Assembly: GCF_903944925.1 (NCBI RefSeq)
Contig: NZ_CAJATU010000042.1
Span: 1 to 64,000, forward strand
DNA length: 64,000 nucleotides
Reading direction: 5' to 3'
Source of the DNA: an uncultured Rhodopila sp.
GTDB lineage: Bacteria; Pseudomonadota; Alphaproteobacteria; Acetobacterales; Acetobacteraceae
The notes under the pieces were generated by a model, which did not search any database, was not told where the DNA came from, and saw nothing but the letters and a program-made list of their open reading frames with translations. Position numbers and translations under genes: made by a program. This document shows, piece by piece, positions 1 to 64,000 of the stretch. Each line of letters begins with the position of its first letter. Positions within the stretch are counted from its first letter, which is position 1.

Positions 1-82
1 GTCCGACCACGAGCGACGGGGCCGCCGGCCACCCGCCGCATTCAACGTCGAACCCGTCGCTTCAAGAGAGGAGCTCAATGCC

Positions 83-433
83 TCATGTCCCGCGATCGAA
101 GGATATAATGTCCACTAACCAGACGATCGTGGACATTAGCTCGCTCCCAGCAGGCTGACCGAAGTATCCCTCACGCGGAGCCAAATCGGTAGGCGGCCGA
201 CAGCTTACGCTTACGTGTATGAAACTCGTTCGCGCCTCGCTCCAGGCGGCGTAGGTTGTCTCACCGCCTGGAAGCATCGTGCCACCCGAACCGAGCGCGC
301 CAGAGAGATCGGCAAGCTGCCGAAAACGGGCAACCTTTCCCAGCAGATCATAATGCAAATCTTCCAATAACAAGCGGACAAGGCCAAGATCTTTTATCGG
401 ACTCAGAAGATCCGGCATGATTTCTTCTGCCAT
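83..433 (-). CDS. hypothetical protein, probably truncated or frame-disrupted
   Basis: The frame downstream of guaA could encode about 116 residues from the ATG at 433. An inner ATG gives the start MPDLLSPIKD. The first ~65 residues are helical and protein-like (LLLEDLHYDLLGKVARF, then a GGETTYAAWSEARTSFIH stretch). They resemble small conserved proteins of unknown function. After that point the composition changes abruptly, which suggests a truncation or a frame change near 235-240. No Shine-Dalgarno sequence is evident, and no function is assigned. It could be a decayed remnant rather than a working gene. Confidence 0.35.
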   Translation of the reverse strand: MAEEIMPDLLSPIKDLGLVRLLLEDLHYDLLGKVARFRQLADLSGALGSGGTMLPGGETTYAAWSEARTSFIHVSVSCRPPTDLAPREGYFGQPAGSELMSTIVWLVDIISFDRGT

Positions 434-484
434 TGAACAGTTCGCTACCCACACACGAAGAACGTCCTGCTTTACCGGTTTACC

Positions 485-2062
485 CTACTCCCACTCAATC
501 GTCCCCGGCGGCTTGGACGTAATATCATACGTCACCCGGTTCACCCCCCGCACCTCATTCACGATCCGCCCCGCAACCCGTGTCAGAAACCCCATCTCGA
601 ACGGATACACATCCGCCGTCATCCCATCCGTGCTGGTCACCGCCCGCAGCGCGCACGCCATGTCGTACGTCCGCCCGTCCCCCATCACCCCCACCGTCCG
701 CACCGGCAGCAGCACCGCAAACGCCTGCCAAATCGCGTCGTACAGCCCGGCCGAACGGATCTCCTCCAGATAGATCGCGTCTACCTTGCGCAGCATGTCC
801 GCCTTTTCCCGCGTCACCGCCCCCGGTATCCGGATCGCCAGCCCCGGCCCCGGGAACGGGTGCCGCCCGACGATCGCCTCCGGCATCCCCAGCTCCCGCC
901 CGAGCGCCCGCACCTCGTCCTTGAACAACTCCCGCAACGGCTCCACCAGCTTCATCCGCATCCGCGCCGGCAAGCCGCCGACATTATGATGTGACTTGAT
1001 CGTAACAGACGGGCCGCCGGTGAAGCTGACGCTTTCGATCACGTCCGGGTAAAGCGTGCCCTGCGCGAGAAAATCCGCGCCGCCAACCAGAGCCGCCTCT
1101 TCCTCGAACACCTCGATAAACAGCCGCCCGATGGTCTTGCGCTTGATCTCCGGATCGGTCACCCCCTCCAGCGCGCCCAGGAACAGGTCCGACGCATCCC
1201 GGTGCACCAGCCGGATGTTGAAGCGGTCGCGGAACGTCTCGATCACCTGCGCCGCCTCGTCCTGCCGCAGCAGCCCGTGATCGACGAAGATGCAGGTCAA
1301 CTGCTCGCCGATAGCCTCCTGGATCAGCACCGCCGCGACAGAGGAATCCACGCCCCCCGACAGCCCGCAGATCACCCGCCCGCTGCCGACCTGGGCGCGG
1401 ATGCGGGCGATCTCCGTCGCGCGAAAGCCCGCCATGGTCCACGACCCGCTCAACCCCACGACGCAATGGGTAAAATTGCGCAGAAGCTGCGCGCCATGCG
1501 GGGTATGCACGACCTCCGGATGGAACTGCACCCCGTAGAACCGCCGCGCATCGTCGGCGATGGCAGCGAACGGAGCGCCCTCGCTGACGCCCACCACCCG
1601 GAACCCCGGCGGCAAACGGGTGACCCGGTCGCCATGGCTCATCCACACCTGCTCGCGGCTGCCCTTCGCCCAAACACCGGTGAACAGCGCGCAGTCATCC
1701 GCCACATCGACATGGGCCCGGCCAAACTCGCGATGGTCGGAGGGTTCAACCGCCCCGCCCAATTGCTGGCACAGCAACTGCTCCCCGTAGCAAATCCCCA
1801 GGATCGGCACCCCGAGCGCGAACACCGCTTCGGGCGCCAGCGGGGCGGCCTCATCGTGGACGGAGGCCGGACCGCCCGACAGGATGATCCCGCGCGGATG
1901 CCACGCCTCGATCCGGGCGGCATCGGCGGTAAACGGCCAGATTTCGCAGTAGACGCCCGAGTCGCGCAGGCGGCGCGCGATCAACTGGGTCACCTGGCTG
2001 CCGAAATCCAGGATCAGGATGCGTTCGGGGGTATCGGCGGGATCAGGCAGGGAGTCGGTCAT
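485..2062 (-). CDS. guaA: GMP synthase (glutamine-hydrolysing)
   Basis: Converts XMP to GMP in the cytoplasm, using glutamine and ATP, in the last step of guanine nucleotide synthesis. The product is about 525 residues, the normal GuaA length. The N-terminal class I glutamine amidotransferase domain has the nucleophile Cys near residue 91 ([11 protein letters not shown]) and the His-Glu pair in QFHPEV. The ATP-pyrophosphatase P-loop is SGGVDSS. The C-terminal dimerisation domain ends in the family-typical PPGTIEWE. An upstream in-frame extension to 2116 exists, but the ATG at 2062 (MTDSLPDP) gives the standard length and was chosen. The nearby ATG at 2068 is also possible. The next gene upstream (GMC oxidoreductase) stops 63 bp away on the same strand. 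Confidence 0.97.
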
Positions 2063-2125
2063 GATCATCAGTACCAGCGCTTGATCCGCGGCCTTGGACC
2101 ACGCCGGAGACGGCAAAGCAAGCGT

Positions 2126-3718
2126 CTAGGCCGCCCTCAGGATCATGTCTGCCGCCTTCTCCGCAATCATGATCACCGTCGCATTGGTATTCCCCGACAC
2201 CACCGCCGGCATCACCGAGGCATCCACCACCCGCAGCCCCTCGATTCCCTTCACCTTCAGCGTCTCATCCACCACAGCGCGCGGACCCGGACCCATCATG
2301 CAGGTGCTGGTTTGATGGAACGTCGTGGAAGCCGTGGCGCGCACATGCTCCAGCAGATCCTCATCAGTCGCCGCCTGCGGCCCGGGCAAAATCTCCTCCG
2401 TCACGAACCGCCGCATGGCTGGCGTCGCGAAGACCCGCCGCGTCACATGCAGACCCGCCACGACCGTCTCCCGGTCCGCCCGGGCCGACAGATAATTCGG
2501 CTGCATCGCCGGCGCGGCGGCCGGGTCGGGCGAGACGATCCGCAGCCACCCGCGGCTTTCCGGGCGGCAGGGAATCGCCGTCAGCGAGCAGCCCGGAAAC
2601 CGGTGCATCGGGTCGCCGATCTTCGGCATGCTGCCGGCAAGGAATTGGTACTGGACGTCGGGGCTGTCGAGTTCCGGCCGGGTCTTCACGAACAATCCGA
2701 TGGGGCCTGCGCCGGTCATGAGCGGCCCCTTCCCGGCCAGTATCCATTCCGCTCCGGCGTAAAGCCGCCGCAGCCAGTTGTGGTAGATCTCGTTCATCGT
2801 CACCGTGCCGTCGACGCAGCGATAGATCATGCGGGCGCCAATATGGTCCTGCAGGTTCTCGCCAACGCCCGGCAGATCGTGCCGCACATCGATCCCGGCC
2901 GGCTGCAGCACCGCGCCGGGGCCAATGCCGGACAACTGGAGAATCTGCGGCGAGTTGATCGTTCCGCCGCACAGCAGCACCTCCCGCTTTGCCGTTGCCC
3001 GGTGCAGCGATCCGTCCCGGCTGTATTCGATGCCGACGGCCCGCCGATGGTCCAGCAGCACCTTGTGCGTCAGGGCGTGGATCTCGATCGTCAGGTTGCA
3101 GCGCGATTTGACCGGATTGAGATACGCCACCGCCGCCGACGCACGCCGCCGCCCTCTCACCGTCAACTGCAGCGGTCCGACTCCCTCCTGGTCCGCGCCA
3201 TTAAAGTCACGATTGAGCCTGTACCCCGCCTGCTGCGCACCCGAAATAAACGCCCGGTGCAGCGGATGATCGGTGCGCAGGTCCGACACGCCCAGCGGCC
3301 CGCCGGCGCCGTGATACGCGTCGGCGCCGTGTTCCTGATCCTCGGCCTTGCGAAAATACGGCAGCACGTCGTCGTACGACCAGCCGGCATTGCCGAGTTG
3401 GCGCCACAGGTCGAAATCCTGCCTCTGCCCGCGGATATAGATCAGCCCGTTGATCGAGGACGAGCCGCCGAGCACCTTGCCACGCGGCCAGGGGATGCGC
3501 CGGTTGTGCATCTCCGGCACCGGTTCGGTTTCGAAATACCACGCGACCTTGGGATTGTAGATATTGCGGAAGAAGCCGGCGGGGATGTGGATCCAGGGAT
3601 CGCCGTCCTTCCCGCCCGCCTCCAGCAGCAGAACCCGGTTGTCCGGATTGGCCGTCAGGCGGTTCGCCAGCACGCAGCCGGCGGAACCCGCCCCGACGAT
3701 GATATAATCGTATTCCAT
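2126..3718 (-). CDS. GMC family FAD oxidoreductase (choline dehydrogenase-like)
   Basis: FAD-dependent alcohol dehydrogenase of the glucose-methanol-choline family, 530 residues, a usual length. The N-terminal dinucleotide fold is GAGSAGCVLANRL. The GMC signature follows around residues 80-100 (PRGKVLGGSSSINGLIYIRG). Near the C-terminus the active-site His lies in TTFHQTSTCMMG, and the closing FAD-binding segment is NTNATVIMIAEKAADMI. A G-rich purine stretch precedes the ATG. The substrate cannot be read from the sequence: relatives act on choline, aliphatic alcohols or polyethylene glycol. There is no betaine aldehyde dehydrogenase nearby, so a choline role is not supported. A 23-bp palindrome (3730-3752) separates it from the upstream glycosyltransferase. 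Confidence 0.9.
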   Translation of the reverse strand: MEYDYIIVGAGSAGCVLANRLTANPDNRVLLLEAGGKDGDPWIHIPAGFFRNIYNPKVAWYFETEPVPEMHNRRIPWPRGKVLGGSSSINGLIYIRGQRQDFDLWRQLGNAGWSYDDVLPYFRKAEDQEHGADAYHGAGGPLGVSDLRTDHPLHRAFISGAQQAGYRLNRDFNGADQEGVGPLQLTVRGRRRASAAVAYLNPVKSRCNLTIEIHALTHKVLLDHRRAVGIEYSRDGSLHRATAKREVLLCGGTINSPQILQLSGIGPGAVLQPAGIDVRHDLPGVGENLQDHIGARMIYRCVDGTVTMNEIYHNWLRRLYAGAEWILAGKGPLMTGAGPIGLFVKTRPELDSPDVQYQFLAGSMPKIGDPMHRFPGCSLTAIPCRPESRGWLRIVSPDPAAAPAMQPNYLSARADRETVVAGLHVTRRVFATPAMRRFVTEEILPGPQAATDEDLLEHVRATASTTFHQTSTCMMGPGPRAVVDETLKVKGIEGLRVVDASVMPAVVSGNTNATVIMIAEKAADMILRAA

Positions 3719-3729
3719 CCGCCCCGCCC

Positions 3730-3752
3730 CTGGCCGTCATTATGACGGCCAG
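3730..3752. repeat. perfect 11-bp inverted repeat between two minus-strand genes
   Basis: CTGGCCGTCAT, one central base, then its exact reverse complement. It lies 12 bp upstream of the GMC oxidoreductase start and 32 bp downstream of the GT4 stop, on their shared strand. There is no T-tract, so a classical terminator is unlikely. It may be an operator or a small palindromic repeat. Confidence 0.55.
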
Positions 3753-3784
3753 TGAAGCGGAAGCCGTGGCGGTTGGCCAGAGCG

Positions 3785-4837
3785 TCAGACCACGCGCAGC
3801 ACCGGGCGGGCGGCCTTGACCGCCATGCGGCGATAGAGCGCGACATAATCCTCCGCCATGCGGCGAGCGGTAAAGCGTTCCTCGAAGACCTTGCGGATGA
3901 CATCGTGCGACAGCGTATCCAGCCGCGACAGCGCGGCGACCGCCCCGGTTTCGTCATGCACGATGAAGCCGGTCGTGCCGTGATCGATCACCTCCGGCAC
4001 CGACCCGGCCGGATAAGCGATCGTCGGGGTGCCGCACGCCATCGCCTCGATCATCACCAAACCGAACGGCTCCGGCCAATCGATTGGCAGGAGTAGCGCC
4101 CTTGCGCCACTCAGGAACGCGGGTTTTTCCGCATCGCCGATTTCGCCGATAAGCTGGATCTGGTCGCCATCGATCATCGGCCGGATGGTCGATTCGAAAT
4201 ACGCGGTATCGACCCGGTCGATCTTGGCGGCAATCTTCAGCTTCATACCCGCCGCACGAGCGATGCGGATCGCCCGGTCCGGCGCCTTTTCCGGGCAAAT
4301 CCGGCCCAGAAACGCCAGGTAATCCCGCTCCATCGGCTGCGGCGTCAGCAGGTTGGGCGGCAGGCCGTGATACACGGTCCCGACAAAGTTACCGTTGGTT
4401 AACGGTCTCCGTTGCGCATCGGATATGGACACCAGCGGTGCTTCCGGAAATTCCTGCATCACCCGCGACAGTTCCGGCAGGTCCAGGCGGCCGTGCAGAG
4501 TCGTCAGGTACGGAGTCGGCTGGCGGCTGAGCAGCGAAAACGGCCAGTAATCCAGATGGCAGTGCAGCACGTCGAACTCATGCGCCCGCTGCGCGATCTT
4601 CTCCAGAAGCAGCATCGGCGGCGCCATGGCGTCGCGCAAGGTCGTGTCGAACCGCAGCGCGCACGGCCATACGGCGTCGAGGTGCGCTTTCGTTACGGAG
4701 TCGCCGCTGGCGAACAGGGTCACCTCATGACCCATGGCTACCAGTTCCTCGGTCAGGTAGGACACCACCCGCTCGGTCCCGCCATAGGTGCGCGGGGGGA
4801 CGGACTCGGTCAGTGGCGCGATTTGGGCTATACGCAT
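3785..4837 (-). CDS. glycosyltransferase family 4 protein
   Basis: GT-B fold glycosyltransferase of about 350 residues. The N-terminal half has the acceptor-side motif PPRTYGGTERVVSYLTEELVAMGHEVTLFASGDS. The C-terminal donor domain contains FLGRICPEKAPDRAIRIA and the E-x7-E-like loop PEPFGLVMIEAMACGTPTIAY. The ATG at 4837 (MRIAQIAPL) was chosen over an upstream in-frame start because family members begin at this beta strand. It is divergent from otsA with about 220 bp between the starts. The pairing suggests carbohydrate or stress metabolism, but donor and acceptor sugars are not deducible. Soluble, with no signal peptide. Confidence 0.9.
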   Translation of the reverse strand: MRIAQIAPLTESVPPRTYGGTERVVSYLTEELVAMGHEVTLFASGDSVTKAHLDAVWPCALRFDTTLRDAMAPPMLLLEKIAQRAHEFDVLHCHLDYWPFSLLSRQPTPYLTTLHGRLDLPELSRVMQEFPEAPLVSISDAQRRPLTNGNFVGTVYHGLPPNLLTPQPMERDYLAFLGRICPEKAPDRAIRIARAAGMKLKIAAKIDRVDTAYFESTIRPMIDGDQIQLIGEIGDAEKPAFLSGARALLLPIDWPEPFGLVMIEAMACGTPTIAYPAGSVPEVIDHGTTGFIVHDETGAVAALSRLDTLSHDVIRKVFEERFTARRMAEDYVALYRRMAVKAARPVLRVV

Positions 4838-5061
4838 TGTCAAATGGCTCCCGGCCTTCAGTTCGAGAGCAGTGATGGAGGGCGGATCAGGTTTTTTTGC
4901 GGCAGGTGCGAACATGAAGCGGACAAAGTCGGCCCCCTCACGACGAAGTTACTGCCTGGGGCTTACCCGTACCGCCTCGTTTGCGTTTACCAAGGCACGA
5001 TCGGTTGCGTCCGAGCCGGCTATTGTTGCTCGGACAAAACATAATTGGGGGATGCTGACCG

Positions 5062-6468
5062 ATGCCACGGCTGGTCGTCGTTTCAAATCGAGTACCACTT
5101 CCATCTGAACGTGGCGCCAAGGCAGGAGGCCTGGCGATCGCCCTGGCCGATGCCTTGCAGCCCGGGTCCGTTTGGTTCGGCTGGAGCGGGCGACGCTCTG
5201 TGCGCGGGTCCGCGACAACCCACATCCAGCGGTCGGATGGTATTACTTACGCAACAATAGACCTTACGGAAGCGGATTATCATTCCTTCTATGTGAACTT
5301 CTCCAACGGCGCGTTGTGGCCGTTGCTGCATTTCCGCCTGGGATTGCTCGACTTCAAGTCGGAGGACTATGACGGCTATCGTTCCGTCAACCGCCAGTTC
5401 GCCGCCTCGCTGCTACCGCTGCTGCGGCCGGACGACGTGATCTGGGTGCATGACTATCACATGATCCCGATGGCCGCCGAGCTCCGCGCCGTGGGCGTGA
5501 CCAACAAAATCGGCTTTTTCCTCCACACCCCGTTCGTTCCGCCCTCGATCTTCAACGCGCTGCCACGCTCAGCCGAGTTGCTGAACGCGCTGTGCGCCTA
5601 CGATGTCGTCGGTTTTCATACCCGCACCTATTGTACTGCTTTCCTTGATTGCGTCGCGGAAAATCTCGGCGTGCATGCCGACAAGGATGGCCGCTTCGTC
5701 ATCCGCGGCCACTCCGTTCGTGCAATAGTCGATCCGATTGGCATCAATGCCGACGAGTTTTCGAAACGAGCGGTCGAGGCTGCGCGCGGTTCGGACGCGA
5801 GGCTGTTGCGCGAAAGCCTTGGCAAAGGCGGTCTCGCCATCGGCGTCGATCGGCTTGACTATTCGAAGGGCCTGATCAACCGGTTCGAAGCCATCGGCCG
5901 GTTCTTCGCCAACTATCCGCAGCATCGCCGGGAAGTCAGCTTCCTGCAAATCGCCGCACGTTCCCGCGAGGAGTCAGGATCATACGCGCGACTGAGACGA
6001 GAGCTGGATCGCATCGTTGGCGACACGAACGGGCGGTATTCGGAATTCGACTGGACCCCGTTGCGCTACATGACGCGAGCCGTCAAGCGCGACACGTTGG
6101 CAGGCTTCTTCCGCCTGTCGCGGCTCGCGCTCGTCACGCCGTTGCGCGATGGCATGAACCTGGTGGCGAAGGAATACGTCGCCGCGCAGGACGCCAACGA
6201 TCCGGGCGTGCTGATCCTCTCCCGCTTTGCCGGCGCGGCCGAAGAGATGTCGGAGGCGCTGATCGTCAATCCTTACGATTCCGATGAGATCGCCGAGGCC
6301 ATGCATATCGGCCTGTCAATGGACCTGGAGGAACGCCAGGAACGCTGGCGGTCGTTGCATAAGAAGGTCAGCGTCAACACCGCGGAGCGATTCTGCTCGG
6401 TGTTCCTGAAGCTTCTTGCGCATCCCGAGACGCATCCGGAACGGCCGTCGTTGCGGGCGATTTCGTAG
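5062..6468 (+). CDS. otsA: alpha,alpha-trehalose-phosphate synthase (UDP-forming)
   Basis: GT20 enzyme making trehalose 6-phosphate from UDP-glucose and glucose 6-phosphate. It is 468 residues, close to E. coli OtsA. Diagnostic segments are the N-terminal RLVVVSNRVPLP with KAGGLAIAL, the HDYHMIPMAAELR loop, GVDRLDYSKGLINRF at the nucleotide-sugar site, and VTPLRDGMNLVAKEYVAAQ, which binds the donor. No trehalose-6-phosphatase (OtsB) gene is adjacent, so the phosphatase must be encoded elsewhere. The gene is monocistronic, convergent with the SMP-30 gene and separated from it by a hairpin at 6481-6507. The product is a compatible solute, so regulation by osmotic or desiccation stress is likely but not visible here. 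Confidence 0.96.
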   Translation: MPRLVVVSNRVPLPSERGAKAGGLAIALADALQPGSVWFGWSGRRSVRGSATTHIQRSDGITYATIDLTEADYHSFYVNFSNGALWPLLHFRLGLLDFKSEDYDGYRSVNRQFAASLLPLLRPDDVIWVHDYHMIPMAAELRAVGVTNKIGFFLHTPFVPPSIFNALPRSAELLNALCAYDVVGFHTRTYCTAFLDCVAENLGVHADKDGRFVIRGHSVRAIVDPIGINADEFSKRAVEAARGSDARLLRESLGKGGLAIGVDRLDYSKGLINRFEAIGRFFANYPQHRREVSFLQIAARSREESGSYARLRRELDRIVGDTNGRYSEFDWTPLRYMTRAVKRDTLAGFFRLSRLALVTPLRDGMNLVAKEYVAAQDANDPGVLILSRFAGAAEEMSEALIVNPYDSDEIAEAMHIGLSMDLEERQERWRSLHKKVSVNTAERFCSVFLKLLAHPETHPERPSLRAIS

Positions 6469-6480
6469 ACGGCCAATCGT

Positions 6481-6507
6481 CCTGGTCCTTCCCGGGGAAG
6501 GGCCAGG
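6481..6507. terminator. hairpin between convergent otsA and SMP-30 genes
   Basis: A 13-bp stem with one G-T wobble: CCTGGTCCTTCCC pairs with GGGAAGGGCCAGG, and the arms are separated by one G, so the real loop is a few bases larger. It lies 12 bp after the otsA stop and 13 bp before the stop of the convergent gene. This position suits a bidirectional terminator, although a long U-tract is missing. Confidence 0.6.
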
Positions 6508-6519
6508 ATGCACATGCTA

Positions 6520-7389
6520 TCAATCGTCGGCGAACAATCCGACCGGTGCCCCCATCGCCGGAGCCGCCGCACGGAACAATCCCCCGAGCGCCGGGAACTC
6601 CTCCAGCACCTCAGCCGATTTCCCCTCTCGCAGCGACGTCACATAAAGCGAGCCGTCGGCAAAGCAGGGCATTGTAGGGCCGGGTATTGGGAACGCCCAC
6701 TTGCGCAGCAACTGACCGTCCGGGCTGAAGCAGTTGATGCAGCCCGCCGACGGGCCGGCGGACCAGTAGTTGCCGTCCGCGTCGGTGGCCGCGCCATCCG
6801 GGCGGCCGTCCTCGTTCTTCAAGGTCGCGATGATGCGGTGATTGGACCGCCCCCCGGTAGCCGGGTCGAAATCCCAGGCCTGGATGATGCCCCCCGTCGA
6901 GTCGGAGTGGTACATCCGCTTCCCGTCCGGCGACCACGCCAGGCCGTTCGAGACTGCGATGCCGGTTTCCTCCCGCGTGATCCTCCCGTCGGCCGTCACG
7001 CGGTACAAAGCCGCTATCTTCTGCCGCGGCGAGTTCTCGTCCATGCTGCCGACCCAGAACGCCCCGTCAGGGCCGACCTTGCCGTCGTTCAGGCGGTTCG
7101 TCGGCGGTTCGCCGATTTTCGGCGTCAGATCGGTCAAGGTGCCGCTGGCGGGATCGAACAGCGCGACATGATGCCGCTGCGCCACCACGAAGCGTCCGCT
7201 GCGGCACAGGCCGAAGCTGCCGACGACCTCCGGAAAGTCCCATGACGCGTGCGCGCCCGAATCGACCGACAGCGCGTTGATCCGCTTGCCGTTGATATCG
7301 CAGAACAGCAGCCGGCGGTTAGCTGCGTCCCACACTGGAGACTCCGCCACGCTACAGCGCGAGTCCCAAACCAGTTCGAAATCGCTCAT
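6520..7389 (-). CDS. SMP-30/gluconolactonase family protein
   Basis: Six-bladed beta-propeller lactonase of 289 residues, the normal family size. The metal ligand Glu is in CSVAESPVWDAANRRLLFCD. Further conserved segments are RLNDGKVGPDGAFWVGSMDE, NGLAWSPDGKRMYHSDS and DGRPDGAATDADGNYW, which contribute the Asn and Asp ligands. The likely role is hydrolysis of a sugar-acid lactone in the cytoplasm; the specific sugar is unknown. A purine-rich site (AGGGGAAGGGG) precedes the ATG. The upstream same-strand gene is the TcuA-like flavoprotein, whose stop is 94 bp away, so the two may be cotranscribed. Confidence 0.9.
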   Translation of the reverse strand: MSDFELVWDSRCSVAESPVWDAANRRLLFCDINGKRINALSVDSGAHASWDFPEVVGSFGLCRSGRFVVAQRHHVALFDPASGTLTDLTPKIGEPPTNRLNDGKVGPDGAFWVGSMDENSPRQKIAALYRVTADGRITREETGIAVSNGLAWSPDGKRMYHSDSTGGIIQAWDFDPATGGRSNHRIIATLKNEDGRPDGAATDADGNYWSAGPSAGCINCFSPDGQLLRKWAFPIPGPTMPCFADGSLYVTSLREGKSAEVLEEFPALGGLFRAAAPAMGAPVGLFADD

Positions 7390-7482
7390 GACCGAAGCCC
7401 CTTCCCCTGGATCTGCGTTTCATAGCCCTGAACACGGAAGCATCCCGCGGGTCGCTCATCACATCGTGGATCTTTCTCCAAA

Positions 7483-8832
7483 TCACGCACGAGCGGAACG
7501 GGCCGCCGCCGCACCGGCGATGCGGCCGAACACTGCGCCGATGGCCAGGCCCGCTCCGGCAAGATAACCGGTACCAAGAATGCAGGGCGCCATCACCATG
7601 CCCGCTGCAAACAGGTTGGCAACCGGGGTGCGGTCGACAGTCATTGCCCGCGCCTCGGCATCCACCTCGACTCCGAGGCAGGTGAAGGTGATACCCGGCC
7701 GGATCGGGGTAGCGGTGAATGGCGGAACCTCCAGCCGACGGGCGTGACGCGTCTTGGGCGGGGCGATCCCGTCGGTATATCCGTCTTGGCCCGCCGCCCG
7801 GACGGACGCATTGAACGCCGAGACGGTAGCGGTCAGCGCGGCGGGATCGAGTCCGGCCAGTTCCGCCAGGGCGGGAATGGTCGCGGCCTGCAGCGGCGGC
7901 AGCATCGGCGGCGGCGCGCCGGTCTCCGCCGCTTCGTCCAGGATCAGCCAGGCGAGTTGCCCCGGCTGCCCGGCTACCTTGCGCCCCCAGACAGCGTAAC
8001 GGGTCGGGCCGGTATCGCCGCCCTCGTCATGAAAGCGCCGCCCGGTGCGGTCGACGACGATCCCGGCGGGAATGCCGAGCACCCGGGTGGCGATGCCGCC
8101 ATCCGACCGGGGCGAGCGGGCGTCGACAGCGACCAGATGGCAGGCCCCCGGTTCCCCGGCCGTCGCCACACCCTGCTTGATCAGGCCACGCAGCAACGCG
8201 CCATCGGCATAAGGGGTGCCGCGCAGGATGAACCCATCCGCCGCCGCGCCCCAAACCGGGCGCAACGCTTCGAGATCGGCTTGCGCGCCGCCGCAGCAGA
8301 GCACCACTGCGCCGGGTTCAACCTGTCCGGACGGCAGATCCGCTGCCCGAACGCGGCCACCGGAGAGGGTCAACTCCGTCGCTTGGGTGTCATAGCTGAT
8401 CTCCACGCCCAGCCGTTGAGCGGTGCCATACAGCACATTGAGCATGGTCTTACCGCCGCCGAAAAGGAAGCTCGTGCGGCGCGATACCGGCAGCATACCG
8501 TCCGCCGCCCGCTGGAACGGCACGCCTTGCGCAGCCAGCCAGGGCACGACGGACGCCGACTCCGCGGCCAGGCGCTGGCACAGTGCCCGGTTGAAATGCT
8601 CCCCGGCGATACGGTTCAGTTCGGCGAGGTATTCGGCCTCGCTGTAGGTCCCCGGCGAAAAAGGCGTCGGTGCGTCGTGCGCCACTCGCAGATTGCGGGC
8701 ATGGCGGGCGTTGCCGCCGCGCAGCTGTCGCGGGGCGTATTCGATCAGCCGCACGGAGGCTCCGGCGCGCCGGGCGGTGATTGCGGCGCACAGCGCGGCG
8801 ATGCCGCCGCCGATGACCAGCACATCAGCCAA
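7483..8832 (-). CDS. tcuA: FAD-dependent oxidoreductase, tricarballylate dehydrogenase (TcuA)-like
   Basis: Flavoprotein of the fumarate reductase/succinate dehydrogenase flavoprotein superfamily, 449 residues. The FAD-binding Rossmann segment is VLVIGGGIAALCAAITARRAGASV. GGNARHARNLRVAH and the late LFAAGMVMAPCILGTGYLAGAGLAIG segment closely follow the TcuA pattern. TcuA oxidises tricarballylate to cis-aconitate. The partner genes tcuB and tcuC are absent here, so the substrate may differ and the symbol is tentative. The start is a TTG at 8832 preceded by GGGAG at suitable spacing; no better ATG exists. It is divergent from the flavodoxin-like reductase. Confidence 0.75.
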   Translation of the reverse strand: MADVLVIGGGIAALCAAITARRAGASVRLIEYAPRQLRGGNARHARNLRVAHDAPTPFSPGTYSEAEYLAELNRIAGEHFNRALCQRLAAESASVVPWLAAQGVPFQRAADGMLPVSRRTSFLFGGGKTMLNVLYGTAQRLGVEISYDTQATELTLSGGRVRAADLPSGQVEPGAVVLCCGGAQADLEALRPVWGAAADGFILRGTPYADGALLRGLIKQGVATAGEPGACHLVAVDARSPRSDGGIATRVLGIPAGIVVDRTGRRFHDEGGDTGPTRYAVWGRKVAGQPGQLAWLILDEAAETGAPPPMLPPLQAATIPALAELAGLDPAALTATVSAFNASVRAAGQDGYTDGIAPPKTRHARRLEVPPFTATPIRPGITFTCLGVEVDAEARAMTVDRTPVANLFAAGMVMAPCILGTGYLAGAGLAIGAVFGRIAGAAAARSARA

Positions 8833-8954
8833 GGCGAAACTCCCGCGGAGGACGGCGGCCTCTGGAACTTCGGCCGATAAGGACGGTACTAGAATGTCCC
8901 GCGCGTGTATGGAAGCCCGGGCCTGCCGCCGCGACCGGGTTGAAAGATGCCGCC

Positions 8955-9542
8955 ATGCATGTGCTGCTGATCCACTGCCACCCCTGCGCGGGGAGTTTCT
9001 CCGCCTCGCTGCGCGACGCCGCTACGGCAGCGCTGACAGCTTCCGGCCATACGGTCGAGCTGCGTGATCTCTACGCCGAGGGCTTCTTGCCTGCGCTGAC
9101 GCCGGAACAGCGCCGCGGTTTCTATGACGAGCGCGCCAATCGGAGCGGCGTCGAAGACCACGCCGCCGCGCTTGGCCGGGCGGAGGCGCTGCTGCTGGTC
9201 TATCCGAGCTGGTGGTTCGGATTGCCCGCCATGCTCAAGGGCTGGCTGGACCGGGTCTGGCTGCCGGGGGTTGCGTTTCGCCTGGATGGGCCGGGCGAAC
9301 TGCGCCCGCTGCTGACGCGTATCCGGCGCATCGGTGTTGTGACGACCTACGGATCGCCGGCGTGGCGGCTCTGGCTTGTCGGCTGGCCGGACCGGAAGCT
9401 GATTGGCCGCGGACTCCGGCCGCTATGCGCCCGGCGCTGCCGGCTGGACTGGATCGCCTTGACGGGCATGGACAACAGCACTGCGGCGCAGCGGGAGCGG
9501 TTCCTGGCGAAGGTCCGCGCCCGCCTTTTGCGCTGGCGTTGA
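8955..9542 (+). CDS. NAD(P)H-dependent oxidoreductase, flavodoxin-like fold
   Basis: Quinone reductase/modulator of drug activity B-type flavoprotein, about 195 residues. It starts MHVLLIHCHPCAGSFSASLRDA. The FMN/quinone loop is LLVYPSWWFGLPAMLKGWLDRVWLPGVAF. The ATG at 8955 was preferred over the GTG/ATG a few codons upstream because the first beta strand begins there. It is soluble and cytoplasmic, and probably a two-electron quinone or nitro-compound reductase using FMN or FAD. It is divergent from the TcuA-like gene with about 120 bp between starts. No regulator is adjacent. Confidence 0.88.
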   Translation: MHVLLIHCHPCAGSFSASLRDAATAALTASGHTVELRDLYAEGFLPALTPEQRRGFYDERANRSGVEDHAAALGRAEALLLVYPSWWFGLPAMLKGWLDRVWLPGVAFRLDGPGELRPLLTRIRRIGVVTTYGSPAWRLWLVGWPDRKLIGRGLRPLCARRCRLDWIALTGMDNSTAAQRERFLAKVRARLLRWR

Positions 9543-9555
9543 GCCCGGCCGGAAA

Positions 9556-9774
9556 CTAGGCCAGCACCTTCCTGGTCGCGAGCTTCGCCTCCCCGGGGAG
9601 GTAGCCGAGGCGGCCGAACGTGTCGGTCAGCACTTGCTCAGGCGTGGCGTTGCGGGTGGCTACCGACAAGGTAGCCAGCAAAGCGTCGCGGACGGAATTG
9701 TCCAGAACCTGCGCCCTGGCGGACAAGGCGCGCAATTGAGGCGGCAGATCGGCTGGCTTGGTGATGACAGTCAT
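9556..9774 (-). CDS. small hypothetical protein (72 aa)
   Basis: Starts at the ATG at 9774, preceded by an AGGGAG ribosome site at good spacing, which favours this start over a longer upstream extension. The sequence (PPQLRALSARAQVLDNSVRDALLATLSVATRNATPEQVL) predicts a helical, soluble protein with no signal peptide or known motif. It is convergent with the flavodoxin-like reductase gene, whose stop is 13 bp away. Function is unknown. Confidence 0.6.
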   Translation of the reverse strand: MTVITKPADLPPQLRALSARAQVLDNSVRDALLATLSVATRNATPEQVLTDTFGRLGYLPGEAKLATRKVLA

Positions 9775-10088
9775 GGTTGGATACTCCCTGTTAGCGCCGT
9801 CGTGTGCATCGCGGCTTATTACAACCTTGGTTAGCAGTTTCGCGGCCGGCCGCACAACCAAGAAATCGACAGGGGACGCAGATTTTTCGGCCGACCACAC
9901 AGACTTTGTCTCGATATTTTCACGTTGCAACGCAGCATAAATCGGCGAGACGCGGCGGCGATCCGACTTCATCCTGGCTTGCCGCGGGTTTCGGGCGCGT
10001 GAGCGCCCGTGCCGGCGTTCCGGCCGATCACCGGGTTCTTATAGCGGGTTATCTGGTTCTGTTTTCGCGGGAGTGATAGACTTTTGGT

Positions 10089-10868
10089 GTGAACGGGCAG
10101 TGGCACAGTCCAGACCGTCGCCTTTTACCCCGGAGACTCGTCTGGCGGGTGTCCGTAGCGGTGATCCTTTCTATTTCCGGGGCCGTTATCGCCGTCGCGG
10201 CAAACATGTGTTCTTCGCTGGATGGACAAAAATATTGCTCCTGCGAGTATAACCAGCGCTGTAGCAGCACGGAGAGGGCATGTAGTTGCAGTCTCTATGA
10301 GTCTCGACCGCCGGTTCCGGTCATCCAGTCCCGGCCCGCGAAGACGCTCGACCAGGGCAGCGAGCCGTCGCCGAACCGCCGTCCGCTGCAAGAGCTGCCG
10401 AACCGGCATGAGCTGAAATCGTCAGTCCCCGTCGATGACAATCGATCGGATGGGCGTCCGGCGCAAGAGACGATCCACGATCCGATACCGCCAGCCCCGG
10501 CGGATGACAGCCGATCGGCCAGGCGTCCGGTGCAAGAGTTGATCCAGGCGGGCGGATTGCCCTTTCAGATGCCCCGGCAGCAAACCGGTGTCGACACGAA
10601 GCTACCGGCCGACGATCGGCGAAGCGCAACGGATTTTGTGAAACTTGCACAGACCGCGATTATCCAGGGCAGGATACATGACGCTCTCGATTTGATCGAG
10701 CGTGGGCAGACGCGTTTGCTGGATCGATCGGTTGCTTTGAACCAGACCTTTGATCCGATCAAGGATGCGCCGATCGAAAGGTTATCGGTTGCGAGACAGG
10801 CGCTGGTGGACAGGGATCGGGCGGCGGCGCTCGGGGCGCTTGGGTCGGCGTTGGCGGAGATGCGGTAG
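10089..10868 (+). CDS. hypothetical protein with N-terminal signal/anchor, Cys cluster and repeats
   Basis: Starts at GTG 10089; 259 residues. An arginine-rich N-terminus is followed by a hydrophobic segment (VSVAVILSISGAVIAVAA, about residues 20-40). Next comes a cluster of cysteines (CSSLDGQKYCSCEYNQRCSS, then CSCS), suggesting export and disulphides. A Pro/Arg-rich middle carries degenerate repeats of the form DDxRSxxRPxQExI at about residues 115-165. The last ~85 residues are helical (FVKLAQTAIIQGRIHDALDLIERGQTRLLDRS), a pattern I associate with Acetobacteraceae proteins of unknown function. The start is uncertain, and no function is assigned. Confidence 0.55.
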   Translation: MNGQWHSPDRRLLPRRLVWRVSVAVILSISGAVIAVAANMCSSLDGQKYCSCEYNQRCSSTERACSCSLYESRPPVPVIQSRPAKTLDQGSEPSPNRRPLQELPNRHELKSSVPVDDNRSDGRPAQETIHDPIPPAPADDSRSARRPVQELIQAGGLPFQMPRQQTGVDTKLPADDRRSATDFVKLAQTAIIQGRIHDALDLIERGQTRLLDRSVALNQTFDPIKDAPIERLSVARQALVDRDRAAALGALGSALAEMR

Positions 10869-11206
10869 TGCAGGTTAGTACAGGTCCATGCTTTTGTGGG
10901 ACTTGGAATTTATGATTGCTTTCATAGTGAATTTGAAACGATCACGCGCAGCCGCGCGGCAAAATCATTCAGCGTGAGAACAGAGTAAGACAGCAGCCTG
11001 GAGAGAATGACTGATAAAGTCATATCGCACTGACCTTACCATTGATGATTCTTCCGTGGGTCATATCGAATTCGGTCTGGCCTGCCCGGTTTATCTGCTA
11101 CGAGCAAAATCAGGCTGCCAATCCCGCGCGAGCCATGGTCCGGCATCGGTGCGTGTCTCGGTTCAACCGTCCATAGCGTAGCGTAGCCGGGCCGGAGCGT
11201 AGCGGC
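10869..11206. other. 338-bp stretch without a convincing gene
   Basis: Noticeably AT-richer than its surroundings in its first half (10890-11100). Near its right edge a 12-bp direct repeat TAGCCGGGCCGG (11184-11195 and 11208-11219) and several GCGTAG units form a short repeat patch. No open frame here looks protein-like, and no tRNA or promoter could be identified with confidence. Confidence 0.4.
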
Positions 11207-11545
11207 CTAGCCGGGCCGGCCACACGGCGGCGGCGGAGGCCATTTTTGGCGTGTTGGATTGGGCGATCGGTTCGGCGGGAACGTTCCGTCAACATCCTGG
11301 AAATAGCACCGGGGCGCGCGGCCGTTCGGCTTGGCCCATGCTGACCGGTTGCCGCACGCTCTGCCGTTGCGCATGGACGAATAGGGACAGGGGCAAGGGT
11401 GTCCGGTGGCGACGTATTCGGCAATGTCGCCGTGGATGATATCGCACGCCTGATCCGGGGTGTAGGACGCGCCCGATGCGGGCGGGACCGCGAACACTAT
11501 TGCGATGGCGGCCGATGCTCTTGCCAGAAACCTCGCCGCCTTCAT
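11207..11545 (-). CDS. small secreted protein of unknown function
   Basis: 112 residues from the ATG at 11545. A clear signal peptide (MKAARFLARASAAIAIVFAVPPASGA) is followed by a compact domain with Cys and conserved-looking motifs (YTPDQACDIIHGDIAEY, GHPCPCPYSSMRNGRACG, RAPRCYFQDVDG). Exported Cys-Pro-Cys-Pro/NGRACGNRSAW proteins of this kind are small and uncharacterised. The tail is proline-rich. It lies just outside the left attachment repeat of the integrative element, on the opposite strand to the integrase. Function is unknown; a periplasmic location is inferred. Confidence 0.6.
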   Translation of the reverse strand: MKAARFLARASAAIAIVFAVPPASGASYTPDQACDIIHGDIAEYVATGHPCPCPYSSMRNGRACGNRSAWAKPNGRAPRCYFQDVDGTFPPNRSPNPTRQKWPPPPPCGRPG

Positions 11546-11658
11546 CAGTCCGCGTGGCTCCGCCACCCCGCCCGGCGGCAATCCGCCCGAACCTGCTAGC
11601 TATCTGCTAACCAAGCCGTTTGCGATGATCGAACGAAGTGGCATAACGATTGAAAAAA

Positions 11659-11707
11659 TTGGCGGACCCGACACGATTCGAACGTGCGACCTTCGCCTTC
11701 GGAGGGC
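11659..11707. repeat. left attachment-site repeat (copy of tRNA-Arg 3' half)
   Basis: 49 bp identical to 19218-19266, covering the tRNA-Arg(CCG) gene from its CCA end back to the anticodon stem-loop. With one mismatch the match extends to 11650. Beyond 11707 the sequence departs from the tRNA, so this copy is only a fragment. It marks the far end of the integrated element. Confidence 0.9.
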
Positions 11708-11823
11708 TATTTTAGGGGTTTGAGGCGGTTTGAGCGGATTTGATCGAAGCGTTTAAACGCATGATAACATGGCGGTTTCCGCTTGATCGGTGTTGATGTG
11801 AATTGACGCCATTTGCCCCGCGG

Positions 11824-11860
11824 TGTTACCCCGGTGTTACCCCGGCGATCGGGGTAACAG
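11824..11860. repeat. tandem/inverted TGTTACCCC repeats at left end of element
   Basis: Two head-to-tail GGTGTTACCCC units followed by an inverted copy GGGGTAACA. The second unit and the inverted one form a 9-bp stem (TGTTACCCC/GGGGTAACA) with a 7-base loop. The structure sits 16 bp upstream of the integrase ATG. A 23-bp stretch (11824-11846) recurs exactly at 19152-19174 near the other end. The arrangement is what integrase arm-type or excisionase sites look like; binding is inferred. Confidence 0.65.
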
Positions 11861-11875
11861 ACAGCGGGTGTTGGC

Positions 11876-13267
11876 ATGGCATCGGACAACCAGGCGAAGG
11901 CGCGGAAGATCGGATTGGCGCAAGTCCGCGACCTTGAACCGAACTCTGAGATATTCGACGGCGGGCCGGGTTCCGTCGCCGGTTTCGGTGCGCGTCGCCG
12001 GGCCGGTAGCGTCGTCTCTTACTTCTGCATGTATCGCACTGCGGAAGGGCGGCTGCGGCGCTTCACCATAGGCCAGCACGGCGCTTTGACCCCGGACGAA
12101 GCCCGCACCAAGGCGCGGGAAGTGCTGGCATCGGTGAAGGTCAAGGGCGCGGACCCGGCGGCGGAGAAGCGGACCCGGCGGGAAGCCGCGACCGTGGCGG
12201 AACTCTGCGAAGCCTACCTTGCCGATGCCGAAGCCGGGCGGGTGCTGACCCGGAACGGCGCGGCGAAGAAGGCAAGCACTCTCCTGAGCGACAAAGGCCG
12301 GATCGATCACATCAAAGCCCTTATCGGCTCGTTGAAGGTTGCAGCGGTCACACCGCGCGACGTGGAAGCCATGATGCACGCCATTGCCGAGGGTAGGACG
12401 GCGGCACGGAAGGCGACGGGCCGGAAGCGCGGGCTGTCCAACCGGCGCGGCGGGGCTGGCGTGGCAAGGCGGACAATCGGGTTGTTGGGCGGGATATTCG
12501 CCTATGCGGTCAAGCACCATATGCGAGCCGACAACCCGGCGCATGGTGTGCAGCGGACGGCGGACGGCCGACGCGAGCGCCGCCTGTCCGATCCCGAATA
12601 TGCCGGGCTTGGCGACGCGCTACGGCTGGCGACAGCGGCGGACGTATGGCCTTCCGCCGTAGCTGCCACGCGGTTCCTTGCCGTGACCGGCTGGCGGGCT
12701 GGCGAAGCCCTTGCGCTGCGTTGGGCAGAGGTTGACCTACCCCGGCGGACGGCAACGCTGACCGACACCAAATCGGGCCGGTCCATCCGCCCCCTGAGCA
12801 ACGCCGCTTGTGACGTGCTGCGGAGCCTGCCGCGCTCCGGCGATCTGGTGTTTGCCGCGACGCGCGGCCAAGGCGAAATGAGCGGCTTCCGGAGCCTATT
12901 CGACCGTATCGGAGCGATGGGCGGGCTTCCTGTCGCGGAACGCAAGATGTCGCCGGTTCCGAGTGGCGTTAAGGCCAAAGCCACGAAGCGCAGCAAGGTG
13001 ATAACGAAGCCGGTTGCCGATGCTGATCTGATTACCCCTCATGTGCTGCGGCATTCGTTCGCGTCGCTTGCTGGCGATCTTGGATATTCCGAAGCTACGA
13101 TTGGAAGCCTTATCGGTCACAAAGGCCAGAGCGTTACAAGCCGATACATCCATTCCGCCGATGCGGTATTGCTTGCCGCTGCTGACAAGGTAGCGGATGA
13201 AACGCTGTCACGCATGGGCGAAGCTATGAAGGGTGCGGAAGTCATACAAATGCCGCGCCGGGCTTGA
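11876..13267 (+). CDS. tyrosine-type site-specific integrase
   Basis: Catalyses integration of the surrounding element at tRNA-Arg. 463 residues, with an N-terminal DUF4102-like arm-binding part (about 1-95), a core-binding SAM-like domain (about 105-215) and a C-terminal catalytic domain. All catalytic residues are visible: Arg274 (TGWRAGEAL), a Lys in the TDTKSGR beta-hairpin, His389 and Arg392 (HVLRHS), His415 (IGHKG) and the nucleophile Tyr424 (SRYIH). The family (P4-like, large integrases) commonly targets tRNA 3' ends, which fits the flanking repeats. The start ATG lies directly after the TGTTACCCC hairpin, so integrase binding there could repress its own gene. Confidence 0.96.
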   Translation: MASDNQAKARKIGLAQVRDLEPNSEIFDGGPGSVAGFGARRRAGSVVSYFCMYRTAEGRLRRFTIGQHGALTPDEARTKAREVLASVKVKGADPAAEKRTRREAATVAELCEAYLADAEAGRVLTRNGAAKKASTLLSDKGRIDHIKALIGSLKVAAVTPRDVEAMMHAIAEGRTAARKATGRKRGLSNRRGGAGVARRTIGLLGGIFAYAVKHHMRADNPAHGVQRTADGRRERRLSDPEYAGLGDALRLATAADVWPSAVAATRFLAVTGWRAGEALALRWAEVDLPRRTATLTDTKSGRSIRPLSNAACDVLRSLPRSGDLVFAATRGQGEMSGFRSLFDRIGAMGGLPVAERKMSPVPSGVKAKATKRSKVITKPVADADLITPHVLRHSFASLAGDLGYSEATIGSLIGHKGQSVTSRYIHSADAVLLAAADKVADETLSRMGEAMKGAEVIQMPRRA

Positions 13268-13346
13268 ACAGAAAATCTGTTTTTGCAACGAACTGCGGAA
13301 AGTGCCATACTCCAACTGTAACCACTTACACATTGGAGTATGCACT

Positions 13347-13574
13347 ATGGACCTAACGAACGCTTGTCATGGGATATCCGCTTTCCTGCAAGCAATGGAG
13401 CCGACTGCAACGCCTGAGCAGTTCCGCGAAATGCTAAACCGCTTGGTAAGCATTCGTGCAACTGATCTATCAGAGTTAAACCTTAAGGCAAAAGTGCTCG
13501 AAGGGCTAGATTACGCTAATGATGATTTGGCGAAATCAATTTGTACTGACATCATCACAATGCAGTCTGAATAA
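13347..13574 (+). CDS. small hypothetical protein of the element (75 aa)
   Basis: Begins at the ATG at 13347, preceded by TTGGAG at good spacing; the longer upstream extension overlaps the integrase end and lacks coding character. The sequence (MDLTNACHGISAFLQAMEPTATPEQFREMLNRLVSI) is acidic and helical, without transmembrane segments. Its AT content is higher than that of the flanking chromosome, consistent with transferred DNA. No family recognised. Its position between integrase and the AlpA-like regulator would suit a control or anti-immunity protein, but that is only positional. Confidence 0.6.
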   Translation: MDLTNACHGISAFLQAMEPTATPEQFREMLNRLVSIRATDLSELNLKAKVLEGLDYANDDLAKSICTDIITMQSE

Positions 13575-13620
13575 CGCTGAAGTGTTCACGCTTTTGTGTC
13601 AGCTTTGACTTAGATTGCAT

Positions 13621-13649
13621 TTGACAAACGCCCCGGCTTGGTCTATTGA
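13621..13649 (+). promoter_or_regulatory. sigma70-like promoter upstream of the AlpA-like gene
   Basis: TTGACA (13621-13626) is a perfect -35 consensus. A 17-bp spacer follows, then TATTGA (13644-13649), a near-consensus -10. Transcription would start near 13656 and run through a hairpin at 13683-13704 towards the gene at 13801. The spacing is optimal, but activity is inferred. Confidence 0.6.
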
Positions 13650-13682
13650 TTTCAATATGCTGGCGAAAGCCGCGCGACAAAC

Positions 13683-13704
13683 GGAAGGCGCTTCGGTGCC
13701 TTCC
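13683..13704 (+). terminator. GGAAGGC hairpin in the leader of the AlpA-like gene
   Basis: GGAAGGC pairs with GCCTTCC around an 8-base loop containing TTCG, and a pyrimidine run (TCGTCTTCTC) follows. A small GGC-GAAA-GCC hairpin lies just before it (about 13661-13671). Together with the promoter at 13621 this could end a ~50-nt transcript (small RNA) or act as an attenuator for the downstream operon. Confidence 0.45.
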
Positions 13705-13800
13705 TCGTCTTCTCAATGATATCAAGCATTTCCGACGCCAACGGCAGTCTCGCCGATTGGCGTTTATGCTGTTTACACGCCTTCAAGAAAGGATAACGTT

Positions 13801-14088
13801 ATGTCACTCGAAACAATAGATCGCAGTGCGCTCTTTCTTCGCGACGAAGCGCCCGCGTTCCTTAAGAAGCACGGTTTCCAGACTACGGTTTCCACGCTGG
13901 CGACGCTCGCAACGCGGGGCGGCGGGCCGGTCTATCGGAAGTTCGGCAACCGGCCCGTTTACACGGCTGGTGATCTGCTGGATTGGGCGCATTCGCGGCT
14001 GTCGGAGCCGTGCCGGAGCACTTCCGAGGATGCCGCCCGGCGGACCGCCAAGCAGCGGGCCGCAACCGAATACTGCGCCGCAGCATGA
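13801..14088 (+). CDS. AlpA/excisionase-like helix-turn-helix protein
   Basis: 95 residues with AAGGA upstream of the ATG. The core (FLKKHGFQTTVSTLATLATRGGGPVYRKFGNRPVYTAGDLLDWA) matches the winged-helix pattern of AlpA and excisionase proteins: a helix-turn-helix, then GGGPxYRKxGxRPVY and a DLLDWA recognition helix. In islands and phage satellites such proteins control integrase expression or direct excision, so this is the likely excisionase or operon regulator. The tail is charged and disordered. It is preceded by a strong promoter and hairpin. Confidence 0.75.
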   Translation: MSLETIDRSALFLRDEAPAFLKKHGFQTTVSTLATLATRGGGPVYRKFGNRPVYTAGDLLDWAHSRLSEPCRSTSEDAARRTAKQRAATEYCAAA

Positions 14089-14229
14089 CGCGCGGACCCG
14101 CCGCCAGGGAGGAAACTGGCGACGGGCAGGAACGGAACAACACAACGAGGACGTGCGGCCTGTATTGCATACCCACGCCTTCGCGTCAACTGAAAATTGC
14201 TTTGCCGAACAAAGAAAAAGAACAAAAAA

Positions 14230-14388
14230 ATGGCATACTTCGATTGGCTCAAAAAAGAGATTACTTGGCAAGAGGAATGGGCGCGCATCCAAGAGGCTCG
14301 CGACAGGATTGCCAAAGGCCGATGCTCGGAAATCGTGAAGCAACTGATTGCGGAGCAAAAGGCGGAATGGGCACATGCCGGAGCATGA
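14230..14388 (+). CDS. small charged helical protein (52 aa)
   Basis: Starts MAYFDWLKKEITWQEEWARIQEAR at the ATG at 14230, following an A-rich stretch rather than a strong ribosome site. Rich in Lys, Glu, Arg and Trp; predicted as one or two amphipathic helices. Its end overlaps the start of the RepA-like ATPase gene by 14 bp, implying translational coupling. No family recognised. It could be an accessory replication protein, but only position supports that. Confidence 0.5.
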   Translation: MAYFDWLKKEITWQEEWARIQEARDRIAKGRCSEIVKQLIAEQKAEWAHAGA

Positions 14389-15859
14389 GTGCTTACAGAT
14401 AGGCGGATACTTCCTGGCACCGGGCACCCCGCCCGATGTGCTGGAAATCGTTCGCGAACAAGTGCGGCGGGAAAAGGACATCCGCGCCATCCGGGCCGGA
14501 CGGCAGCGCATCGCCGATGGCGTGGCTTCCGTAGCCCTACAGGACGTTGCCGAGGATGAACCGAGCAACGACCCGCCGGAGCCGTTGCCGCCGCTAGAGG
14601 TAGCCCCGGAGCCTCGCGTCGAGCCGCACGAATGGCGCGGCAAGCTGATGAACAAACTGCTTCCGGACGGATATCGAACAATGCGCGAACGTGCGGAACA
14701 TCCACAACGGCAACAGATGCACGAACCGGAGGTTAGGGCGCGTGTAAACGGCTTACGTCCGGAGCCGAAGCAATCGCTACCCGATCCGGTGCTGGCACGC
14801 GATATGCGGCCCCGCCTGTCTGCTGGCGGCAGTCTCGTTAAGGGGCTACTCGATGAAGGTGCTATGAGCGTTATCTATGCACCGTCCAACGTCGGCAAAT
14901 CGTTCCTCATGCTTGATCTTGCCTTTCACATCGCGACGGGCAGGGATTGGCGCGGCTTACGGATCAAGAAACCGGGCGCAGTCCTCTATATCGCTGCCGA
15001 GGGCGGATACGGCTTCATCAACCGGGTTATCGCGGTCAAGCGCCATTACGGATTGCCGGACGATGCAGACATACCGTTAGCCGTCTTGCCGTGTCCGGTT
15101 GATCTGCTTGACGCAAAGGCAGACCGCGACGCAATCGTTAGAATGATTGATGACGTTACCTTGGAGTTTGAACAGCCGGTAGTTCTTTTGGTTCTGGATA
15201 CCCTATCGCGGCTGATGACAGGCGGAGACGAAAACTCCGCTAAGGACATGACCGCTTTCGTTGCTAATGCCGACTACATCCGCCAAAACGGGTGCGTTCA
15301 TACCGCGATCGTCCACCATGCCGGTAAGGATATCGCCAAGGGTGCCCGTGGTCACAGTTCGCTACGGGCAGCGACGGATACCGAGATAGAGCTAGTCCGC
15401 GCCGGAGAGGGTATGGATAAGACATTCTCGGTTACTGTAAAAAAGCAGCGCGAACTATCAGGCGATGAAGTATTTATGTGCAATCTAAAGAGTGTCCTTA
15501 TCGGGACGGATGAAGATGGCGACGCTGTGACTTCGGCAGTTGTTGAGCATAGCGCGGCAGAAGGTCCGAGAAGGGTTAGCACTGACGCCAAAATCAGGCA
15601 TAACGTCAATAATAAGGCGTTAGATATCCTTGCCGGTCTGATTGCAACGCAGGGGCACCCATTGCCTGCCAGCGAAGGTTATCCCGCCGGGGTCTCCGGC
15701 GTCACAGAGGAAGTATGGCGGCGGGAATGCGACGCACAACGCTTATCGAAGGCCGAGGCTGACACAAGCCGAGATAGAGTATTCCGCCGGGCGTTCGATC
15801 AACTACACTTTAAGGCGGCTATTGGCACCCGTGACGGTCTGGTGTGGTTAGCCACATAA
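14375..15859 (+). CDS. RepA-family AAA ATPase (replicative helicase-like)
   Basis: 494 residues from the ATG at 14375. The N-terminal ~135 residues are charged and proline-rich with no known fold. The ATPase core (about 150-370) has Walker A YAPSNVGKSFLML with Lys175, Walker B LLVLDTLSRLM with Asp275, and a sensor-like VHHAGKDIAKGARGHSSLRAATD, the signature of RSF1010 RepA/AAA_25 hexameric helicases. The C-terminal ~100 residues may be a winged helix. Such proteins unwind DNA at origins of plasmids, islands and satellites. A GGACA/TGTCC repeat cluster begins 17 bp after the stop, fitting an origin beside its initiator. It overlaps the preceding small gene. Confidence 0.85.
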   Translation: MPEHECLQIGGYFLAPGTPPDVLEIVREQVRREKDIRAIRAGRQRIADGVASVALQDVAEDEPSNDPPEPLPPLEVAPEPRVEPHEWRGKLMNKLLPDGYRTMRERAEHPQRQQMHEPEVRARVNGLRPEPKQSLPDPVLARDMRPRLSAGGSLVKGLLDEGAMSVIYAPSNVGKSFLMLDLAFHIATGRDWRGLRIKKPGAVLYIAAEGGYGFINRVIAVKRHYGLPDDADIPLAVLPCPVDLLDAKADRDAIVRMIDDVTLEFEQPVVLLVLDTLSRLMTGGDENSAKDMTAFVANADYIRQNGCVHTAIVHHAGKDIAKGARGHSSLRAATDTEIELVRAGEGMDKTFSVTVKKQRELSGDEVFMCNLKSVLIGTDEDGDAVTSAVVEHSAAEGPRRVSTDAKIRHNVNNKALDILAGLIATQGHPLPASEGYPAGVSGVTEEVWRRECDAQRLSKAEADTSRDRVFRRAFDQLHFKAAIGTRDGLVWLAT

Positions 15860-15875
15860 GGCTTATTCATGACGT

Positions 15876-15999
15876 GGACAAAACGGTCGGACAAGTCCGA
15901 TTTCGGACAAATCGGCTGTCCGTTTTCGGACGGACAGGACATCCCCCTTTAGGGGGTGTCCGCTGTCCGGACAGACCCGAAGTCCGGACAGGCTGTCCG
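15876..15999. repeat. GGACA/TGTCC repeat cluster, candidate replication origin
   Basis: About eleven copies of GGACA or its complement TGTCC lie in ~125 bp, many as CGGACA/TGTCCG, including the palindrome CTGTCCGGACAG at 15963-15974. A strong hairpin in the middle pairs GGACATCCCCC with GGGGGTGTCC around TTTA (about 15936-15960). It lies immediately downstream of the RepA-like gene and codes for nothing obvious. Iteron-like direct and inverted repeats next to a helicase gene are typical of origins; function is inferred. Confidence 0.6.
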
Positions 16000-16096
16000 A
16001 TCAACCCGGCAGGCATCCCGCCCGCCGGTTCATCAATTCCCCAAGCGTATGCCGCGCGCTTGATCCGGGTTTCCAGCGGCTTGGAAAAAACTGACA

Positions 16097-16675
16097 GTGA
16101 CTACTAAATACGACTACAGCGTTCATATCGATCAGAGTATCATCGCTGCGGAAGATCAGAAGCTAGCGGCTATTACCGGCCGCCGGTTGGTAGCGCAAAA
16201 GCGCCATGCCGATGCGATAGACGCTCATTCTGCGGCTACCGCTGCTCACAGGGCCGCGCTGCAAGGCGAAGGCGGCGACCCCTTCGATACCGCTGCCGAA
16301 TTGAAGGCCGCTGCGGAGCGTGTCAGCACGGCATCGGAAGCAGCAACGGCTACCGAGCAAGTGATTGCTAATGCTCATTTTAATCATGAGCACGCTTGCG
16401 GTAAGGCTTACGAGCCGATGCACCGTGTAGCGTTATCTCATCTGATTGAAGCCGCAACGAAAGCGGATCAGGCAAGGGCGCTGATGGCCGAAGCGCAAGC
16501 GATGTGGACGGCCGCTGCGGCTGCTTCGCAAACCTGCGTCATGCATCGCAGCGGCATTTTTCTGCACCCCGCCTTGTTCGCCCCGCATAGCGAACTCGCT
16601 CCGGTTGAAGGCCACTTTCACATCCCTAGTGCATCGGAAGTGACCCCACGGGTTAAGCACTCGGGGGTTAACTAA
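16097..16675 (+). CDS. hypothetical alanine-rich helical protein of the element
   Basis: 192 residues from a GTG start (GTGACTACT) at 16097. Rich in Ala, Glu and His, with long helices (HADAIDAHSAATAAHRAAL, AAELKAAAERVSTASEAATATEQVIANAHFNH) predicted to form a coiled coil over residues ~30-150. The C-terminal part has several His and Pro residues. There is no signal peptide. It is the first gene after the candidate origin and abuts the next gene without a gap, so it likely heads the small-gene operon running to 17866. No known family. Confidence 0.6.
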   Translation: MTTKYDYSVHIDQSIIAAEDQKLAAITGRRLVAQKRHADAIDAHSAATAAHRAALQGEGGDPFDTAAELKAAAERVSTASEAATATEQVIANAHFNHEHACGKAYEPMHRVALSHLIEAATKADQARALMAEAQAMWTAAAAASQTCVMHRSGIFLHPALFAPHSELAPVEGHFHIPSASEVTPRVKHSGVN

Positions 16676-16882
16676 ATGGCAACGATTACCAGATCAGAGT
16701 TCCTTGCTTTGTCGGAACGTGAGAAGCGTATCTTTCTCCGTTCTGGAACCGTAACCGTTGATCCCCCCCGCGAGCCGGCCAGGATCGAGTTGCCAGAGGG
16801 TGCTTTGACCCGCGCCGATTGGATGAAGCTTTCGCCCGATGCCCGGCGGGATCACGTCAAATCGGGCAAGGGCGTGTTCTGA
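16676..16882 (+). CDS. small hypothetical protein of the element (68 aa)
   Basis: The ATG directly follows the stop of the preceding gene, with a GGGGG tract upstream. The sequence (ITRSEFLALSEREKRIFLRSGTVTVDPP, then LTRADWMKLSPDARRDHVKSGKGVF) has two copies of a pattern in which a short helix beginning with a Ser/Thr-Arg cap is followed by a basic SG turn. This suggests a duplicated small helical unit (residues 5-25 and 44-65). Its stop TGA overlaps the next ATG (TGATG). Function is unknown. Confidence 0.6.
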   Translation: MATITRSEFLALSEREKRIFLRSGTVTVDPPREPARIELPEGALTRADWMKLSPDARRDHVKSGKGVF

Positions 16883-17217
16883 TGCGCAAGCCAGCAAACC
16901 CGGCCGTTGAACTCGATTACAAAATGATGGTGGCGATCGAACGGTGCTGGCTTGCCAACTTGGCGACGGTGCGGGCTACTGCCGCTTCGCCGGAGTTGCA
17001 GCGTGCCTGTCAGCAACGGCATAGGGCTGCGCTTGAACGGGGGTTTCTGATGGCGGGGGCTGTTCGGCGCCCAGTTGCTCCGGAGCCGCCTAGGCCAAGC
17101 GGGAAGCCCGGCAAATGGCATCCGCCGAAGGATGTCACGCCGGGATCGAAAAAACACCGGCTGCGGCAGTTCGCTGCGATGTCTCAGGCCGAGCAAGACG
17201 CGCGGTTGTATGCCTGA
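16882..17217 (+). CDS. hypothetical basic protein of the element (111 aa)
   Basis: Begins at the ATG at 16882, sharing a base with the previous stop (TGATG), which argues for this start. N-terminal half helical (VELDYKMMVAIERCWLANLATVRATAAS); C-terminal half basic and proline/glycine-rich (RPSGKPGKWHPPKDVTPGSKKHRLRQF), suggestive of nucleic-acid contact. The end overlaps the next gene by 8 bp. No recognised family. Confidence 0.6.
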   Translation: MRKPANPAVELDYKMMVAIERCWLANLATVRATAASPELQRACQQRHRAALERGFLMAGAVRRPVAPEPPRPSGKPGKWHPPKDVTPGSKKHRLRQFAAMSQAEQDARLYA

Positions 17218-17368
17218 TATCGATCTAGCAACGGAAGGTGAGGGTGGCGATCTGCCACCCCTGCCTACCATGGCCGAGTTGCAACAGGCGTCGGATGCTG
17301 CCTTGCAACGAATTTCCGAGACGCTGGCAAAGGCGCAATCCAGATCAGGACGGAACAAGAAAACATGA
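17210..17368 (+). CDS. small acidic hypothetical protein (52 aa)
   Basis: Starts MPDIDLATEGEGGDLPPLPT at the ATG at 17210, 8 bp before the end of the preceding gene, and its stop overlaps the next start (ATGA). A disordered acidic N-terminus is followed by one helix (MAELQQASDAALQRISETLAKAQSR) and a basic tail. The coupling on both sides is the main support that it is real. Function is unknown. Confidence 0.5.
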   Translation: MPDIDLATEGEGGDLPPLPTMAELQQASDAALQRISETLAKAQSRSGRNKKT

Positions 17369-17613
17369 GTGTAGATCGGGCCAAATACGAAGCACGCGAG
17401 CGTAAAGCCTTGCAGCGGTCAATGCAGCGGTGCGGCGTGCTGGCCGGGTTCAGTCCGGTGATTGCCGGTCTCATGGCGCGAGATTTAATCAAGAATTGGA
17501 AAATGGACAGAAATGGAACAAATCCCAAAAAAGAAAAAGCGGGGCGGCCGAGTTTTGGGCCAAACCAATTTACGGACGCGAGCGTTAGCGGCGCAGCAAC
17601 AAGCAGCGATTAA
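17365..17613 (+). CDS. hypothetical basic protein of the element (82 aa)
   Basis: The ATG at 17365 overlaps the previous stop by 4 bp. The first ~50 residues (DRAKYEARERKALQRSMQRCGVLAGFSPVIAGLMARDLIKNW) look structured, with a short hydrophobic helix. The last ~32 residues are low-complexity and share DNA in another frame with the start of the small-terminase-like gene (17513-17613). Either the genes truly overlap by ~100 bp or this frame once ended earlier. Function is unknown. Confidence 0.45.
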   Translation: MSVDRAKYEARERKALQRSMQRCGVLAGFSPVIAGLMARDLIKNWKMDRNGTNPKKEKAGRPSFGPNQFTDASVSGAATSSD

Positions 17614-17866
17614 GCATCTTGCGGAGCAACTGACACCCGATGCGCTTAAGAGTATGTCGAGTTTGGATGTTCTCCGTATCTGCATGATCCAGGCGTTGCA
17701 GTCTGGCGACCTTGCCAGCGCGCGGGCAGCGGCAAGTGAGCTTGCGCCCTTTGAGTTTGCCCGAAAGAGTGTTGATCCGGCGGCTACCGACATCCCGACC
17801 GATCTCCTGCCGGACCCGGAACCGACGCCCGATGAGGAAGCCCCGGCGAACATCATCCTTGGCTAA
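17513..17866 (+). CDS. small-terminase-like phage protein
   Basis: 117 residues. The N-terminus is lysine-rich with a GRxxGxxNxRTRA pattern (KKKKRGGRVLGQTNLRTRALA). It is followed by LTPDALKSMSSLDVLRICMIQALQSGDLASARAAASELAPFEFARKS. This arrangement, ending in an A...APF/APY..K segment, is common to phage proteins encoded just before large terminases and often called terminase small subunit-like. The acidic Pro-rich tail is disordered. No large terminase gene follows. If the assignment holds, the element may divert a helper phage's packaging machinery. The assignment comes from pattern recall only. Confidence 0.45.
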   Translation: MEQIPKKKKRGGRVLGQTNLRTRALAAQQQAAIKHLAEQLTPDALKSMSSLDVLRICMIQALQSGDLASARAAASELAPFEFARKSVDPAATDIPTDLLPDPEPTPDEEAPANIILG

Positions 17867-17953
17867 CGCTATGCCGCGAAGATTTCTCTTGCACTGCGCT
17901 ACCATCGCTGTATGACTACCCACAACGAATGTAGTGAGTGAGAGAGAAAATCC

Positions 17954-18628
17954 ATGGACGGCCGATTTGTTTCCTATCTCCGGGTTTCGACCGATCGCCA
18001 AGGCAAGTCCGGGCTTGGTATCGATGCGCAAAGGGATGCCGTTACCGCCCATCTGAACGGCGGGGCTTGGACGCTTATTGCTGAATACGTGGAAGTCGAG
18101 AGCGGTAAGAATGATGCCCGGCCGGAACTGGCGAAGGCTCTTGCACGGTGCAAACTGACTGGCGCAACGCTGATTGTCGCCAAACTAGACCGGCTAAGCC
18201 GTAACCAAGCCTTCCTGATGAACGTTTACGAAGGCACTGGCGAAGGTGGCGTAGTGTTCTGCGATCTTCCCACCATTCCGCCCGGCCCGGTGGGCAAGTT
18301 CATCGTTCAACAGATGGCAGCGGTTGCCGAACTCGAACGCGGCCTGATCTCACAGCGCACGAAGGCAGCCTTGGCGGCTTCCAAGAAACAGCTTGGCGGC
18401 TATCGCGGCGGGCCGGTTCCTGACGCTGCTAAAGCCACGGAAGCCCGCCAGGAAGCCGCCGACGCCTTCGCCGCTGATGTTGGACCGATGGCAGCGGAGT
18501 TGCGCGCGGCGGGCCGGAGCCTTCGCCAGATCGCGGCGGAACTGACTGAGCAAGGCGTCCGGACGCCACGCGGCGGGGCTTGGTCTGCCGATGCCGTGCG
18601 GCGGTTGTTGGAACGCCACGCGGCTTAG
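17954..18628 (+). CDS. serine recombinase (resolvase/invertase family)
   Basis: 224 residues. N-terminal resolvase domain with the nucleophile Ser12 in YLRVSTDRQGKSGLGIDAQ, then VAKLDRLSRNQAFLMN, and the long E helix KFIVQQMAAVAELERGLISQRTKAAL. The C-terminus has a recombinase-type HTH (LRAAGRSLRQIAAELTEQGVRTPRGGAWSADAVRRLL). GAGAGA-like purines precede the ATG. It is unusual beside a tyrosine integrase; it may resolve multimers of the replicating element or invert a segment. No inverted repeat pair suggesting an invertible region was seen. Confidence 0.92.
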   Translation: MDGRFVSYLRVSTDRQGKSGLGIDAQRDAVTAHLNGGAWTLIAEYVEVESGKNDARPELAKALARCKLTGATLIVAKLDRLSRNQAFLMNVYEGTGEGGVVFCDLPTIPPGPVGKFIVQQMAAVAELERGLISQRTKAALAASKKQLGGYRGGPVPDAAKATEARQEAADAFAADVGPMAAELRAAGRSLRQIAAELTEQGVRTPRGGAWSADAVRRLLERHAA

Positions 18629-18646
18629 CGCCGCACCCCTCTATCG

Positions 18647-18976
18647 CTACGGGATATCGCCAACCTTATCGAATGCTACCTTTACCGAGTTGCCGCCTAC
18701 GCTGATCGTCTGCCATTGACCGTTGTCAAAGGACGGAGGCAACAAAAATGATATCGGAACTTCCGTTCCCGGCGGAACCTGCTTTCCGGTCACAAGCTTC
18801 GCACCGGCCGAAGTCAGGGTAACGTTGCCAGACAGTGAAGTCCCTTTGGCGACGTAAATCCCGGCGTAGCGTGCTCCGGTGATGTCAACGCCAACTATCT
18901 TCCCTTTGCCGATATAAACCGCCCCGTGACCTTCCCCGGCCACACCTTGGTAACGCATTTGGTAAAGCGCGCTCAC
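18647..18976 (-). CDS. GrlR-like small protein at the right end of the element
   Basis: 109 residues, convergent with the serine recombinase (18 bp between stops). Alternating beta-strand pattern with many glycines: ALYQMRYQGVAGEGHGAVYIGKGKIVGVDITGARYAGIY, GNVTLTSAG, then a closing VKVAFDKVGDIP. This resembles the GrlR lipocalin-like fold family, in which a beta-barrel carries a G-x-V..G..V..D..Y.G motif. GrlR itself represses type III secretion regulators in enteric pathogens; homologues elsewhere are uncharacterised. Here it is the only element gene on the minus strand, so it may be cargo. The assignment is tentative. Confidence 0.5.
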   Translation of the reverse strand: MSALYQMRYQGVAGEGHGAVYIGKGKIVGVDITGARYAGIYVAKGTSLSGNVTLTSAGAKLVTGKQVPPGTEVPISFLLPPSFDNGQWQTISVGGNSVKVAFDKVGDIP

Positions 18977-19151
18977 AACCAGCCCTCACAGTTGCAGAGC
19001 GCCACTATTATCGTATCCGTTCCGAGTCGCGCTAGCGCAATGCCGACGCGCACTTAATCCCCGGCTTAACCGCTACATGCCAAATCAGGCGTGGCAATCG
19101 TGCGGAGGCGTGGCACGGCAACCCGGCGGACGGGCTTCAAGCCCCGGATGC

Positions 19152-19174
19152 TGTTACCCCGGTGTTACCCCGGC
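19152..19174. repeat. right-end copy of the TGTTACCCC tandem repeat
   Basis: 23 bp identical to 11824-11846: two TGTTACCCC units in direct orientation, 44 bp inside the right attachment repeat. The preceding C makes CTGTTACCCC, the exact inverse of the unit at 11851-11860. Sharing between the two ends of one element supports a role in integrase or excisionase binding. Confidence 0.65.
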
Positions 19175-19217
19175 CATTTTCCGGGTTCGACCAAAGCGCC
19201 GTAACTGCTTGAAAAGA

Positions 19218-19266
19218 TTGGCGGACCCGACACGATTCGAACGTGCGACCTTCGCCTTCGGAGGGC
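19218..19266. repeat. right attachment-site repeat within tRNA-Arg
   Basis: 49 bp identical to 11659-11707, here forming part of the intact tRNA-Arg gene from the CCA end to the anticodon arm. Integration at this point leaves a working tRNA. The crossover must fall inside the repeat, probably in the anticodon loop or T-arm as for other tRNA-targeting integrases. Confidence 0.9.
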
Positions 19267-19295
19267 GACGCTCTATCCAGCTGAGCTACGGGTCC
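19219..19295 (-). tRNA. tRNA-Arg (anticodon CCG)
   Basis: 77 nt on the minus strand beginning GGACCCGTAGCTCAGC and ending in an encoded CCA. Acceptor GGACCCG pairs with CGGGTCC. The D-arm has the usual AGCTCAGCTGGATAGAGC. The anticodon stem TCGCC/GGCGA encloses loop CTCCGAA, giving anticodon CCG (reads CGG, arginine). The T-loop is GTTCGAATC. It serves as the integration site of the element to its left. Confidence 0.95.
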
Positions 19296-19359
19296 ATCAC
19301 ACCCCACAGGGCGTCGGCCCATCCTATAGCGGCATTCCGCGCACAACTCAATCACCCTC

Positions 19360-19740
19360 TCACGGCCATCGCCGCGTCCGGTCCGCTTCCTGCTGCGGCG
19401 TCAGCACCGACGGCCCGTCCGCCACCCCGTGCGGCTGGTCCGGCAGTGCCGCCGGATCCGACCAGCAGTTCACCACCCCCAGGGTGCGGGTGCAAAACAC
19501 CGGCGGCGGCGGCTTCGGCTCCGTCGGGCGGCAATACGTCTTGTGCTGCTCCAGCCGCACAGCCGAGCAATCCTTGCCGCTGACCAGGGAGATCACGGCA
19601 TCGACCGGCGTGCGGCCGATGGCCGCCACGCTGCCGGCGGTGCCACCGACAACCGCGGTCGCGATCGCCTCCGGGGGCAAGCCGCAGCCAGCCAGAGCGA
19701 TGCTGAGAGGGACGCAAATCAGCCAAAAAACTTTCTTCAT
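19360..19740 (-). CDS. putative lipoprotein of unknown function
   Basis: 126 residues from the ATG at 19740. Type II signal peptide MKKVFWLICVPLSIALAGC with lipobox LAGC (Cys19). Next is a short hydrophobic Gly/Ala stretch (AIATAVVGGTAGSVAAIG), then a Cys-containing domain (GKDCSAVRLEQHKTYCRP, VFCTRTLGVVNCWSDP) that could form disulphides in the periplasm. The C-terminus is disordered. It is divergent from the YfgM-like gene. The Cys-x-Ser-Val-Arg ... YCRP pattern recurs in small alphaproteobacterial lipoproteins of unknown role. Confidence 0.75.
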   Translation of the reverse strand: MKKVFWLICVPLSIALAGCGLPPEAIATAVVGGTAGSVAAIGRTPVDAVISLVSGKDCSAVRLEQHKTYCRPTEPKPPPPVFCTRTLGVVNCWSDPAALPDQPHGVADGPSVLTPQQEADRTRRWP

Positions 19741-19876
19741 GCCCCCTGCATACAACCAAAAGGTAAATGAACTCTTGCCGCCGCGATGGTTTGCGGCCAC
19801 ACCCCGACGCCGCTATGGTCCGCCGCCGCCAGGCGCCCCCGTGCCGTGGCGAGTGCAGGCAGGCGAGAGACTCCAC

Positions 19877-20530
19877 GTGGTTGATATTTTCGACGAGGTC
19901 GACGAAGACCTCCGCGCCGAGCGCGCGCAGAAGCTGGCGAAGCAATACGGATGGCTGATCGTCGCCGGCGCCGTCGCCATCGTCGGTGCCGTGGCCGGCT
20001 GGCAGCTTTGGAATCGCTGGCAATTGCAACAGGATGCCGCCGCGGCCTCGCGCTTCGTCGCGACCCAGACGGCGCTGGAGCAGGCCGCCCCCGGCACGTC
20101 GCCCGCCGCCCAGATCCAGACGCTCGACCAGATGGCCGCCACAGGGCCGGAGGGTTACAAGACCCTCGCCCGCTTGCGTGCCGCCGGGCTGAAGGCCGAT
20201 TCCGGCGACCTGCAAGGCGCCGTCGCACTGTGGAACCAGGTCGCCGCCGACGGCAACGCGGATTCCCTGCTGCGTGACCTCGCCAGCCTGACTGCAGCGA
20301 CCCGGCAGATCGACCGCGGCGACCCCGGCCAGCTCCAGGCGCGGCTGGAGCCTCTCGCCGTGCCCGACAACGCATTCTCGGCGTTGGCGCGGGAGCAGCT
20401 TGCGATCCTGGACCTGCGCCAGGGCAAGATCGAGGACGCGAAGAACCGGCTGAAGGCTTTGTCGATCGACTTCCAGGCGCCCTCGGGTTTGCGCGCCCGT
20501 GCAGCGGCCCTTCTGGCCGGATTGGGCTGA
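19877..20530 (+). CDS. YfgM-like tetratricopeptide membrane protein
   Basis: 217 residues starting at GTG 19877 (VDIFDEVDEDLRAERAQKLAKQYGW). The start is set by the family's typical N-terminus and an upstream purine-rich site. A single N-terminal transmembrane helix (WLIVAGAVAIVGAVAGWQLW, residues ~25-45) anchors a periplasmic region with TPR-like helices (GPEGYKTLARLRAAGLKADSGDLQGAVALWNQVAADG). In E. coli YfgM is an ancillary SecYEG-associated chaperone partner encoded in a yfgM-bamB-der cluster; the same order follows here. It probably assists export or envelope assembly. bamB begins 40 bp downstream. Confidence 0.85.
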   Translation: MVDIFDEVDEDLRAERAQKLAKQYGWLIVAGAVAIVGAVAGWQLWNRWQLQQDAAAASRFVATQTALEQAAPGTSPAAQIQTLDQMAATGPEGYKTLARLRAAGLKADSGDLQGAVALWNQVAADGNADSLLRDLASLTAATRQIDRGDPGQLQARLEPLAVPDNAFSALAREQLAILDLRQGKIEDAKNRLKALSIDFQAPSGLRARAAALLAGLG

Positions 20531-20570
20531 TGCCAGCCGCGCGCACCATCAACCAACGAGGAAGCCTGGC

Positions 20571-21926
20571 GTGACCGTGAAGACCTCGACCCAATCCGGC
20601 GGCGCCAGGCTGGCCCGCCGGACCGCGCTGCTCGCCGCCGCCTCCGCGCTGTCCGGCTGCTCGTGGTTCGACAATCTGTTTGCCGAGAAGAAGACGCCGC
20701 TGCCAGGCAAGCGCGACTCGATCTTCGCCGATCGGCGGGGGCTGGTGGTGGATGAGAACGCACCGAAGGTGGTGCTGCCGCCGGCCGTCTCCAACGCGGC
20801 CTGGCCGCAGGCGGGCGGCAATCCGGCGCATTTAATGGGTCATCTCGCCGCCAACGACCGCCTGGCCGAGGCGTGGCGGGCGGATATCGGCCAGGGCGGT
20901 GGCAAACGCCAGATCCTGATGGCGCAGCCGGTGGTCTCCGGCGGCACGGTGTTCACCATGGATTCCGATGCCGAGGTGTCCGCCTTCAACCTGGCGGACG
21001 GCAGGCGGCTGTGGCGGGTCGATACCAAGCCGAAAGACGCGGACAGCACCAATGTCGGCGGTGGACTTGGGTCGGACGGCTCCACCCTGTATGCGGTGAA
21101 CGGGCTGTCGCAGCTTGTCGCCCTGGACGTGACCTCCGGCAAGGAGACGTGGCGGCGCGATCTCGGCGTGCCCGCCCGCTCGGCCCCGACGATCGCCGAC
21201 GGGCGGCTGTTCGTCACGACTATCGATGACCACATGACCGCCTTCGCCACGAGCGACGGACACCAACTCTGGACCCATGAGGCCGCCGAACCGGTGACCT
21301 CGATGCTGGGGCGGCCGGCGCCGGCCTATTACCAGGGACTGGTCATCGCCGGCTTCGGCTCCGGTGAACTCGCCGCGCTGCGCGCCGACAGCGGCACCGT
21401 CGCCTGGACCGACGGCCTTGGCGCCTCGCGCGGGCGGGCCAGCGGCGGCGACTTCCTGTCGATCCGCGCCCTGCCGGTGATTGTCGGCGGGCTGGTCTAT
21501 GCCATCAGCATGGGCGGCCTGCTGGTCTGCAACGACGTCCCGACGGGGCGCCGGGTGTGGGAACGTCAGGTCGCGGGCGAGGACACGTTTGCGATCGCCG
21601 GTGACTTCATGTTCCTGATCTCCGCCCAGCAGCAGGTCGCCGCGGTCAACGTCATCGACGGCCGTGTCGCCTGGATCACCGAGTTGCCGCGCTATGAGGA
21701 TCCGGAGAAGCGCAAGAACACGCTGACCTGGTATGGTCCCTTGCTGGTCAGCGACCGCCTGATCGTCACCGGCACCAGCGAGGACGCGCTGTCGGTCAGC
21801 CCGTATACGGGGGAGATCCTCGGCCATATTACGTTGTCGGCCGCCGCCGCGCCGTTCGCCCCGGTGGTCGCCGGCGGCACGGTGCTGGTAATATCCAACG
21901 ACGGGCGGCTTTTGGCGCTAAGGTAG
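20571..21926 (+). CDS. bamB: outer membrane protein assembly factor BamB (PQQ-like beta-propeller lipoprotein)
   Basis: 451 residues from GTG 20571, with AGGAAG upstream. Lipoprotein signal with lipobox ALSGC (Cys30). The mature part is an eight-bladed propeller made of PQQ-like repeats (for example GGTVFTMDSDAEVSAFNLAD, GSTLYAVNGLSQLVALDVTS, DGRLFVTTIDDHMTAFATSD). It ends in GGTVLVISNDGRLLAL. BamB scaffolds BamA in folding of outer-membrane barrels and is anchored in the periplasm. Its place between the YfgM-like gene and der is the classic conserved context. Confidence 0.92.
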   Translation: MTVKTSTQSGGARLARRTALLAAASALSGCSWFDNLFAEKKTPLPGKRDSIFADRRGLVVDENAPKVVLPPAVSNAAWPQAGGNPAHLMGHLAANDRLAEAWRADIGQGGGKRQILMAQPVVSGGTVFTMDSDAEVSAFNLADGRRLWRVDTKPKDADSTNVGGGLGSDGSTLYAVNGLSQLVALDVTSGKETWRRDLGVPARSAPTIADGRLFVTTIDDHMTAFATSDGHQLWTHEAAEPVTSMLGRPAPAYYQGLVIAGFGSGELAALRADSGTVAWTDGLGASRGRASGGDFLSIRALPVIVGGLVYAISMGGLLVCNDVPTGRRVWERQVAGEDTFAIAGDFMFLISAQQQVAAVNVIDGRVAWITELPRYEDPEKRKNTLTWYGPLLVSDRLIVTGTSEDALSVSPYTGEILGHITLSAAAAPFAPVVAGGTVLVISNDGRLLALR

Positions 21927-21987
21927 GTGCCAGCCGCCCCCCACGCCTATTGATGGGCGGGGCGGATGCATCACGGAGTATCATCGC

Positions 21988-23334
21988 ATGTTGCCGATTG
22001 TCGTCGTGGCGGGACGCCCGAATGTCGGCAAGTCCACGCTGTTCAACCGTCTGGCCGGGCGGCGCATCGCGCTGGTGGCCGACACACCGGGCGTGACGCG
22101 CGACCGCAAGGAAGCCGAAGCGACCTTGCGCGGACGGGATGTCACCCTGATCGACACCGCGGGGCTGGAGGAAGCGGCGCCGGACACGCTGGCCGGGCGG
22201 ATGCGCGCCGGGTCCGCCAGTGCGGTGGAGCAGGCCGATCTGGTGCTGTTCGTGATCGACGCGCGGGCGGGGGTGACTCCGGCGGACGCGCATTTCGCGC
22301 AATGGCTGCGGCGGCAAGGCAAGCCGGTGCTGGTGGTGGCGAACAAGGCGGAGGGGCGGCTGGCGACGTCCTCGATCCTGGATGCCTATGCGCTGGGATT
22401 GGGCGACCCGGTCGGTGTCTCCGCCGAACACGGCGACGGCATCGCCGATCTCATGTCGGAAATCGCCGATCGGCTGCCACCGAAAGCGGAGGAGGTTGAC
22501 GCGGAAACGCCGGACGACGATCGGCCGTTGAAGCTGGCCATCGTGGGGCGGCCAAATGCCGGAAAATCCACGCTGCTGAACCGGCTGCTGGGCGAGGAAC
22601 GGATGATCACCGGGCCGGAGCCGGGCCTGACGCGGGATGCGGTCTCGGTGATCCTGTCGGACGACCAGGGGCGCGCGGTGGAGATCGTCGATACCGCCGG
22701 GCTGCGGCGGCGTTCAAAGGTTGAGGAATCACTCGAGAAAATGTCGGTCAGTTCGGCAATCCAGGCGCTGAAGATGGCGGAGGTCGTGGTACTGTGCGTC
22801 GATGCCGCCGATGGCATCCACGACCAGGACTTGCAGATCGCCCGGTTGGTCGAGCGCGAGGGCCGGGCCTGCATCGTCGCGCTGAACAAATGGGACGCGG
22901 TGGCGGACCGCAATGCAACCCGCAAGGCGGTGACCGAGCGGCTGGAGGACAGCCTGGCGCAGATGAAGGGCATCCCGGTGGTGACGCTGTCGGCGCTGAC
23001 CGGTGCGGGCGTGGAGCGCCTGCTGCCGGCGGTGCGGCAGGCGCACGAGGTGTGGAACAAGCGGATACCGACAGGCGAATTGAATCGCTGGTTCGAGCAG
23101 GCGCTGGAGACACATCAGGCGCCCTTGGTCAGCGGGCGGCGGCTGAAGCTGCGCTATGTGACACAGGCGAAGGCGCGGCCGCCGACATTCGTGGTATTCG
23201 GCACCCGGGCGGAGCAGACGCCGGAAGACTACACCCGGTATCTGGTGAACAGCCTGCGGGAGACCTTCAAGCTGCCGGGCACGCCGATACGGTTGCAGTT
23301 GCGCGGGACGAAGAACCCGTTTGTGGAGGAGTAG
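21988..23334 (+). CDS. der: ribosome biogenesis GTPase Der (EngA)
   Basis: 448 residues with two consecutive GTPase domains and a C-terminal KH-like domain, the hallmark of Der, needed for 50S maturation. Domain 1: P-loop GRPNVGKSTLF, switch II DTAG, NKAEG-type specificity motif. Domain 2 (from about residue 180): GRPNAGKSTLL, DTAGLRRRSKV, NKWD. The KH-like part ends TPIRLQLRGTKNPF. It starts at an ATG 61 bp after bamB and is likely in the same transcript. Convergent with the alpha/beta hydrolase gene. Confidence 0.97.
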   Translation: MLPIVVVAGRPNVGKSTLFNRLAGRRIALVADTPGVTRDRKEAEATLRGRDVTLIDTAGLEEAAPDTLAGRMRAGSASAVEQADLVLFVIDARAGVTPADAHFAQWLRRQGKPVLVVANKAEGRLATSSILDAYALGLGDPVGVSAEHGDGIADLMSEIADRLPPKAEEVDAETPDDDRPLKLAIVGRPNAGKSTLLNRLLGEERMITGPEPGLTRDAVSVILSDDQGRAVEIVDTAGLRRRSKVEESLEKMSVSSAIQALKMAEVVVLCVDAADGIHDQDLQIARLVEREGRACIVALNKWDAVADRNATRKAVTERLEDSLAQMKGIPVVTLSALTGAGVERLLPAVRQAHEVWNKRIPTGELNRWFEQALETHQAPLVSGRRLKLRYVTQAKARPPTFVVFGTRAEQTPEDYTRYLVNSLRETFKLPGTPIRLQLRGTKNPFVEE

Positions 23335-23347
23335 GGCCGGCTTGCGG

Positions 23348-24262
23348 CTAAAGCGAACCGTCCAGAAACGCCTCTACGGGCGGCAGCGACCGCGCCGGTG
23401 CTTCCTCCATCGGCACATGCCCGAGGTCCGGAAACACCAGCAGACGGGCGTTCGGCATCGCCGCCAGGTAGTCCCCCGCTTTGCGGAACGGGATCACCCC
23501 GTCCTTCTCTCCCCAGACCAGCAATGTCGGCGCATGCACGTGGCGCAACATCGGCCCGGGCGGCTGCGGCATCACCTGGGCGGTCCGGTCCAGCACCGCC
23601 TGCCGCACGCCCGGCGCGAGAATCATGTCGCGGTAGCGCTGCACGATCTCGGGCGTCAGCCGCTTTTGGTCGCCATAGGCCGGGTCCAGCGTCAGCCGCA
23701 GCATGACCGTCGGCAGCGTGTATGGCAGCAATTCCGCCACCAGGGGCACATCCTGCTTCCTGCCATACGGAAATTGCGGGCTGGCGAACCCGTCGGGAGA
23801 AATCAGCACCAGGCGATCGACGCGGTCGGGGTATTCGGCGGCGAACATCCAGGCCACCTTGCCGCCCATGGAGTTCCCCACCAGCGACGCGCGCTTTACA
23901 TCCAGCCTGTCCATCAGGGCGCCCAGCACCTCGACGCCACGCTCATCCAAATAATCCTTCGTTGGATCGGCTCCGGTCAGCCCGAAGCCGGGCAGGTCGT
24001 ACCGGATAACACGGTGGGTATAGGACAGCGACCGCGCCCAGGGCTCCCAGGTCAGCAGGCTGGACCCGAACCCGTGCAGCAGGATCACCGGCGGCGCGTC
24101 CCTCGGCCCGGTATCGCGGACATGCAGCCGGATGCCGGCGATCTGGAGGAACTCAGACGGCGGCTGCGCATACTGCGCCTCCAGCGCGGCGCGGGGCTTG
24201 TCGGGCGCATACAGCCATAGGCCGCCGCCGATAAGGCCGAGGGCGGCTAACAACACGATCAT
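23348..24262 (-). CDS. alpha/beta hydrolase
   Basis: 304 residues. An N-terminal hydrophobic segment (MIVLLAALGLIGGGLWLYAP) is a signal anchor or uncleaved signal. The alpha/beta hydrolase core has the oxyanion loop LLHGFGSSLLTWEPW, nucleophile Ser in VGNSMGGKVAW, acid Asp in WGEKDGVIPF and His in DLGHVPMEEAP. The triad is complete, so it is probably an active esterase, lipase or C-C hydrolase on the periplasmic side. The stop of the upstream FrhB-like gene is 6 bp away on the same strand, suggesting an operon. Confidence 0.9.
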   Translation of the reverse strand: MIVLLAALGLIGGGLWLYAPDKPRAALEAQYAQPPSEFLQIAGIRLHVRDTGPRDAPPVILLHGFGSSLLTWEPWARSLSYTHRVIRYDLPGFGLTGADPTKDYLDERGVEVLGALMDRLDVKRASLVGNSMGGKVAWMFAAEYPDRVDRLVLISPDGFASPQFPYGRKQDVPLVAELLPYTLPTVMLRLTLDPAYGDQKRLTPEIVQRYRDMILAPGVRQAVLDRTAQVMPQPPGPMLRHVHAPTLLVWGEKDGVIPFRKAGDYLAAMPNARLLVFPDLGHVPMEEAPARSLPPVEAFLDGSL

Positions 24263-24268
24263 GGTCGC

Positions 24269-25509
24269 TTAGCCGGCAGGCGGCGTGTCCGATCCGTCCT
24301 TCGTCAGGCCATACGGCTTGACCGGCGCCCACACGTGTTCGGGCACCATGGTGCGCAGCCGCTTCGGGTAGGCGCGGCGGATGTGCAGCACCGTCTCCAC
24401 CGCCTTCATCTCCGGCCGCGCCCGGGCGAACTCCAGCCCGCGCGGCCCAACCCGAGGCATCAGCCAGCCGACAATCGGCCGCACGAAATTCGGCATCCCG
24501 CGCAGCGGCAGGCCGCCGGCGGCCCGCCAGGTGTTCTTCAAGAACCCGGTCACCCGCCCCTTCCGCTTGCCGGCGCTACCGGGTTCGGAGCTGCGAACTT
24601 CGCTGCCGAGCAGTCCCAGCAGTTCATCGCCGCGCTGGTTGCGGACCAGCAGCCATTGATCGCCCTGGCCGCCCATGTACCCGCCGGTAATGTCTTCCAG
24701 GACGTTGGTGTAATCCACGCAGGTACGGCAGGTCATCGGGAAGAAGTCCGGCGGCAGCTTGGATATCGGCAGCTTAAGGAACGGGATTTCCTTCGTCCGG
24801 CCGTCGCGGAAGCGCAGCTCGACATGGAAGTCGGCGTGGAACTCCAAGTACGTGATCGTGTCCGGGTCATCGGCCAGCCGCGCCAGGAACTCATGGAACC
24901 GGGAGGTCGTGGTGTTGTCGGAGCAGGGCGTGCCGATGATATACAGACGGTCCAGGCCGAGGTCCTGTTCGATCGAGCGAAGCGCATAAATCTGGCGGGG
25001 ATGCCGATGACGGCGGGGCGCTTGTAGCCCTTCCGAGCGGCCGCCGGCTCCAGCAGCGCCAGCTGCGGCGCGTAGCCCATCGGCATGCCCCTGCATTCCG
25101 CCATCCCGGCCGGATCGGTTACGATCACCGGCACCGGCCGCCAGCGGTCGTTCGGGTCCGCTGCCATGGGCAATACGGCATCGACGGCGCTGGTTTCGAG
25201 CACTCGCTGGGCAATGCGGGTGGCGATGCCGGTCCATTGCGCACCCGGCAGCGGGTTGACCATGGCGGCACGCACCATGCGGCGGAACGGGCCGAAACAT
25301 AGTTCGTCGGTGCGCTCCGGATCCCGCGCGCGGCCGTGCGCGCGGGTTTCCACGCCGGGGTAGTCAGGTTGGATGAACTGGCGGGCATGGCCGCAGCGCT
25401 TGGGTTCGGCGGTGCGGGAGATGCCGCAATCGGTGCACAGGCCGCGCGGCGCGGCATCCCGCAAGGGCGGCGCCCATGTCAATGCCGATGGATTGTGCTC
25501 AACGTCCAT
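24269..25509 (-). pseudogene. coenzyme F420 hydrogenase/dehydrogenase beta subunit-like gene, frameshifted
   Basis: Two overlapping frames together make one FrhB/FdhB family protein of about 412 residues. The first part (from ATG 25509) carries an Fe-S type CTDC...C motif (GLCTDCGISRTAEPKRCG) and runs to VIGIPA. The second frame continues QIYALRSIEQDLGLDRLYIIGTPCSDN and includes a further CRTC motif. The break is near 24990-25000, where one base appears missing around CCCCGCCAG. FrhB relatives include F420-reducing subunits and chlorophyllide-type reductases; the substrate here is unknown. It could be a true decayed gene or a sequencing error, as the rest looks well conserved. Confidence 0.75.
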
Positions 25510-25606
25510 GCTTCACCCGCCCCTGTTGCGCCGGGCCGGACAATTCTGCTTTCGGAGGGTTTGCGCAACCTCCCGCGTGCGTGACGGCGCGTATGGCTGG
25601 TTTAGG

Positions 25607-26758
25607 TCAGCGTCGCCGTAGGGTGTGGGCGACGATATCCGCCAGCAGCTCGTAGTCCTGCATGCGATTATAGGCGAAGGCGGACAGCCGCAGCCAAAGC
25701 GCCCCATCCAGCGCATGCACCGGCACGTCGGTGCCCGCCTCCAACAACCGGCCGCGGATCGCGAGCGCGTGCTCCGGGCTCGCATCCGCAACCGGCAGGC
25801 GGATCGTGGCCATCGCCGCTGCCAAGGACCCGGTTGAGCCGACGCCGGTGCCCAGCCGCCGGGCGACATAGTCGGCCCCATCGGCGGCCAGGAGACGGTT
25901 TCGCTCTCGCAAGTCCGCGCCGCCAAGCCGGTGGTGGAAGGCGATCGCTTCCGACGCCACCAGGAAGCGGCTTGGATCGGTTGTCCCGGTCCAGTCGAAC
26001 TCCGCCAGATAGCCCTTGCCGAAACCGTGCGAAATCGTGCCCGGGTGCAAACCGGGCTGCCGGGCGGGCGGCGCATGCAGGAAAGCGCAGCCCTTGGGGG
26101 CGCACAGCCATTTGTGACAATTGCCGGTGTACCAGTCGGCGCCGATGGCGCTGATGTCCAGGTCAATCTGGCCGGGTGCGTGGGCGCCATCGATCAGCAC
26201 CGGCACATCCGCCGCATGGCAGGCGGCGGCGATGCGGGCGGCGGGCAGCACGATGGCGCTGCCGGAGGTGATGTGGTCGATCACCGCCAGCTTCGTGCGC
26301 GGTGTGATTGCCGCCGTGACCGCGGCGACCAGGCCGTCCTCGGTCGGGTTGGGAAAGGGCGTCGCGGCTTCGGCGATGCTCGCCCCGGCTTGTTCGGTGA
26401 CGAATCGAACGGCGTTGCGCACAGCGCCATAGGCGTGGCTGAGAATCAGCACCTCGTCACCCGGCTTAAACGTCAGCGACCGCAGGACGGCGTTGCAGAC
26501 GGTCGTCGCGTTGTCCGCGAAAACGATGTCGCGACCCCGGGCATTGAGGAACCGCCCGAGATCCTCCGCCGCTTGCCTGAGGGCCGCCGGCAGAACCGTG
26601 CTGAAGAATCGTGTCGGCTGGCGCTCCATCCGGTCCTGCCAAGCGCGCTGCGCGTCTCGCACCGCCCGTGGCGTCGCGCCGAAGGAGCCGTGGTTGACGG
26701 TCACGAAATCCGGATCGAGGTCCCATTCGTGGCGAATGTCGGGGTCTTGCGTCGGCAT
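25607..26758 (-). CDS. aminotransferase class V-fold PLP enzyme (isopenicillin N epimerase-like)
   Basis: 383 residues from the ATG at 26758 (MPTQDPDIRHEWDLDPDFVTVNHGSFG); the HGSFG start is typical of the CefD-like subgroup. The PLP Lys lies in TGNCHKWLCAPKGCAFL, the cofactor-contacting Asp in VLIDGAHAPGQ, and the loop DHITSGSAIVLP is conserved. These enzymes act as cysteine desulphurase-like lyases, epimerases or transaminases, and the reaction here is not deducible. Cytoplasmic. A 30-bp longer upstream frame lacks family similarity and was not used. Confidence 0.88.
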   Translation of the reverse strand: MPTQDPDIRHEWDLDPDFVTVNHGSFGATPRAVRDAQRAWQDRMERQPTRFFSTVLPAALRQAAEDLGRFLNARGRDIVFADNATTVCNAVLRSLTFKPGDEVLILSHAYGAVRNAVRFVTEQAGASIAEAATPFPNPTEDGLVAAVTAAITPRTKLAVIDHITSGSAIVLPAARIAAACHAADVPVLIDGAHAPGQIDLDISAIGADWYTGNCHKWLCAPKGCAFLHAPPARQPGLHPGTISHGFGKGYLAEFDWTGTTDPSRFLVASEAIAFHHRLGGADLRERNRLLAADGADYVARRLGTGVGSTGSLAAAMATIRLPVADASPEHALAIRGRLLEAGTDVPVHALDGALWLRLSAFAYNRMQDYELLADIVAHTLRRR

Positions 26759-26816
26759 GCCGAAAAGTCTCGCACGCCGCCGCCGGTTTTGCACCTGCCA
26801 GCCCGGCTATTCCGGA

Positions 26817-27275
26817 TCAGGAGCAGGTCTTGCCGCCGCTCGGCCGATCGCCGGCTGCTTTGGCGGCTGTCTCGGACATATAGGTGCCGGATCTCGTCTT
26901 GCCGTAGTATCGATCGCCCTCGCAATGATAGACCTTGGATGACGAATTGACCCAGACCTGACCGTTGCCGCCACCGGCCCGCGTTGCAGCCGGCTTTTTG
27001 CCGCCCGCAGCCGCCGGCGTTGTTGCGGGAGAGGCATCGGTTGTCTTGGGTGGCGATGCAGCGGCACTGGTGCCGGTGCTGCCGGCCGCCGCTGCTGGTG
27101 CGGAGCCCCAAGTCCCCACCCCGCCATGGCCGCGGCAGGCACCTGAGCGCGACGCACCCGAGAACGAAGAGCCATCCTTGCAGGTGGCGGTCACGCTGGC
27201 GGTTGACTGCGCGTAGGTCCCGCCCGCGGTCAGCAGGCAAACCCCAAGCAGACACAGTAAGAGTTTGACACGCAT
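26817..27275 (-). CDS. secreted DUF3761-like protein
   Basis: 152 residues from the ATG at 27275 with a signal peptide (MRVKLLLCLLGVCLLTAGGTYA). The N-terminal mature part ATCKDGSSFSGASRSGACRGHGGVGTW matches the DUF3761 pattern. An Ala/Thr/Pro-rich linker follows. The C-terminus VWVNSSSKVYHCEGDRYYGKTRSGTYMSE recalls a small conserved module in exported proteins. Two Cys pairs may form disulphides in the periplasm. Function is unknown. Its upstream region (27276-27483) is AT-rich and probably holds its promoter. Confidence 0.75.
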   Translation of the reverse strand: MRVKLLLCLLGVCLLTAGGTYAQSTASVTATCKDGSSFSGASRSGACRGHGGVGTWGSAPAAAAGSTGTSAAASPPKTTDASPATTPAAAGGKKPAATRAGGGNGQVWVNSSSKVYHCEGDRYYGKTRSGTYMSETAAKAAGDRPSGGKTCS

Positions 27276-27483
27276 GGAGATTTTCTCCCGGATACGATAT
27301 CGATATCCTGGGATCAATTTGTTTCCGGCGGCAAGTCGCCAAGAGCGCTGCGTCTCATCACGATTAAGACAGTATTTCCAACGATAGCAGTATTATTGCG
27401 CCGCAACCTTTGCGGCCATTTTCTCTTCCACGTCAAGATGCACAGGCACAGCATGAATTTTTCCAATCAGCCATGCTGCGCTA

Positions 27484-28098
27484 TCAAGCGCTTTTTGTTA
27501 CGGTTGCCCCACGGCTGGCCCATGCCGCGAGACGCAGGATCGTTCCCAGCACGCACATCGTTGCAAACGGCACATAGAACGCCAGGACGCTGATCGTTCC
27601 GTCAGCAGGGTGGTTCAGAAAGTAGACAAGAAAGGCGAACGATATCGATTCCATTCCGGTAACCCGCAGCATCCGCCAGCGCAGATGGCCAAGTGCCAGC
27701 GCAACCCGATGGATCGACAGAAGCGAGAGCAAAAACGTCCACGCCAGTGCGATCATTTGACACATGAACACCGGGCGCGACAGCGGAAGCTCACCGGCCG
27801 TGCGATACAGCCAAGCGATAAGCGCGACATGCACGAGCTGGGCGGATGCGAACGACAGCCCGAAATCGCGCCCGCGCCAGGCGATCGTTTGGAAACCGGC
27901 TCCGAATAGCGTCTTCATTGCCCCGCCGGCATACGCAAGCCAGAACAGCAGAAATGAAAACCGCGCAGTAACCTGGAGCGCGCGGGCGAGACCGGCCGCT
28001 CCGGTTCCGAAAATAGAAAGCGCAGCGCCGGCCAGAATAGCCGCCAGGCAAAAAGCCGCGCCGGCCAAGCCGGCAGTGGGCAACTGTTTCATTTCCAT
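27484..28098 (-). CDS. integral membrane protein, unknown function
   Basis: 204 residues with five or six hydrophobic segments: GAAFCLAAILAGAALSIF, FSFLLFWLAYAGGAM, FASAQLVHVALIAWLY, MIALAWTFLLSLLSIHRVAL, and a pair near the C-terminus (SFAFLVYFLNH, LAFYVPFATMCVLGTIL). His residues inside helices (LVHVAL, SIHRVALALGH) could ligate haem as in ferric reductase-like proteins, but this is speculative. The start may be the first or third codon. An imperfect palindrome TTCCACTGGAA lies upstream of its start. It is not obviously in an operon. Confidence 0.65.
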   Translation of the reverse strand: MEMKQLPTAGLAGAAFCLAAILAGAALSIFGTGAAGLARALQVTARFSFLLFWLAYAGGAMKTLFGAGFQTIAWRGRDFGLSFASAQLVHVALIAWLYRTAGELPLSRPVFMCQMIALAWTFLLSLLSIHRVALALGHLRWRMLRVTGMESISFAFLVYFLNHPADGTISVLAFYVPFATMCVLGTILRLAAWASRGATVTKSA

Positions 28099-28279
28099 GA
28101 CCCGTTTTGTAACGCTTCCACTGGAATGTTAACAGCAAGTCCGTGGTCGAGTCTACTGACTGTCCCGTGTTCAGAGTGGAATGAACGGTACAAGATTGGC
28201 GTGGACTGCGCGCCCGGGCCGAACCTGTTCTTTTGCTTACCGGCAAAGCTGCGAACAGATTATCGCCCTGCAGCCACCC

Positions 28280-29305
28280 TTATGCGGTCGCGCGCTCCAT
28301 AATGCGGAATGGAACCAGCACCCGGTCCGCCTCCCGCGGGCCTTCCCCGGCCAACCGCCGCAACAGAAAAGCCGCAGCCGATCGGCCGGTTCCCGAGCCT
28401 TCCGGGCTGACAGTGGTAATCGCGGGTTCGTTCGCCGCGCTCAACTCAAGATTGCCGAATCCGACAACCGCCAGATGCTCGGGAATCATGACGCCCTGTA
28501 CACGCGCCTCGGTCACCACGCCGAACGCCATCAGGTCGGAACTGCAGAACAGCGCGCAGCGCTGGTCGAGAACCGGCAACAGGGCGCGTAAACCCTCCCG
28601 CCCCGCCGCCGCCGTGCTCGGCGACGGCGTCATCTGTTCCCAGATGATCGGCGTTCCCGCCGCGGCGACCGTCTCGGTAAAGCCTCGGGCCCGGCTCAAC
28701 GCCCGCGAATCCCGCGCCGTCAACACGGCAAACCGGTCATGTCCCTTGGCCAGCAGGAATGCCGCCACTTCGTGGCCGACATGAGCGTGGTCGAAGCCGA
28801 TGGCCATGTCGATCGGCCGGCTGGAGACATCCCAAACCTCCACCACCGGGATCCGCGCCTCGATCAACATTTGCAACGCGGCGGGGCTGTAGCCGGAACC
28901 GGTGATCAGCAGCGCATCCGGGCGGCGGCCGAGCAACGCTCGGAACATCGATTCGTCGTCGGTGTCCTCATAGCCGCTGATCGACAGCATGACCTGGTAG
29001 CCGGCGACCCGCATCGCATCGCTGAAGGACTGTACCAGGCCGGAAAACATCGGATGCGCGATCGTCGGCACGATGGCGGCGACCATGCGGGACTTGCGCG
29101 AGGACAGGCCGCCCGCGATCAGATTCGGGACGTAGCCGAGCCGATTGATCGCTTCCCGCACCCGCGCGGTGGTCTCCGGCGAGACCCGATCCGGCGTGTT
29201 GATCACCCGCGACACGGTCATCGGTGCGACGCCTGCCGCAGCCGCGACATCGGTGATCTTGACGGGCGCAGTGCGGGGGGGAGGGTCGCGCTCCGTTTCG
29301 GACAC
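28280..29305 (-). CDS. LacI family transcriptional regulator
   Basis: 341 residues from a GTG at 29305 with AGGGAAA upstream. N-terminal HTH (VKITDVAAAAGVAPMTVSRVINTPDRVSPETTARVREAINRLGYVPN) with the hinge helix, then a periplasmic-binding-protein-like effector domain (VAAIVPTIAHPMFSGLVQSFSDAM). The sequence is closest to the GntR-type gluconate regulators within LacI. The effector is likely a sugar or sugar acid. No sugar catabolic operon is immediately adjacent, so its targets are elsewhere or include the divergent glycosyltransferase gene. DNA-bound in the cytoplasm. Confidence 0.92.
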   Translation of the reverse strand: MSETERDPPPRTAPVKITDVAAAAGVAPMTVSRVINTPDRVSPETTARVREAINRLGYVPNLIAGGLSSRKSRMVAAIVPTIAHPMFSGLVQSFSDAMRVAGYQVMLSISGYEDTDDESMFRALLGRRPDALLITGSGYSPAALQMLIEARIPVVEVWDVSSRPIDMAIGFDHAHVGHEVAAFLLAKGHDRFAVLTARDSRALSRARGFTETVAAAGTPIIWEQMTPSPSTAAAGREGLRALLPVLDQRCALFCSSDLMAFGVVTEARVQGVMIPEHLAVVGFGNLELSAANEPAITTVSPEGSGTGRSAAAFLLRRLAGEGPREADRVLVPFRIMERATA

Positions 29306-29619
29306 CGTATTTTCCCTATGTTGGTTCTATTCGCCTTCAATCTAGCGCGCCGGGACGTGCGCGGCCAGAGCCGATGAACGGCCCTGCGCCCGAGGGCCGC
29401 GACACCACCCAGGCGGGATCGTTCAAAGCTGTCGCGCCGACGACCAGGCCGCCCGGCCTCGCTCGGTGGACATCATCCCATCCCGACCGGCTTCGCGCCC
29501 GCCGATCGGCTGTTGGCACAGCGCCTGGACCGCCGCCAAGACCCGTCTAACGAACAACACTTTGTAGGTTTCGGCCTCGTGAACGGACCTGCTCCGATTT
29601 TCGTGTTCCAACACCGGGC
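29306..29619. other. 314-bp divergent intergenic region
   Basis: Separates the LacI-type regulator (minus) from the large methyltransferase-glycosyltransferase gene (plus), so it must hold at least two promoters. No clear operator palindrome, RNA gene or protein-like frame was seen. Confidence 0.4.
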
Positions 29620-32600
29620 ATGAGGATCGCCAGCTTCGAAACGCCGTCGGGCGCCGCCGTAACATACGAAGCCCCAACCGAACGGCTAAATTTTGGGCAA
29701 GAAATAGAGTGGGATGCGCAACACTTAGCGCTCAGCGCCTGGACCGAGCATGTTCCATTTGCATTTTGGATCGTCAAGGCACTGCGGCCGGATTGCCTGG
29801 TCGAGCTCGGCACCGAACGGGGCGTCTCCTACGCCGCGTTCTGCCAGGCTGTCGCACGTTTGGGCCTCGGTTCACGCTGTTTCGCCGTCGATACATGGGA
29901 GGGCGATCATCAGGCCGGGCATTATGACGAGTCCGTCTACGCAAGTTTGGCGGAGCTGAACGATCGTCATTACCGACAGTTTTCTTCATTGCTGCGCTCA
30001 ACGTTCGCCGATGCCTTGCCCTACTTCGCCGACGGCGAGGTGGATCTGTTGCATATTGACGGACTGCACACCTATGAGGCGGTCGCGGGGGACTTCGCGA
30101 CGTGGAAGCCGAAGCTGTCCGACCGGGCAGTGGTAATATTCCACGATACCAATGTCCGCCGCGACGACTTCGGTGTCTGGCGGCTGTGGCGCGAACTGGC
30201 ACCGCAGTTTCCGCACTTCGAGTTCGTCCATGGACACGGCCTCGGCGTCCTCGGCGTGGGCAAGGATCTTCCTCCTCCCGTCCGGGCGTTGTTTGAGACC
30301 GAGACGGATGGTCACGCGCAGTCTGCCATCCGATCCCTGTTCTCTGCCCGCGGCAATGCCGTGTTGCGTGCGTACCAACTTCAATGCGCCCTTGAGCAAG
30401 CCGCTGCCGCGGCGGCTGATGCGGCGGCCCGGCGTGCCGAAGCCGAAGCGCTTCGTGGCCGGCTCGCATCTCAGGAGCAGGAAAGCGCGTCAGCGAAGAC
30501 AGAGAGCCATTCGCTGCGGCAACAAACTGAAGCAACCGTCGCTTCATTGCGGCGGGAGATATCTGATATCGCCGCGGAAAAAGCGGCATTGCAGCGCCAA
30601 CTGGGCTGTTCCGGTGAAGAACTGGCGGATTTGCGGGCCAAACTGGCGGCCTCCGAACTCGAGGCAGCCAATATGCGCAAGCAGCTACAGGAGACGCGGG
30701 AGGATCTGGTTCGGCAAACGGCGCCCTATCCGGCACTGCACGCCAAGATCGAGGAACTGACAGCGAAGCTGGCCGAAGCTGAAATACGTTGCGCAGCCTA
30801 CGTTTCATCGACATCGTGGCGCGTCACCGCACCGTTGCGGTTGGTAAAGACATCCATTTCCAGACGACGGAGCGGGGCGGCCGTTGCCGTGGTGCCCCCG
30901 GCGCCCACGCCGGTCGTTCGCCCGGAACGAATCTTCCCGGCGGCGGCTCAACTGCGGCTGCTGCAACCGCGCGTGCTGATCGTCGCGGAGCTTTCGTTGC
31001 CGCAATGCAGGAAGTACCGCGTTGACCAGAAGCACGATATGATCGAGGCGCTCGGGTGGGATTGCACCGTCGTGGCCTGGCAGGACACCGATCGCGTGCT
31101 GAGGCTGATGCAGAGCCACAGCATCGTCATCTTCTACCGCGTGCCGGCGTTCGAAAGTGCCCTGCGCTGCATGCGGGAAGCTGAGAATCTCGGTCTCCCG
31201 CATTACTTCGAACTTGATGATCTTATCTTCGATCTCGACGACTACGCGGCGAATCCCAACCTGACCGGGCTTGACCAGCCGACGACGAAAGCACTGTTCG
31301 ATGGCGCAACGCTCTATCGTCACGCGCTGCAACGATGCCGGAACGTCATCGCCAGCACGCCGTATCTGGCGGAGCGGATGCAGGCTGCCGGCGGAGGATC
31401 ATCGGCCTGTATCGAAAACGCACTGGATAGCGAAACATTGCGTGTCGCGGCGGAAGCAAGCGGTCGTTCGGAAGACGGCCAGATCAGGATCCTCTACGGT
31501 TCGGGCACGCGCACCCATGACGCGGATTTCGCCTTCGTTGCGTCTGCGCTGAAGCGCGTGGCCACTGAACACCCCAACGTCCAGATCGTATTGGTTGGCG
31601 AATTGGGTCCGCCCAAAAGCCTGCTCGATCTTGGAGCGCAGCTAACGCGATTGCCCGCATGTCCCTATCCGGAGTACCTCGCGCTGCTGGCGCAAAGCGA
31701 CATCGCGATCGCGCCGCTGTTTCCCGCCACTTTCAATGAGGCAAAAAGCAACATCAAATTCCTCGAAGCCGCTTCCGTCGGAGTTCCATCCGTCTGCTCC
31801 CCGCGATCGGCTTTTGCCCGCGCGATCCGTCCCGGCGAAACCGGCTTCCTCGCCGAATCCTCCGATGAATGGTACCAGGCACTGACTGCTCTGGTAACCG
31901 ATCGGGATCTGCGACACCGCGTCGGGACGGCCGCCCGGCAGGACGTGCTGGAGCGTTACAGTCCCGCTGCGATTGGCTCGCGCCAGCTTAGGCCTGTTCT
32001 GGCCGCGCATCAGCCGGCGGCTGATCCCAGGCTGCATGTTCTGCAGGTCAACATTCTGTTCCGGCCTCAGTCTTTCGGTGGCGCAACTATCGTGATGGAG
32101 GAGATGACACGCCTTATGGCGCAGGATCGCAGCACCCGCGTAAGCGTTTTCACCAGTGCGCCCGCAGGATGGCTGAGACCCTATGCCGTCGAGCGCAGCG
32201 AGGAAGACGGCATCCCGGTATTCCGCATCGGCCTTCAGGATCGGATCGGCTGGATGCAGGAGGCGTGGGACGAACAGGCGGCAGAGGCTTTCCGCGAAGT
32301 CCTGCGAGCCTTGCGGCCTGACGTGGTGCATGTCCACTCCATCCAGGGCATTGGCGGCGGATGCGTGGAGATGTGCCGCGAGGAAAACATCCCCGTCGTC
32401 GTGACGCTGCACGATGCGTGGTGGCTGTGCGAGCGCCAATTCCTGGTGACAGGAGAAGGCAAATATTGCGGCCAGCAAAATATCAACCTGAACGTATGTG
32501 CCACCTGCGTGCCCGATATCGGCGCGACCGTGTTGCGCAATTTGCGGCTTCGGCAGGCGCTCGACGGCGCTGACCTGCTACTGGCGCCATCGCAGCATTG

Positions 32601-33264
32601 GCGTCGTTTTTATCTGGCCAATGGCGTCGCGGCGGAACGGGTCGTTGTAAACGAAAACGGTATAAACCTCCCTGCCCGCGCTACGCCGAACGCAGGGGCC
32701 ACGCGCCTGAGGTTCGGGTTTGTTGCCGGTGCCGAGGCGGTTAAAGGTTTTCCCGTTCTGAAGCGCGCCTTTGAGGCGTTGGAGCGGGACGACTGGGAAC
32801 TCGTGCTGGTCAATCATGGTTTGTCGATCGGAGTAGACTCCTACGCCGGGATCACCTGGCAAGCGCGCGGAACCGTATATACAGTCCCGCCGTTCAAGGA
32901 CAGTGGACGCGAGGAATTCTACGACTCCGTGGATGTGCTGCTTTTCCCTTCGCAATGGCCCGAATCGTTCGGCCTCACGGTGCGGGAAGCATTGGCACGC
33001 AACAAATGGGTCATCGCCACGGACCAGGGCGGAGCGGCCGAAGTCATCAAGCCAGGCGTCAACGGCACGCTGATTCCGATTACGGACGATGCCAGCCCGC
33101 TGCGCAAGGCGATCGAAGATCTTCTGGACCGAAAGCCCGAATTGGCGGGCTGGGTCAATCCGGCGTCAGACCGGATTCGCAGCTTCGAGGCGCAGGCCCG
33201 GGAGCTGCGCGACATCCTGGCGTCGGTCGCGTCGAGCGCCGTCGAAAAAACCCGCGCGGCATAA
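29620..33264 (+). CDS. trifunctional protein: SAM methyltransferase, coiled coil and two GT4-type domains
   Basis: 1,214 residues in one frame. Residues ~1-235: class I methyltransferase of the Methyltransf_24 type (LVELGTERGVSYAAFC, DLLHIDGLHTYEAV, VVIFHDTNVRRDDFGV). Residues ~250-400: an alanine/glutamate coiled coil that may set the spacing of the active sites. Residues ~445-790: GT-B domain with SNIKFLEAASVGVPSVCS. Residues ~800-1205: second GT4 domain with SFGGATIVMEEMTRLM, HDAWWLCERQFL and PESFGLTVREALARNKWVIATDQGG. Proteins of this layout build or cap O-antigen-like and other surface glycans. The next gene is a second methyltransferase, 12 bp downstream. Confidence 0.88.
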   Translation: MRIASFETPSGAAVTYEAPTERLNFGQEIEWDAQHLALSAWTEHVPFAFWIVKALRPDCLVELGTERGVSYAAFCQAVARLGLGSRCFAVDTWEGDHQAGHYDESVYASLAELNDRHYRQFSSLLRSTFADALPYFADGEVDLLHIDGLHTYEAVAGDFATWKPKLSDRAVVIFHDTNVRRDDFGVWRLWRELAPQFPHFEFVHGHGLGVLGVGKDLPPPVRALFETETDGHAQSAIRSLFSARGNAVLRAYQLQCALEQAAAAAADAAARRAEAEALRGRLASQEQESASAKTESHSLRQQTEATVASLRREISDIAAEKAALQRQLGCSGEELADLRAKLAASELEAANMRKQLQETREDLVRQTAPYPALHAKIEELTAKLAEAEIRCAAYVSSTSWRVTAPLRLVKTSISRRRSGAAVAVVPPAPTPVVRPERIFPAAAQLRLLQPRVLIVAELSLPQCRKYRVDQKHDMIEALGWDCTVVAWQDTDRVLRLMQSHSIVIFYRVPAFESALRCMREAENLGLPHYFELDDLIFDLDDYAANPNLTGLDQPTTKALFDGATLYRHALQRCRNVIASTPYLAERMQAAGGGSSACIENALDSETLRVAAEASGRSEDGQIRILYGSGTRTHDADFAFVASALKRVATEHPNVQIVLVGELGPPKSLLDLGAQLTRLPACPYPEYLALLAQSDIAIAPLFPATFNEAKSNIKFLEAASVGVPSVCSPRSAFARAIRPGETGFLAESSDEWYQALTALVTDRDLRHRVGTAARQDVLERYSPAAIGSRQLRPVLAAHQPAADPRLHVLQVNILFRPQSFGGATIVMEEMTRLMAQDRSTRVSVFTSAPAGWLRPYAVERSEEDGIPVFRIGLQDRIGWMQEAWDEQAAEAFREVLRALRPDVVHVHSIQGIGGGCVEMCREENIPVVVTLHDAWWLCERQFLVTGEGKYCGQQNINLNVCATCVPDIGATVLRNLRLRQALDGADLLLAPSQHWRRFYLANGVAAERVVVNENGINLPARATPNAGATRLRFGFVAGAEAVKGFPVLKRAFEALERDDWELVLVNHGLSIGVDSYAGITWQARGTVYTVPPFKDSGREEFYDSVDVLLFPSQWPESFGLTVREALARNKWVIATDQGGAAEVIKPGVNGTLIPITDDASPLRKAIEDLLDRKPELAGWVNPASDRIRSFEAQARELRDILASVASSAVEKTRAA

Positions 33265-33276
33265 GGAGACACTATC

Positions 33277-34326
33277 TTGGTAGAAGATCGTCCAGCGGAA
33301 TTACTCGCCGGAATAAGCCGCGACAGCAAAATTCTCGAACTCGGCCCCAGCGTGTCGCCGATGGCACCCCGATCCGCCGGGTGGGACGTGACCGTAGTCG
33401 ATCACGCCACCCGGGAGGAACTGGTTGAAAAATATAAGGTCGATCCGAACGTAACGGTGGAAAACATCGAAAATGTCGATTTTGTCTGGAAGAACGGCCC
33501 ATTGCATGAGGTTGTTCCGGCAGAGTTGCTCGGCACTTTTGACGTCTTGATCGCCAGCCACGTGATCGAGCACCTTCCCGATCCGATCGGGTTCATGCAG
33601 TCCGCAACGAAGCTGCTGCATCCGCAGCGGGGGCAGTTGGCGCTGGCCGTGCCGGATAAGCGCTGGTGCTTCGACTACCTGAAGCAGGTCAGTTCCACCG
33701 GCCAGTTTCTTGCCGCGCACCGCATGGGCGCGCAGCGGCATGGCCTGGCGACGCGGTTCGATCATTCCGCCTACATCGCTTTCAACCACGGCCGCCCCGC
33801 CTGGGGACGGGAGCGGCTGACCGGGCTGAAACTCGCCGACACGCTAGACCATGCCTACAGCGAATTCCAGTCATGGTCGGATGATCCGAACGTGCCTTAC
33901 GTGGACTGCCACGCCTGGCACTTTACGCCTGCCAGCTTCGCGCTGCTGATCCTGGAGGCGGCGGATATCGGACTGCTGGATTGGCGCGTGGAGTGGCTTC
34001 GCCCACGGGCAGGCGTGGAATTTTTCACCCGGCTCGTGCGTGGGCGGCAACAATTCGCCAGCCCGGCCGATCGCGAAAATCGGCGCACGGAGCTGCTGAA
34101 ACAAATATTGCTGGATCTTCGGGAACAGACTGATTGGCTCGTTGATTCGACCGAACCAAAGCCGATTGTCGTGCAAGGCGGGTTCGATGAGGAGGCAAAG
34201 CAGAATTTGCAGCAAATCGCGGAAACCGCGGCAGCTATCCGCACTGCGATGCGCCCCGGCCGCGCGATTTGGCAGCAGATGCTGCCGCTGCGCCGTACCG
34301 TCGCCAAGCTCCGGGGCCGGGCCTGA
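33277..34326 (+). CDS. class I SAM-dependent methyltransferase
   Basis: 349 residues starting at TTG 33277. An AAGGAG ribosome site overlaps the stop of the large upstream gene (33262-33267), and no in-frame ATG lies near. The SAM fold has motif I ILELGPSVSPM, VTVVDHATR, ASHVIEHLPDP and LHPQRGQLALAVPDKRWCFDYL. Central VDCHAWHFTPASF and a C-terminal helical tail follow. The family often methylates sugars or lipid-linked glycans. Tight coupling with the glycosyltransferase gene implies a shared pathway, probably surface polysaccharide. Confidence 0.88.
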   Translation: MVEDRPAELLAGISRDSKILELGPSVSPMAPRSAGWDVTVVDHATREELVEKYKVDPNVTVENIENVDFVWKNGPLHEVVPAELLGTFDVLIASHVIEHLPDPIGFMQSATKLLHPQRGQLALAVPDKRWCFDYLKQVSSTGQFLAAHRMGAQRHGLATRFDHSAYIAFNHGRPAWGRERLTGLKLADTLDHAYSEFQSWSDDPNVPYVDCHAWHFTPASFALLILEAADIGLLDWRVEWLRPRAGVEFFTRLVRGRQQFASPADRENRRTELLKQILLDLREQTDWLVDSTEPKPIVVQGGFDEEAKQNLQQIAETAAAIRTAMRPGRAIWQQMLPLRRTVAKLRGRA

Positions 34327-35559
34327 TCAGCGCCGCCCGGTCGGGACCTGATTGAAAGGAATCCCCTTGTCCGCCCTGATGTCGGGCGGCAATCCAAGCA
34401 CCCGTTCCGCAATGATATTCCGCAGGATTTCGTCCGATCCCCCGGCAATCCGCATGCTGGGAGAAGTTAGCAGCGCGGACTGAAACATCGCGTACGCCTC
34501 GGTCAGATCATCATCGACCACCAGGCCGCCGGCACCCATCAGATCCAGTCCGTAACTGGCAATATCCTGCTGCTTCGATGCATTGACCAGTTTGTGGATC
34601 GAATTTTCCGGCCCCGGGGTCTCGCCCTTCGACAGCGCAGTCATGGTCCGGAACCGGGTGAACTTCAGTCCCTGCGATCGCGCGTGCCATTCGGCGATCC
34701 GTTCCCGCACCGCAGCGTTTTGAACTGCCGGCTTACCGTCGATCCGCAGCCTGCGGGATAACGCCACCAGATCGTCCACCTCCGGCCGCTGCGCATCGCC
34801 GACGGCCAGTCGTTCGGTCATCAGGGTGGTCAGCGACACCCGCCACCCCTGCCCGACCGCGCCCAGGCGCTGGCTGTCCGGCACCCGGACATCCGTGAAA
34901 AACACCTCGTTGAAGTGCCGTGCGCCGGACATCTGATGGATCGGACGCACATCGATTCCGGGTGACTTCATATCCAGAAAAAAGAAGGTCAGGCCCTCAT
35001 GCTTCGGCACATTCGGATCGGTGCGCACAACGATGATCCCGAAATCCGACAGATGCGCGCCGGATGTCCAGATCTTCTGCCCGTTGATAATCCAATCGCC
35101 GCCGTCACGCTCCGCCCTGGTCCGCAATGCCGCCAGATCCGACCCGCCCGCCGGCTCGCTGAACAACTGGCACCATACTTCCTCGCCGCGCAGAGCCGGC
35201 CGCACGTAACGATCGAGGTGTTCGTCCGCCGCGTAGGCCATCATCGTCGGGATGCACATGCCAAGGCCAATTTCGTAGAGCCCGCGCGGCACAACGAAAT
35301 CGTCCTCCTCCTGATTATAGATCACCTGCAGTATCGGCGATGCTTCCCGCCCGCCAAATCGTTTCGGCCATGTCAGCCCGGCGAAACCCGCGTCGGCCTT
35401 CGTCGCTTGCCATTTCTTGCAGCGGGCAACCCCGTCCGCATCAAGCCCGCCCTGCCGAAGGATCGGACGCACGCCAGCCTTTGGTTGCGCATGGGCAGAC
35501 AGAAACCCCCGCACCTCGGCACGGAAGGCGGCTTCCTCAGGGGTATCGTTGAAGTCCAT
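34327..35559 (-). CDS. acyl-CoA dehydrogenase
   Basis: 410 residues from the ATG at 35559 (MDFNDTPEEAAFRAEVRGFLSAH), with GGAGGG upstream; a long upstream extension of the frame overlaps the neighbouring gene and was discarded. The FAD-binding mid domain has VWCQLFSEPAGGSDLAALRTRAERDGGDWIINGQKIWTSG and the C-terminal helical domain ends with RIAGGSDEILRNIIAERVLGLP. It oxidises an acyl-CoA to a 2-enoyl-CoA; the chain is not deducible. It is paired with a second, shorter acyl-CoA dehydrogenase 13 bp upstream, a common two-gene arrangement suggesting heteromeric enzymes for steroid-like or branched acyl chains. Confidence 0.92.
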   Translation of the reverse strand: MDFNDTPEEAAFRAEVRGFLSAHAQPKAGVRPILRQGGLDADGVARCKKWQATKADAGFAGLTWPKRFGGREASPILQVIYNQEEDDFVVPRGLYEIGLGMCIPTMMAYAADEHLDRYVRPALRGEEVWCQLFSEPAGGSDLAALRTRAERDGGDWIINGQKIWTSGAHLSDFGIIVVRTDPNVPKHEGLTFFFLDMKSPGIDVRPIHQMSGARHFNEVFFTDVRVPDSQRLGAVGQGWRVSLTTLMTERLAVGDAQRPEVDDLVALSRRLRIDGKPAVQNAAVRERIAEWHARSQGLKFTRFRTMTALSKGETPGPENSIHKLVNASKQQDIASYGLDLMGAGGLVVDDDLTEAYAMFQSALLTSPSMRIAGGSDEILRNIIAERVLGLPPDIRADKGIPFNQVPTGRR

Positions 35560-35572
35560 GACGTCCCTCCCT

Positions 35573-36673
35573 TCACGCCGCGTTGCGGGTTTCCAGCAGA
35601 TCGACCAGCCGGTGCTTCCAGAACGGCGCCGAACCAATCCCCAGCGCCAATTGTTTGGACCGTCGGTAGAACAAATGACAATCCACCGCCCAGGTGAAGC
35701 CAATCCCGCCGTGTGTTTGGATATTCTCCTTCGACGCCAGCTCAAACGCCTCGGTTGCCGATACGCGGGCTGTCGCCGCCGCCAGCGGCAGGTCGGTCGC
35801 ATCCGCGCCCAGCGCCCAGGCGCCGTAATACGCGTTCGACCGTGCCAGCTCCAATGCCACATACATATCCGCCAGCTTATGCTTGATCGCCTGGAACGAG
35901 CCGATTGGCCGCCCGAATGCGTAACGGTCGAGCGCGTAGTCGCGCGCCATTGTCAGGCAGGCTTCGGCACCGCCAACCTGTTCGAACGCGAACAGGATCG
36001 CCGCGCGGTCCAGCACGCGTTGGACAGCACCCCAGCCGCCGCCCAGTTTCTCAACCGGTGTCGCATCGAAATCGAGCCGCGCGTGATTGCGTGTCGGATC
36101 GAGTGTCCTCAGGTCCCGCCGCCGCACGCCTGCCAAATCCGCCAGGAACAAGCCCGGCTGTCCGGACTCGTCGCGCGCAACGATCACCGCGACGCCGGCG
36201 ATGCCGCCATCCGCTACCGGCCACTTCGATCCCTTCAAAAGTCCGCCGACGCAGCGGGCGTGAATCGCCACCGGCTCGGGGTTGCCGTTGCCTTCCCACA
36301 GCGCGAAACAACCGATAACGGAACCATCCGCCAATTTTGGCAGCCATTCGCGGCGTTGCGCATCCGAACCAGCGGTCAGGATCGCCTCGGCCGCAAGATA
36401 GGCGGTGGAACCGAACGGAACCGGTGCCACAGCGCGGCCAATTTCCTCCGCCAGCACGCACAAACCTTCGTATCCAAGGCCCGCGCCCCCATAGGATTCG
36501 GGTATCGCAGCACCAATCCAACCCATGCCCCCGATTTCGCGCCAAAGATCGGCCGCAAACACCTCCTGCCCGTCGAGGGAACGGCGCACCACGGCCGGGG
36601 TGCATTGCTCCGACAGGAACCGCCGCGCCTGGTCCCTCAGTTGCTTCAGGTCATCGGAAAAATCAAAGTTCAT
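35573..36673 (-). CDS. acyl-CoA dehydrogenase (second subunit of a pair)
   Basis: 366 residues from the ATG at 36673 (MNFDFSDDLKQLRDQARRFLSEQ), preceded by AAGGGGG. The N-terminal helical part has IPESYGGAGLGYEGLCVLAEEIGRAV; the C-terminal part has the DRYAFGRPIGSFQAIKHKLADMYV motif, and THGGIGFTWAVDCHLFYRRSKQLAL near the end. The mid-domain is less typical, without the usual TEP.AGSD stretch. It is the shorter partner of the neighbouring acyl-CoA dehydrogenase (410 aa), and the two may form a heterotetramer. Confidence 0.92.
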   Translation of the reverse strand: MNFDFSDDLKQLRDQARRFLSEQCTPAVVRRSLDGQEVFAADLWREIGGMGWIGAAIPESYGGAGLGYEGLCVLAEEIGRAVAPVPFGSTAYLAAEAILTAGSDAQRREWLPKLADGSVIGCFALWEGNGNPEPVAIHARCVGGLLKGSKWPVADGGIAGVAVIVARDESGQPGLFLADLAGVRRRDLRTLDPTRNHARLDFDATPVEKLGGGWGAVQRVLDRAAILFAFEQVGGAEACLTMARDYALDRYAFGRPIGSFQAIKHKLADMYVALELARSNAYYGAWALGADATDLPLAAATARVSATEAFELASKENIQTHGGIGFTWAVDCHLFYRRSKQLALGIGSAPFWKHRLVDLLETRNAA

Positions 36674-36728
36674 GGCACTTTTTCCCCCTTGCCGGAAGGT
36701 TGCCAGCACACGGGGCGGCTGTGAAGCG

Positions 36729-37271
36729 TCAGACCGGAAGCAAGTGCCGATGCGGTTCCGGGGGCAAGACGACCACGATCGGATCGCCGGGCCGAACAAC
36801 ACCGCCTTGCAGAACGATGGCCATGATTCCAGCTTTCCGGACCAGGCCGCCACTCGCGTCGCGACCTAGGGTTGCCGCCATCAGGCCCGGCTTGAAGCGA
36901 TCGAGTTGGACGCACGGATTGCGCAAGCCGGTCACCCGCACCTGTGCCGCATCGCCAATGCGAAGGACCGTGTCGGTCGGCAGACCGAGCAGATCGAGGC
37001 CGAGGGTCAAGATATTTTCGCCGATTTGTCCCGGCCCTATCAGGAAGCCTTTGGTTTCCAGTTCCAGTAGAAGCTCACGATGCAGCAGATGAACCTGTCG
37101 CAGGTTGGGTTTGGCCGTATCCCGGGCGACTCGGGACCGGTGTTGCACCGTTGTACCGGCATGCGCGTCGCCTTCAACGCCCAGACCAGGGAGAAGCGTG
37201 ATCCACATCGCAGGCTGCTTGCTGAACTGGTGGCCGCTGCGTTGGCTGACGGCTTCGACTAACCCTGGCAT
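36729..37271 (-). CDS. MOSC domain-containing protein
   Basis: 180 residues forming a stand-alone MOSC domain, as in YiiM-type molybdenum cofactor-associated proteins. Characteristic stretches are GLGVEGDAHAGTTVQHRSRVARDTAKPNLRQVHLLHRE, IGPGQIGENILTLGLDLLGLP and VTGLRNPCVQLDRFKPGLMA, which includes the conserved Cys expected to bind sulphur or the cofactor. The reaction is not known. It is soluble and on the same strand as the acyl-CoA dehydrogenases, 56 bp upstream of the shorter one's start. Confidence 0.9.
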   Translation of the reverse strand: MPGLVEAVSQRSGHQFSKQPAMWITLLPGLGVEGDAHAGTTVQHRSRVARDTAKPNLRQVHLLHRELLLELETKGFLIGPGQIGENILTLGLDLLGLPTDTVLRIGDAAQVRVTGLRNPCVQLDRFKPGLMAATLGRDASGGLVRKAGIMAIVLQGGVVRPGDPIVVVLPPEPHRHLLPV

Positions 37272-37373
37272 GCGAAGGAGAATGCCAGTCGCGACCGGTA
37301 TTGACGAGCCGCAGTTTCGTTTCCCAACCGGGCGGCGCCGCCCCGAACTGAACGGCGCAACCCGGGATTTGGA

Positions 37374-37598
37374 CTATGCGTCGCTCTTATGAACGCCCTT
37401 GTCCCGATTTTCCTTCAGCCGGCCATCATGCTCGGGATCCTTCACGGCACCCGGGGTATGCCCGCTCTCGTGGCTGGCTTCCTTGCCGTGGCTGGTGGTT
37501 TCCTTGCTGGTTCCGCTCTCACGGTTTTCCTTCAGCCGCCCATCATGCTCCGGATCCTTGACCGCGCCACGAGTATGCGTGTTGGTGTCATTCGCCAT
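37374..37598 (-). CDS. small hydrophilic protein with internal 16-residue repeat
   Basis: 74 residues from the ATG at 37598, with GAGGAG just upstream. The motif GAVKDPEHDGRLKENR occurs twice (residues 11-26 and 50-65), separated by a Ser/Thr/His/Glu-rich linker, and the whole protein is charged and disordered. Such low-hydrophobicity repeats recall stress-induced KGG-like or hydrophilin proteins, which protect during desiccation or osmotic stress, but that is inference. The DNA of the two repeat units is also closely similar, indicating a recent duplication. Confidence 0.65.
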   Translation of the reverse strand: MANDTNTHTRGAVKDPEHDGRLKENRESGTSKETTSHGKEASHESGHTPGAVKDPEHDGRLKENRDKGVHKSDA

Positions 37599-37787
37599 AA
37601 AAGGCTCCTCATTCACACTACGCCCGGCGAAAATGCGCCGAACGAGACGGGGAAACGCGACAGCGCAGATCGAGGTTGGATCGGTCACACAGGCTTTGAG
37701 CGAGGCGGCCCGCCGGCTGGCGAAACCGCGGGTGTGGCAACGTTCACCAACCGGATGGCTGCTGTGCGTTTTTATGGATCCGCTGGA

Positions 37788-38543
37788 TCATTTTGTCTCC
37801 GCCACCGCGCACGTGTGGTCCTGCAATTGCTCGCCGGAGGCACGATCCCCGGCGGGCAGATTGGCGTGATCGTCAAGCAGAACGAATCCCGGGGACCCGC
37901 CGGGAAAGGTTGCGCCAACAACCACCAGCGTGTGCATCCCCATGTCAGCGCGCGCCAAAGGGTCGTTGTCCGCGAGCACGAGAAACGGATTCACCGCGTC
38001 CAGATTCTCCCCGGCGATCCGGATCGCGCGGTAGTCGTGCCCGGCCAGCGTTACCGGAAACGGCGCCCAATGATCGCCGATCTTTTCGAGGTTGGAGGCG
38101 AGCGCATCGCGAACGTCGGGACGAACGCAGTCGATATGAATGTGCAACTCATCCTGCGTGCGTCCGACGGTGGAGTTGATCGCCAGCGAAACGGCGTTGC
38201 GCGGCAGTGTCGTGTGCAGCCGCTCATCGACGAAATGCCGGGCCTTCCAGGCTGCATCCCAGTAATTGGTGGCCCCCGGCGCCAGAATGACCGGATCCTC
38301 GATGCCGCCGATACGCGCAGTCGGCATCAGCAGGAACTGAGCGACCCCGTTGATGTCCTTCAGCACGGCGGTCCCCTTCTCGGCCCCCGCTGACAGGTCG
38401 ACGGCGGAACATGGCGCCGGGTCGTGCGCCTTCTCCTCATCCGGAACGCACTTTCCGCTCACAATCTTCCACAGCGCAGACGGATCAGCTTGAGCAAAGC
38501 CCGGAACGAACGCCAGACCGGCCAGCAACACCCAGCGATACAT
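37788..38543 (-). CDS. CDP-diacylglycerol diphosphatase
   Basis: Hydrolyses CDP-diacylglycerol to phosphatidate and CMP at the membrane. 251 residues from the ATG at 38543, with a signal peptide (MYRWVLLAGLAFVPGFAQA). The family motif region GRTQDELHIHIDCVRP holds the His pair of the HIT-related active site; upstream SLAINSTVG and downstream LAGHDYRAIRI also match. The product is usual-sized for E. coli Cdh (~250 aa). Its start overlaps the stop of the upstream dehydrogenase gene by one base (TGATG). Confidence 0.9.
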   Translation of the reverse strand: MYRWVLLAGLAFVPGFAQADPSALWKIVSGKCVPDEEKAHDPAPCSAVDLSAGAEKGTAVLKDINGVAQFLLMPTARIGGIEDPVILAPGATNYWDAAWKARHFVDERLHTTLPRNAVSLAINSTVGRTQDELHIHIDCVRPDVRDALASNLEKIGDHWAPFPVTLAGHDYRAIRIAGENLDAVNPFLVLADNDPLARADMGMHTLVVVGATFPGGSPGFVLLDDHANLPAGDRASGEQLQDHTCAVAETK

Positions 38544-39445
38544 CAGGCATTCCCCAACTCGGCACCGGCCAGCAGCTCGCATAATCTTGCCATCTCAGTA
38601 TGGTCCGCATCCGGCCCGAACTTCGCCTGCGCGGAGACAATCATTTCATTGATCAGAGCTGACAGCGGCGCGGCGGTTGCGGTTTCCCGCCCGACCTGCA
38701 ACGCAATCGACAGGTCCTTCGCCAGAAGCCCCATTGTGAATCCAGCGTCGAATTTGCGCGATAGCACGAACTGCCTGAATTTCTTCTGCGTCGAATTGTT
38801 CATGCCCGTCGCCGCATTCAGCACGTCGGTCATCACCCCCGGATCGAGACCGAAACGCTGGCCAATCAGCAGGGCTTCGATGCCGATCAGGAATCCGCCT
38901 GTGCTGACAAGATTGTTCAGCGCTTTCATCGCCTGCCCGGAACCCACCGCGCCGGTTCGTAGCACCGACGTGCCCATGGCGGACAGCACCGGCATCGCCT
39001 CGTCGATCGTCGCTGCATCCCCACCTACCATGATGGCAAGCTGACCGGTCTTCGCGCGCGGCACGCCACCCGATACGGGTGCGTCGATCAGCCTCCCGCC
39101 CAGCGCCACCACCTGCTCCGCCAGCCGTTGCGTGACCGATGGAACGCCGGAGCTCATTTCGATGATGATGGTGCCGGGTTTCAAGCCGGAGAACAGGTTG
39201 TCGTCGCCTTCCGCCAGCACCCGCTCGACGATGACGCTCGTCGGCAGCATCGTGACGATCACCTCCGAGGCCTCGGCAAGTTGCCTCAGGCTGTCGGGCG
39301 CGGCGCCGCCGGCTTGCTGCACGAAGTTATTCGCTGTTTCGCGGCGGGAATCGTTGACGTTGACGGTGAAGCCCGCCTTCACGAGGCAGGCGGCCATCGG
39401 CCAGCCCATATTGCCGACACCGACGAAGCCGACTGTCTGCGCCAT
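38543..39445 (-). CDS. NAD(P)-dependent 3-hydroxyisobutyrate dehydrogenase family oxidoreductase
   Basis: 300 residues. N-terminal Rossmann motif GFVGVGNMGWPMAACLVKAGF, the signature DAPVSGGVPRAKTGQLAIMVGG, and the catalytic Lys in GSGQAMKALNNLVS, followed by the all-helical C-terminal domain. Substrates in the family include 3-hydroxyisobutyrate, tartronate semialdehyde and related beta-hydroxy acids, and the one here is not deducible. Downstream it is coupled (TGATG) to the CDP-diacylglycerol diphosphatase gene; upstream the CMD-family gene stops 3 bp away. The three genes look like one transcript. Confidence 0.9.
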   Translation of the reverse strand: MAQTVGFVGVGNMGWPMAACLVKAGFTVNVNDSRRETANNFVQQAGGAAPDSLRQLAEASEVIVTMLPTSVIVERVLAEGDDNLFSGLKPGTIIIEMSSGVPSVTQRLAEQVVALGGRLIDAPVSGGVPRAKTGQLAIMVGGDAATIDEAMPVLSAMGTSVLRTGAVGSGQAMKALNNLVSTGGFLIGIEALLIGQRFGLDPGVMTDVLNAATGMNNSTQKKFRQFVLSRKFDAGFTMGLLAKDLSIALQVGRETATAAPLSALINEMIVSAQAKFGPDADHTEMARLCELLAGAELGNA

Positions 39446-39448
39446 GCG

Positions 39449-39865
39449 CTACGATCCCTTCGCCGAGTCGATTTCCTTGAACACTTCGGTGGCGATCTTG
39501 AACGCCTCCAGGCAGGCGGGGATGCCGCAATAGGCGCCGACCTGCATGAGGATTTCTTTGATTTCGTCGCGGGTGACGCCGTTGGTCAGGGCGGCTTTCA
39601 GGTGCAGGCGGAGTTCAGCGCCGCGGTTAAGGGCGGACAGCATGGTCAGGTTGATCATGCTGCGGGTCTTGCGGTCGATGCCGGGACGGGTCCAGCACAT
39701 GCCCCAGGCGATTTCGGTGGTCATCTGCTGGAAGGCGGCGTTGAAATCGTCGGCACGGGCCAGGGAGGCATCCACGTAGTCGCGGCCGAGCACCTCGCGG
39801 CGGACTTCAAGGCCCTTTTTGAACAGCTCGCTTTGGTATTCGGGGCGGTTCGGGACATCGACCAC
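39449..39865 (-). CDS. carboxymuconolactone decarboxylase (CMD) family protein
   Basis: 138 residues starting at GTG 39865, with AGGAG eight bases upstream; the longer frame to 39925 lacks family similarity. The core MINLTMLSALNRGAELRLHLKAALTNGVTRDEIKEILMQVGAYCGIPACLEAFKIA matches 4-carboxymuconolactone decarboxylase of the protocatechuate pathway. No other pca genes are near, and CMD family proteins also include AhpD-like redox proteins, so the pathway is open. It is followed on the same strand by the hydroxyisobutyrate dehydrogenase-like gene. It is divergent from the KamA-like gene. Confidence 0.85.
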   Translation of the reverse strand: MVDVPNRPEYQSELFKKGLEVRREVLGRDYVDASLARADDFNAAFQQMTTEIAWGMCWTRPGIDRKTRSMINLTMLSALNRGAELRLHLKAALTNGVTRDEIKEILMQVGAYCGIPACLEAFKIATEVFKEIDSAKGS

Positions 39866-39963
39866 GGTGCGTCTCCTGGTTGTTCGGACGCACGGAACGC
39901 TAGGCGCGGGCGGGCTGATCGGCAAGGTTGACAGGGCCGGTGCGGGTCGCCAAAGCGGCGGCG

Positions 39964-40986
39964 ATGGGACCGATGCACGCTGCCGACGACGAAAATCCGA
40001 CGCTGCGGAGTGCGGAGGCGCTGCTGGCGGCGGGATTGATCCCGCCAGAATCGCTATCGGCGGTTGCGGCGACGGAGGCTCGCTATGCGGTTGCGCTATC
40101 GCCGACGATGCAGGCGTTGATCGGGACTCCGGACGACCCTATCGGCCGGCAGTTCATTCCGGACCCGGCGGAACTGATCGTTTCGCCGCATGAAAGCAAC
40201 GATCCAATCGGTGACGATGCGCTGTCTCCGGTCAAAGGCGTGGTGCATCGTTACGCGGATCGGGCGTTGCTGAAGCCCCTGCTGGTGTGCCCGGTGTATT
40301 GCCGGTTCTGCTTCCGCCGGGAACATGTCGGGCCGGATGGCGGCGTGCTGACGGATGCGGAATTGCAGGCGGCGTATGCGTGGTTCTCGGACCATCCCGC
40401 GGTGACGGAAATCATCCTGACGGGCGGCGACCCGCTGATGCTGTCGCCGCGGCGGTTGGCGGAGATCGTCCGCACCCTCTCGGCGATGCAGCACGTTCAG
40501 ACGATCCGGATCCACTCGCGCGTGCCGGTGGCCGATCCGGAGAGGCTGACGGAAGCGCTGGCGGCGGCGATGGAGACGGACCGGTCGATGTGGCTGGTGG
40601 TGCATGCGAATCACGCGCGCGAATTCACCCCGGCGGCTGGTGCCGCCTTGCGTCGGGTGCGGGCGCTGGGGATACCGGTGCTGGGGCAGTCGGTACTGTT
40701 GCGTGGTGTGAACGATAGCGCCGAGGCGCTGGAGGCGCTGTTTCGTGCGATGGTCGCGCACCGGGTCAAGCCGTATTACCTGCACCAGTTGGATGCCGCG
40801 CCCGGTACTGCCCGGTTTCATGTGGCGATAGAGGATGGCCGGGCGCTACTGGATTCGTTGCGTGGACGCGTGACCGGGCTGGCCTGGCCCGCTTACGTGT
40901 TGGATATCCCCGGCGGGCTTGGAAAAGTGCCGATTGGTCCAGAGTATTTGCGGCCTGACGGGACGGTGCGGGCGCCGGGGAAGTGA
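39964..40986 (+). CDS. lysine 2,3-aminomutase-like radical SAM protein
   Basis: About 340 residues from the ATG at 39964 (a TTG at 39928 or the ATG at 39973 are alternatives). The radical SAM cluster motif is CPVYCRFCFRREH; PLP-binding features and LTGGDPLMLSPRRL, IHSRVPVADP, VHANHAREFTP follow. It ends PAYVLDIPGGLGKVPIGP. The size and lack of the long C-terminal domain match the EpmB/YodO type rather than clostridial lysine aminomutase, so it may make beta-lysine for elongation factor P modification. Neither efp nor epmA is in the window. Confidence 0.85.
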   Translation: MGPMHAADDENPTLRSAEALLAAGLIPPESLSAVAATEARYAVALSPTMQALIGTPDDPIGRQFIPDPAELIVSPHESNDPIGDDALSPVKGVVHRYADRALLKPLLVCPVYCRFCFRREHVGPDGGVLTDAELQAAYAWFSDHPAVTEIILTGGDPLMLSPRRLAEIVRTLSAMQHVQTIRIHSRVPVADPERLTEALAAAMETDRSMWLVVHANHAREFTPAAGAALRRVRALGIPVLGQSVLLRGVNDSAEALEALFRAMVAHRVKPYYLHQLDAAPGTARFHVAIEDGRALLDSLRGRVTGLAWPAYVLDIPGGLGKVPIGPEYLRPDGTVRAPGK

Positions 40987-41023
40987 CCTCCGCCAGCCGC
41001 GTCAAAAGCTTACGACAACGGAT

Positions 41024-41317
41024 TTAACGAAAGGGATTGACGATCACAAAGCCCTCGACCTCGCGGGCGTGGCTCATGTCCTCCGCGTACAGCGTCCGGC
41101 ACCCCAGCGCTCTCGCAGACGCGATCATTGCGCTGTCCCAATACGAAAACCCATGCCGCCTTGATCTCCAGCGCGGCGTCAAGGATCCAACGGTCACCTC
41201 CTGCACTTTGAACCGTGTCCACGTACGGATCAGCCCGGCGGCGAGATCGTACGGCAGCCGGCCGGGCCGCGTTCTCCGCGTCGCCCGCACGTAGCACTCC
41301 TGCAACACCTGCACCAA
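41024..41317 (-). pseudogene. decayed PIN-domain (VapC-like) toxin gene
   Basis: The frame VVQVL-type start (VQVLQECYVRATRR) and ending SYWDSAMIASARALGCRTLYAEDMSHAREVEGFVIVNPF match the C-terminal two thirds of a VapC/PIN ribonuclease. The N-terminal acidic strand is missing upstream. In the middle the frame shifts and back: ILDAALEIKAA is read in the next frame between KVQEVTVG and HGFSYWD. No antitoxin gene adjoins it. This is a remnant of a toxin-antitoxin module. Confidence 0.7.
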
Positions 41318-41490
41318 AGTGCGCCATCTTCACTATCGAGTAGGTCCGCTCGAGCGCGCTTAACTGCTTGGATGCGGACTGATCGCCGTGAACCTCATCG
41401 CGGCTCAGCCGATCGGCGGCGCTAAAGTCGGCGGGAACGCGGGACTACCGGCGCTTCAGCCGCTGAAAAACGCGTCCCGTCAAGCCGCGC

Positions 41491-43392
41491 CTAAAGCGCG
41501 ATCTGCCGCCCAACCTCAAGAAACTTCTCCGGCGGCAGATCGAACCGATCCGGTGTGCGCACCGCATTGCGATACATCATCGCGAACAGCATCCGCCGCC
41601 AGGCCGCCAGCCGAGGCGGTTCGGCTCGCCGCACCACGTCGTCATGCGCGGCGAAATACACCGCATCATCCAGGTTCAACGGGCAGCCCTGGTCCTTCGC
41701 GCAAGCCAGGGCGGTGGCGACATTCGGTATCTCGGTGAAGCCAAAGTGCAGCGTGACGTGCCAGAACCCCTCGGCCATCTGCTCAACCTCAGCGCGCCGG
41801 GACAGCGGCACGCGCGGGTACTGCTCGAAGCGGACGGTCAGGCTGACGACGGTTTCCTGCAGGGCTTTGATCTGCTTGACGTGACGCACCAGGACCGCCG
41901 GGATGGCGGTGTCGGTACGGCTGCAGAACACGGCGGTGCCCGGCACGCGAGCCACCGTGCCGCTGCGCAGTTTCGCCAGGAACGCCTGGTTCGATTCCGG
42001 TCTTTGCACAAAGGATTGCTGAATGGCCTCGATGCCGCGATGCCAGGTCGTCATCACCAGGAAGATCATCCCGCCCAATACCAGCGGAATCCAGCCGCCT
42101 TCCCGGATTTTCAGCAGGTTGGCGCCGAAGAACGCCAGGTCGATCGCCAGGAACACGGCCGCCAATGGCAGCGCGAGCAACACGGGCCAGTGCCAGATGT
42201 CCCGCATCGCGTTGAACAGCAGCGCCGTCGTCAGCAGCATGGTGGTCGACACCGCCGTGCCATAGGCCCCGGCCAGCGCGTCGGAACTGCCGAAGCTGAA
42301 GGTCAGGATCAGCGTGCAGACCATCATCGTCCAGTTTACCACCGGCACGTAGATCTGGCCGTATTCCTGGTCCGAGGTCTGCCGGATCCGCAGGCCCGGG
42401 AACCAGCCGAGTTGCATCGCCTGCCGTGTCAAGGAGAACGCCCCGGTGATGATCGCCTGGCTGGCGATGATCGTCGCGAAGGTCGCCAGCACCACCAGCG
42501 GCACCACCGCCCAGCCGGGCGAGAGCCTGAAGAACGGATTGCCGTCCAGCCCCGGGTTTTCCAGCAGCAAAGCCGTCTGTCCGGCGTAACACAGCAGCAG
42601 CGCCGGCAGCACGACGCAGAACCACGACAACCTGATCGGCTTGCGCCCGAGATGACCCATGTCGGCATACATCGCCTCACCGCCGGTCAGTGCCAGGAAC
42701 ACGCCGCCGAGGACAAAGAACGTTTGCCAGCCATGCGCAACGGCAAAGCCGACGGCATGCAACGGATTGACCGCCAGCAGGACGTCGGGACGGCGCAGCA
42801 CGCCATACAGCCCGAGCACGGCGATGACGCCGAACCACAGCAACATGACCGGGCCAAAGATGCGCCCGATACTGGCCGTGCCACGCATCTGCGCCCAGAA
42901 CAGAGTCACCAACACCACCAGCGCGGCCGGCAGCACATAAGGCTTGAGCACGTCGGTGACGACATTGACGCCCTCCAGCGCACTCAGCACGGATATCGCG
43001 GGCGTGATGATCCCGTCGCCGTAGATCAGCGCGGCGCCGAACAACCCGGCGGCGATCAACGCGCCTGTCGCGCGTCCGGCCGGCTTGGTGACCAGCGCCA
43101 TCAGCGCCAGGATGCCGCCTTCCCCGTGGTTGTCCGCCCGCATGACGAACACGGCGTACTTGATCGAGACCACGATGATCAGCGCCCAGACCACCAGCGA
43201 CAGCAGGCCCAGCGCCTCCTCGGCGGACGGGTGGCCGCCGACGGAACCAACAATGGTCTGGTAAGTGTAAAGCGGGCTGGTCCCGAGATCTCCGTATACG
43301 ATCCCTAGAGCCCCCAACGCCCCTGCCACCGTCACCGGCCGATCGGCTGGAGACGCTTCGGTTCGGGCGGCGGCCGGGGCGTTGCTATCCAT
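41491..43392 (-). CDS. kup: KUP family potassium transporter
   Basis: Proton-coupled potassium uptake protein, 633 residues from the ATG at 43392 with GGAG upstream; the longer frame to 43461 was not used. The KUP signature GALGIVYGDLGTSPLYTYQTIVG begins the first of about 12 transmembrane segments, with IKYAVFVMRADNHGEGG as the conserved second motif. The last ~180 residues are the cytoplasmic C-terminal domain. Located in the inner membrane. No riboswitch-like fold was identified in the short upstream gap to the YyaL-like gene. Confidence 0.96.
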   Translation of the reverse strand: MDSNAPAAARTEASPADRPVTVAGALGALGIVYGDLGTSPLYTYQTIVGSVGGHPSAEEALGLLSLVVWALIIVVSIKYAVFVMRADNHGEGGILALMALVTKPAGRATGALIAAGLFGAALIYGDGIITPAISVLSALEGVNVVTDVLKPYVLPAALVVLVTLFWAQMRGTASIGRIFGPVMLLWFGVIAVLGLYGVLRRPDVLLAVNPLHAVGFAVAHGWQTFFVLGGVFLALTGGEAMYADMGHLGRKPIRLSWFCVVLPALLLCYAGQTALLLENPGLDGNPFFRLSPGWAVVPLVVLATFATIIASQAIITGAFSLTRQAMQLGWFPGLRIRQTSDQEYGQIYVPVVNWTMMVCTLILTFSFGSSDALAGAYGTAVSTTMLLTTALLFNAMRDIWHWPVLLALPLAAVFLAIDLAFFGANLLKIREGGWIPLVLGGMIFLVMTTWHRGIEAIQQSFVQRPESNQAFLAKLRSGTVARVPGTAVFCSRTDTAIPAVLVRHVKQIKALQETVVSLTVRFEQYPRVPLSRRAEVEQMAEGFWHVTLHFGFTEIPNVATALACAKDQGCPLNLDDAVYFAAHDDVVRRAEPPRLAAWRRMLFAMMYRNAVRTPDRFDLPPEKFLEVGRQIAL

Positions 43393-43476
43393 CCTGTCGT
43401 CTCCGGGTGATTCGCCTGAGGAGGCGGCAGATGTGCATGAAAAGCTTCGCGGCGGAAACACATTGCCGCGGGTCGC

Positions 43477-45498
43477 TCAGGCCCGAGCGAAAACAGCATG
43501 CAACACAGCCGACGGGCTGCCGATCGGCCGGCCGCACACGTTGCGGCGGCACACATAAGCCAGCGGACCCTGCGGGCCGGCCGTCTTGCCGTGCGCCGGG
43601 TGGCCGGGCGGCACCGAGTCCGGGCCGGTGGCGCGGATAACCGCCACGGCGGGATCGGGTGATCCCAGCGCCGCCTGCACCAGCGACTGCGAGGCGTCCC
43701 CCGCGACGACAACGCAAGCACCTGCCTCTAACAGATCCGCCGCCGCCAACAGCGTCGGCATGCCTGATAATTGGTCCGGCTCGCCGGAGAATGCGGTCAA
43801 CACCGCCTCGGCGCGGGCACGCCAGGCCGGATCGCCGGTCAGGTGATAAAGCCGCGCCAGCACCTCCGCCATCACACCGCTACCGGCTGGAGTCGCATCG
43901 TCAGCCGCGGTGCGCGGCCGGGTCAGTGGTACGTCGGAGGCATCGGCCGCCGTCGTGTAAAACCCGCCATGCCCATCGGAGAATGCCTTCCGCGCGACAT
44001 CCACCAGGCGGATCGCGACCGCGGCATAGGACGGCTCACCGGTGGCCTCGTGCAGCGCCAGCGCGGCGCGGGCCATGGCGGCCTGGTCGTCGATCATCCC
44101 CGCCGCCGTCACCCGGCCGAGTCGCCACGCGTGCGCGATGCCGCCTCGGCTATCGGTCATGTTGGCGAGGATGAACGCGAACGCTTCCCGGGCGACGTCC
44201 AGCCAGCCGGGTTGCCCAAACACCGACGCGGCGCGGGCAAGCGCGGCAATGGCCAGTCCATTCCAGTCCGCCAGCACCTTGTCGTCCCAACCCGGGCGAA
44301 CCCGCTTCTCCCGCGCCCGGAACAGGACGTCGCGGGAGCGGGCCAGAGCGGCTTCCTCGTCCGGGGTACCGGACGCAGTGACCCGGCGCAGGATGGAGCG
44401 GCCCTCCCAGTTACCGCCGGGCGTCACGTCGTAAACGCGCTTGAAGGCCGCCGCGTCGGGGCCGAGCAGTGCATCGACCTCGGCTACGGTCCAGACGTAG
44501 AAGTGTCCTTCCTCGCCCTCGCTGTCGGCGTCCTCCGAGGTGGCGAAAGCGGCTTTGCCGTCAACCCGTTGCGCGGTCATGTCGCGCGTCATCCAACCGA
44601 CGGTCTCGGCGGCGCGTGCCGCGTAAAGCGGGTTCGGCCGGTGCGCATGCGCCAGCGCCAGCAGTTCCAGAAGCTGAGCGTTGTCGTACAGCATCTTCTC
44701 GAAATGCGGCACCAGCCAGATCTCGTCGGTGGAATAACGGGCGTAGCCGCCGCCGAGGTGGTCGTAGATGCCGCCCTGTGACATCCGTTGCAGCATCAGG
44801 TGCGATGCGTCCAGCGCCGCCGGGTCGCCGGCGCGGAAGGCGTTTTGCCAAAGGAATCGGTATATCGGCGGATGCGGGAATTTCGGCGCGCCCTTCAATC
44901 CGCCCTGCACCGGATCGGTCATCCGCAGATAGGCCTGCGCGACAGCGTCCAGTTGCGCCGAACCGGGAAGGTCGCCGACGGACGCCGCCGCCTGGCGTTC
45001 GAGCAACTGCGTCAACGCCCTGGTGTTCTGCACCACCGCCTCGGCACCGGTGTGATAGGCGTTGGCGACACCTTCCAGCACCTGCCGGAACGATGGGCGG
45101 CCCCAGCGCGGCTCCGGCGGAAAGTACGTGCCACCCCAGAACGGCGTTCCGTCGGGAGTCGTGAACATGGTCAGCGGCCAGCCGCCCGGTTCGCCCAGGG
45201 CTTGCAGTGCCGACATATAGATGCGGTCGATGTCCGGGCGTTCCTCGCGGTCGATCTTGATGTTGACGAACAGGCGGTTCATCAGCGCGGCGGTGTCCGG
45301 GTCCTCAAAGGATTCATGCGCCATCACGTGGCACCAATGGCACGCCGCATACCCGATCGACACCATGATCGGCTTGTTCGCCTGCTGCGCTTCGTCGAGC
45401 GCGGCCCGGCCCCACGGGCGCCAATGTACCGGGTTGGCAGCGTGCTGAAGAAGATAAGGGGAGGTTTCCCGCCCCAGCAGATTTGCCGCTTCGGCCAT
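43477..45498 (-). CDS. thioredoxin domain-containing protein (YyaL/SSP411 family)
   Basis: 673 residues. N-terminal thioredoxin-fold domain ([24 protein letters not shown], then [23 protein letters not shown] with the CHWC motif in place of Cxx[16 protein letters not shown]). It is followed by a long (alpha/alpha)6-type domain related to cellobiose epimerase/glucosidase folds. Family members (B. subtilis YyaL, mammalian SPATA20) are of unknown catalytic role. AAGGA lies near the ATG. Cytoplasmic. Confidence 0.9.
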
Positions 45499-45602
45499 GA
45501 TGTGTCCTTCGCCGGTGTGAGAAGGACATAAGGATCATGGCGGCGGATGACAGGGCTTGCCGCAACCGCAGGACATTCCCGTCACCGCTTGCTGTCGGTG
45601 GA

Positions 45603-45797
45603 TCAGCTATTCGCTACAGAGCAGGTGCTGTAGCCGAAGAAACGGTAGGCCGGGCAGACCCGGGTCAGGCCGGTCACCACGGCGATGATGCCGACATAGC
45701 CCCACAGGCCGATGACGCCGAAAACGGTAGCGGCGATCAGTGCTAGCCCGATGACAACCCGGGCGTTGCGGTCGAAGGTCCCGATATTGGTATTCAT
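45603..45797 (-). CDS. DUF2892 (YgaP-type) small inner membrane protein
   Basis: 64 residues from the ATG at 45797 with AGGAG upstream; a TTG two codons further upstream is in frame. NTNIGTFDRNARVVIGLALIAATVFGVIGLWGYVGIIAVVTGLTRVCPAYRFFG is the classic DUF2892 pattern with two transmembrane helices and a single Cys near the second. YgaP relatives carry a rhodanese domain and participate in sulphur chemistry, but this one is stand-alone. Divergent from the DUF1186 gene. Confidence 0.85.
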   Translation of the reverse strand: MNTNIGTFDRNARVVIGLALIAATVFGVIGLWGYVGIIAVVTGLTRVCPAYRFFGYSTCSVANS

Positions 45798-46008
45798 GTC
45801 CAAAGCTCCTGTGCCGATGGCCGCCGGGCCATCCTGGCGGAATCACATTGATGCAAATATGTTATACATTATGATAGTCTTAGACAGATCGATAGGACGC
45901 AATGAACTAATCGGCCCACACGAGCCGGTCAGCCGGCCCCTCGATCCGATCTGGACCTCCCCAACCACCCGTGCCACCAACCCCGGCTTCGTATGGAGCC
46001 GCACCGCT

Positions 46009-46932
46009 GTGACCACTGCCGAGTCGCTCACCACCGAGGCCATCCTTGACGCCTTCGCCAACTTCGGACGTGTCCTGCCGCGCGAGGCCCTGAAGCAGGC
46101 AGCCGAACGCTGGGACGAGGTCGGCTCCGCGCTGATCGCGCAACTCGAAACCGCGGCAAACGGCGGCGAGCCGTCCGAACGCTCGGACAACATCCTGTGC
46201 TTCGGCATCTATCTGATGGCGCAGGTTCGTGACACGCGCGCATATCGACCGCTCTGCGCCCTCGCAGCCGATCGCGAACGGCTCGATCCGATTATGGCGG
46301 ACGGGATTACGGAGGATTTGTCCGTCATCCTCGCGCGTCTTTACGATGGCGATCAAGCGCCGCTGCGGACCCTGGTCGAATCGACCGATGCGGACCAATT
46401 CGTGCGCGATGCAGCTTTGGGCACGCTGGCCATGCTGACCGCGTCCGGACGGATCGACCGGGACGAGACGGCAAACTACCTGCGCCACCTGCATGCGACG
46501 ATGCAGCCGCAGGACGACAACTATGTTTGGGTCGGCTGGCAGCAGGCCGTCGCTGCGCTGTGCCTCGACGACCTCGTCCCGCTGGTCGAGGACGCCTTCG
46601 CCCGCGGCCTGATTGGCGAATGGGTGATGGACATCAAGCATTTCCGCGAAGACCTGAGCGCCGTGCAGCGGTCCGGCGACCCCGCCGCGGTCTTTGATTT
46701 CACCACCAGGGATGATGGCCGCTTCGACGATGTTGCGGTCATGATGGCCAAGTGGGACTGTTTTCAACCGAAGAAAGAATACCCACCGGCTCCCCGCTCG
46801 GCCGCACGACCGGCGCCGCCAATGGGCACCGATTCCGTCCGTAACCCCTACCGCGGGGTGGGCCGCAACGATCCCTGCCCATGCGGCAGCGGCAAGAAAT
46901 TCAAGAAATGCTGCCTCGACAAGGTGCGATAG
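46009..46932 (+). CDS. DUF1186/SEC-C motif protein
   Basis: About 307 residues from the GTG at 46009, where the family's helical start (LTTEAILDAFANFGRVLPREALKQAAERW) begins; an in-frame ATG lies further upstream, so the start is uncertain. An all-helical HEAT-like DUF1186 region is followed by a Pro-rich linker and a C-terminal SEC-C zinc motif (VGRNDPCPCGSGKKFKKCC), which binds Zn through its Cys residues as in SecA. It may interact with the ribosome or the translocase, but the function is unknown. An AT-rich upstream patch (about 45845-45895) is a likely promoter. Confidence 0.75.
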   Translation: MTTAESLTTEAILDAFANFGRVLPREALKQAAERWDEVGSALIAQLETAANGGEPSERSDNILCFGIYLMAQVRDTRAYRPLCALAADRERLDPIMADGITEDLSVILARLYDGDQAPLRTLVESTDADQFVRDAALGTLAMLTASGRIDRDETANYLRHLHATMQPQDDNYVWVGWQQAVAALCLDDLVPLVEDAFARGLIGEWVMDIKHFREDLSAVQRSGDPAAVFDFTTRDDGRFDDVAVMMAKWDCFQPKKEYPPAPRSAARPAPPMGTDSVRNPYRGVGRNDPCPCGSGKKFKKCCLDKVR

Positions 46933-46943
46933 TCGCCGCTGCT

Positions 46944-47618
46944 CTATCCCCTCAGTCGCACCCTCTCGGCAATGTTGAACGCCGCATCCGGACCGGCCTG
47001 GGTGAAGATACACAAATCGGCTAACCGCCGCGGCACCTCCAGCACCGGAGCGAAATACGCCACCGCCGCTGGCAGGAATTCCTCTTTCTCAGGATTCGAC
47101 AGCCGCCGCGTCAGCGTCATGTGGAAGAACCAGGTCCCGAACACGTAAGGATAGCCCCAGCGAACAAGCATCGCCTCCTGCTCCGGCGATAGCCTCGCCC
47201 CCCGGCGCGCGGCCAGTTCCGCCTCGGATGGCGGAGCGCGGAACGAGTCGAGTTGCTCGACGCAGGTATCCGCCAGGGCTTGCAGCGCGGGGCAAGGCTC
47301 GGTCTCGCGCAACGCCAGAAACCCGCGCAGATCGTGCACCGCCAGCCGTGGCAAGTCGAATGGCGCGATGTCGGCGGCCACCGCGCGGACGGCGGTTATC
47401 AGTTCCGCCCAACTGCGCCCCTCCGCAAGCCGCATCGGCGGTTTCAGCGTCGCGTGGAACCCGTAGCGGCGGGGTTCGGCGGTCACGTCCTCGATCCCGA
47501 ATAGCGCCGGCTGAACCATGGGCGCGCCGGTGACCGGGTTGCGCCCGAGCCAATGCGCTGCGAGCGCCGTCAGCGGATCATCGTCCGCCGGAGCGTAATA
47601 GATCGCCACCCGCGCCAT
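46944..47618 (-). CDS. DUF1045/phn-operon 2H phosphoesterase-like protein
   Basis: 224 residues. Two HxT motifs in the correct spacing of a 2H phosphoesterase: YGFHATLKPPMRL at about residue 50 and WFFHMTLTRRL in the C-terminal half. 2H enzymes open cyclic phosphates. The gene starts one base after the phnM stop and is found in this position in many alphaproteobacterial phn operons. As phnP, which would open the cyclic phosphate product of C-P lyase, is absent from the window, this protein is a possible substitute. Cytoplasmic. Confidence 0.8.
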   Translation of the reverse strand: MARVAIYYAPADDDPLTALAAHWLGRNPVTGAPMVQPALFGIEDVTAEPRRYGFHATLKPPMRLAEGRSWAELITAVRAVAADIAPFDLPRLAVHDLRGFLALRETEPCPALQALADTCVEQLDSFRAPPSEAELAARRGARLSPEQEAMLVRWGYPYVFGTWFFHMTLTRRLSNPEKEEFLPAAVAYFAPVLEVPRRLADLCIFTQAGPDAAFNIAERVRLRG

Positions 47619-47619
47619 G

Positions 47620-48759
47620 TCAGATCACGCGCTCCCCGCTGCGCCAAACCTGCCGCACAATCGGTAAGGTCCCGAACAGCCGCACGCGCACCACGTCGGC
47701 ACGCAGCCCGGGGTCCAGCCGGCCGCGGTCTGGCAGCCCGGACATGCGGGCCGGGTGGTCGGAGATCATCGCCACGGCGGCGGCCAGGCTGACCTGCTCC
47801 TCCCGCGCGCATTGAAAGGCGGCTTCGATCAGGCTGGGTGGGACGTAGTCGGACGCGAACGCATCCACCGCCCCGGCGCGGACCAGGTCCATGGCTGACA
47901 CGTTGCCGGAATGCGAGCCGCCGCGGACGATATTGGGCGCGCCAGCGATCACCTGGATGCCGGCGCGCTTCGCAGCGAGGGCGGCCTCCATAGTCACCGG
48001 AAACTCGCTGATGCGAATGCCGTCGGCGGCGTTTTCGGCGACCTCCTCCTCGGTCCGGTCGTCGTGACTGGCCAGGGCGATCGAGGTGCTGCGCACCCGG
48101 TCCAGCAGCGCCCGACGGTTCGGGTCGCGCCAGCGGGTGCGATGGGCCTGCATTTCCAGGATCTTGCGCTCGACGGTCGCCTCGTCCAGGCCGCCCTGCC
48201 GGCGCAGCTTCCGGTAGAAATCGACGTTGGCGTACTGCCCGACGCCCGGACTGTGGTCCATCAGGCTGATCATGCGGACGAGCGGATGTTCGGCCACCGG
48301 GTCGAGCAGTTCCAGCATGTCCGTCGCCGGTACTTCGCAGCGCAGATGCAGAAAGTGATCGGACTTCAGCAGGCCTGACTCGGTCAGCGCGTCCAGGTCG
48401 ATGACCCCGTCGCGGAAGGTCTGGATACGCTCCTTGTCGAAGCCGAGGTCGCCCAGGCACAGCGCATCCAGCACGGTGGTGACGCCGGCCGCTGCGCATT
48501 GCGCGTCATGCGCCACCATGGCTGAGCGGGAAGGCCAGCGCGCCATGCTGCGCGGTTGCACCTGGCGTTCCAGATTGTCGGTATGGACGTCGACGACACC
48601 CGGGATCAGGTAGTCGCCGCCGCAATCGAGGGCGCCCGAAACCTGCGACCGTCCCGGCTGAATGTCGACGATGGCCTTGCCCCGCACCAGGATCGTGCCA
48701 TGCAGCGTTTCGTCGGGCAGAACCAGGACCGCGTTGGTGAGTATCGTCTCCGGCGTCAT
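47620..48759 (-). CDS. phnM: alpha-D-ribose 1-methylphosphonate 5-triphosphate diphosphatase
   Basis: Amidohydrolase of 379 residues that removes diphosphate from the 5-triphosphate of ribose-1-phosphonate before C-P cleavage. Metal-binding motifs: GVVDVHTDNLERQVQPR near residue 60, the lid-like RMISLMDHSPGVGQY, SHDDRTEEEV, and VRGGSHSGNVSAMDL. The start overlaps the phnL stop by four bases (ATGA), so translation is coupled. A second, divergent PhnM paralogue is at 54805. The family is well defined. Confidence 0.93.
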   Translation of the reverse strand: MTPETILTNAVLVLPDETLHGTILVRGKAIVDIQPGRSQVSGALDCGGDYLIPGVVDVHTDNLERQVQPRSMARWPSRSAMVAHDAQCAAAGVTTVLDALCLGDLGFDKERIQTFRDGVIDLDALTESGLLKSDHFLHLRCEVPATDMLELLDPVAEHPLVRMISLMDHSPGVGQYANVDFYRKLRRQGGLDEATVERKILEMQAHRTRWRDPNRRALLDRVRSTSIALASHDDRTEEEVAENAADGIRISEFPVTMEAALAAKRAGIQVIAGAPNIVRGGSHSGNVSAMDLVRAGAVDAFASDYVPPSLIEAAFQCAREEQVSLAAAVAMISDHPARMSGLPDRGRLDPGLRADVVRVRLFGTLPIVRQVWRSGERVI

Positions 48760-49454
48760 GCAGCATCCCGGTAAGGTGTCATCACAAAAAGCCGATCGGC
48801 TATGGCGTCGCGGACGTCGGGGTCGTGGCAGATGGCCACGATCGCGGCGCCGCGATCCTTCGCGTCCTGGATCATGCGTATCACAACCTGACGGTTATCC
48901 GCATCCAAAGAAGCCGTGGGTTCGTCGAGCAACAGTATCGGTTGCGCGGCGATGAAGCCGCGTGCCAAGTTTATCCGCTGCTGCTCGCCGCCCGAGAAGG
49001 TGGCCGGCGGGATGGCGTGCAGGCGGGCGGGAATGGCAAGCTCCAGCAACAGCGCCCGCGCCCGCTCGGCCGCTGCCCTGGCGTCTATGCCACGCGCCAG
49101 AAGCTGTTCCGCCACCACGTCGAGTGCGGCGACACGCGGGACCACGCGCAGGAACTGGCTGACATAGCCGAGGGTCTCATGCCGGACCGCCAGGATGGCG
49201 CGCGGTTCGGCGGTGGCGATGTCGACCATGGCGCCGCGGTGCCGCACCAGAATGGCGCCACCGTCGGCGCGGTAGTTGCCATACAAGCTGCGCAGCAGGG
49301 TGGACTTGCCGGCCCCGGAGGGGCCCGACAGCACCACGCACTCCGCGGCCCGGACCTCGAGATCGATGCCGCACAGCACAGGCATTTGCAGCCCGCCACG
49401 CAGATGCAGGGTGAAGCTTTTTGCCAGGCCGGTGGTGCGCAGCATGACGGTCAT
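48756..49454 (-). CDS. phnL: phosphonate C-P lyase system ATP-binding protein PhnL
   Basis: 232 residues. ABC-type ATPase with Walker A GPSGAGKST, signature FSGGEQQRINLARGF and Walker B LLLDEPTASLD. PhnL works with PhnG/H/I in joining ribose triphosphate to the phosphonate. The upstream gap (49455-49828) and a hairpin there set it off from phnK, so it may have its own promoter. It overlaps phnM at its 3' end. Confidence 0.9.
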   Translation of the reverse strand: MTVMLRTTGLAKSFTLHLRGGLQMPVLCGIDLEVRAAECVVLSGPSGAGKSTLLRSLYGNYRADGGAILVRHRGAMVDIATAEPRAILAVRHETLGYVSQFLRVVPRVAALDVVAEQLLARGIDARAAAERARALLLELAIPARLHAIPPATFSGGEQQRINLARGFIAAQPILLLDEPTASLDADNRQVVIRMIQDAKDRGAAIVAICHDPDVRDAIADRLFVMTPYRDAA

Positions 49455-49828
49455 GAAAAACGCATCCCATTAACCAAGTATTCATATTTTTGGTGTCTGG
49501 TCGGGCAGTCGAAGCAAAGTCTGGAATGCAGATGTACTTCCGCAGCCGCCTGATGAGTTCTGAAGAACGAAACCGCGTCGCCGCGGTCGCGGCTTGGCCT
49601 GGTGGAAATGGAGCATATCGCACTGTTGCCGGGACAACGCTGCCATCGAAGAGTGAGCGTGACGCTAAAGGTCATGTTGATCATCCGGTGGGGGAAGAAG
49701 CGGATCGAGGTCCAAATCAAGATCCGCTTCTGACCTACACCGGGGCCCGGAGGGCGTGCTAACGCCTTCCGGGACTCGGTCTACCACAAGCCTTTTAGAC
49801 ACCGCAAGTCCTTGTTCTAACTGAATAC
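49455..49828. other. 374-bp gap in the phn cluster, with hairpin
   Basis: Separates phnL from phnK. A 12-bp stem with one G-T wobble and a 4-base loop (49746-49773) lies 56 bp beyond the phnK stop on the shared strand, plausibly a terminator of the phnGHIJK transcript although no U-tract follows. A smaller CTGAAT/ATTCAG pair follows near 49820-49839. No coding frame looks real. Confidence 0.5.
49746..49773 (-). terminator. hairpin downstream of phnK
   Basis: CCCGGAGGGCGT pairs with ACGCCTTCCGGG around a GCTA loop (one G-T wobble). Position and stability suit a transcription end or mRNA-stabilising element after phnK. No poly-U is present, so Rho-independent termination is uncertain. Confidence 0.5.
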
Positions 49829-50623
49829 TCATGCATTCAGCACTGAACTGACGAGCAACTGCGTGTAGGGATGCCGCGGGTCGTCCAGCACCTGATCGGT
49901 CAGCCCTGTCTCGACGATGCGCCCGCGCTGCATCACCGCGATGCGGTGCGCCAGCAGCCGGGCCACCGCGATATCGTGCGTCACCAGCACCACCGCGATC
50001 CGCAGCCGCGCCACCAGCGAGCGGATCAGATCAAGCAATCGTGCCTGCACAGAAACATCCAGCCCTCCCGTCGGCTCATCCATGAACACCAGCCGCGGAT
50101 ACGTCACCAGGGTGCGGGCGATTTGCAGCCGTTGCAGCATCCCCCCCGAGAACGTGCGCGGCAAATCGTCCAGCCGATCGGCGTCGATCTCGACCAGTGC
50201 AAGCCAGTCGAGGGCGGTGGCGCGGATGTCTCCATAGTGCCGCGAACCCCGCGCCATCAGCCGTTCCCCGACATTGCCACCGGCGCTGACGTTCATGCGC
50301 AGATTCTGCCGCGGATCCTGATGCACGAAGCCCCAGTCGGAGCGATGCAGCGCGCGCAACGCCGGGGCGGCCATCGCATGCACGTCGAGCAGCCGCTCAT
50401 CCGGATCGCGATACTGCACCACGCCGCTATCGGGTGCGAGGCGGCCCGACAGCACGTTCAGCAGGGTGGTCTTGCCCGAGCCGGATTCCCCGACGATCGC
50501 CAGCATCTCCCCCGGCCAGAGATCGACGTCCACATCGGCCAGGGCGGGAATGGCCCCGAAGGACAAATTCAGGCCGCGGCCGGTTAGCAGCGTCGGGTCG
50601 ATGATCGGGACAGCGCCGGTCAT
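49829..50623 (-). CDS. phnK: phosphonate C-P lyase system ATP-binding protein PhnK
   Basis: 264 residues from the ATG at 50623; the long upstream extension of the frame runs through the palindromic repeat and is not used. ABC ATPase with Walker A GESGSGKTT, signature FSGGMLQRLQIARTL, Walker B LVFMDEPTGGLD, and the C-terminal switch His in VTHDIAVARLLAHRI. PhnK docks on the PhnJ subunit of the GHIJ core complex, which fits its place after phnJ. Confidence 0.92.
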   Translation of the reverse strand: MTGAVPIIDPTLLTGRGLNLSFGAIPALADVDVDLWPGEMLAIVGESGSGKTTLLNVLSGRLAPDSGVVQYRDPDERLLDVHAMAAPALRALHRSDWGFVHQDPRQNLRMNVSAGGNVGERLMARGSRHYGDIRATALDWLALVEIDADRLDDLPRTFSGGMLQRLQIARTLVTYPRLVFMDEPTGGLDVSVQARLLDLIRSLVARLRIAVVLVTHDIAVARLLAHRIAVMQRGRIVETGLTDQVLDDPRHPYTQLLVSSVLNA

Positions 50624-50692
50624 GCCGGCGACCGATGGTTGCAAGGGGAGGCCAACCGTTTGGGACGTCGGGATGTTTGCCACCGCTTTTTT

Positions 50693-50893
50693 AACACAGA
50701 GGAAGAAAAAAGGGCCACAGAGCACACAGAGAAACCGAACGGTATCATCTGCCGCGATCCTCGATAAACGACCGGGCCGAGCCGATCCTGCCGCCCGGGA
50801 AACTCGCGCCGAGGCATCGGAGAAATCCCCGCGCGAAGCCCCGTTCTTGCCTTTTCTGTGTGCTCTGTGGCCCTCGCTTCTTCCTCCGTGTTG
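50693..50893. repeat. large inverted repeat between phnK and phnJ
   Basis: Two arms of about 42 bp, 50693-50734 and 50852-50893, are near-perfect reverse complements with a few mismatches. The left arm begins AACACAGAGGAAGAA and includes GGGCCACAGAGCACACAG; the right arm reads the same on the other strand. The arms enclose ~117 bp. The CACAGAG-rich sequence is of a dispersed miniature palindromic type rather than operon coding DNA. Confidence 0.75.
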
Positions 50894-50972
50894 AAATACT
50901 TGCCGAAGGACGAACCCCAGCGGCCGCTCCCGAATGGCACCAACACGGGACAATGCAACAACACGGCTCCGC

Positions 50973-51839
50973 TCATTCCGCCGCCTCCCGCAACCCGTCC
51001 GCCCCGACATGCCCGGCGGCGCGCCGTTCCGCGCAATGATCCGTATCGGAACACACGAACAGCCGCCCGCCGCGATCGTCCGTCACCACTTCATCCAGGA
51101 ACGCATCCGTCGCGCCGCATAGTCCGCACGGATGCGCTGCGTTGATCGCCCGGAACGGATGATCGTCGAAATCCAATGACCGCACCCGCGTCCATGGCGG
51201 GATCGCGTAGATCCGCTTTTCCCGCCCCGCGCCGAACAACTGTAAAGCCGGCATCATGTCCATCTTCGGATTGTCGAACGCCGGGATCGGACTGGGAGAC
51301 ATCAGGTAGCGTTCGTTCACCATCACAGGATAGTCGTAAGCGATGGATATTTGACCGTAACGGGCTATGTCCTCGTAAAGCTTCACATGCATCAGTCCGT
51401 AATCGGCCAGGCCGTGCATCCGCGTCGTCTCCACCCGGCTCGGCTCCAGCCGCCACAACGGTTCCGGCTGTGGCACCTGGTAGACAATGATCTGGTCCTC
51501 GCGCAGCGTCTTCTCGGGAATGCGATGCCGCGTCTGGATCACCGTTGCCTCCGCCGTCGCCGTCGTTGTCCGCACCCCGGCGGTGCGGGCAAAGAAGCGC
51601 CGGATCGATACCGCGTTCGTCGTGTCGTCCGCTCCCTGGTCGATCACTTTCAGCACGTCATCCGCCCCCAGGATCGAGGCGGTCACCTGGATGCCGCCGG
51701 TGCCCCAGCCATACGGCAGCGGCATCTCGCGCGAGCCGAACGGCACCTGATGTCCGGGGATCGCCACCGCCTTCAGCAGCGCGCGACGGATCATCCGTTT
51801 CGTTTGCTCATCCAGATAGGCGAAGTTGTAGCCTTTCAT
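50973..51839 (-). CDS. phnJ: alpha-D-ribose 1-methylphosphonate 5-phosphate C-P lyase
   Basis: The radical SAM enzyme that breaks the carbon-phosphorus bond. 288 residues from the ATG at 51839 (MKGYNFAYLDEQTKRMIRRAL). The Fe-S motif is C238-x2-C241-x21-C263 with a further C269, in HPCGLCGATD and LFVCSDTDHC; the spacing is identical to E. coli Cys241/244/266/272. Gly29 (IPG) matches the glycyl-radical position Gly32. It overlaps phnI by four bases (ATGA). Palindromic DNA follows its stop. Confidence 0.96.
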   Translation of the reverse strand: MKGYNFAYLDEQTKRMIRRALLKAVAIPGHQVPFGSREMPLPYGWGTGGIQVTASILGADDVLKVIDQGADDTTNAVSIRRFFARTAGVRTTTATAEATVIQTRHRIPEKTLREDQIIVYQVPQPEPLWRLEPSRVETTRMHGLADYGLMHVKLYEDIARYGQISIAYDYPVMVNERYLMSPSPIPAFDNPKMDMMPALQLFGAGREKRIYAIPPWTRVRSLDFDDHPFRAINAAHPCGLCGATDAFLDEVVTDDRGGRLFVCSDTDHCAERRAAGHVGADGLREAAE

Positions 51840-52903
51840 TCCGCAACCTCCGCCCGCATCCGCCGCACATTTTGCAGTTCGCTTTGGAAATCGACGTAAT
51901 GCGGCAGCTTCAGATGCTCGACGAAGCCGGTCGCCTCGATGTTGTCGGAGTGGTACAGCACGAATTCGACATCCTGCGCCGGAGCGGTCACGTCCTCGCC
52001 CAGTTCCGCCGCCCGCATGGCGCGATCGACCAAAGCCATCGCCATCGCCTTGCGCTCGCCGAAGCCGAACACCAGCCCGTAGCCGCGCGTGAACTGCGGG
52101 GGTACCGTCTTCGACCCCTTGAACCGCGTAACCATCTGGCATTCGGTCAGCACGAGGTCGCAGATATCGATTGCGAACCCGAGCTCCGCCGGTTCGATCT
52201 CGACCGAGACCTCGCCCATGCGGATCTCCCCGGCGAACGGATGGGAACTGCCGTAGCCGCGCTGGGTCGAGTAGCCCATGCCGAGCACAAAGCCCTCATC
52301 GCCACGCGCCAAAGCCTGCAACCGGACATCGCGTCCGGCCGGAAACGACAGCGGGTCGCGCGTCAGGTCGCCCGGCTCATGATCGCACACGGTGTCGGGC
52401 TCCAGCAAACCCTCCTGTCCCAGGATGTCCGGCACCCGCGGCATCGCCGCCGTATCGGTTTCGGCGGCGACCGCGCCAGTAGCAAGCGCCTCATCCTCCA
52501 ACAACCCGAAATCCAGCAGCCTATGTGTATAGTCATAGGTCGGCCCCAGCACCTGCCCTCCGGGGAGGTCCTTAAAAATCGCCGAAATACGCCGCTCTAT
52601 CGTCATCGAGGCCGTGTCCACCGGCTTCGAGTGAGCGAAGCGGGGCAGCGTAGTGCGATAGGCGCGCAGCAGGAATGCGGCCTCGATCAGGTCGCCCTGG
52701 GCCTGCTTGATCGCCAGCGCCGCGAGTTGCCGATCGTAAAGCGAACCTTCGGCCATGACGCGATCCACCGAGCGGCCGAGCTGGTCTTGGATCTGCGCGA
52801 CGGACAGTGCGGGGCTCGATGTGTCGCCGCGGCGCTCCTCGGCCAGCCAGGCATGGGCGGCATCGATCGCCTGCTCGCCGCCCTTGACCGCGACATAGGC
52901 CAT
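51836..52903 (-). CDS. phnI: phosphonate C-P lyase subunit PhnI
   Basis: 355 residues, the usual size. The start MAYVAVKGGEQAIDAAHAW is typical. The sequence follows the family throughout (LLDFGLLEDEALATG, TYDYTHRLLDFG, QRGYGSSHPFAGEIRMGE). PhnI is the nucleosidase-type subunit that, with PhnG/H/L, transfers the phosphonate to ATP's ribose and releases adenine. It overlaps phnJ and sits 3 bp after the phnH stop. Confidence 0.95.
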   Translation of the reverse strand: MAYVAVKGGEQAIDAAHAWLAEERRGDTSSPALSVAQIQDQLGRSVDRVMAEGSLYDRQLAALAIKQAQGDLIEAAFLLRAYRTTLPRFAHSKPVDTASMTIERRISAIFKDLPGGQVLGPTYDYTHRLLDFGLLEDEALATGAVAAETDTAAMPRVPDILGQEGLLEPDTVCDHEPGDLTRDPLSFPAGRDVRLQALARGDEGFVLGMGYSTQRGYGSSHPFAGEIRMGEVSVEIEPAELGFAIDICDLVLTECQMVTRFKGSKTVPPQFTRGYGLVFGFGERKAMAMALVDRAMRAAELGEDVTAPAQDVEFVLYHSDNIEATGFVEHLKLPHYVDFQSELQNVRRMRAEVAE

Positions 52904-52906
52904 GGC

Positions 52907-53491
52907 TCAGCCCTCCCGCACGGCAACGCTGCGCGGCAGCGCGGCGAGCTGGTTGCCGGCGCACAGGATCAGGTCGATGCCGCACGGATACAGGGCGTGG
53001 TTGCGCTGCCAGACGGCGGCGAAATCCCCTGGCAGTCCGTCGACGGTCAGGGTCGCGGGCGAGCGCAGACCGGGTCCCTCCAGCACGAACGCTCTTCCGG
53101 TGGTCAAAGAGGCAACGTGCAGGATCACCGTGGCGGACGTTTGCGGTGCTTCGTCCGTCCCGAAAGGTAGGCGATGCCAAATCGTCATGGCGTAGTGGGT
53201 CAGCGCCAGGGCAAACATCGACTTAGCCGGATCGCCGGTGATGGGCGCGCCGGTATGAAACGCAATCCACCCGCGTGCCGCCTCCGCCTCCGGATCAAGC
53301 CAGAGCGGCGTCTCATGATCCATCAGCGTCAACACGACTGCCGCCGCGGCATCGGACAGCGGAGCGGGCGCCGCCACGGCGCCGACGGTATAGACACGTC
53401 CCGGCCGCGCCATCGCATCCAGCACCTGACGGAAACAGGATTGCGCGCCGCCCACTGGTTCGGCAAACCCGGGGGTCAAAGCGCCGATCAT
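52907..53491 (-). CDS. phnH: phosphonate C-P lyase subunit PhnH
   Basis: 194 residues. The N-terminus PGFAEPVGGAQSCFRQVLDAMARPGRV and the segment DPEAEAARGWIAFHTGAPIT are typical PhnH; a C-terminal GIDLILCAGNQLAALPR closes the fold. PhnH is PLP-transferase-like in fold but lacks catalysis and forms part of the GHIJ complex. Coupled to phnG by a four-base overlap. Confidence 0.93.
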   Translation of the reverse strand: MIGALTPGFAEPVGGAQSCFRQVLDAMARPGRVYTVGAVAAPAPLSDAAAAVVLTLMDHETPLWLDPEAEAARGWIAFHTGAPITGDPAKSMFALALTHYAMTIWHRLPFGTDEAPQTSATVILHVASLTTGRAFVLEGPGLRSPATLTVDGLPGDFAAVWQRNHALYPCGIDLILCAGNQLAALPRSVAVREG

Positions 53492-53946
53492 GTCCGCATC
53501 GTCTGCATGGCAAAGAACTGCACCCGCGTGGCCGCGGCCTTGCCGGCGCGTTCGGCCCGCCTGGCCGCCTGACTGGCCTGTAGCGGGGTGATGACCTGCG
53601 CCTCCAGCCTCTCCATCCGTTCCGGATCCTGCATCAGCGCATCCGCCAACGCCGCCAACTCCGCCCGCCGCGGTTCGCGGCCGGCAATATAGGCGTGTCC
53701 GACCAGTCCGGAATCGAGCCGAACGGTGCAGCGGGTGACAGTCATTTCGCCCACGTTGAATGGAGCCCCGCCGCCGCCGGCCCGGCCTCGCACCATCACC
53801 AGACCGCTTTCCGGCCCGCGCAGCACGGTGTACTCCGGCGCGCCCTCCGCTTCGATCAGCAAAGCCTCCAGCCTTTCGGCCGGCGCGCGCGCAAGAATAG
53901 CCATCCAGCGCTGGCGGGAGGTCTCAACAGGGACGCGATCGGTCAT
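53488..53946 (-). CDS. phnG: phosphonate C-P lyase subunit PhnG
   Basis: 152 residues. RVPVETSRQRWMAILARAPAERLEALL at the N-terminus and GAPFNVGEMTVTRCTVRLDSGLVGHAYIAGREPRRAELAALADAL centrally match PhnG. It is the first gene of the minus-strand cluster, starting at 53946 and facing phnF across a 91-bp promoter/operator region. Its start is followed on the coding strand by the phnH start overlap (ATGA). Confidence 0.92.
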   Translation of the reverse strand: MTDRVPVETSRQRWMAILARAPAERLEALLIEAEGAPEYTVLRGPESGLVMVRGRAGGGGAPFNVGEMTVTRCTVRLDSGLVGHAYIAGREPRRAELAALADALMQDPERMERLEAQVITPLQASQAARRAERAGKAAATRVQFFAMQTMRT

Positions 53947-53960
53947 GGGCGCCTGAATGT

Positions 53961-53986
53961 TGTTTAGACATCTAGACAGCTAGAGG
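53961..53986. promoter_or_regulatory. candidate PhnF operator between phnG and phnF
   Basis: The run TGTTTAGACATCTAGACAGC contains overlapping TAGACA/TCTAGA units with near-palindromic symmetry, resembling TGTCTAGACA-type sites of HutC-subfamily GntR regulators. It lies directly upstream of phnG and 52 bp before the phnF start, so PhnF binding could repress both directions. Proposed from the sequence only. Confidence 0.5.
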
Positions 53987-54037
53987 TCGCTCCCGCTATC
54001 GTCAACCACTAATGGGACTGGATTGGATGAAACAAGG

Positions 54038-54793
54038 ATGAACCCGACCGCCGAGATGGACGATCCCGCCACCCATCCGGTCGATCGCCAGGACGGGGTG
54101 GCGCTGTGGCGCCAGATCGCCGGGGCGCTGCAACGCGACATTGCGTCCGGTGCGCACCAGCCGGGCGGGCGCTTGCCGACGGAGGCTGAGCTGTCGGCGC
54201 GGTTCGGGGTCAACCGGCATACCGTCCGTCGCGCGCTGGAGGAATTGTCCCGCGACGGGCTGATCCGGGTCGAGCAGGGCCGCGGCAGTTTCGTCGCCGA
54301 GGACGTGCTGGATTACACGGTCGAGGCGCGGACCCGGTTCTCCGAGTGGATTCGCAAGCACAACAAGGAACCCTCCGGCCTGGTCCGGCAGTTGCGCGAG
54401 CTCGCGGCGGAACCGCGCGTTGCCGCCGGGCTGGGCGTTCGCGGCGGCAGCAAGGTGGTGATGCTGGAGCGTCTGGGCCTTGCCGACGACCGTCCCGTCA
54501 GCCTGACCCGGCATTATTTTGCCCCGCGGCTGATCGGGATGCTGCAGGCGCTGCAGACAACTCCGCGCATCACGGACGCATTGCGCGCCGTCGGAGTGGA
54601 GGACTACCTGCGCTTGCAAACCCGGGTGACCGCCCGGCTGCCGACGCAGACCGAGGCGGATCTGTTGCGGATGGCGCGCGGCCGACCGCTGCTTGTCGCC
54701 GAAAACATCAACGTGGACCGCGAAGGCGCGATTATCGAGTTCGCCGTCGGGTGCTATCCCACGCCACGGGTGCAGATCGTATTTGAGCCATGA
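54038..54793 (+). CDS. phnF: phosphonate metabolism transcriptional regulator PhnF (GntR/HutC family)
   Basis: 251 residues from the ATG at 54038 (a TTG at 54023 is also possible). N-terminal winged HTH: GAHQPGGRLPTEAELSARFGVNRHTVRRALEELSRDGLIRVEQGRGSFV. C-terminal UTRA effector domain (VVMLERLGLADDRPVSLTRHYFAPRL, RPLLVAENINVDREGAIIEFAVGCYP). It represses phn genes until a phosphonate metabolite is present. The operator candidate upstream fits self-repression. It is cotranscribed with the second phnM, 11 bp downstream. Confidence 0.93.
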   Translation: MNPTAEMDDPATHPVDRQDGVALWRQIAGALQRDIASGAHQPGGRLPTEAELSARFGVNRHTVRRALEELSRDGLIRVEQGRGSFVAEDVLDYTVEARTRFSEWIRKHNKEPSGLVRQLRELAAEPRVAAGLGVRGGSKVVMLERLGLADDRPVSLTRHYFAPRLIGMLQALQTTPRITDALRAVGVEDYLRLQTRVTARLPTQTEADLLRMARGRPLLVAENINVDREGAIIEFAVGCYPTPRVQIVFEP

Positions 54794-54804
54794 AAGTAGT
54801 GTGA

Positions 54805-55953
54805 ATGCGTGATTTCAGTATCACCGGCGGGAGGGTGCTGCTGGCCCCGGACGGAATGCACCAGACTGATATCCTGGTTCGCGACGGCCTGATCGACCGC
54901 ATCGGCGGCAACACCGCGGATGCCCGGTTCGATGCGTCGGGGCTGCTGGTGCTGCCGGGAATTGTCGATCTGCATGGCGACGCGTTCGAGCGGCAGATCC
55001 AGCCGCGGCCGGGGGTGAATTTTCCGGTCGATCTGGCGTTGCGGGATACGGAATCGCAGTTGCTGGCGAACGGCATTACCACGGCATTCCATGGCGTGAC
55101 GTTGTCGTGGGAGCCGGGACTGCGCAGCCTGGCCGCATGGCACGCGATGATGGCGGCTTTGTTCGCGCACGCCTGGACCTGCGACATGCGGGTGCATCTG
55201 CGATGGGAGGCTTACAATCTCGACGCCCTGGATAGCGCGGTTGCGGCCATCGAGGCGGGGCATGTGCATTTGGTGGCGTTCAACGACCATACGCCGTCGA
55301 TCGTCCGCAAGCTGAAGGACCCGGTGGAGGGTGCGAAATATAGCGGCCGGGCCGGGATGAAGATCGAGGCGTTCCAGGCGATGGCGGACGACGTTGCATC
55401 GCGCGCCGATGCGGTGCCCGCCGCACTGGACCGCATCGGCGCTGCGGCACGGGCGGCCGGTTTGCCGATGGCGAGCCACGACGATCACAGCATCGCCGCA
55501 CGCGACGGGTTCCGTGCCCGCGGCGCCCGCATTTGCGAGTTCCCGATCGCCGGGGACGTGGCTGCCGCGGCGGTCGCCGCCGGAGATTTCGTGGCGATGG
55601 GCTGCCCGAACGTGGTGCGCGGCGGCTCGCATCTCGGCTGGGCTTCCGCCGCGGTGATGGCGGAGGCGGGCGTGTGTTCCGTGCTGACCTCGGATTACTA
55701 CTACCCGGCGATGCTGCGGGCAGCGTTCGTGCTGGCGGAGCGCGGCGTGCTGGATCTGCCGCGCGCCTGGGCGCTGATCGCGGAGACTCCGGCGCGGGCG
55801 GCGGGGCTGTCGGACCGGGGCGTGATCGCGGCGGGGAAGCGGGCCGATATCGTGCTGGTCGATCCGGCGGCGTGCCGGGCGGTCGGGGTGGTCGCCGGCG
55901 GGCGCGTGGCCCACCTGACGGCGGACGGAAGCGGTCGGCTGTCGGCGGGGTGA
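54805..55953 (+). CDS. phnM: second alpha-D-ribose 1-methylphosphonate 5-triphosphate diphosphatase (PhnM paralogue)
   Basis: 382 residues, an amidohydrolase with GIVDLHGDAFERQIQPRPGVNFPVDL at the metal site, ITTAFHGVTLSWEPGLRS, HLVAFNDHTPSI, ASHDDHSIAARDG and NVVRGGSHLGWASAAVMAEAG. It differs from the PhnM at 47620 in the HGDAFE motif in place of HTDNLE and belongs to the second PhnM group common beside phnF in alphaproteobacteria. Whether it acts on the same triphosphate or a variant is not known. Likely cotranscribed with phnF. Confidence 0.9.
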   Translation: MRDFSITGGRVLLAPDGMHQTDILVRDGLIDRIGGNTADARFDASGLLVLPGIVDLHGDAFERQIQPRPGVNFPVDLALRDTESQLLANGITTAFHGVTLSWEPGLRSLAAWHAMMAALFAHAWTCDMRVHLRWEAYNLDALDSAVAAIEAGHVHLVAFNDHTPSIVRKLKDPVEGAKYSGRAGMKIEAFQAMADDVASRADAVPAALDRIGAAARAAGLPMASHDDHSIAARDGFRARGARICEFPIAGDVAAAAVAAGDFVAMGCPNVVRGGSHLGWASAAVMAEAGVCSVLTSDYYYPAMLRAAFVLAERGVLDLPRAWALIAETPARAAGLSDRGVIAAGKRADIVLVDPAACRAVGVVAGGRVAHLTADGSGRLSAG

Positions 55954-56074
55954 CCGTTGCGCGCGTGCAGCCTCGCCCCTTGTTCCGCCGGCGGCCGGGC
56001 GCCTACAATCGGCGATCGTGCCCCAAGGCGAATTTGTCCGTCTGCGGGACCATCTGACGGGACTGTTTCGCCCT

Positions 56075-56572
56075 ATGATCGAACGCGCTTTGCATCGCCT
56101 GCTGTTCGCCAGCCGCTGGCTGCTGCTGCCGTTCTACCTCGGCTTGGTCGTTGCGCTGGCGCTGCTGGCGTTCAAGTTCATGCAGAAGCTGATCTCGCTG
56201 TTTCCGGAGTTCATCGGACTCGACCTCGACGCGACGATTGTCGTCAGCCTGAAGCTGGTGGACATCGCGCTGACGGGCAATCTGCTGCTGATGGTTATCC
56301 TCGCGGGCTATGAGAACTTCATCTCGCGGATCGAGACCGATACGAAGGAGGAGCGGCCGGCCTGGATGGGCAAGGTCGATTTCGCCGATCTGAAGATGAA
56401 GCTGATTACCTCGATCGTGGCGATCTCGGCGATCCAGGTGCTGGAAGCGTTCATGAATATTGAGGCTACCAACAAGGTCGATGTGGCCTGGCTGGTCGGC
56501 ATTCACATGATGTTCGTGTTTTCCGGACTGATTCTGGCGATTTCGGACCGGATTGGCGGCGGCAAGCATTGA
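56075..56572 (+). CDS. TIGR00645/YqhA family inner membrane protein
   Basis: 165 residues from the ATG at 56075. The family start ERALHRLLFASRWLLLPFYLGLVVALALLAFKFMQ is conserved; an upstream GTG frame adds 19 residues but is less typical. Three or four transmembrane helices are visible (LLLPFYLGLVVALALLAFKF, VSLKLVDIALTGNLLLMVILAGYENF, LITSIVAISAIQVLEAFM, IHMMFVFSGLILAISD). Function is unknown (UPF0114). It is convergent with the GT2 gene. Confidence 0.88.
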   Translation: MIERALHRLLFASRWLLLPFYLGLVVALALLAFKFMQKLISLFPEFIGLDLDATIVVSLKLVDIALTGNLLLMVILAGYENFISRIETDTKEERPAWMGKVDFADLKMKLITSIVAISAIQVLEAFMNIEATNKVDVAWLVGIHMMFVFSGLILAISDRIGGGKH

Positions 56573-56632
56573 CCGGTCTTAGCGGAAGCCGAACCACACA
56601 CAGGCGGGTGGTTCGATGCCCGGCGACCACAA

Positions 56633-57382
56633 CTAATTCCGCACGTCGATCCACTCATCGGTGAACGGCCGGTGCCGGAACGTCGCCCAGACGAAGTTGA
56701 CCGAGTAGCGCATGCCGATCCTGAACACGCCCTCTTCCAGCAGCCGCCGGCCGGACGACAGAGCAGGCAGCCCGAAGGTAAATTTCACCGCACCCACAGT
56801 ATTCAGCCGCCGCGCCAGATCCGTGTCTTCGCCGTAAAAGCTGAACTTCGGATTGAACCCGCCGATTTCCTCCAAAGCCGAACGCCGGACAACGAAATTG
56901 CCGCCTTGCAGCATGGAGCCGACACGCAGCACGAAGCGGTTCAGCATATAGAAGCCATAGCCCATGAAGTAGAACGCCCGCACCGCCGCGCGGGTGCGCC
57001 TCGGTACGTCGTAATAGATATAAGGCCCGCTAAGCGCGACAAGGTTGGGGTGCCGTTGGAACTCCTCCAGCACACGGTGCAGCCAACCCTGCGTGACGAT
57101 CGTGTCGGCGTCGACATTGGCGACCAGCGCTCCCGTGGCCCGCTGATACCCCGCCTTTCGCGCCTGCACCAACCCCTTGATCGGCTCATCGACGACGATG
57201 ACCTCGGGGAACGACGCCGCCACGTCGCGGGTCGCGTCCGTGCTCGCGTTGTTCACCACGATCACCTCGGCCTTGCAGCCGCACCGGCTGATCTCGGCAA
57301 TGATGGCCGAGAGATTCCGCGTCAGCGTCTTCTCCTCGTTATAGGCCGGCACCACGAAGCTGATAGCCATCCGGTCGCTCAT
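56633..57382 (-). CDS. glycosyltransferase family 2 protein
   Basis: 249 residues from the ATG at 57382, which overlaps the upstream GT4 stop by four bases (ATGA). GT-A fold: ISFVVPAYNEEKTLTRNLSAI, NNASTDATRD, the metal motif NVDAD in VANVDADTIV, and GGNFVVRRSALEEIGGFNPKFSFYGEDTDL with the EDTD acceptor/base motif. A short hydrophobic RAFYFMGYGFYMLNRFVL may interact with the membrane. With the coupled GT4 and DedA genes it likely serves a lipid-linked or surface glycan. Confidence 0.93.
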   Translation of the reverse strand: MSDRMAISFVVPAYNEEKTLTRNLSAIIAEISRCGCKAEVIVVNNASTDATRDVAASFPEVIVVDEPIKGLVQARKAGYQRATGALVANVDADTIVTQGWLHRVLEEFQRHPNLVALSGPYIYYDVPRRTRAAVRAFYFMGYGFYMLNRFVLRVGSMLQGGNFVVRRSALEEIGGFNPKFSFYGEDTDLARRLNTVGAVKFTFGLPALSSGRRLLEEGVFRIGMRYSVNFVWATFRHRPFTDEWIDVRN

Positions 57383-58563
57383 GCGGCAACACTCCCTTGG
57401 AGCACCGAACGGTAGAGCGTCTCCCACTCATCGGTGACTGTTTCGACAGCAAATTTTTCGGCCGACGTCCGGCCACCCGAGCCCAGCCGCAGCCGCTGCT
57501 CCGGTGCCGCCAGCAGATCATCCAGTACCCGGGCCAGCGCGGCCGGATCGTCCGGATCGACGAGTATCCCGTTGCCGGGACCGACAAACTCCGGCAACGC
57601 CCGCGATGCGGCCGCGACCACCGGCACGCCCGAGGCCATCGCCTGGAGCAGCACCATGCTCTGGGTTTCACTGGTACTCATCATCGCGAAAGTGTCACTT
57701 ATTTGTAATAATTGAGCCAGGTTCCTTTGCGGCAACGTCCCCATGAACCGGACCACCCCGTCGATTCCCAGATCGGCCGCCAGTGTACGCAGTAACGGTT
57801 CATGCGAGCCGTGTCCAGCGATCGCCAACTCAGTAACGACGCCGCGGTGGCGCAGCGCCGCCACCGCTTGCAGCAGCACCTCGATATTCTTTTCCGGCCC
57901 GAGCCGGCCGGCATAAGTGATCGTCGGCCCGGTCAGGCCAAACCGGGCGCGTAAAGCGTCGCGTTCGCCCGCTGGAAGCGGCTTGAACAGGCCGGTATCG
58001 ATCGGGTTGGACACCACCCCATGCGGGCGGCGCAGCTTGGCCAGGCCAAGTTCCTCGAACACCGACCGCGACGGTGCCGTGATATAGGCGCAGTGGTTGT
58101 AGAACCAGGTGACATAGGCGGCCGCCCGCGCCACGCTGACCGGCATGTGGCCGCGGAAGCCGGCAACCGTGGTGTGATTGGTGCCGATGACGGGTATCTT
58201 TAAGAAACGACCGTTCAGCAGCGCCTCCAGGCCGATGCCGAAGAACGAGTGCACGTGAATAACGTCCGGGCGCGCCTTTTTTGCCAGTATCGCCGGACCG
58301 ATGGGCGAGGGCAAAGCGGCGCGCGACTGCCGGGTGGAACTCGGGAACGGCAGGGACGGCCGGCGCCGCACACGCACCCGGTCCCCCAGATCGCGCTCTC
58401 GCATCGGCGCGCCGATGCGGCGGTAGTCCGAGGCGCCATACGCGGGGGCGTAAATATCGACCTGATAGCCGCGCAGGGCCAATGCGCGGCTGATCGTGGC
58501 GATCGAGTCCTGGATGCCGCCCAGCTCGGGGAAGAAGTAGTCGGTGAACATCGCAATCCTCAC
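57379..58563 (-). CDS. glycosyltransferase family 4 protein
   Basis: 394 residues from the GTG at 58563, which overlaps the DedA-like gene's stop by four bases (GTGA), setting the start. GT-B protein: MFTDYFFPELGGIQDSIATISRAL at the N-terminus, VIHVHSFFGIGLEALL, NPIDTGLFKPL, ITYAGRLGPEKNIEVLLQAVAAL, and the donor-site loop MMSTSETQSMVLLQAMASGVPVVAA. The sequence resembles mannosyltransferase-type GT4 enzymes. Coupled to GT2 on one side and the DedA-like gene on the other, so the trio is one translational unit. Confidence 0.93.
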   Translation of the reverse strand: MRIAMFTDYFFPELGGIQDSIATISRALALRGYQVDIYAPAYGASDYRRIGAPMRERDLGDRVRVRRRPSLPFPSSTRQSRAALPSPIGPAILAKKARPDVIHVHSFFGIGLEALLNGRFLKIPVIGTNHTTVAGFRGHMPVSVARAAAYVTWFYNHCAYITAPSRSVFEELGLAKLRRPHGVVSNPIDTGLFKPLPAGERDALRARFGLTGPTITYAGRLGPEKNIEVLLQAVAALRHRGVVTELAIAGHGSHEPLLRTLAADLGIDGVVRFMGTLPQRNLAQLLQISDTFAMMSTSETQSMVLLQAMASGVPVVAAASRALPEFVGPGNGILVDPDDPAALARVLDDLLAAPEQRLRLGSGGRTSAEKFAVETVTDEWETLYRSVLQGSVAA

Positions 58564-59126
58564 GGGCGGGCCCTCAACAGTTGGGCCTGGCGGAGGATCA
58601 GCGCGACCGCGGATACCCCCGCGATGCCGAGTAAAAGCGTTCCAAGCACGGCGTGGCGCTCGAAGAACCCGATATGGTTCCCGGCGTAGTAGCCGAAGGC
58701 AAACAGCGCGCCGCTTTTCGGCACCGTGGCCAGCAGGTTGACCAGCAGGAAATGCCCCAGCTTCAGCCGCAACATGCCGCTGGCGACGAGGACGACGCAG
58801 CCGATGGCATGGGTCCATTTGCCAACCAGCAGCATCTTGGTGGAATGCTGCTTCAGATCGCGCTGAAATTCCGGCGAAAACGCCTCACCTAAACCCAGCC
58901 GCCGGCTCAAACCGGAGAGCGGCGTCACGCCGGAGCGTCCGATCCAGTAATAGATCAGGTCGCCGATAAGATCTCCGCACACCAGCAGGATCATCGCCAA
59001 CGGCCAGCCGACATAGCCCTGCGACGACAGGAAGCCGGTCGCCGCCGAAACGGCCGGCCCCTCGGCGACCGAAAGCGGCAAAATCAGCGCGGCGCCGTAT
59101 GCGATCAGGAAGCTGTCGAGTGTCAC
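58560..59126 (-). CDS. DedA/VTT family membrane protein
   Basis: 188 residues. The N-terminal part LPLSVAEGPAVSAATGFLSSQGYVGWPLAMILLVCGDLIGDLIYYWIGRSG is the DedA core, with an Arg-rich loop and GMLRLKLGHFLLVNLLATVPKSGALFAFGYYAG as the second. Four or five transmembrane helices. DedA proteins act in lipid scrambling or undecaprenyl-phosphate recycling. Its coupling to two glycosyltransferases suggests lipid carrier handling in glycan assembly. The DUF6134-like gene stops 7 bp upstream. Confidence 0.87.
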   Translation of the reverse strand: MTLDSFLIAYGAALILPLSVAEGPAVSAATGFLSSQGYVGWPLAMILLVCGDLIGDLIYYWIGRSGVTPLSGLSRRLGLGEAFSPEFQRDLKQHSTKMLLVGKWTHAIGCVVLVASGMLRLKLGHFLLVNLLATVPKSGALFAFGYYAGNHIGFFERHAVLGTLLLGIAGVSAVALILRQAQLLRARP

Positions 59127-59133
59127 GAAAGTT

Positions 59134-59781
59134 TCACAAGCGTTCGTAATGCACGGTGGAGCCGTCCGGAGCGGAATAGGCCAGGCTCGCCCAGGTGTCG
59201 CTTCGGTCGTACCAGAGCTCCACGTCGAACGCGCCGCTCAAGACGTAATGGTCCGCCACCGCCGGGCCGCCGGACGCCGTCGGGACGATGTCCGCTTTGT
59301 GCTCGGCCACTTTGGGCCGCAGCAGCACGCCATCCTCCAGGCTGATCATCGGCCTCGCGAGGGCCCGCTTATCCCAGTAGCTGGTAGTGGCCGCCGGTTC
59401 CGGCGCGATGTAGCGCTGGGTCTGGCTGCCGAGCACCACCAAGCCCTCATTCGTGCGGCGCGCGCTGGCCCATTGGTGGCGGCCGTTCTTGTCGGTTTCG
59501 GCGCTCACGCCAATCAAGGCATCGCCCTGCCAGGTTTCGGTCGCCCGATGCGCATAGCGTACGATCGGCAGCGACAGCAGCGTCACCAGGGCGTCCACGG
59601 TCACCCGGACGGTGAGCGATTCGCCCCGCGACTCGAACGTCACGGTATGGCGGCCAATCTCGCTGCCGTGGCGAATAATGCGGAATTCGAGACGGTCGGC
59701 GCGGGGCACTGGCAGTGCGGCCGCAGCTTGCCGTGCGGCCGCCACGGCCCCGCTGAGCAGCATGGTCCTGCGGCCGATCAC
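59134..59781 (-). CDS. DUF6134-like exported protein
   Basis: About 215 residues from the GTG at 59781; ATG 59763 is an alternative, and an open frame runs to 59886. A Tat-like RRTMLLSGAVAAARQAAAALP at the start suggests export. The mature part is beta-rich: EFRIIRHGSEIGRHTVTFE, LTVRVTVDALVTLLSLPIVRYAHRATETW, DKNGRHQWASARR, YWDKRALARPMISLEDG, YDRSDTWASLAYSAPDGSTVHYERL. This matches a family of uncharacterised periplasmic proteins (DUF6134). It lies 7 bp from the DedA-like gene on the same strand and is probably part of that transcript. Confidence 0.65.
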   Translation of the reverse strand: MIGRRTMLLSGAVAAARQAAAALPVPRADRLEFRIIRHGSEIGRHTVTFESRGESLTVRVTVDALVTLLSLPIVRYAHRATETWQGDALIGVSAETDKNGRHQWASARRTNEGLVVLGSQTQRYIAPEPAATTSYWDKRALARPMISLEDGVLLRPKVAEHKADIVPTASGGPAVADHYVLSGAFDVELWYDRSDTWASLAYSAPDGSTVHYERL

Positions 59782-60003
59782 CCGCGGCGTTTGAAAGCTT
59801 GCCGGAGGCCGGCGGACGGCCGGACACACGGTTTCATTCGGTACTGATCCATCGCCAACTCCGCACCCGGGGAAATACCCGGGCAACCTGATTCGGCGGC
59901 GTCATAGCAGTTTTATATGACACTGGAATGACAGCGGCGCCGATTGTCGTTTCTGTGCTGCAAACCAGCCGGTTCGCCCGTTGGCACGGGAGCCGCTGCC
60001 CGC

Positions 60004-61191
60004 TCAGTCCGTCACCGCCGCGTAAACCAGGTCACGGAACAGCACCCGATAGTAGTCCCGCTGCAGCGGTGCCTGGATCATCAGCACCGCGAACAGCCGC
60101 TCGGCCGGATCGACCCAGAACGTCGTCCCCGCCGCGCCGCCCCAGAAGTAGTTGCCAACCGATCCCGGGAACGGCGCCAGCCCGGCATGCGTGCGCACCG
60201 CGAACCCCAGCCCGAACCCGTGTCCCGGTGGCAGCAGATCGGCCGGGCGGGGAATGTGGGCGCCAAGGTGGTCCGCCGTCATCAGCTCCACCGTCTTGCG
60301 GCCCAGCAGCCGCACCGGCCCGAGCCGCCCGTTGCCCAGCAGCATGGCCAGGAAACGCGCATAGTCCGTGGCGGTGGACACCATGCCGCCGCCGCCGGAT
60401 TCGAACATCGCCGGGCGGCGGACATCCAGCAGCGTCACGTCCTGCCCGCCGTCCGGGTCCTTCGCGAACGGTTCGGCGATGCGGCGCTGGTCCTCCTCCG
60501 GCACATGGAACCCGGAGTCGGTCATGCCGAGCGGGGTCAGGATGCGCTCCGCCAGGAATGCGCCGAGGGTCTGGCCGGAGACCACCTCCACCAGCCGCCC
60601 GAGCACGTCGGTGGATCGGCTGTACTCCCACGCGGTACCCGGCTGGTGCAGCAGCGGCAGCTTCGCCAGCGCCTCCGCCTGATCTGCGTTGGTCTGCTTC
60701 AGCCGCGCGACACGGGCTTGCGCGTAGGCCTTGTGGATCGGGGTATCGCCGCGGAACTCATAGCTCAGGCCGGAGGTATGGCGCAGCAGGTCCTGCACCG
60801 TTATCGGCGCCCGGGCGGCGGTCAGTTCATAGGTCTCGCCCCTGACGACGCCGACGGCGGTGGCGTTGAAGGCGGGGATATATTGGCCGACAGGATCGGT
60901 CAGCAGAAGCCGGCCTTCCTCCCACAGCATCATCACGGCCACCGAGACGATGGCCTTGGTCATCGAGTAGATACGGAAAATCCCGTTGACGGTCATCGGC
61001 TCGCCGGAGGCCGGGTCGAGGCGGCCGAAGCTTTCGTGATAGGCGACCTTGCCGTGCCGGGCGACCAGCGCGACCGCACCCGGGATATGGCCGCTGGCGA
61101 TGCGCCCTTCCAGCACGGTTGAGAGGCGGTGGAGCGCGACCGGGCTAAGGCCGACGTCCTCGGGTTTGGCTGTCGGCAGGGCTGCGGTCAT
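60004..61191 (-). CDS. serine hydrolase, class C beta-lactamase fold
   Basis: 395 residues. The SxxK motif is SMTK (IYSMTKAIVSVAV), the Tyr motif is YSRS (AWEYSRSTDVLGRL), and the third motif lies near GNYFWGGAAGTTFWVDP, where HxG-type variants occur. No signal peptide is seen, so it is more likely an esterase or D-peptide hydrolase (EstB-like) in the cytoplasm than a true beta-lactamase. Its start is 196 bp from phaC, divergent. No lactam target is implied. Confidence 0.9.
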   Translation of the reverse strand: MTAALPTAKPEDVGLSPVALHRLSTVLEGRIASGHIPGAVALVARHGKVAYHESFGRLDPASGEPMTVNGIFRIYSMTKAIVSVAVMMLWEEGRLLLTDPVGQYIPAFNATAVGVVRGETYELTAARAPITVQDLLRHTSGLSYEFRGDTPIHKAYAQARVARLKQTNADQAEALAKLPLLHQPGTAWEYSRSTDVLGRLVEVVSGQTLGAFLAERILTPLGMTDSGFHVPEEDQRRIAEPFAKDPDGGQDVTLLDVRRPAMFESGGGGMVSTATDYARFLAMLLGNGRLGPVRLLGRKTVELMTADHLGAHIPRPADLLPPGHGFGLGFAVRTHAGLAPFPGSVGNYFWGGAAGTTFWVDPAERLFAVLMIQAPLQRDYYRVLFRDLVYAAVTD

Positions 61192-61387
61192 CGGGGCGGT
61201 CCTTGTGCGGGTGGCGCGCGCAGTATCGCCGGAGCAGGGTCGGGATCAAGCTTACGCGCAAGGCAGCACGGAAAGCCGGGTCGTCGCGTCCCGCAGCGGA
61301 AGCCCAGTATCCAGCCCGGCGCAAAACCTGTAACTCGTGCCATCGGGATCGTCACCCAACACCCGGCCAGAAGGAAGGAAACCGATC

Positions 61388-63313
61388 ATGAACGACAAAA
61401 CCCCGTCCGCGCCAGCCGGCACCACCGAGGCCGCCGAGTCCATGCTCAGCCTGTGGAATTCCTGGATGCAGGCCGCCTCCGGCTCCAGCGAGGCGTGGAG
61501 CAAGAGCCTGAGCACCTCCGGTTCGCAACTCTTCCAGACCGCCCCGGACGCCGCCGCCGGCAACCTGCTCGCCACCGGGGTGACGCAGCTCAATCAGCTT
61601 CTCGGTTCCAACCAGGCGCTGCACGCACTGGACCAGGTGTGGAACGCCAACCCGCTGCGCGAGGTGGTTCCCGTGGACTGGGCGGAGATCGCCCGCGCGC
61701 TGCGGATCGTCTGGCTGCGCACGCTGCGCGATCCCGCCAAGGCGCTGACCGCGGCCGTCGATCTGAATACGCGGGTATTCAGCGCCGCAGCCGAGGCATG
61801 GGCGGAGGCCGCCCAGCGCTTCTGGTCGGGTTCGGGCGACGCCAAGCCGGCGCGCGTCTCCGACAAGCGGTTCGCCGCACCGGAATGGCAGGCGAACCCG
61901 GCCTACCGCACGCTCAAGGAGCTGTATACGCTCGCGTCGGACTGGCTGTTGCGGCAGAGCGAGACCGGCAATTCAGACGATCCGGAGGAGGTGCGGCTGA
62001 ATTTTCATCTTCGCCAGTTCATTGATGCGATGAGCCCGTCCCTGCTGCTGCTGTCCAACCCCGAGGCGCTGCGCCGGGCGATGGAGACCGGCGGTGGCAG
62101 CCTGGCGGACGGCGCCCGCAACCTGATGCACGACCTCAAGGAGGGGCGGCTCAGCATGGTGGACGCCACTGCCTTCGCGCCGGGCCGCAACCTGGCGATG
62201 ACCCCGGGCAAGGTGGTGCTGCGCAACAAGCTGATCGAGCTGATCCAGTACACGCCGACGACCGACACGGTGCATCAGGTGCCGCTGCTGATCGTGCCGC
62301 CGTGGATCAACAAATACTACATCCTCGACATGCAGCAGAAGAACAGCTTCGTGCGCTACCTCGTGGCGCAGGGGTTCACGGTGTTCATCGTGTCGTGGAA
62401 AAACCCGGACGCCTCGATGGATGCCACGACGATCGAGGACTACATGGATCTCGGCCCGCTGGCGGCGAGCGACGCGATCCGCGAGATTACCGGCAGCCAG
62501 ACCCTGAACGTGATGGGCTACTGCATCGGCGGCACGCTGATGGCGCTGACCCTGGCCTGGCTGGCGAAGAAGGGCGATACTCGCTTCGGCTCCGCCACGT
62601 TCATGGTGTCGTTGCAGGACTTCTCCAAAGTCGGCGACACCGCGGTGTTCCTCGGCGATACGGCGATCGACTTCGTCGAGCAGCAGATGCTGGAGCGCGG
62701 CTACCTGGACAGCCGCGAGATGTCCAACATGTTCAACCTGCTGCGCTCGAACGACCTGATCTGGTCGAACGTGGTGAACAACTACCTGCTGGGGCAGAAG
62801 CCGCCGGCGTTCGACCTGCTGTACTGGAACAGCGACGGCACCCGCATGACGCGCACCGCCCATAGTTGGTACTTGCACAATACCTATGTGGAGAACAACC
62901 TGATCAAGCCGGGCAAGGTCGAAGTGAAGGGTGAGGCGCTCGATCTCGGCCAGATCAAGCTCGACACCTATGCCGTGGGGGCGGAGAAGGACCACATCGT
63001 GCCGTGGGAGTCGGCGTGGCGGATCACTCAGTTGTTCGGCGGCAAGGTCCGGTATGTGCTGGCCTCCAGCGGCCATATCGCCGGGATCATCAATCCGCCG
63101 GGCGGCAAGGGCACCCACTGGATCAACGAGGCGAAGACCGAGACGCCGGAGGAATGGCGCGCGACCAGTGCGGTGCATGACGGCAGTTGGTGGAACGACT
63201 GGGCACGCTGGCTGGGCGATCATTCCGGCGGCCGGGTCGCCCCGCCGCCGCTGGGCGGCAATGCGCATCCGCCGCTGGACGACGCGCCGGGGCGCTACGT
63301 GCTGGAGAAGTAG
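61388..63313 (+). CDS. phaC: class I poly(3-hydroxyalkanoate) synthase
   Basis: 641 residues from the ATG at 61388 with AAGGAA upstream; a longer frame to 61337 is not preferred. The N-terminal PhaC_N region (about 70-280) precedes the alpha/beta hydrolase core with the lipase-like GYCIGG box (nucleophile Cys379), Asp535 in GAEKDHIVPW and His563 in SSGHIAGIINPPGG. This polymerises 3-hydroxyacyl-CoA into PHA granules. The C-terminus is Pro/Gly-rich. A GntP family permease follows, possibly for uptake of hydroxybutyrate-type monomers. phaA, phaB and phasins are not in the window. Confidence 0.97.
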   Translation: MNDKTPSAPAGTTEAAESMLSLWNSWMQAASGSSEAWSKSLSTSGSQLFQTAPDAAAGNLLATGVTQLNQLLGSNQALHALDQVWNANPLREVVPVDWAEIARALRIVWLRTLRDPAKALTAAVDLNTRVFSAAAEAWAEAAQRFWSGSGDAKPARVSDKRFAAPEWQANPAYRTLKELYTLASDWLLRQSETGNSDDPEEVRLNFHLRQFIDAMSPSLLLLSNPEALRRAMETGGGSLADGARNLMHDLKEGRLSMVDATAFAPGRNLAMTPGKVVLRNKLIELIQYTPTTDTVHQVPLLIVPPWINKYYILDMQQKNSFVRYLVAQGFTVFIVSWKNPDASMDATTIEDYMDLGPLAASDAIREITGSQTLNVMGYCIGGTLMALTLAWLAKKGDTRFGSATFMVSLQDFSKVGDTAVFLGDTAIDFVEQQMLERGYLDSREMSNMFNLLRSNDLIWSNVVNNYLLGQKPPAFDLLYWNSDGTRMTRTAHSWYLHNTYVENNLIKPGKVEVKGEALDLGQIKLDTYAVGAEKDHIVPWESAWRITQLFGGKVRYVLASSGHIAGIINPPGGKGTHWINEAKTETPEEWRATSAVHDGSWWNDWARWLGDHSGGRVAPPPLGGNAHPPLDDAPGRYVLEK

Positions 63314-63357
63314 ACGCGAGCGAAGACAGGATCGCACCGGGCCGCCCGCGCCCTACT

Positions 63358-63388
63358 CGTCATGGCCGGGCGTGTCCCGGCCATGACG
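63358..63388. terminator. strong 13-bp palindromic hairpin after phaC
   Basis: CGTCATGGCCGGG, loop CGTGT, then CCCGGCCATGACG, a perfect 13-bp stem 44 bp after the phaC stop. The same kind of palindrome is widely dispersed as a REP-type element in alphaproteobacterial genomes, so it may be both a repeat and an mRNA end. No U-tract follows. Confidence 0.6.
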
Positions 63389-63548
63389 GCAAGAGTAACC
63401 GCGTTGCGACACGGTGACCGCACCACCCCATCACACCAAAAGTGCTTTGACCGTATCGGCGTGACGTCTATCAATGCGTCATGGCGGCAGCCGGTGTCGG
63501 CTCGCTATTGAACCAAGTGGGAATCCACCTGCCTCCGGGGAAACGTGC

Positions 63549-64000
63549 ATGAGCTTCATCGTCGTCATCGCTGCGCTGTGTTTCCTGATGCTGGCCGCCT
63601 ACCGCGGCTTCAGCGTCATCATCTTCGCTCCCATCGCCGCGCTGCTGGCCGTGCTGGTTACCGAGCCATCCTCCGTACTGCCGGTCTATAGCGGGCTTTT
63701 CATGGACAAGATGGTGGTGTTCGTGAAGCTCTACTTCCCGGTCTTCTTGCTCGGCGCCATTTTCGGCAAGGTGATCGAGCTGTCCGGATTCTCCCGCTCG
63801 ATCGTTGCCGCAACAATCCGGCTGGTCGGGCGGCAGCGGGCGGTGCTGGCCATCGTCATCGTCTGCGCGCTGCTGACCTATGGCGGCGTCTCGCTGTTCG
63901 TCGTGGTGTTCGCCGTCTACCCGTTCGCGGCGGAAGCCTTCCGCCTCGGCGGCCTGCCGAAGCGGCTGATCCCCGGCACCATCGCGCTCGGCGCCTTCAC
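63549..64000 (+). CDS. GntP family permease, 5' part only
   Basis: The reading frame from ATG 63549 (preceded by GGGGAAA) stays open to the window end, giving ~150 residues. MSFIVVIAALCFLMLAAYRGFSVIIFAPIAALLAVLVTEPS and later FPVFLLGAIFGKVIELSGFSRSIV match the N-terminus of GntP/CitMHS-type gluconate and hydroxybutyrate permeases, with repeated transmembrane helices. The 3' end lies outside. Placement after phaC suggests D-beta-hydroxybutyrate or gluconate transport. Confidence 0.85.
   Translation, partial: MSFIVVIAALCFLMLAAYRGFSVIIFAPIAALLAVLVTEPSSVLPVYSGLFMDKMVVFVKLYFPVFLLGAIFGKVIELSGFSRSIVAATIRLVGRQRAVLAIVIVCALLTYGGVSLFVVVFAVYPFAAEAFRLGGLPKRLIPGTIALGAF

Follow-up and report, generated by a model that had tools for sequence, protein, structure and literature searches.

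A 7.6-kb element at tRNA-Arg, proposed as a PICI-like phage satellite

The hallmarks of P4-like satellites are an alpha protein together with psu, delta and sid. Gram-negative PICIs encode int, a regulator and rep, have an iteron-containing origin just 3′ of rep and sometimes carry terS (PMC6092414). Their genes face one direction, structural and lytic genes are absent, the length is about 12–15 kb and the replicase is Pri-Rep; at the origin, iterons in two sets flank an AT-rich stretch (PMC6092414). PICIs also use att sites that prophages never occupy, and depend on phage for induction and packaging. The SaPI terS module is described as well, in which a satellite-borne TerS directs packaging by the helper (PMC6092414). 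The PICMI of Vibrionaceae are small and have int, an AlpA-type protein and a replication gene, with no capsid-remodelling genes; the PICMI search model contains a DUF3987 gene and accepts both serine and tyrosine recombinase profiles as the integrase (PMC10803314).

Boundaries and gene content

The locus described here lies in a window of 64,000 nucleotides, the whole stretch of DNA analysed. Exact 49-bp repeats bound a 7.6-kb element. The features of its ends, and the genes outside the replication, TerS-like and serine recombinase regions, are as follows.

11659–11707, no strand: distal copy of the exact 49-bp att repeat
11824–11845, plus: two tandem TGTTACCCCGG copies, putative arm-type sites for the integrase
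11876–13267, plus: tyrosine integrase, 463 aa (PF00589, PF13356, phrog_1)
13347–13574, plus: 75-aa gene, no family in Pfam or PHROGs
13801–14088, plus: 95-aa winged-helix protein, RdfS-like excisionase or regulator ('AlpA-like'), regulator role putative
14230–14388, plus: 52-aa small gene overlapping repA, phrog_14931 (unknown function) 4.2e-5
18647–18976, minus: 109-aa ORF, possible cargo, no family match
19152–19173, plus: two tandem TGTTACCCCGG copies at the opposite element end
19218–19266, no strand: tRNA-side copy of the exact 49-bp att repeat
19219–19295, minus: tRNA-Arg(CCG), intact host gene, its 3′ part being the repeat

The end repeats can be extended to 58 nt at 98% identity, and their 45-nt core occurs twice across the whole 7.0-Mb genome. 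The insertion site is the 3′ end of tRNA-Arg(CCG), the 3′ part of which forms the right repeat copy. ARAGORN finds this tRNA alone in the window. Hence, the left repeat is not a second tRNA gene. Part of what the initial annotation had named as overturning its view was that the repeats are unrelated remnants of tRNA paralogues; for the left repeat, the single tRNA in the window and the two genomic copies of the core rule this out. Comparison with other genomes of the genus gave no clean empty site. One of them, G391, still has the serine recombinase (91.6% at the DNA level) and, at this tRNA, the element's right end, but lacks the remainder. The TGTTACCCCGG motif has four copies on the plus strand of the 64 kb, two close to each element end, and an inverted CGGGGTAAC lies at 11850, near the left pair.

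The rightward gene order is tyrosine integrase, winged-helix protein, RepA-type helicase, iterons with a hairpin, five small genes, TerS-like gene and serine recombinase. All genes from int through the serine recombinase are on the rightward strand, with overlaps within the small-gene train. The integrase matches PF00589 (5.6e-15), Arm-DNA-bind_3 (PF13356, 1.8e-9) and phrog_1 (1.6e-48). The 95-aa protein had been called AlpA-like. It has no Pfam or NCBIfam match; the closest sequence is the recombination directionality factor RdfS (E 4.7e-4), which a low-confidence model also matches (Foldseek probability 0.99 but E 0.16). The pair of integrase and RdfS-like protein is also present in a Sinorhizobium medicae locus, L279.

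Scans of the element proteins with Pfam, PHROGs and NCBIfam families, the set of ORFs differing between libraries, revealed no structural or lytic gene. The sole phage-structure name was a tail domain for the 75-aa gene, far below threshold (E 0.081, 13 bits vs a cut-off of 51.85). Equally, the proteins scanned gave no recognisable relaxase or partition gene, and the element has no recognised primase. The initial annotation is thus borne out on the exact repeats at tRNA-Arg, on the lack of structural phage genes at or near cut-off among the proteins scanned, and on the families of both recombinases and of the RepA-like helicase with adjacent repeats.

Replicon and small-terminase-like gene

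The central part of the element contains the following features.

14375–15859, plus: RepA-type AAA_25 replicative helicase, 494 aa (PF13481), with phage RepA relatives
15886–16000, no strand: CGGACA/TGTCCG iteron cluster, putative origin
15937–15961, no strand: hairpin between iterons (DNA fold of a 40-nt stretch, −14.8)
16097–16675, plus: 192-aa small-train gene, 55% identical to the C191 copy
16676–16882, plus: 68-aa small-train gene, 91% identical to the C191 copy
16882–17217, plus: 111-aa small-train gene, C191 relative 1.2e-27
17213–17368, plus: 51-aa small-train gene, C191 relative 4e-7
17365–17613, plus: 82-aa small-train ORF overlapping the TerS-like gene, no family match
17513–17866, plus: TerS-like (small-terminase-family) gene, 117 aa

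AAA_25 is the only Pfam family in RepA (1.3e-35), and the PHROG matches are helicase or helicase-primase families covering the helicase part. Relatives of RepA are found in phages and also on plasmids. A check of 87 RepA loci, taken from both viral and genome collections, gave no TerS-like match. The iterons lie directly 3′ of rep. Their top 7-mer count was matched in none of 200 Markov shuffles; in an origin survey of 88 stretches, near-duplicates included, 52 have a top count that no more than 2 of 200 first-order Markov shuffles equalled.

A second element in the same genome, C191, has the small-gene/TerS-like train in common with the window element, and a different replicase and resolvase. 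The TerS-like gene is 47% identical between the two and has the same neighbours, which suggests selection. Close relatives of the train's genes were found in the own genome alone. The 192-aa gene was found in 1 of 33 genus genomes, namely its own, and a scan of GTDB 220 with two short patterns for the 192-aa alignment gave no other. Among 200 genomes of the family, the 68-aa gene has a strong match only in its own and two weak ones elsewhere (7.8e-5 and 4.1e-4). Scans of viral contigs with the 68-aa gene, the integrase and the TerS-like alignment gave no confirmed relative. Two other genomes combine RepA with a TerS-like gene and a serine recombinase.

The small-terminase-like identity proposed in the initial annotation is supported through relatives. 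Searched directly, the 117-aa protein matches no terminase family in Pfam, PHROGs or NCBIfam, tblastn found nothing in 50,697 phage records, and its single-sequence model is helical (pLDDT 67.7). Its profile aligns with nine phage or prophage proteins encoded beside TerL (hhalign 97.7%, E 2.3e-12). TerL adjoins 15 of the 20 relatives fetched; four have no TerL near and one is cut by a contig end. Of the relatives compared with PHROGs, several match 'terminase small subunit' models (best phrog_641, 4.2e-6, and phrog_18735, 1.7e-5), and the best PHROG of the family is phrog_15261, annotated as of unknown function. Note that gene starts and greedy ORF choices in the loci compared are our own.

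TerS-like loci where TerL was not found recur in one bacterial family with differing replicases (RepA, DUF3987 and DUF927). They are C191, G182 and G086, of the RepA or DUF3987 type, and three loci of genus g41 (L091, L093 and L094). An integrase is present in all three g41 loci; an HTH_17 protein and a DUF927 gene were identified by Pfam in L093 and L094, and by eye only in L091. In L091 the TerS-like family member adjoins a clear Sf6-type TerS (PF20901 1.7e-37, phrog_1482 1.8e-43), and L093 has a fragment of one. No Sf6-type gene was seen at the TerL-adjacent loci or at the other loci scanned. Given L091, members of this family may be accessory packaging genes rather than TerS itself. A TerL-portal-head-tail-sheath block (C158) is present in the same genome as the element.

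With an integrase, RepA and a likely origin, a TerS-like gene and no recognised particle genes, the element most likely copies itself and rides in the capsids of another phage. We lean, with some reserve, towards a PICI-like phage satellite with a RepA-iteron replicon, which falls short of a proven PICI. What the sequence itself shows is where the element ends, which gene families and iterons it contains, that its TerS-like gene is homologous to genes next to TerL, that the TerS-like/serine-recombinase neighbourhood recurs and that the palindrome is conserved.

Serine recombinase and alternative readings

Two features complete the element.

17914–17943, no strand: palindromic site ending 10 bp upstream of the serine recombinase gene; putative operator or crossover site
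17954–18628, plus: serine recombinase, resolvase/invertase type, 224 aa (PF00239, phrog_125)

The recombinase matches PF00239 (2.7e-28). The palindrome scores 16.4, the highest in the 64 kb. In a search that imposed symmetry on 49 of 52 upstream stretches, those left after near-duplicate removal, a score of at least 12 was found in 29 of 49 relatives, window included; shuffled controls had 8 restarts vs 30 for the real data. In 24 of the 29, the palindrome is within 25 bp of the start codon, as chosen by script. The serine recombinase adjoins the TerS-like gene in C191, G182 and G086 as well, making four such loci where TerL was not found.

We also surveyed 50 serine recombinase loci, many cut by contig ends: 40 of 82 places in rank order and 10 picked by hand. 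The 40 leave out loci already taken, two G088 repeat copies, G035, G355 and one of G426. A tyrosine integrase was recognised within 8 kb in 14 of the 50. Hence, the survey does not support the initial annotation's view that two recombinases are unusual in one small element; three other TerS-like elements where TerL was not found also have an adjacent serine recombinase. Among the 40 rank-ordered loci alone, 12 have an integrase within 8 kb, five have ParA within 3 kb, three have RepA, four have a tRNA within 1.5 kb and none has a TerS-like gene.

The survey bears on the strongest alternative, an integrative plasmid-like island in which a RepA-iteron replicon, integrase and resolvase are inherited vertically and replicate occasionally, with the TerS-like gene a passenger or repurposed and no helper involved. 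The recombinase family is large and is also found close to ParA in plasmid-like contexts (no more than 3 kb apart at 6 of the 50 loci, with a gap of 51–73 bp at five of these); RepA relatives are on plasmids in 31 records; and four loci (L208, L242, L259 and L270) have a tRNA, integrase, RepA and serine recombinase with no TerS-like match. Such an island sits less well with the apparent selection on the TerS-like gene in two elements of one genome, or with the lack of a recognised relaxase or partition gene. We regard it as credible, if unlikely.

A decayed prophage, keeping the integrase, RepA and TerS-like gene after loss of TerL and the structural genes, is improbable. In Rhodoferax phage P26218, RepA is followed by a hypothetical gene, a TerS-like gene, TerL and portal, and beyond the RepA, TerS-like and serine recombinase genes of G182 lies a tape-measure match (phrog_28, 1e-7), so that G182 may be a prophage piece. 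However, the ORFs of the window element are open and compactly spaced, its ends are exact, no structural remnant was recognised, and the same train occurs in C191 with other replication and recombinase genes. The Sf6-type TerS of L091 and the tape-measure match of G182 led us to lower our estimates slightly for the satellite and for the bolder version given below, and to raise those for the two main rivals.

That the serine recombinase is a DNA invertase flipping a segment of the element is very hard to credit: its best PHROG is a DNA invertase (phrog_125, 3.3e-33), but the window has a single strong palindromic site, the next in the element (18705–18734, 12.7) falling within the range of the maxima from five shuffles (11.4–14.7), and 13 hand-picked loci, scanned with a matrix trained on the same loci that could miss weaker second sites, gave one site scoring at least 14 in 11 and none in two.

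A satellite or self-replicating island, as first proposed, is the best reading, and C191 with its shared train is in keeping with it. For a satellite, we infer excision, replication, helper dependence, packaging and resolution as follows. The tyrosine integrase and the RdfS/AlpA-type directionality factor would move the element out of and into the tRNA-Arg 3′ end. RepA would bind the iterons just downstream of its own gene and replicate the excised circle. Upon helper infection or induction, the TerS-like protein would mark element DNA and pass it to the helper TerL, which would package it into helper capsids. The serine recombinase would most likely use the palindrome that directly precedes its gene to resolve multimers.

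A bolder version is doubtful. Here, the element would represent a separate satellite lineage in this bacterial family, with the TerS-like gene and the serine recombinase/palindrome as one packaging-and-resolution module. TerS would load concatemers of the small genome into helper capsids of normal size; after delivery, the serine recombinase would resolve these to single circles and the tyrosine integrase would insert them. If true, this would explain the two recombinases and the lack of a capsid-size gene in 7.6 kb. The recurring TerS-like loci where TerL was not found, with their differing replicases and, in four cases, an adjacent serine recombinase, offer a concrete test of DNA packaging and resolution by very small satellites without capsid remodelling.

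Comparison with described systems

No paper describing such elements appeared among the best-ranked matches in the open-access full-text literature, judged by titles and abstract starts, which is weak evidence of novelty. Nor did the element proteins scanned match the P4-type set (alpha protein, psu, delta and sid). Among phages, P26218 shares RepA followed by a TerS-like relative but additionally encodes TerL and portal within a complete phage genome.

As in the SaPI module, the element bears a TerS-like gene; unlike SaPIs, it has no recognised master repressor or capsid-remodelling gene. It resembles PICMI in small size, in having int, an AlpA-type protein and a replication gene, and in lacking capsid-remodelling genes, and the DUF3987 gene of the sister element C191 has its counterpart in the PICMI search model. 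Conversely, a typical PICMI lies by fis and has a DUF3987/DUF5906 primase, whereas this element is at tRNA-Arg with a RepA AAA_25 protein, and combines a TerS-like gene with two recombinases.

The initial annotation had no name to attach to the element. This was too strong, since the layout is close to the Gram-negative PICI plan (PMC6092414). As in PICIs of the EcCICFT073 type, the integrase, putative regulator and replication module follow in that order and in one direction, iterons of a putative origin lie just 3′ of rep, and structural or lytic genes are not recognised. The element differs in its length of 7.6 kb rather than about 12–15 kb, in having an AAA_25 helicase in place of Pri-Rep and an RdfS-like protein in place of AlpA, in iterons that flank a GC-armed hairpin and not an AT-rich stretch, and in the serine recombinase, which is an addition to the PICI plan.

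Ends and integration module of the element

The 7.6-kb element (11659-19266) had been described as bounded by exact repeats. This is correct; two identical 49-bp copies mark its ends. The right-hand one coincides with the 3' part of a minus-strand tRNA-Arg(CCG) gene that is intact, and the 45-nt repeat core occurs in the 7.0-Mb genome only at the two element ends. The GC content is 59.0% for the element, compared with 64.6% for both flanks. Four copies of TGTTACCCCGG, two close to either end, are the only ones on the plus strand of the 64-kb window. They fit the arm-binding domain of the integrase and are putative arm-type sites.

Strong family matches were obtained for the integrase, RepA helicase and serine recombinase. 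The 95-aa winged-helix gene (13801-14088, plus strand) was called AlpA-like in the initial annotation. It has no family match in Pfam or NCBIfam; in the PDB it matches the recombination directionality factor RdfS (E 4.7e-4). RdfS was also the top structural match (E 0.16, probability 0.99) of a single-sequence model with the order helix-helix-wing-helix (mean pLDDT 60.7), and no structural match reached E 0.001. Sinorhizobium medicae (locus L279) has an integrase and RdfS-like gene as the same pair (4.8e-78 and 1.1e-17). Given the RdfS match, the model and this pair, the gene would be better named excisionase-like. Separately, in a Magnetovibrio MAG (L136:7986-11191), a RepA relative comes after a related integrase (9.7e-38), which makes this a further int-RepA neighbourhood.

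The TerS-like gene

The 117-aa protein (gene at 17513-17866), earlier labelled small-terminase-like, alone matches no terminase model and has no tblastn match in phage records. The label is supported through its relatives, many of which lie beside TerL. A profile was built from the window protein and its relatives in C191, a sister element in the same genome (47% identity), and in genome G182 (34%). Of 299 genomes from the order, 24 gave matches, this genome being one of them. In 15 of 20 fetched loci, TerL adjoins the match and has the same orientation; L102 ends at a contig edge, and seven TerL queries had no match in L086, L091, L093 and L094. Aligning window and C191 proteins with nine TerL-adjacent proteins by hhalign gave 97.7% (E 2.3e-12). 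For several relatives, PHROGs named 'terminase small subunit' gave matches (4.2e-6 to 1e-3), and the top PHROG of the family, phrog_15261, is one without assigned function. In Rhodoferax phage P26218, a relative sits between RepA and TerL.

An accessory packaging role is possible for the family, because an Sf6-type TerS (PF20901, 1.7e-37) directly adjoins a member in an integrase element of genome G040 (L091:9539-10289), and a fragment of such a gene lies at L093:9527-9664. No Sf6-type TerS gene was found in the remaining loci scanned, the window among them. Upstream in five prophage loci is a further conserved small gene (phrog_37226 or phrog_16492, function not assigned). Three loci of genus g41 combine an integrase and TerS-like gene, with TerL not found; two of the three contain HTH_17 and DUF927 genes (Pfam). 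Near a tRNA-Ser in genome G374 (L211:6837-10052), there is a Terminase_2-type TerS (PF03592, 2e-16) and a serine recombinase of the element's family.

The serine recombinase and its palindrome

Among 397 genomes from the family, 55 carry a relative of the serine recombinase (E 1e-42 or better), so the gene is not special to the element. In a set of 50 loci, a recognised tyrosine integrase lies within 8 kb in 14, ParA within 3 kb in 6 and a tRNA within 1.5 kb in 7. RepA is found in 4, and a TerS-like gene in 2 (L009 and L155). Upstream of the gene is a palindrome with core CAACGNNCGTTG. Sequences averaged a score of 13.1, compared with 6.7-7.3 for six shuffled sets, and 29 of 49 relatives have a score of 12 or more before the gene. 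Scores were below 12 in L009 and L155. The features in this part of the window are as follows.

17914-17943: palindrome, 10 bp 5' of the serine recombinase gene; highest-scoring match of the whole 64-kb window
17954-18628, plus strand: serine recombinase, 224 aa
18647-18976, minus strand: 109-aa ORF between serine recombinase and tRNA; no family match, possibly cargo

With only one strong site, the palindrome argues against an invertase and favours resolution of multimers or an operator. Two other genomes have related sequence at the same tRNA-Arg. G391 (L178:6880-8370) retains the serine recombinase (91.6% DNA identity) and the element's right end, with nothing else of the element, and is a remnant or another element. 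In G386 (L181:1091-1474), a serine recombinase fragment adjoins the tRNA.

Related elements, satellite reading and putative replication origin

C191 contains relatives of the 192-, 68-, 111-, 51- and 117-aa genes in conserved order, with a DUF3987 gene in place of RepA and a different resolvase 3' of the TerS-like gene. In genomes G182 and G086, a serine recombinase adjoins the TerS-like gene, and a RepA-type gene is present as well. The recombinase and TerS-like genes are 205 bp apart in G182, and convergent and overlapping in G086, where the contig starts just upstream of RepA. The G182 contig also has a tape-measure match, and the locus may be a prophage piece. We consider this TerS-like/serine-recombinase neighbourhood the most interesting feature of the element.

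The most likely reading, held with slightly better than even confidence, is a PICI-like satellite with a RepA-iteron replicon. Some results count against it. Close relatives of the small-gene train were not found outside this genome (one search used two short patterns only), and no TerS-like match was seen at 87 RepA loci drawn from viral and genome collections. The main rival, an integrative plasmid-like island, seems to us unlikely but deserving of consideration. As to a possible helper, contig C158 of the same genome has a phage block with TerL, portal, head and tail-sheath genes (L154:1194-10533), beside a gene read as tgt-like. No TerS-like family match was recognised before its TerL; in relatives of the block in other genomes, a TerS-like gene precedes TerL. 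It is speculation that the block could use the element's TerS-like gene. A search covering PF04466-type TerL found none in this genome.

Directly 3' of repA (14375-15859, plus strand), CGGACA/TGTCCG units cluster around a hairpin. Behind the replicase genes of C191, G182 and G086 lie other repeat units, and for each of the three 0 of 200 shuffles reached the observed count. Elsewhere, CTATAG-centred palindromes of 10 nt or more occur in 13 of 76 RepA-downstream stretches of 300 bp, against 5 in 1.295 Mb from other parts of the same loci (L009, L050, L112, L115, L119-L121, L123, L137, L138 and L141-L143 for the 13). Six of the 13, which are related, carry an identical 10-mer. This palindrome is likely a conserved origin hairpin of RepA replicons. 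According to the excerpted text of PMC6092414, PICI origins are immediately 3' of rep, and the element's repeat cluster is likewise just 3' of its rep gene. The difference, on the same excerpt, is that the PICI origin flanks an AT-rich stretch, whereas that of the element would flank a hairpin.
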